From contig JAJYJX010000136.1 of the NCBI GenBank assembly GCA_021789095.1, positions 1 through 6,125 of the forward strand: a DNA stretch of 6,125 bases, given 5' to 3'. This stretch comes from a bacterium. GTDB taxonomy: Bacteria; JAMCPX01. Shown piece by piece: positions 1 through 6,125 of the stretch. The notes under the pieces are model-generated. The model was not told the origin of the DNA and searched no databases. It saw only the letters and a list, made by a program, of their open reading frames with translations. Within the stretch, counting starts at the first letter, position 1. Each line of letters opens with the position of its first letter. Made by a program: the position numbers and the translations under genes.

Positions 1-2273
1 AGGTAGTTGACGTCTGTTCCAAGGGGCAGCGTTCCCATAAGTGCTGAGTCTTTCAGCATTTCATCAAGGACTTTTTCTTGATTTGTTTCCAGGAAGTCTC
101 CATCCATCGTCATTGCATTGTAGAGATTATTTAATTCCACCTTGTATCCATACCTGTCGGTATATTCGTGTATGCCGCGAGCCTTTGCCCTTTGCTCGAT
201 TTTTTTCGACAGCAAAACAAAGATTTCCCACTCATTTTTGCTTTCTCCAACAGGCTCAACAGCCTTATCCGTAAATGTTACGTAGGGTATATGGGGACTC
301 GGGAAACGTACATCTATCTTTTCATAAAACCCTGCTGCCGGCAGTACAATATCGGAATACATACCTGTTGTGCTCAGTCTTGTGTCTACTGAGACAATCA
401 TTTTATAGTTGGGCCATGCATGTTTCAGCAGCATTTTTATGCCGCCCCTCGTCCTTCTCAGGGTACTGCCTGCTACGCCGAAGAACACGCGCGGTGTAAC
501 ATCCTTCGCAGGCCTTACGAACCCGTCCCACCATCCTTTGTCAATCGCTTCATTGAAATAAGAATCAAAACTACGCTTCATAGCAGAATCAGACCACTCT
601 TTGTTGTTCCAGACCTCCTGGTATCCGGCATGATAATACCAGTAGAATGCTCCCGGCGACATGGGGACACGTTCCTGAAGTATTCTGCGTTCAGTTTCAA
701 TTGCAACCATTTCATCTGTTTGCTCGGGATCTTGTTTCAGTACTTCCCTCTGTGTTTTATCCATCATCTTAAGCATCTCCAGAGTACCAACCATCCCCGG
801 TGCACGCTTTGCAATAAAGGCAATCATTCCCGGCAGCAGAGACTCGCTCCAGCCCCGTGTGCCTGTACCTCTTTTGCCCCAGTTACCGCTCAGTGCAAGA
901 CAAAGATCCTGTGCACGTTCAATCAGGTCGCCGTGATAGTATTTTGCACTGTTCCACCCAACGAGTATATGCGTTTTTGATTTTGCCATCTTTCTTGCAA
1001 GCATTTTTATGGTGTCCGGGTGCACACCGCACATCTTGTATGCCGCTTCTGGTTCATAATGCTTCAACTGGTCTTTCAGCAGTTCAAATACAGGTCGTAC
1101 CTCCACTTCCTTTCCGTCTTTTAAACGGGCAGTGAAATGACCGTCAAGTGCCGGATGACCGTCATACTTCAGGGTTTTTCGCGGTGCCTTGACAATGCCA
1201 TCATGCTCGTCATGGAAATAGAACTGGTTGATGCGGCCGCCTTCCTGCATGTCGCTTTCCCTTAAAAATTTCTTTGTATCCATCCTTACAAGAAACGGCA
1301 TGTCTGTTTGTTCCTTTATGAACGCTGCATTGTATATCTTCTCATCAATCATTACCTTTGCCATTGATAAGCCCAGTGCAGCATCAGCACCAACCTTTAC
1401 CGGCACATAATAATCCGCATGGATCGCAGACGGGCTGAAGTCAGGCGCTATGGTTACAACAGTTGCACCCTTCCAATAAGCTTCCGTAATGTAATGATAG
1501 AACGGTATCCTCGTGTAAACCGGGTTCATGTGCCATATGAGGATGAGGTCTGCATTGAACCAGTCATCGCCTGAACTTGCAAACTGAAATTTTCCGAATG
1601 TAGTATAATTACCCGCATTAAAGTCGTTAATCACAGCATCCAGATCGATCTGTGTTGTCCTGAGCAATCCGCACAGTCTGACACCCGGAATAATGCCGTT
1701 CCCGCCATAACCGCCTTCACCCGGTGAGTGCTCATAAACAATTGATTCAGGACCTTTTTCTTGAATGGCATCGAGCATTGCATCCGCAATATCTGTCAGT
1801 GCCTCATCCCATGAAACACGCTTCCATTTGCCTTCTCCGCGCTGACCCATGCGTTTTACAGGATACTTCAGCCTCTCTTGGCCATACATCACATGACTAT
1901 AGGATGCGCCTTTTTGACAGCCCCGGGGATTCATATCCGGAATATCTGATCGTACGACTGGATATTTCCCGGCCTGCTCCTCTCTCCAGACTATTCCATT
2001 CTTTGAATAAACCTTCCATAAGCAACTGCCAGGATAACAGTCTACCAGATGTACTCCCCAGGTAACCTTGTCCCATGACCATTGTTTACGCATGATGTCT
2101 TCCCATGAGCGGTACTCATACTCAACGAATCCTCCGGCCACCACGACAGGTTCCTTGGTACGAGAGGTCGAAGCAAAAGCGCTTGTAACTATAGTCAGCT
2201 TTGAAAGTGACAATACCAGTACGCTGCTGCCCGCGATCCTGAGAAACTCTCTTCTGGTAAATTCGTGCTTCAT
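1..2273 (-). CDS. Tat-exported type II DMSO-reductase-family molybdopterin oxidoreductase, catalytic (alpha) subunit, 3' end cut by the window
   Basis: The frame is open from ATG at 2273 to the window edge: 757 complete codons and no stop. Family members usually exceed 900 residues, so the C-terminal part lies outside. The N-terminus is a Tat signal (RREFLR at 7-12, hydrophobic stretch 13-33, AFA at 32-34), implying export. An iron-sulfur site of the NarG/EbdA type follows: H75, C79, C84 and C119 (RGCQKGAS). D217 in INDFN sits where type II enzymes place the Asp ligand to Mo. WHMNPVYTR (247-255), GNWGKRGTG (463-471) and DIVLPAAGFYEK (641-652) fit the bis-MGD-binding fold. By family it catalyses a two-electron redox reaction such as nitrate, selenate or chlorate reduction or hydrocarbon hydroxylation; the substrate is unknown. 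It overlaps the upstream ORF by 4 bases. Partner beta (FeS) and gamma subunits are not in view and may follow. Family is confident, substrate is not. Confidence 0.93.
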   Translation of the reverse strand, partial: MKHEFTRREFLRIAGSSVLVLSLSKLTIVTSAFASTSRTKEPVVVAGGFVEYEYRSWEDIMRKQWSWDKVTWGVHLVDCYPGSCLWKVYSKNGIVWREEQAGKYPVVRSDIPDMNPRGCQKGASYSHVMYGQERLKYPVKRMGQRGEGKWKRVSWDEALTDIADAMLDAIQEKGPESIVYEHSPGEGGYGGNGIIPGVRLCGLLRTTQIDLDAVINDFNAGNYTTFGKFQFASSGDDWFNADLILIWHMNPVYTRIPFYHYITEAYWKGATVVTIAPDFSPSAIHADYYVPVKVGADAALGLSMAKVMIDEKIYNAAFIKEQTDMPFLVRMDTKKFLRESDMQEGGRINQFYFHDEHDGIVKAPRKTLKYDGHPALDGHFTARLKDGKEVEVRPVFELLKDQLKHYEPEAAYKMCGVHPDTIKMLARKMAKSKTHILVGWNSAKYYHGDLIERAQDLCLALSGNWGKRGTGTRGWSESLLPGMIAFIAKRAPGMVGTLEMLKMMDKTQREVLKQDPEQTDEMVAIETERRILQERVPMSPGAFYWYYHAGYQEVWNNKEWSDSAMKRSFDSYFNEAIDKGWWDGFVRPAKDVTPRVFFGVAGSTLRRTRGGIKMLLKHAWPNYKMIVSVDTRLSTTGMYSDIVLPAAGFYEKIDVRFPSPHIPYVTFTDKAVEPVGESKNEWEIFVLLSKKIEQRAKARGIHEYTDRYGYKVELNNLYNAMTMDGDFLETNQEKVLDEMLKDSALMGTLPLGTDVNY

Positions 2274-3184
2274 GGTTCCCTCCTTAATGTCTTTTTTCTT
2301 GCAATAATAATTGATATGCCGATAAGAAACATTATACTATTTTCAATAGAAAAAATAAATAGAAAATGTTTTACAACAAGAGGCAAAAGTACAAGTATAA
2401 AATCATTGGTCTTTACAGCAGAAGCCGATATAACCGTCATGGGCAATTGAGAAACTACAAAGGTAGTCAGAGGGCCCAATCCCGCAAATATCAACAAGGA
2501 GATTATTAATCCCGCAGAGCCGGTGACAGACAAAGCTGTTCCCATCATTCTCAGGTTAAAGAAAAGGAACAGAATGATAACTGCTGAGAGAACAGCCGTT
2601 ATAATGAGCCCTTCATGAACTTTATGAAGGGCTTCCCTTGCACGCCCCAATTGATCAATATCAGCTTGCCTGACAAGAGTTATCATTGGTATCTCATCTG
2701 GATAGCTTGATGCTATCCAATGGGAAAGGTTCTCGAGCACCGCCTTATTGTTTGCATTCGTGCTTTCTTTTGCAGCATTGTCAAAAAACCTGATGATTCC
2801 AGCTTTAAAAACCCGAATGCTTACATACCCTCTTGTAAAGATCTCTACATTCCCTTCCTTTAAAAAGGAAATTATAGCTTTATATAAAGGAGTCATTTCT
2901 TGAACGAATTCTTTCTGCGGGTATTCCTGTTCAATCCCTGCTATAATCTCGGGCCTGCTGATAATAGCCAATACTTTCTCGCTCTCTCCCTGTGTCAAAA
3001 CATTGATAAATTGATTATACGGATGGGTCTCCATGGTCCCGGCAGGTATTGATACTGCATCAATAATGGTTGATTCGTTGACAGATCTTTCTATGTTCAG
3101 CAAAGAAAAGAATGACAAAATCACTATTGCTGTTATCACTGATACAGCGATTAAAAAAAACTTACCGGAAGGCTGTTTATTCAT
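2270..3184 (-). CDS. Unrecognised cysteine-free membrane protein (304 aa) encoded between the cytochrome c and molybdoenzyme genes
   Basis: I do not recognise a family. One hydrophobic helix (about 8-29) is followed by a soluble, mostly helical-looking segment (about 30-191). Then comes a hydrophobic C-terminal block with helices near 192-213, 217-237 and 261-296, the last stretch long enough for two passes. The C-terminus ARKKTLRREP is strongly basic and so probably cytoplasmic. With an N-in start this implies an even number of helices and places the 160-residue segment outside. There is no cysteine, so it carries no c-type heme or FeS cluster. It starts 9 bases after the cytochrome c stop, behind GAGGTGA, and its TGA overlaps the molybdoenzyme ATG. 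Parts are markedly more AT-rich than the neighbours: 13 of 60 bases are G or C in 2341-2400, against 38 of 60 in 4921-4980 within cytochrome b. It could be an assembly, anchoring or quinone-related subunit; this is inferred from position only. Confidence 0.85.
   Translation of the reverse strand: MNKQPSGKFFLIAVSVITAIVILSFFSLLNIERSVNESTIIDAVSIPAGTMETHPYNQFINVLTQGESEKVLAIISRPEIIAGIEQEYPQKEFVQEMTPLYKAIISFLKEGNVEIFTRGYVSIRVFKAGIIRFFDNAAKESTNANNKAVLENLSHWIASSYPDEIPMITLVRQADIDQLGRAREALHKVHEGLIITAVLSAVIILFLFFNLRMMGTALSVTGSAGLIISLLIFAGLGPLTTFVVSQLPMTVISASAVKTNDFILVLLPLVVKHFLFIFSIENSIMFLIGISIIIARKKTLRREP
2278..2285 (-). promoter_or_regulatory. Strong ribosome binding site of the molybdoenzyme gene
   Basis: Read on the minus strand, AAGGAGGG lies four bases upstream of the ATG at 2273. 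It is the closest match to the anti-Shine-Dalgarno consensus in the operon. It lies inside the end of the upstream reading frame, whose TGA overlaps this ATG. It fixes the start and suggests strong initiation in addition to translational coupling. Confidence 0.8.
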
Positions 3185-3193
3185 AATTTCACC

Positions 3194-4198
3194 TCACATC
3201 TTTGTATTTTTTACCCCTGATCCCACACCAGCCCTTGTAAATGATCCTGGCGCTGCAGGAACACTGCCTACGCACTCGGGCTGAAAAACATTTTTAGGGT
3301 CAGGCTTGACCACAAAACGTTCAGGTATATTCTTAAAACTCAAAACAAGCATCGCCAGTGAGCGTATTTCCTGGTCCTTGAAGTTGAAATTGGGCATCAG
3401 ACTGAGCGGTGTTACCAGATACGGGGCCTTAAAGTGAAGGAAATGCCATGAGAATACCGAGGGAGGCAGGACGCCCCAGTTCGTGATGTTGGAGAAATCA
3501 TACAAATCATTCGGTTTGTCACCCTCGTAGGTCAGGTCTGGCCCCACATCGGCCTTATACTGATAGAAGGTATGGCAGCATGTGCACATCTTCTCTGTAA
3601 ACAATTTCTTTGCCTTATTGATATAGGTAAGCCCTGCAACCTCTTTCTCGCGAAGATGGCAGGTATTACAGTTCATTTCTACAAGCGGTAAATTCTTATA
3701 ATCAGGGAAACCATACCTCTTTGCAAGGCGCTCTGATAAAAATATATCTTCCCAGCCGGCAGGTTTGGAGAAATGAGCCTCCTTTACTGTAAGCGCATAA
3801 CCTTTTCCTCCGTGGCAATAGGTACAGCCGAATTTATTGAATGGGTGTTCTTTTATAAGTTCTGGATTCGGGTGTGCCCTGAACACCAATGGAACATCTT
3901 CCCCGCTTAACTTTGGGATATCTATGCCTATATGACATGTTGTACACCTGTCTATCTTGTTTACATCCTTGATCCATATCTGCTTTACCCCGTATGAAAA
4001 ACTGTCCGCTGCTTTCTTCCCGAACTTTTGCGTCAGGATCTGCCTGAACTGAGCCTGGTACTGCTCCCACTGTGGTGTAGCGTCCCTGTGAAAGGCTATA
4101 GCGGTAAGGATCAGCAGAACGACCAGAAGCGCATAAATCCATTTACTGTCAGATTTGTAATGATCTTTAATTTCTTTTTCTTCTGTAATATTATCCAT
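3194..4198 (-). CDS. Membrane-anchored tetraheme cytochrome c subunit of the bc-type complex (c1 equivalent)
   Basis: This 334-residue protein has a cytoplasmic N-terminal stretch, one signal-anchor helix (about 20-36) and a periplasmic domain. It has four CXXCH heme c motifs: CTTCH at 85-89, CTYCH at 125-129, CNTCH at 177-181 and CTCCH at 205-209. The last begins a class I-like module whose Met ligand is probably M268 in LMPNF, followed by a closing helix (273-288). H109, H118 and H142 are candidate distal ligands for the other hemes. It should take electrons from the Rieske protein and pass them to a periplasmic partner, plausibly the molybdoenzyme of this operon. An earlier in-frame ATG at 4255 would overlap cytochrome b by 47 bases. 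I prefer 4198 because GGGTGA lies five bases upstream and the gap to the cytochrome b stop is then 10 bases. The C-terminal 35 residues are a Pro/Gly/Ser/Val-rich tail with a lone Cys (C309). Confidence 0.93.
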   Translation of the reverse strand: MDNITEEKEIKDHYKSDSKWIYALLVVLLILTAIAFHRDATPQWEQYQAQFRQILTQKFGKKAADSFSYGVKQIWIKDVNKIDRCTTCHIGIDIPKLSGEDVPLVFRAHPNPELIKEHPFNKFGCTYCHGGKGYALTVKEAHFSKPAGWEDIFLSERLAKRYGFPDYKNLPLVEMNCNTCHLREKEVAGLTYINKAKKLFTEKMCTCCHTFYQYKADVGPDLTYEGDKPNDLYDFSNITNWGVLPPSVFSWHFLHFKAPYLVTPLSLMPNFNFKDQEIRSLAMLVLSFKNIPERFVVKPDPKNVFQPECVGSVPAAPGSFTRAGVGSGVKNTKM

Positions 4199-4203
4199 AT
4201 TTG

Positions 4204-4209
4204 TCACCC
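4204..4209 (-). promoter_or_regulatory. Ribosome binding site that decides the cytochrome c start
   Basis: GGGTGA on the minus strand is spaced five bases from the ATG at 4198 and begins at the last base of the cytochrome b stop codon. The same GGGTGA sequence precedes the cytochrome b start, which supports it as the local Shine-Dalgarno form. It argues against the earlier in-frame ATG at 4255. Confidence 0.7.
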
Positions 4210-5450
4210 TAAAATCTCCCTGGAATTTCTGGTCTGTTCCACGGCCAATAGACATGCCAGTAAGGCCCCCTGCAGTAGTATGAAAATAAAATTTGAAATA
4301 CTATTGTCAGGCATATAACAGTAAACAGGACGTTCTGCCACAGCCGCGTACGGTGAAACCATATACCCGTTGAATCATTGGGGCTGTTGTCAATGGATGG
4401 CCATACCGCAAGAGCGATAAAAAGAACAGCCGGTACAAAAACTCCGCCCACAAACCCGCCATTAATGACAAAATGACCAATTTTTATCGTCGTATAACTT
4501 ATGAGCTCCTGTAACCATAAAAAGTACCATGGTGCCTTTGCAGGGTTCGGTGTCCATGCCTGTGTTGCAGGCTCGAGCAAGGGAGCACGGAAAAGCAATG
4601 TCGCAACTAATACAACGACCCATGTGGCTATGGTTACAAGGAATATCCTCCTCGGGACTGCTGGTACGGCAAGGACCCTTGAGGTGTCCTCGGCCTCGCT
4701 GATGGACTCATCGAGTGGAACGTCATGATGCACGGTGGATGCCAGGCCTCCGTCTTTTCTTATACGCCATAGGTGGTACGATATCAATAATATCACAACA
4801 ACCGGGACAGCTATGCAGTGGAACGTATAAAACCTTATTAGGGTTGCCTGGTCTATGGTCGTTCCACCGACAAGCATCCTGTACAATGTCTCACCAATCA
4901 CCGGTGTTGTCCTTCCTATCGCAGTCGCAACGGTCACCGCCCACATGGAAAGCTGGTCCCACGGCAGGAGGTAACCGGTAAAGGCGAGGAAAAGAGTTGC
5001 CAGAAGAAGTATCACGCCAACGACCCAGTTCACATACCTGTGGCTGTCCCTGCCCGGAGTCTCCCTGTATGACGCAGTATAAAACACCCTCATCATATGC
5101 AGGAACACCACCACTACCATAAGATGCCCGGCCCATCTGTGCGAATATCTCAGCAGCCATCCATAATGGGTTATAAACTCAATGTCCTCTATACTCCAGT
5201 AGGCCTGCCTTATAGAAGGGATATAAATGAACATGAGAGCCACACCTGTAACGAGCGTTATCAAAAACAGAACAGCGGATATAGTACCGAGCCAGAAAGA
5301 ATAAGACCACGAGAAACTGCGTTTTGTCACCTTGGGAGGAAACCAGTGAAGGAAGAAATTTTTTATGCGCGCCCTGTATGCCTCTTTAATGGTATCGGGA
5401 TTAAACGCCCATGTAAGCTTCAGCCATAATGATTTAATTGTTTTTCTCAT
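4209..5450 (-). CDS. petB: Cytochrome b of a Rieske/cytochrome b complex (fused b6 plus subunit IV type)
   Basis: This 413-residue integral membrane protein is the quinol-oxidising diheme core of complex III. Heme b ligands are H104 and H118 in helix B, and H211 and H226 in helix D. The 15-residue spacing in helix D is the b6f type rather than the 14 of mitochondrial bc1. The Qo-side motif GYLLPWDQ is at 159-166. The PEWY position reads APWY (306-309), so the usual acidic residue is replaced by proline, a variant found in some bacterial, mostly menaquinol, complexes. Seven helices are predicted (about 50-77, 94-125, 139-165, 205-229, 267-288, 330-352, 371-391), equal to b6 plus subunit IV with no eighth bc1 helix. 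The position of the b6f heme-ci cysteine appears to be W53, so that heme should be absent. Its ATG overlaps the Rieske stop by four bases, and the cytochrome c gene follows 10 bases later. Confidence 0.96.
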   Translation of the reverse strand: MRKTIKSLWLKLTWAFNPDTIKEAYRARIKNFFLHWFPPKVTKRSFSWSYSFWLGTISAVLFLITLVTGVALMFIYIPSIRQAYWSIEDIEFITHYGWLLRYSHRWAGHLMVVVVFLHMMRVFYTASYRETPGRDSHRYVNWVVGVILLLATLFLAFTGYLLPWDQLSMWAVTVATAIGRTTPVIGETLYRMLVGGTTIDQATLIRFYTFHCIAVPVVVILLISYHLWRIRKDGGLASTVHHDVPLDESISEAEDTSRVLAVPAVPRRIFLVTIATWVVVLVATLLFRAPLLEPATQAWTPNPAKAPWYFLWLQELISYTTIKIGHFVINGGFVGGVFVPAVLFIALAVWPSIDNSPNDSTGIWFHRTRLWQNVLFTVICLTIVFQILFSYYCRGPYWHVYWPWNRPEIPGRF

Positions 5451-5941
5451 ACATTCACCCTGAAATTCCTGTTCACCTGTTTGGACATGTCAACAACCAT
5501 GTGACCTGTAATTGGAGAAATATCCATAAACCAGTTTGGCAGCGGTTTCGGAGCAGGTCCTGCATAATTTACACCATCTCCATAGTATTTTGAGCCATGA
5601 CACGGACATGCAAATTCCCAGTCTTCCTGCAAAATTTTACCATCCTCTTTGATATCTTTTTTTTGCACCAGCGGTACATTATGAACGGTACATCCAAGAT
5701 GCGTACACACTGCGGAAATCGAATGGAACTGATTCCCCTGCCTTACAATGAACAGTCTCCTGTCTGAAATAAATGTTACACCCTCCGGGTATCCGCTGGG
5801 ATCGCCAAGATCAACACGGGCCGACGGTTCATATAGCAGGCTGGGCACAAGAGCTCTACCAAGAGAATAGATGCCGCTTCCCACTGCGGCAAAAACCAGC
5901 GCAAACTTTCCTATGAAACCAAGAAATTGTCTCCTTAACAT
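5447..5941 (-). CDS. petA: Rieske [2Fe-2S] protein of a bc-type complex, Tat-exported
   Basis: This 164-residue protein has an uncleaved-looking Tat signal-anchor (RRQFLGF at 3-9, then a hydrophobic helix to about 35) and a C-terminal Rieske domain outside the membrane. Cluster motifs are CTHLGC (79-84) and CPCHGS (112-117). By homology C79, H81, C112 and H115 bind the cluster, and C84-C114 form the disulfide. S117 and Y119, the two residues known to hydrogen-bond the cluster and raise its potential in bc1, are both present. The 27 residues between the motifs include a charged insertion (KKDIKEDGK). It accepts the first electron from quinol at the cytochrome b Qo site and hands it to the cytochrome c subunit. 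It is the first gene of the operon: AAGGGGG (5954-5948) is six bases before the ATG and a promoter lies just upstream. Its TGA overlaps the cytochrome b ATG. Confidence 0.96.
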   Translation of the reverse strand: MLRRQFLGFIGKFALVFAAVGSGIYSLGRALVPSLLYEPSARVDLGDPSGYPEGVTFISDRRLFIVRQGNQFHSISAVCTHLGCTVHNVPLVQKKDIKEDGKILQEDWEFACPCHGSKYYGDGVNYAGPAPKPLPNWFMDISPITGHMVVDMSKQVNRNFRVNV

Positions 5942-5968
5942 CTTAATCCCCCTTAGGAAATTTACAAT

Positions 5969-6008
5969 TTCATAATCGCTAATAAAAAACTTGTCAAGTA
6001 TTTTTTTT
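5969..6008 (-). promoter_or_regulatory. Predicted sigma-70-type promoter of the operon, with an A-tract upstream
   Basis: On the minus strand a perfect -35 box TTGACA (5997-5992) is followed by a 17-base spacer and TATGAA (5974-5969), a 4 of 6 match to TATAAT. A run of eight A (6008-6001) just upstream of the -35 resembles an UP element. The predicted start near 5962 gives a leader of about 21 bases that holds the Rieske ribosome binding site. The arrangement suggests fairly strong expression. This is prediction from spacing and consensus only. Confidence 0.72.
5989..5999. repeat. Short palindrome overlapping the -35 box
   Basis: ACTTG-A-CAAGT is an exact 5-base inverted repeat with a one-base centre, and the -35 hexamer lies within it. 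It could be a repressor operator, but a palindrome this short around TTGACAAG can easily arise by chance. Confidence 0.3.
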
Positions 6009-6056
6009 GTCCTGAATAAAATTTCATAAATTCAAGGATTATTCTATTATGGACTT

Positions 6057-6125
6057 TTATTCATCCGCCACTTTGCGATAGATGCACATACATATCATGC
6101 CTGCAAGACATACCGTGCTACGCTG
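6057..6125 (-). CDS. Possible last 22 codons of an upstream minus-strand gene
   Basis: One minus-strand frame is open from the window edge to TAA at 6059-6057. It encodes a tail with a hydrophobic Cys/Met-rich stretch (VCLAGMICMCIY) and then RKVADE, which would suit the end of a membrane helix. The other two minus frames are closed within this stretch. A 22-codon open frame is not rare by chance, and nothing identifies a family, so this is only a candidate. Confidence 0.22.
   Translation of the reverse strand, partial: QRSTVCLAGMICMCIYRKVADE

Follow-up and report, generated by a model that had tools for sequence, protein, structure and literature searches.

Desulfosudis (Desulfococcus) oleovorans Hxd3 and its relatives have the closest described counterpart of the locus, AhyABC(D), a putative alkane C2-methylene hydroxylase. 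In Hxd3, AhyA has been implicated in n-alkane oxidation by genomics and proteomics only. In the Hxd3 relatives used for the comparison, the cluster holds alpha, gamma, beta and delta genes together with a Rieske protein, a cytochrome b and a multiheme c-type cytochrome, in a sulfate-reducing host. Ethylbenzene dehydrogenase (EBDH; 2ivf), from a denitrifier, shares this subunit plan with an EB_dh gamma subunit; its substrate couple lies at +30 mV, its heme b at +256 mV, and its probable acceptor is a cytochrome c (PMC8840923). The Kuenenia-type complexes (Kuste4569-4574 and Kustd1480-1485) and the C33b module of the host's own family have a multiheme c subunit and an NAD(P)-oxidoreductase gene. 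In haloarchaeal pNar, a type II Mo enzyme on the positive side of the membrane (narGH) is accompanied by a Rieske protein (narB) and a cytochrome b (narC), and the descriptions mention no multiheme c subunit. For sulfate reducers, the Ahy pathway poses the problem of where to send the high-potential electrons released when an alkane is hydroxylated without oxygen. A literature search of non-subscription papers returned no paper treating AhyA together with a Rieske/cytochrome b complex.

The window analyzed here is an entire contig of 6,125 nucleotides (C74), with five genes, all on the minus strand. The order begins with the Rieske [2Fe-2S] subunit (5447-5941; 164 aa, N-terminal anchor, PF00355), followed by a fused cytochrome b (4209-5450; 413 aa, PF00033) and a tetraheme c-type cytochrome with four CXXCH motifs and an N-terminal membrane anchor (3194-4198). 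The start of the latter was taken at 4198, and a longer ORF is possible from 4255. An orphan membrane protein of 304 aa, without a Pfam or NCBIfam match (2270-3184), and the alpha, or catalytic Mo, subunit (3-2273, open at the contig end) complete the series. The operon arrangement claimed by the first-pass annotation was confirmed: the Rieske and cytochrome b genes overlap by 4 bases, as do the membrane protein and alpha genes, and gaps of 10 and 9 bases flank the tetraheme gene on its cytochrome b and membrane protein sides, respectively. A Shine–Dalgarno-like sequence precedes the start of each of the five genes. The GC content (0.449) and tetranucleotide profile match those of the other contigs examined from the genome.

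The alpha gene is truncated at the end of C74, and its last 193 aa are encoded on C111 (locus L060), a separate contig of this genome. A search of the genome contigs for the beta, gamma and chaperone genes, which the annotation had expected further left, found all of them there. From base 2 of C111, all on the plus strand, the order is the C-terminal part of alpha (2-583), a b561-like protein (564-1028; PF01292 just above the cut-off), gamma (1049-1723), beta (1734-2771) and the delta chaperone (2768-3442). Alignment to the homologue in genome G031 places approximately 23 residues (~70 bp) in the gap between the contigs. Judged from sequence, C74 and C111 probably form one operon joined across this estimated 70-bp gap.

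By its sequence, the alpha subunit is a member of the type II DMSO reductase family, within the ethylbenzene dehydrogenase/AhyA group. It scores 766 bits over most of the TIGR03479 model, the remainder of the protein being on C111, and matches 2ivf with an E-value of 3e-205. This score and a visible Tat leader bear out the earlier description of a Tat-exported type II Mo subunit. The FS0 ligand positions (H75, C79, C84 and C119) are invariant, the Mo-ligand D217 aligns with D223 of EBDH, and Lys444 is the kept equivalent of Lys450. EBDH His192 and Asp485 are replaced by Pro184 and Leu479, which leaves the strict EBDH active-site set incomplete, and the EBDH equivalog model NF042978 gives 728 of 2000 bits, as scored on the truncated alpha. 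These two replacements are shared with AhyA, as are local active-site motifs (GPGxGGY-like and GW-x-ESL). In the tree, the protein stands apart from the EBDH clade as sister to the AhyA clade, with modest support (87/87, not starred) and identities of 50-56%, and EBDH, AhyA and the C74 alpha group together apart from the PcrA outgroup. The companion subunits agree with this placement: gamma scores 72.2 bits against EB_dh (PF09459; cut-off 33.3) and also exceeds the cut-off of TIGR03477, beta is of the four-cluster ferredoxin type (TIGR03478; 527.6 bits, cut-off 480.7), and delta reaches 167.6 bits against TIGR03482 (cut-off 152.3). A NarG-type alpha was rejected, with the narG model giving 216 bits against a cut-off of 1084. 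The likeness to a nitrate reductase operon enzyme drawn by the annotation is thus not upheld for the enzyme itself. The haloarchaeal precedent is valid as an analogy of gene arrangement (PMC4683180, PMC7754194), but EBDH and AhyA are nearer relatives. The substrate may be aliphatic.

The Rieske 2Cys-2His motifs, the aligned cytochrome b histidines and a c-type subunit, the parts that define a Rieske/cytochrome b complex, are all present. The Rieske motifs (CTHLGC and CPCHGSKY) retain the Ser and Tyr typical of high-potential Rieske proteins, both shared with the +303 mV Kuenenia Rieske Kuste4569. The best matches among solved structures are 9rk4 and 9rk3, which presumably correspond to the pair of Kuenenia Rieske proteins described in PMC12954380. 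The C74 protein shares 44% identity with the C33b Rieske of the same genome and 34% with its AhyA-linked counterpart in G031. Cytochrome b consists of fused b6-like and subunit-IV-like parts (partial matches to NF040969/NF040970) and carries an xPWY Qo-type motif (KAPWY); a literature search on Qo-motif variants gave nothing. In alignment it lacks a Cys at the putative heme-cN position of the AhyA-linked cytochromes b. The homologous C33b cytochrome b is 51% identical, and the tetraheme cytochrome is 39% identical to the third C33b subunit and homologous to a portion of the octaheme c linked to AhyA. Complexes of this Rieske/cytochrome b type normally have such a tetraheme protein as their third subunit, with homologues beside the second complex of the same genome and in other phyla. 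Unlike the Kuenenia-type and C33b complexes, the locus has no NAD(P)-oxidoreductase gene and has a Mo enzyme in the cluster instead.

The orphan membrane protein has one N-terminal and approximately four C-terminal hydrophobic segments, a soluble part of ~150 residues and no cysteines. Sequence searches of 60 + 19 genomes yielded no significant relative, and none turned up in 79 EBDH-like loci or among solved structures; the AlphaFold model is uninformative (pLDDT 49). Of the two proteins that the annotation had singled out as distinguishing the operon, the membrane protein retains this standing, but the tetraheme cytochrome does not.

The genome carries two further Rieske/cytochrome b complexes, conserved in its family and without Mo genes. 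The C74 module is an additional paralogue, present in one of the nine genomes of the phylum that were examined. A second complex III had been named beforehand as a point against a dedicated partner; two more do exist, but as they are core complexes of the family without Mo genes, the dedication of the C74 module is not weakened. The host appears sulfate-reducer-like, with its own dsrAB and a dsrD-like gene, and several multiheme cytochromes are encoded. A COX1 match on contig C88 was rejected as an oxidase, being part of a NorC-like/NorB-like pair, and a PF00384 match on contig C2 was rejected as another Mo enzyme, being NuoG.

The pairing recurs elsewhere. Related loci were found with an alignment query of genome contigs, a single-protein query having given no relatives; tblastn located some of the beta genes as well as the Rieske genes in L039/L085 and L111. 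Rieske and cytochrome b genes lie beside an EBDH-like enzyme in 10 of 77 related loci and in one more genome. In these 11 other genomes, a Rieske protein, a cytochrome b, a multiheme c and a ferredoxin accompany the alpha-gamma-beta-delta set. Their module differs from that of C74 in its split cytochrome b, octaheme c and ferredoxin; in C74, no ferredoxin gene was seen, all bc genes precede alpha, and the membrane and b561-like proteins are extra. The C74 bc genes fall outside the octaheme module, with four hemes and a cytochrome b of another clade, and the AU test rejects a single origin for both cytochromes b (p-AU 3e-5). The pairing of the Mo enzyme with a bc complex is well supported by this recurrence and by the extra paralogue, as the earlier proposal of a dedicated partner had anticipated. 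A separation of bc and Mo genes in related genomes, which that proposal had counted against itself, is partly seen, with most EBDH-like loci having no bc genes within 10 kb.

With an EBDH couple of +30 mV and a heme b of +256 mV, menaquinone at approximately -70 mV (PMC12954380) lies uphill. The proposed scheme is that the operon specifies a Tat-exported hydrocarbon hydroxylase that uses water and needs no O2, composed of alpha, beta and gamma with a delta chaperone, while the Rieske protein, cytochrome b and tetraheme c of the same operon would be the enzyme's own complex. Substrate C-H bonds would be hydroxylated at Mo, and the electrons would travel through the FeS clusters in beta, reach the high-potential heme b in gamma and move on to the tetraheme c and Rieske protein. 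A reversed Q cycle driven by the proton motive force (PMF) would then deliver them to menaquinone, for use in sulfite/sulfate reduction. The chances that the locus encodes such a hydroxylase, with a bc complex dedicated to lifting its electrons into menaquinone, are put at about even from the sequence evidence. The Mo enzyme and bc complex may be physically coupled, and electrons would probably flow from substrate to quinone. The annotation had left the direction as quinol-to-substrate or the reverse; because alpha is EBDH/AhyA-like and not nitrate-reductase-like, hydroxylation is the likelier direction and quinol-to-substrate flow the less likely. The finding that other sulfate reducers carry unrelated bc modules next to an enzyme of this kind suggests a dedicated electron lift, and that oxygen-free hydroxylation in anaerobes needs one into the membrane quinone pool. 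More tentative is the wider proposal that a private, backward-running bc complex was given to such hydroxylases at least twice independently, in anaerobes without a strong terminal oxidant, with the PMF paying for alkane activation. That two types of operon, with bc modules of separate origin, each encode a bc complex together with the enzyme points to a concrete and testable device for electron disposal; the C74 operon joins an Ahy-like enzyme to a bc module unlike that of known AhyA-linked clusters.

Other readings have to be weighed against this uphill transfer. Electrons could instead run downhill from the enzyme into a pool of soluble cytochromes, with the bc complex working in its usual direction and sharing only the tetraheme c or the regulation. 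The proposed cytochrome c acceptor of EBDH, the NorBC-like pair and the several multiheme cytochromes favor such a route, but it is unlikely, given that the COX1 search returned over the cut-off only the NorB-like protein with its NorC-like neighbor and two short COX1-like fragments, that two other bc complexes are already present, and that bc modules from two separate origins show the pairing. A forward terminal reductase, in which menaquinol would feed the bc complex and, through the Rieske protein and tetraheme c, a Mo enzyme reducing a periplasmic oxyanion, is comparably improbable. It would resemble the route proposed for pNar, which belongs to the nitrate reductase branch and has a likely electron direction opposite to that of the hydroxylase scheme; Rieske and cytochrome b genes do lie beside narGH in haloarchaea, antimycin-A inhibition is cited in PMC4683180, NarC is enriched with NarGH (PMC7754194), and the type II family includes reductases. 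Against it stand the position of alpha with EBDH and AhyA, the EB_dh gamma, and a narG score far under that of the EBDH model.

The b561-like integral protein might alternatively serve as a NarI-like quinone-reactive partner, with the bc genes as upstream passengers. Its PF01292 match and the weakly similar proteins that follow alpha in two loci without bc genes (L124 and L137) point that way; this reading is nonetheless decidedly doubtful, as an EBDH-like heme at approximately +250 mV is a poor reductant of menaquinone and the bc modules of separate origin beside this kind of enzyme would be left unexplained. A chance neighborhood or an assembly artefact is very improbable. The contig is small, the assembly fragmented and the arrangement unique in its phylum, but the genes overlap and have Shine–Dalgarno-like sites, the composition matches, alpha continues on another contig of the genome, and the pairing recurs elsewhere.

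The distribution of DsrA was compared between genomes with and without the linkage. A DsrA over the cut-off was found in 8 of the 12 bc-linked genomes searched and in none of the 39 unlinked ones; the bc-linked L066, L085, L111 and G031 had none. For 8 of 11 bc-linked against 0 of 39 unlinked genomes, the Fisher p-value is 3e-7, uncorrected for kinship. A published ahyA primer finds no exact match in the Desulfococcus 4484_241 record, where it has 1 mismatch. This record is one of the 11 bc-paired genomes and is apparently the MAG to which PMC7803848 refers for AhyA.

The window, a full contig (C74, 6125 bp) of a host genome of 2.15 Mb in 203 contigs (92% complete), carries five genes on the minus strand: Rieske, cytochrome b, tetraheme cytochrome c, an unknown membrane protein and the type II molybdoenzyme catalytic subunit (alpha, 3-2273). 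Their junctions measure -4, +10, +9 and -4 bases, and a Shine–Dalgarno-like sequence precedes every start codon. Re-reading confirmed the first-pass annotation in both order and junctions. The GC and tetranucleotide content is as in the other host contigs that were compared. The membrane protein (2270-3184) lacks cysteine and has no sequence relative anywhere searched.

The beta, gamma and chaperone genes that the annotation had expected beyond the contig end were all recovered, in order, on contig C111, using a chimeric query of a relative's alpha C-terminus, gamma, beta and delta. From base 2, C111 encodes the final 193 residues of alpha, a b561-like protein (PF01292, 154 aa; 564-1028 of L060, the C111 locus), gamma (PF09459 EB_dh), beta (TIGR03478, above cut-off) and delta (TIGR03482, above cut-off). 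Beyond delta, mobA-like and MOSC-domain genes (L060 3446-4581) converge on the operon end. Alignment to the homologue of G031, another genome with such an operon, indicates that approximately 23 residues of alpha are absent between the contigs; C74 and C111 would form one operon, a join inferred from alignment. Weak counterparts of the b561-like protein follow alpha in loci L124 and L137. The only PF00384 proteins found in the host genome are the window alpha and NuoG.

The closest solved structure to alpha is ethylbenzene dehydrogenase (EBDH; 2ivf, E 3e-205), followed by perchlorate reductase type chains (about 1e-124). Alpha retains the Mo-ligand Asp (217) and Lys444, and has Pro184 and Leu479 where EBDH has His192 and Asp485. 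These are active-site residues of EBDH, and their positions in alpha were checked by alignment. The motifs around the replaced positions are similar to those of the AhyA clade. Alpha falls outside the EBDH branch and is sister to a clade with Desulfosudis, Desulfococcus and Desulforapulum records (87/87, not starred); the AhyA clade is its probable sister group. The record Desulfococcus sp. 4484_241 (L081) is apparently the Desulfococcus-lineage MAG with AhyA cited previously (PMC7803848); the published ahyA primer finds a site in it with a single mismatch (chance expectation, none). AhyA is a putative alkane hydroxylase, which PMC3653055 and PMC7803848 implicate through genomics and proteomics, not biochemistry. 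The pairing of bc genes with a molybdoenzyme proposed in the first pass is correct, but its analogue, the haloarchaeal nitrate reductase operons, is distant.

Two further Rieske/cytochrome b sets reside on host contig C33. C33a has pentaheme neighbours and a cytochrome b closer to actinobacterial-type QcrB models. C33b comprises an NAD(P)-oxidoreductase-like gene, Rieske, fused cytochrome b and tetraheme c. They lie near each other and are divergently transcribed (L036 319-9348), giving three such complexes in 2.15 Mb. Both types occur across the host family, the single family to which all nine genomes sampling the phylum belong; the window set is a third, present in the host genome only. Its cytochrome b shares 51% identity with that of C33b over the N-part. 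Modules of the window kind also occur in other groups (L178, L179, L181), often with an oxidoreductase gene, and resemble the Kuenenia complexes, which carry an NAD(P) oxidoreductase (PMC12954380). Hence a tetraheme c is a standard component of such modules, present also in C33b and in other groups. The oddity of the window is the molybdoenzyme inside the cluster and the absence of the oxidoreductase gene. The window Rieske retains the Ser and Tyr following CPCHG described for Kuenenia Kuste4569, whose potential was measured at +303 mV (PMC12954380), which suggests a high-potential protein. The window cytochrome b (4209-5450) has KAPWY, not PEWY, as its Qo-type motif; in the alignment this variant is shared with the tetraheme/octaheme bc group.

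The recurrence and INDEPENDENCE of bc linkage were assessed on 77 EBDH-like loci from named genomes, plus G031. Rieske, cytochrome b and multiheme c lie beside the enzyme in 10 of the 77, making 11 genomes with G031. By tblastn, Rieske, split cytochrome b and a small ferredoxin were recovered in all 11 of these genomes. The cytochromes b of these 11 operons group in a single clade (95/88); its closest neighbours belong to two octaheme modules lacking an EBDH-like enzyme (L183, L185). Forcing the window cytochrome b into this AhyA-linked clade was rejected (delta lnL 83, p-AU 3e-5). The window Rieske is 44% identical to that of C33b versus 34% to that of G031, and the AhyA-linked cytochromes b have FCLG, with a Cys that we take to be the heme-cN ligand, where the window has FWLG. 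Given the probable sister relationship of alpha and the AhyA clade, there were either two bc recruitments or an in-place replacement of one bc module by another. Either history implies selection for retaining a bc module of some sort beside the enzyme. In the G031 and G316 operons, ferredoxin and alpha are separated by a gene for a Zn-alcohol dehydrogenase (L038 11188-12554, L085), hinting at a next step from alcohol to ketone.

Gene content, enzyme group, the extra bc copy and recurrence are observed, and a partnership of the molybdoenzyme with the window bc complex is likely. EBDH has a substrate couple of +30 mV, an exit heme of +256 mV and a likely cytochrome c acceptor (PMC8840923); in denitrifiers its electron transfer is downhill. 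In a COX1 search, the host genome yielded nothing beyond a NorB-like protein and short fragments. Without a high-potential acceptor, the enzyme's electrons would have to be raised to menaquinone, which a bc complex working in reverse could do. Such a lift would be the simplest functional reading, and the reverse direction is plausible.

The host genome encodes dsrAB, then a dsrD-like gene. Among 49 genomes reached via the loci plus the window genome, DsrA exceeded the cut-off in 8 of 11 bc-linked versus 0 of 39 unlinked genomes (Fisher p 3e-7, kinship not corrected for). G031, when searched, had no DsrA above cut-off, making the bc-linked total 8/12. Because the eight are mainly sulfate reducers related to one another, the association reflects few independent events, perhaps two. 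At L205 (host contig C104), dsrA, dsrB, the dsrD-like gene, a GltD-like oxidoreductase and a cobyrinate-synthase-like gene lie in a row.

Chloroflexota and other groups also carry several adjacent EBDH-like alpha paralogues (L065, L067, L069, L070, L072, L073, L111, L137), often with few beta, gamma or delta genes; these tandem alphas are possibly interchangeable catalytic subunits.
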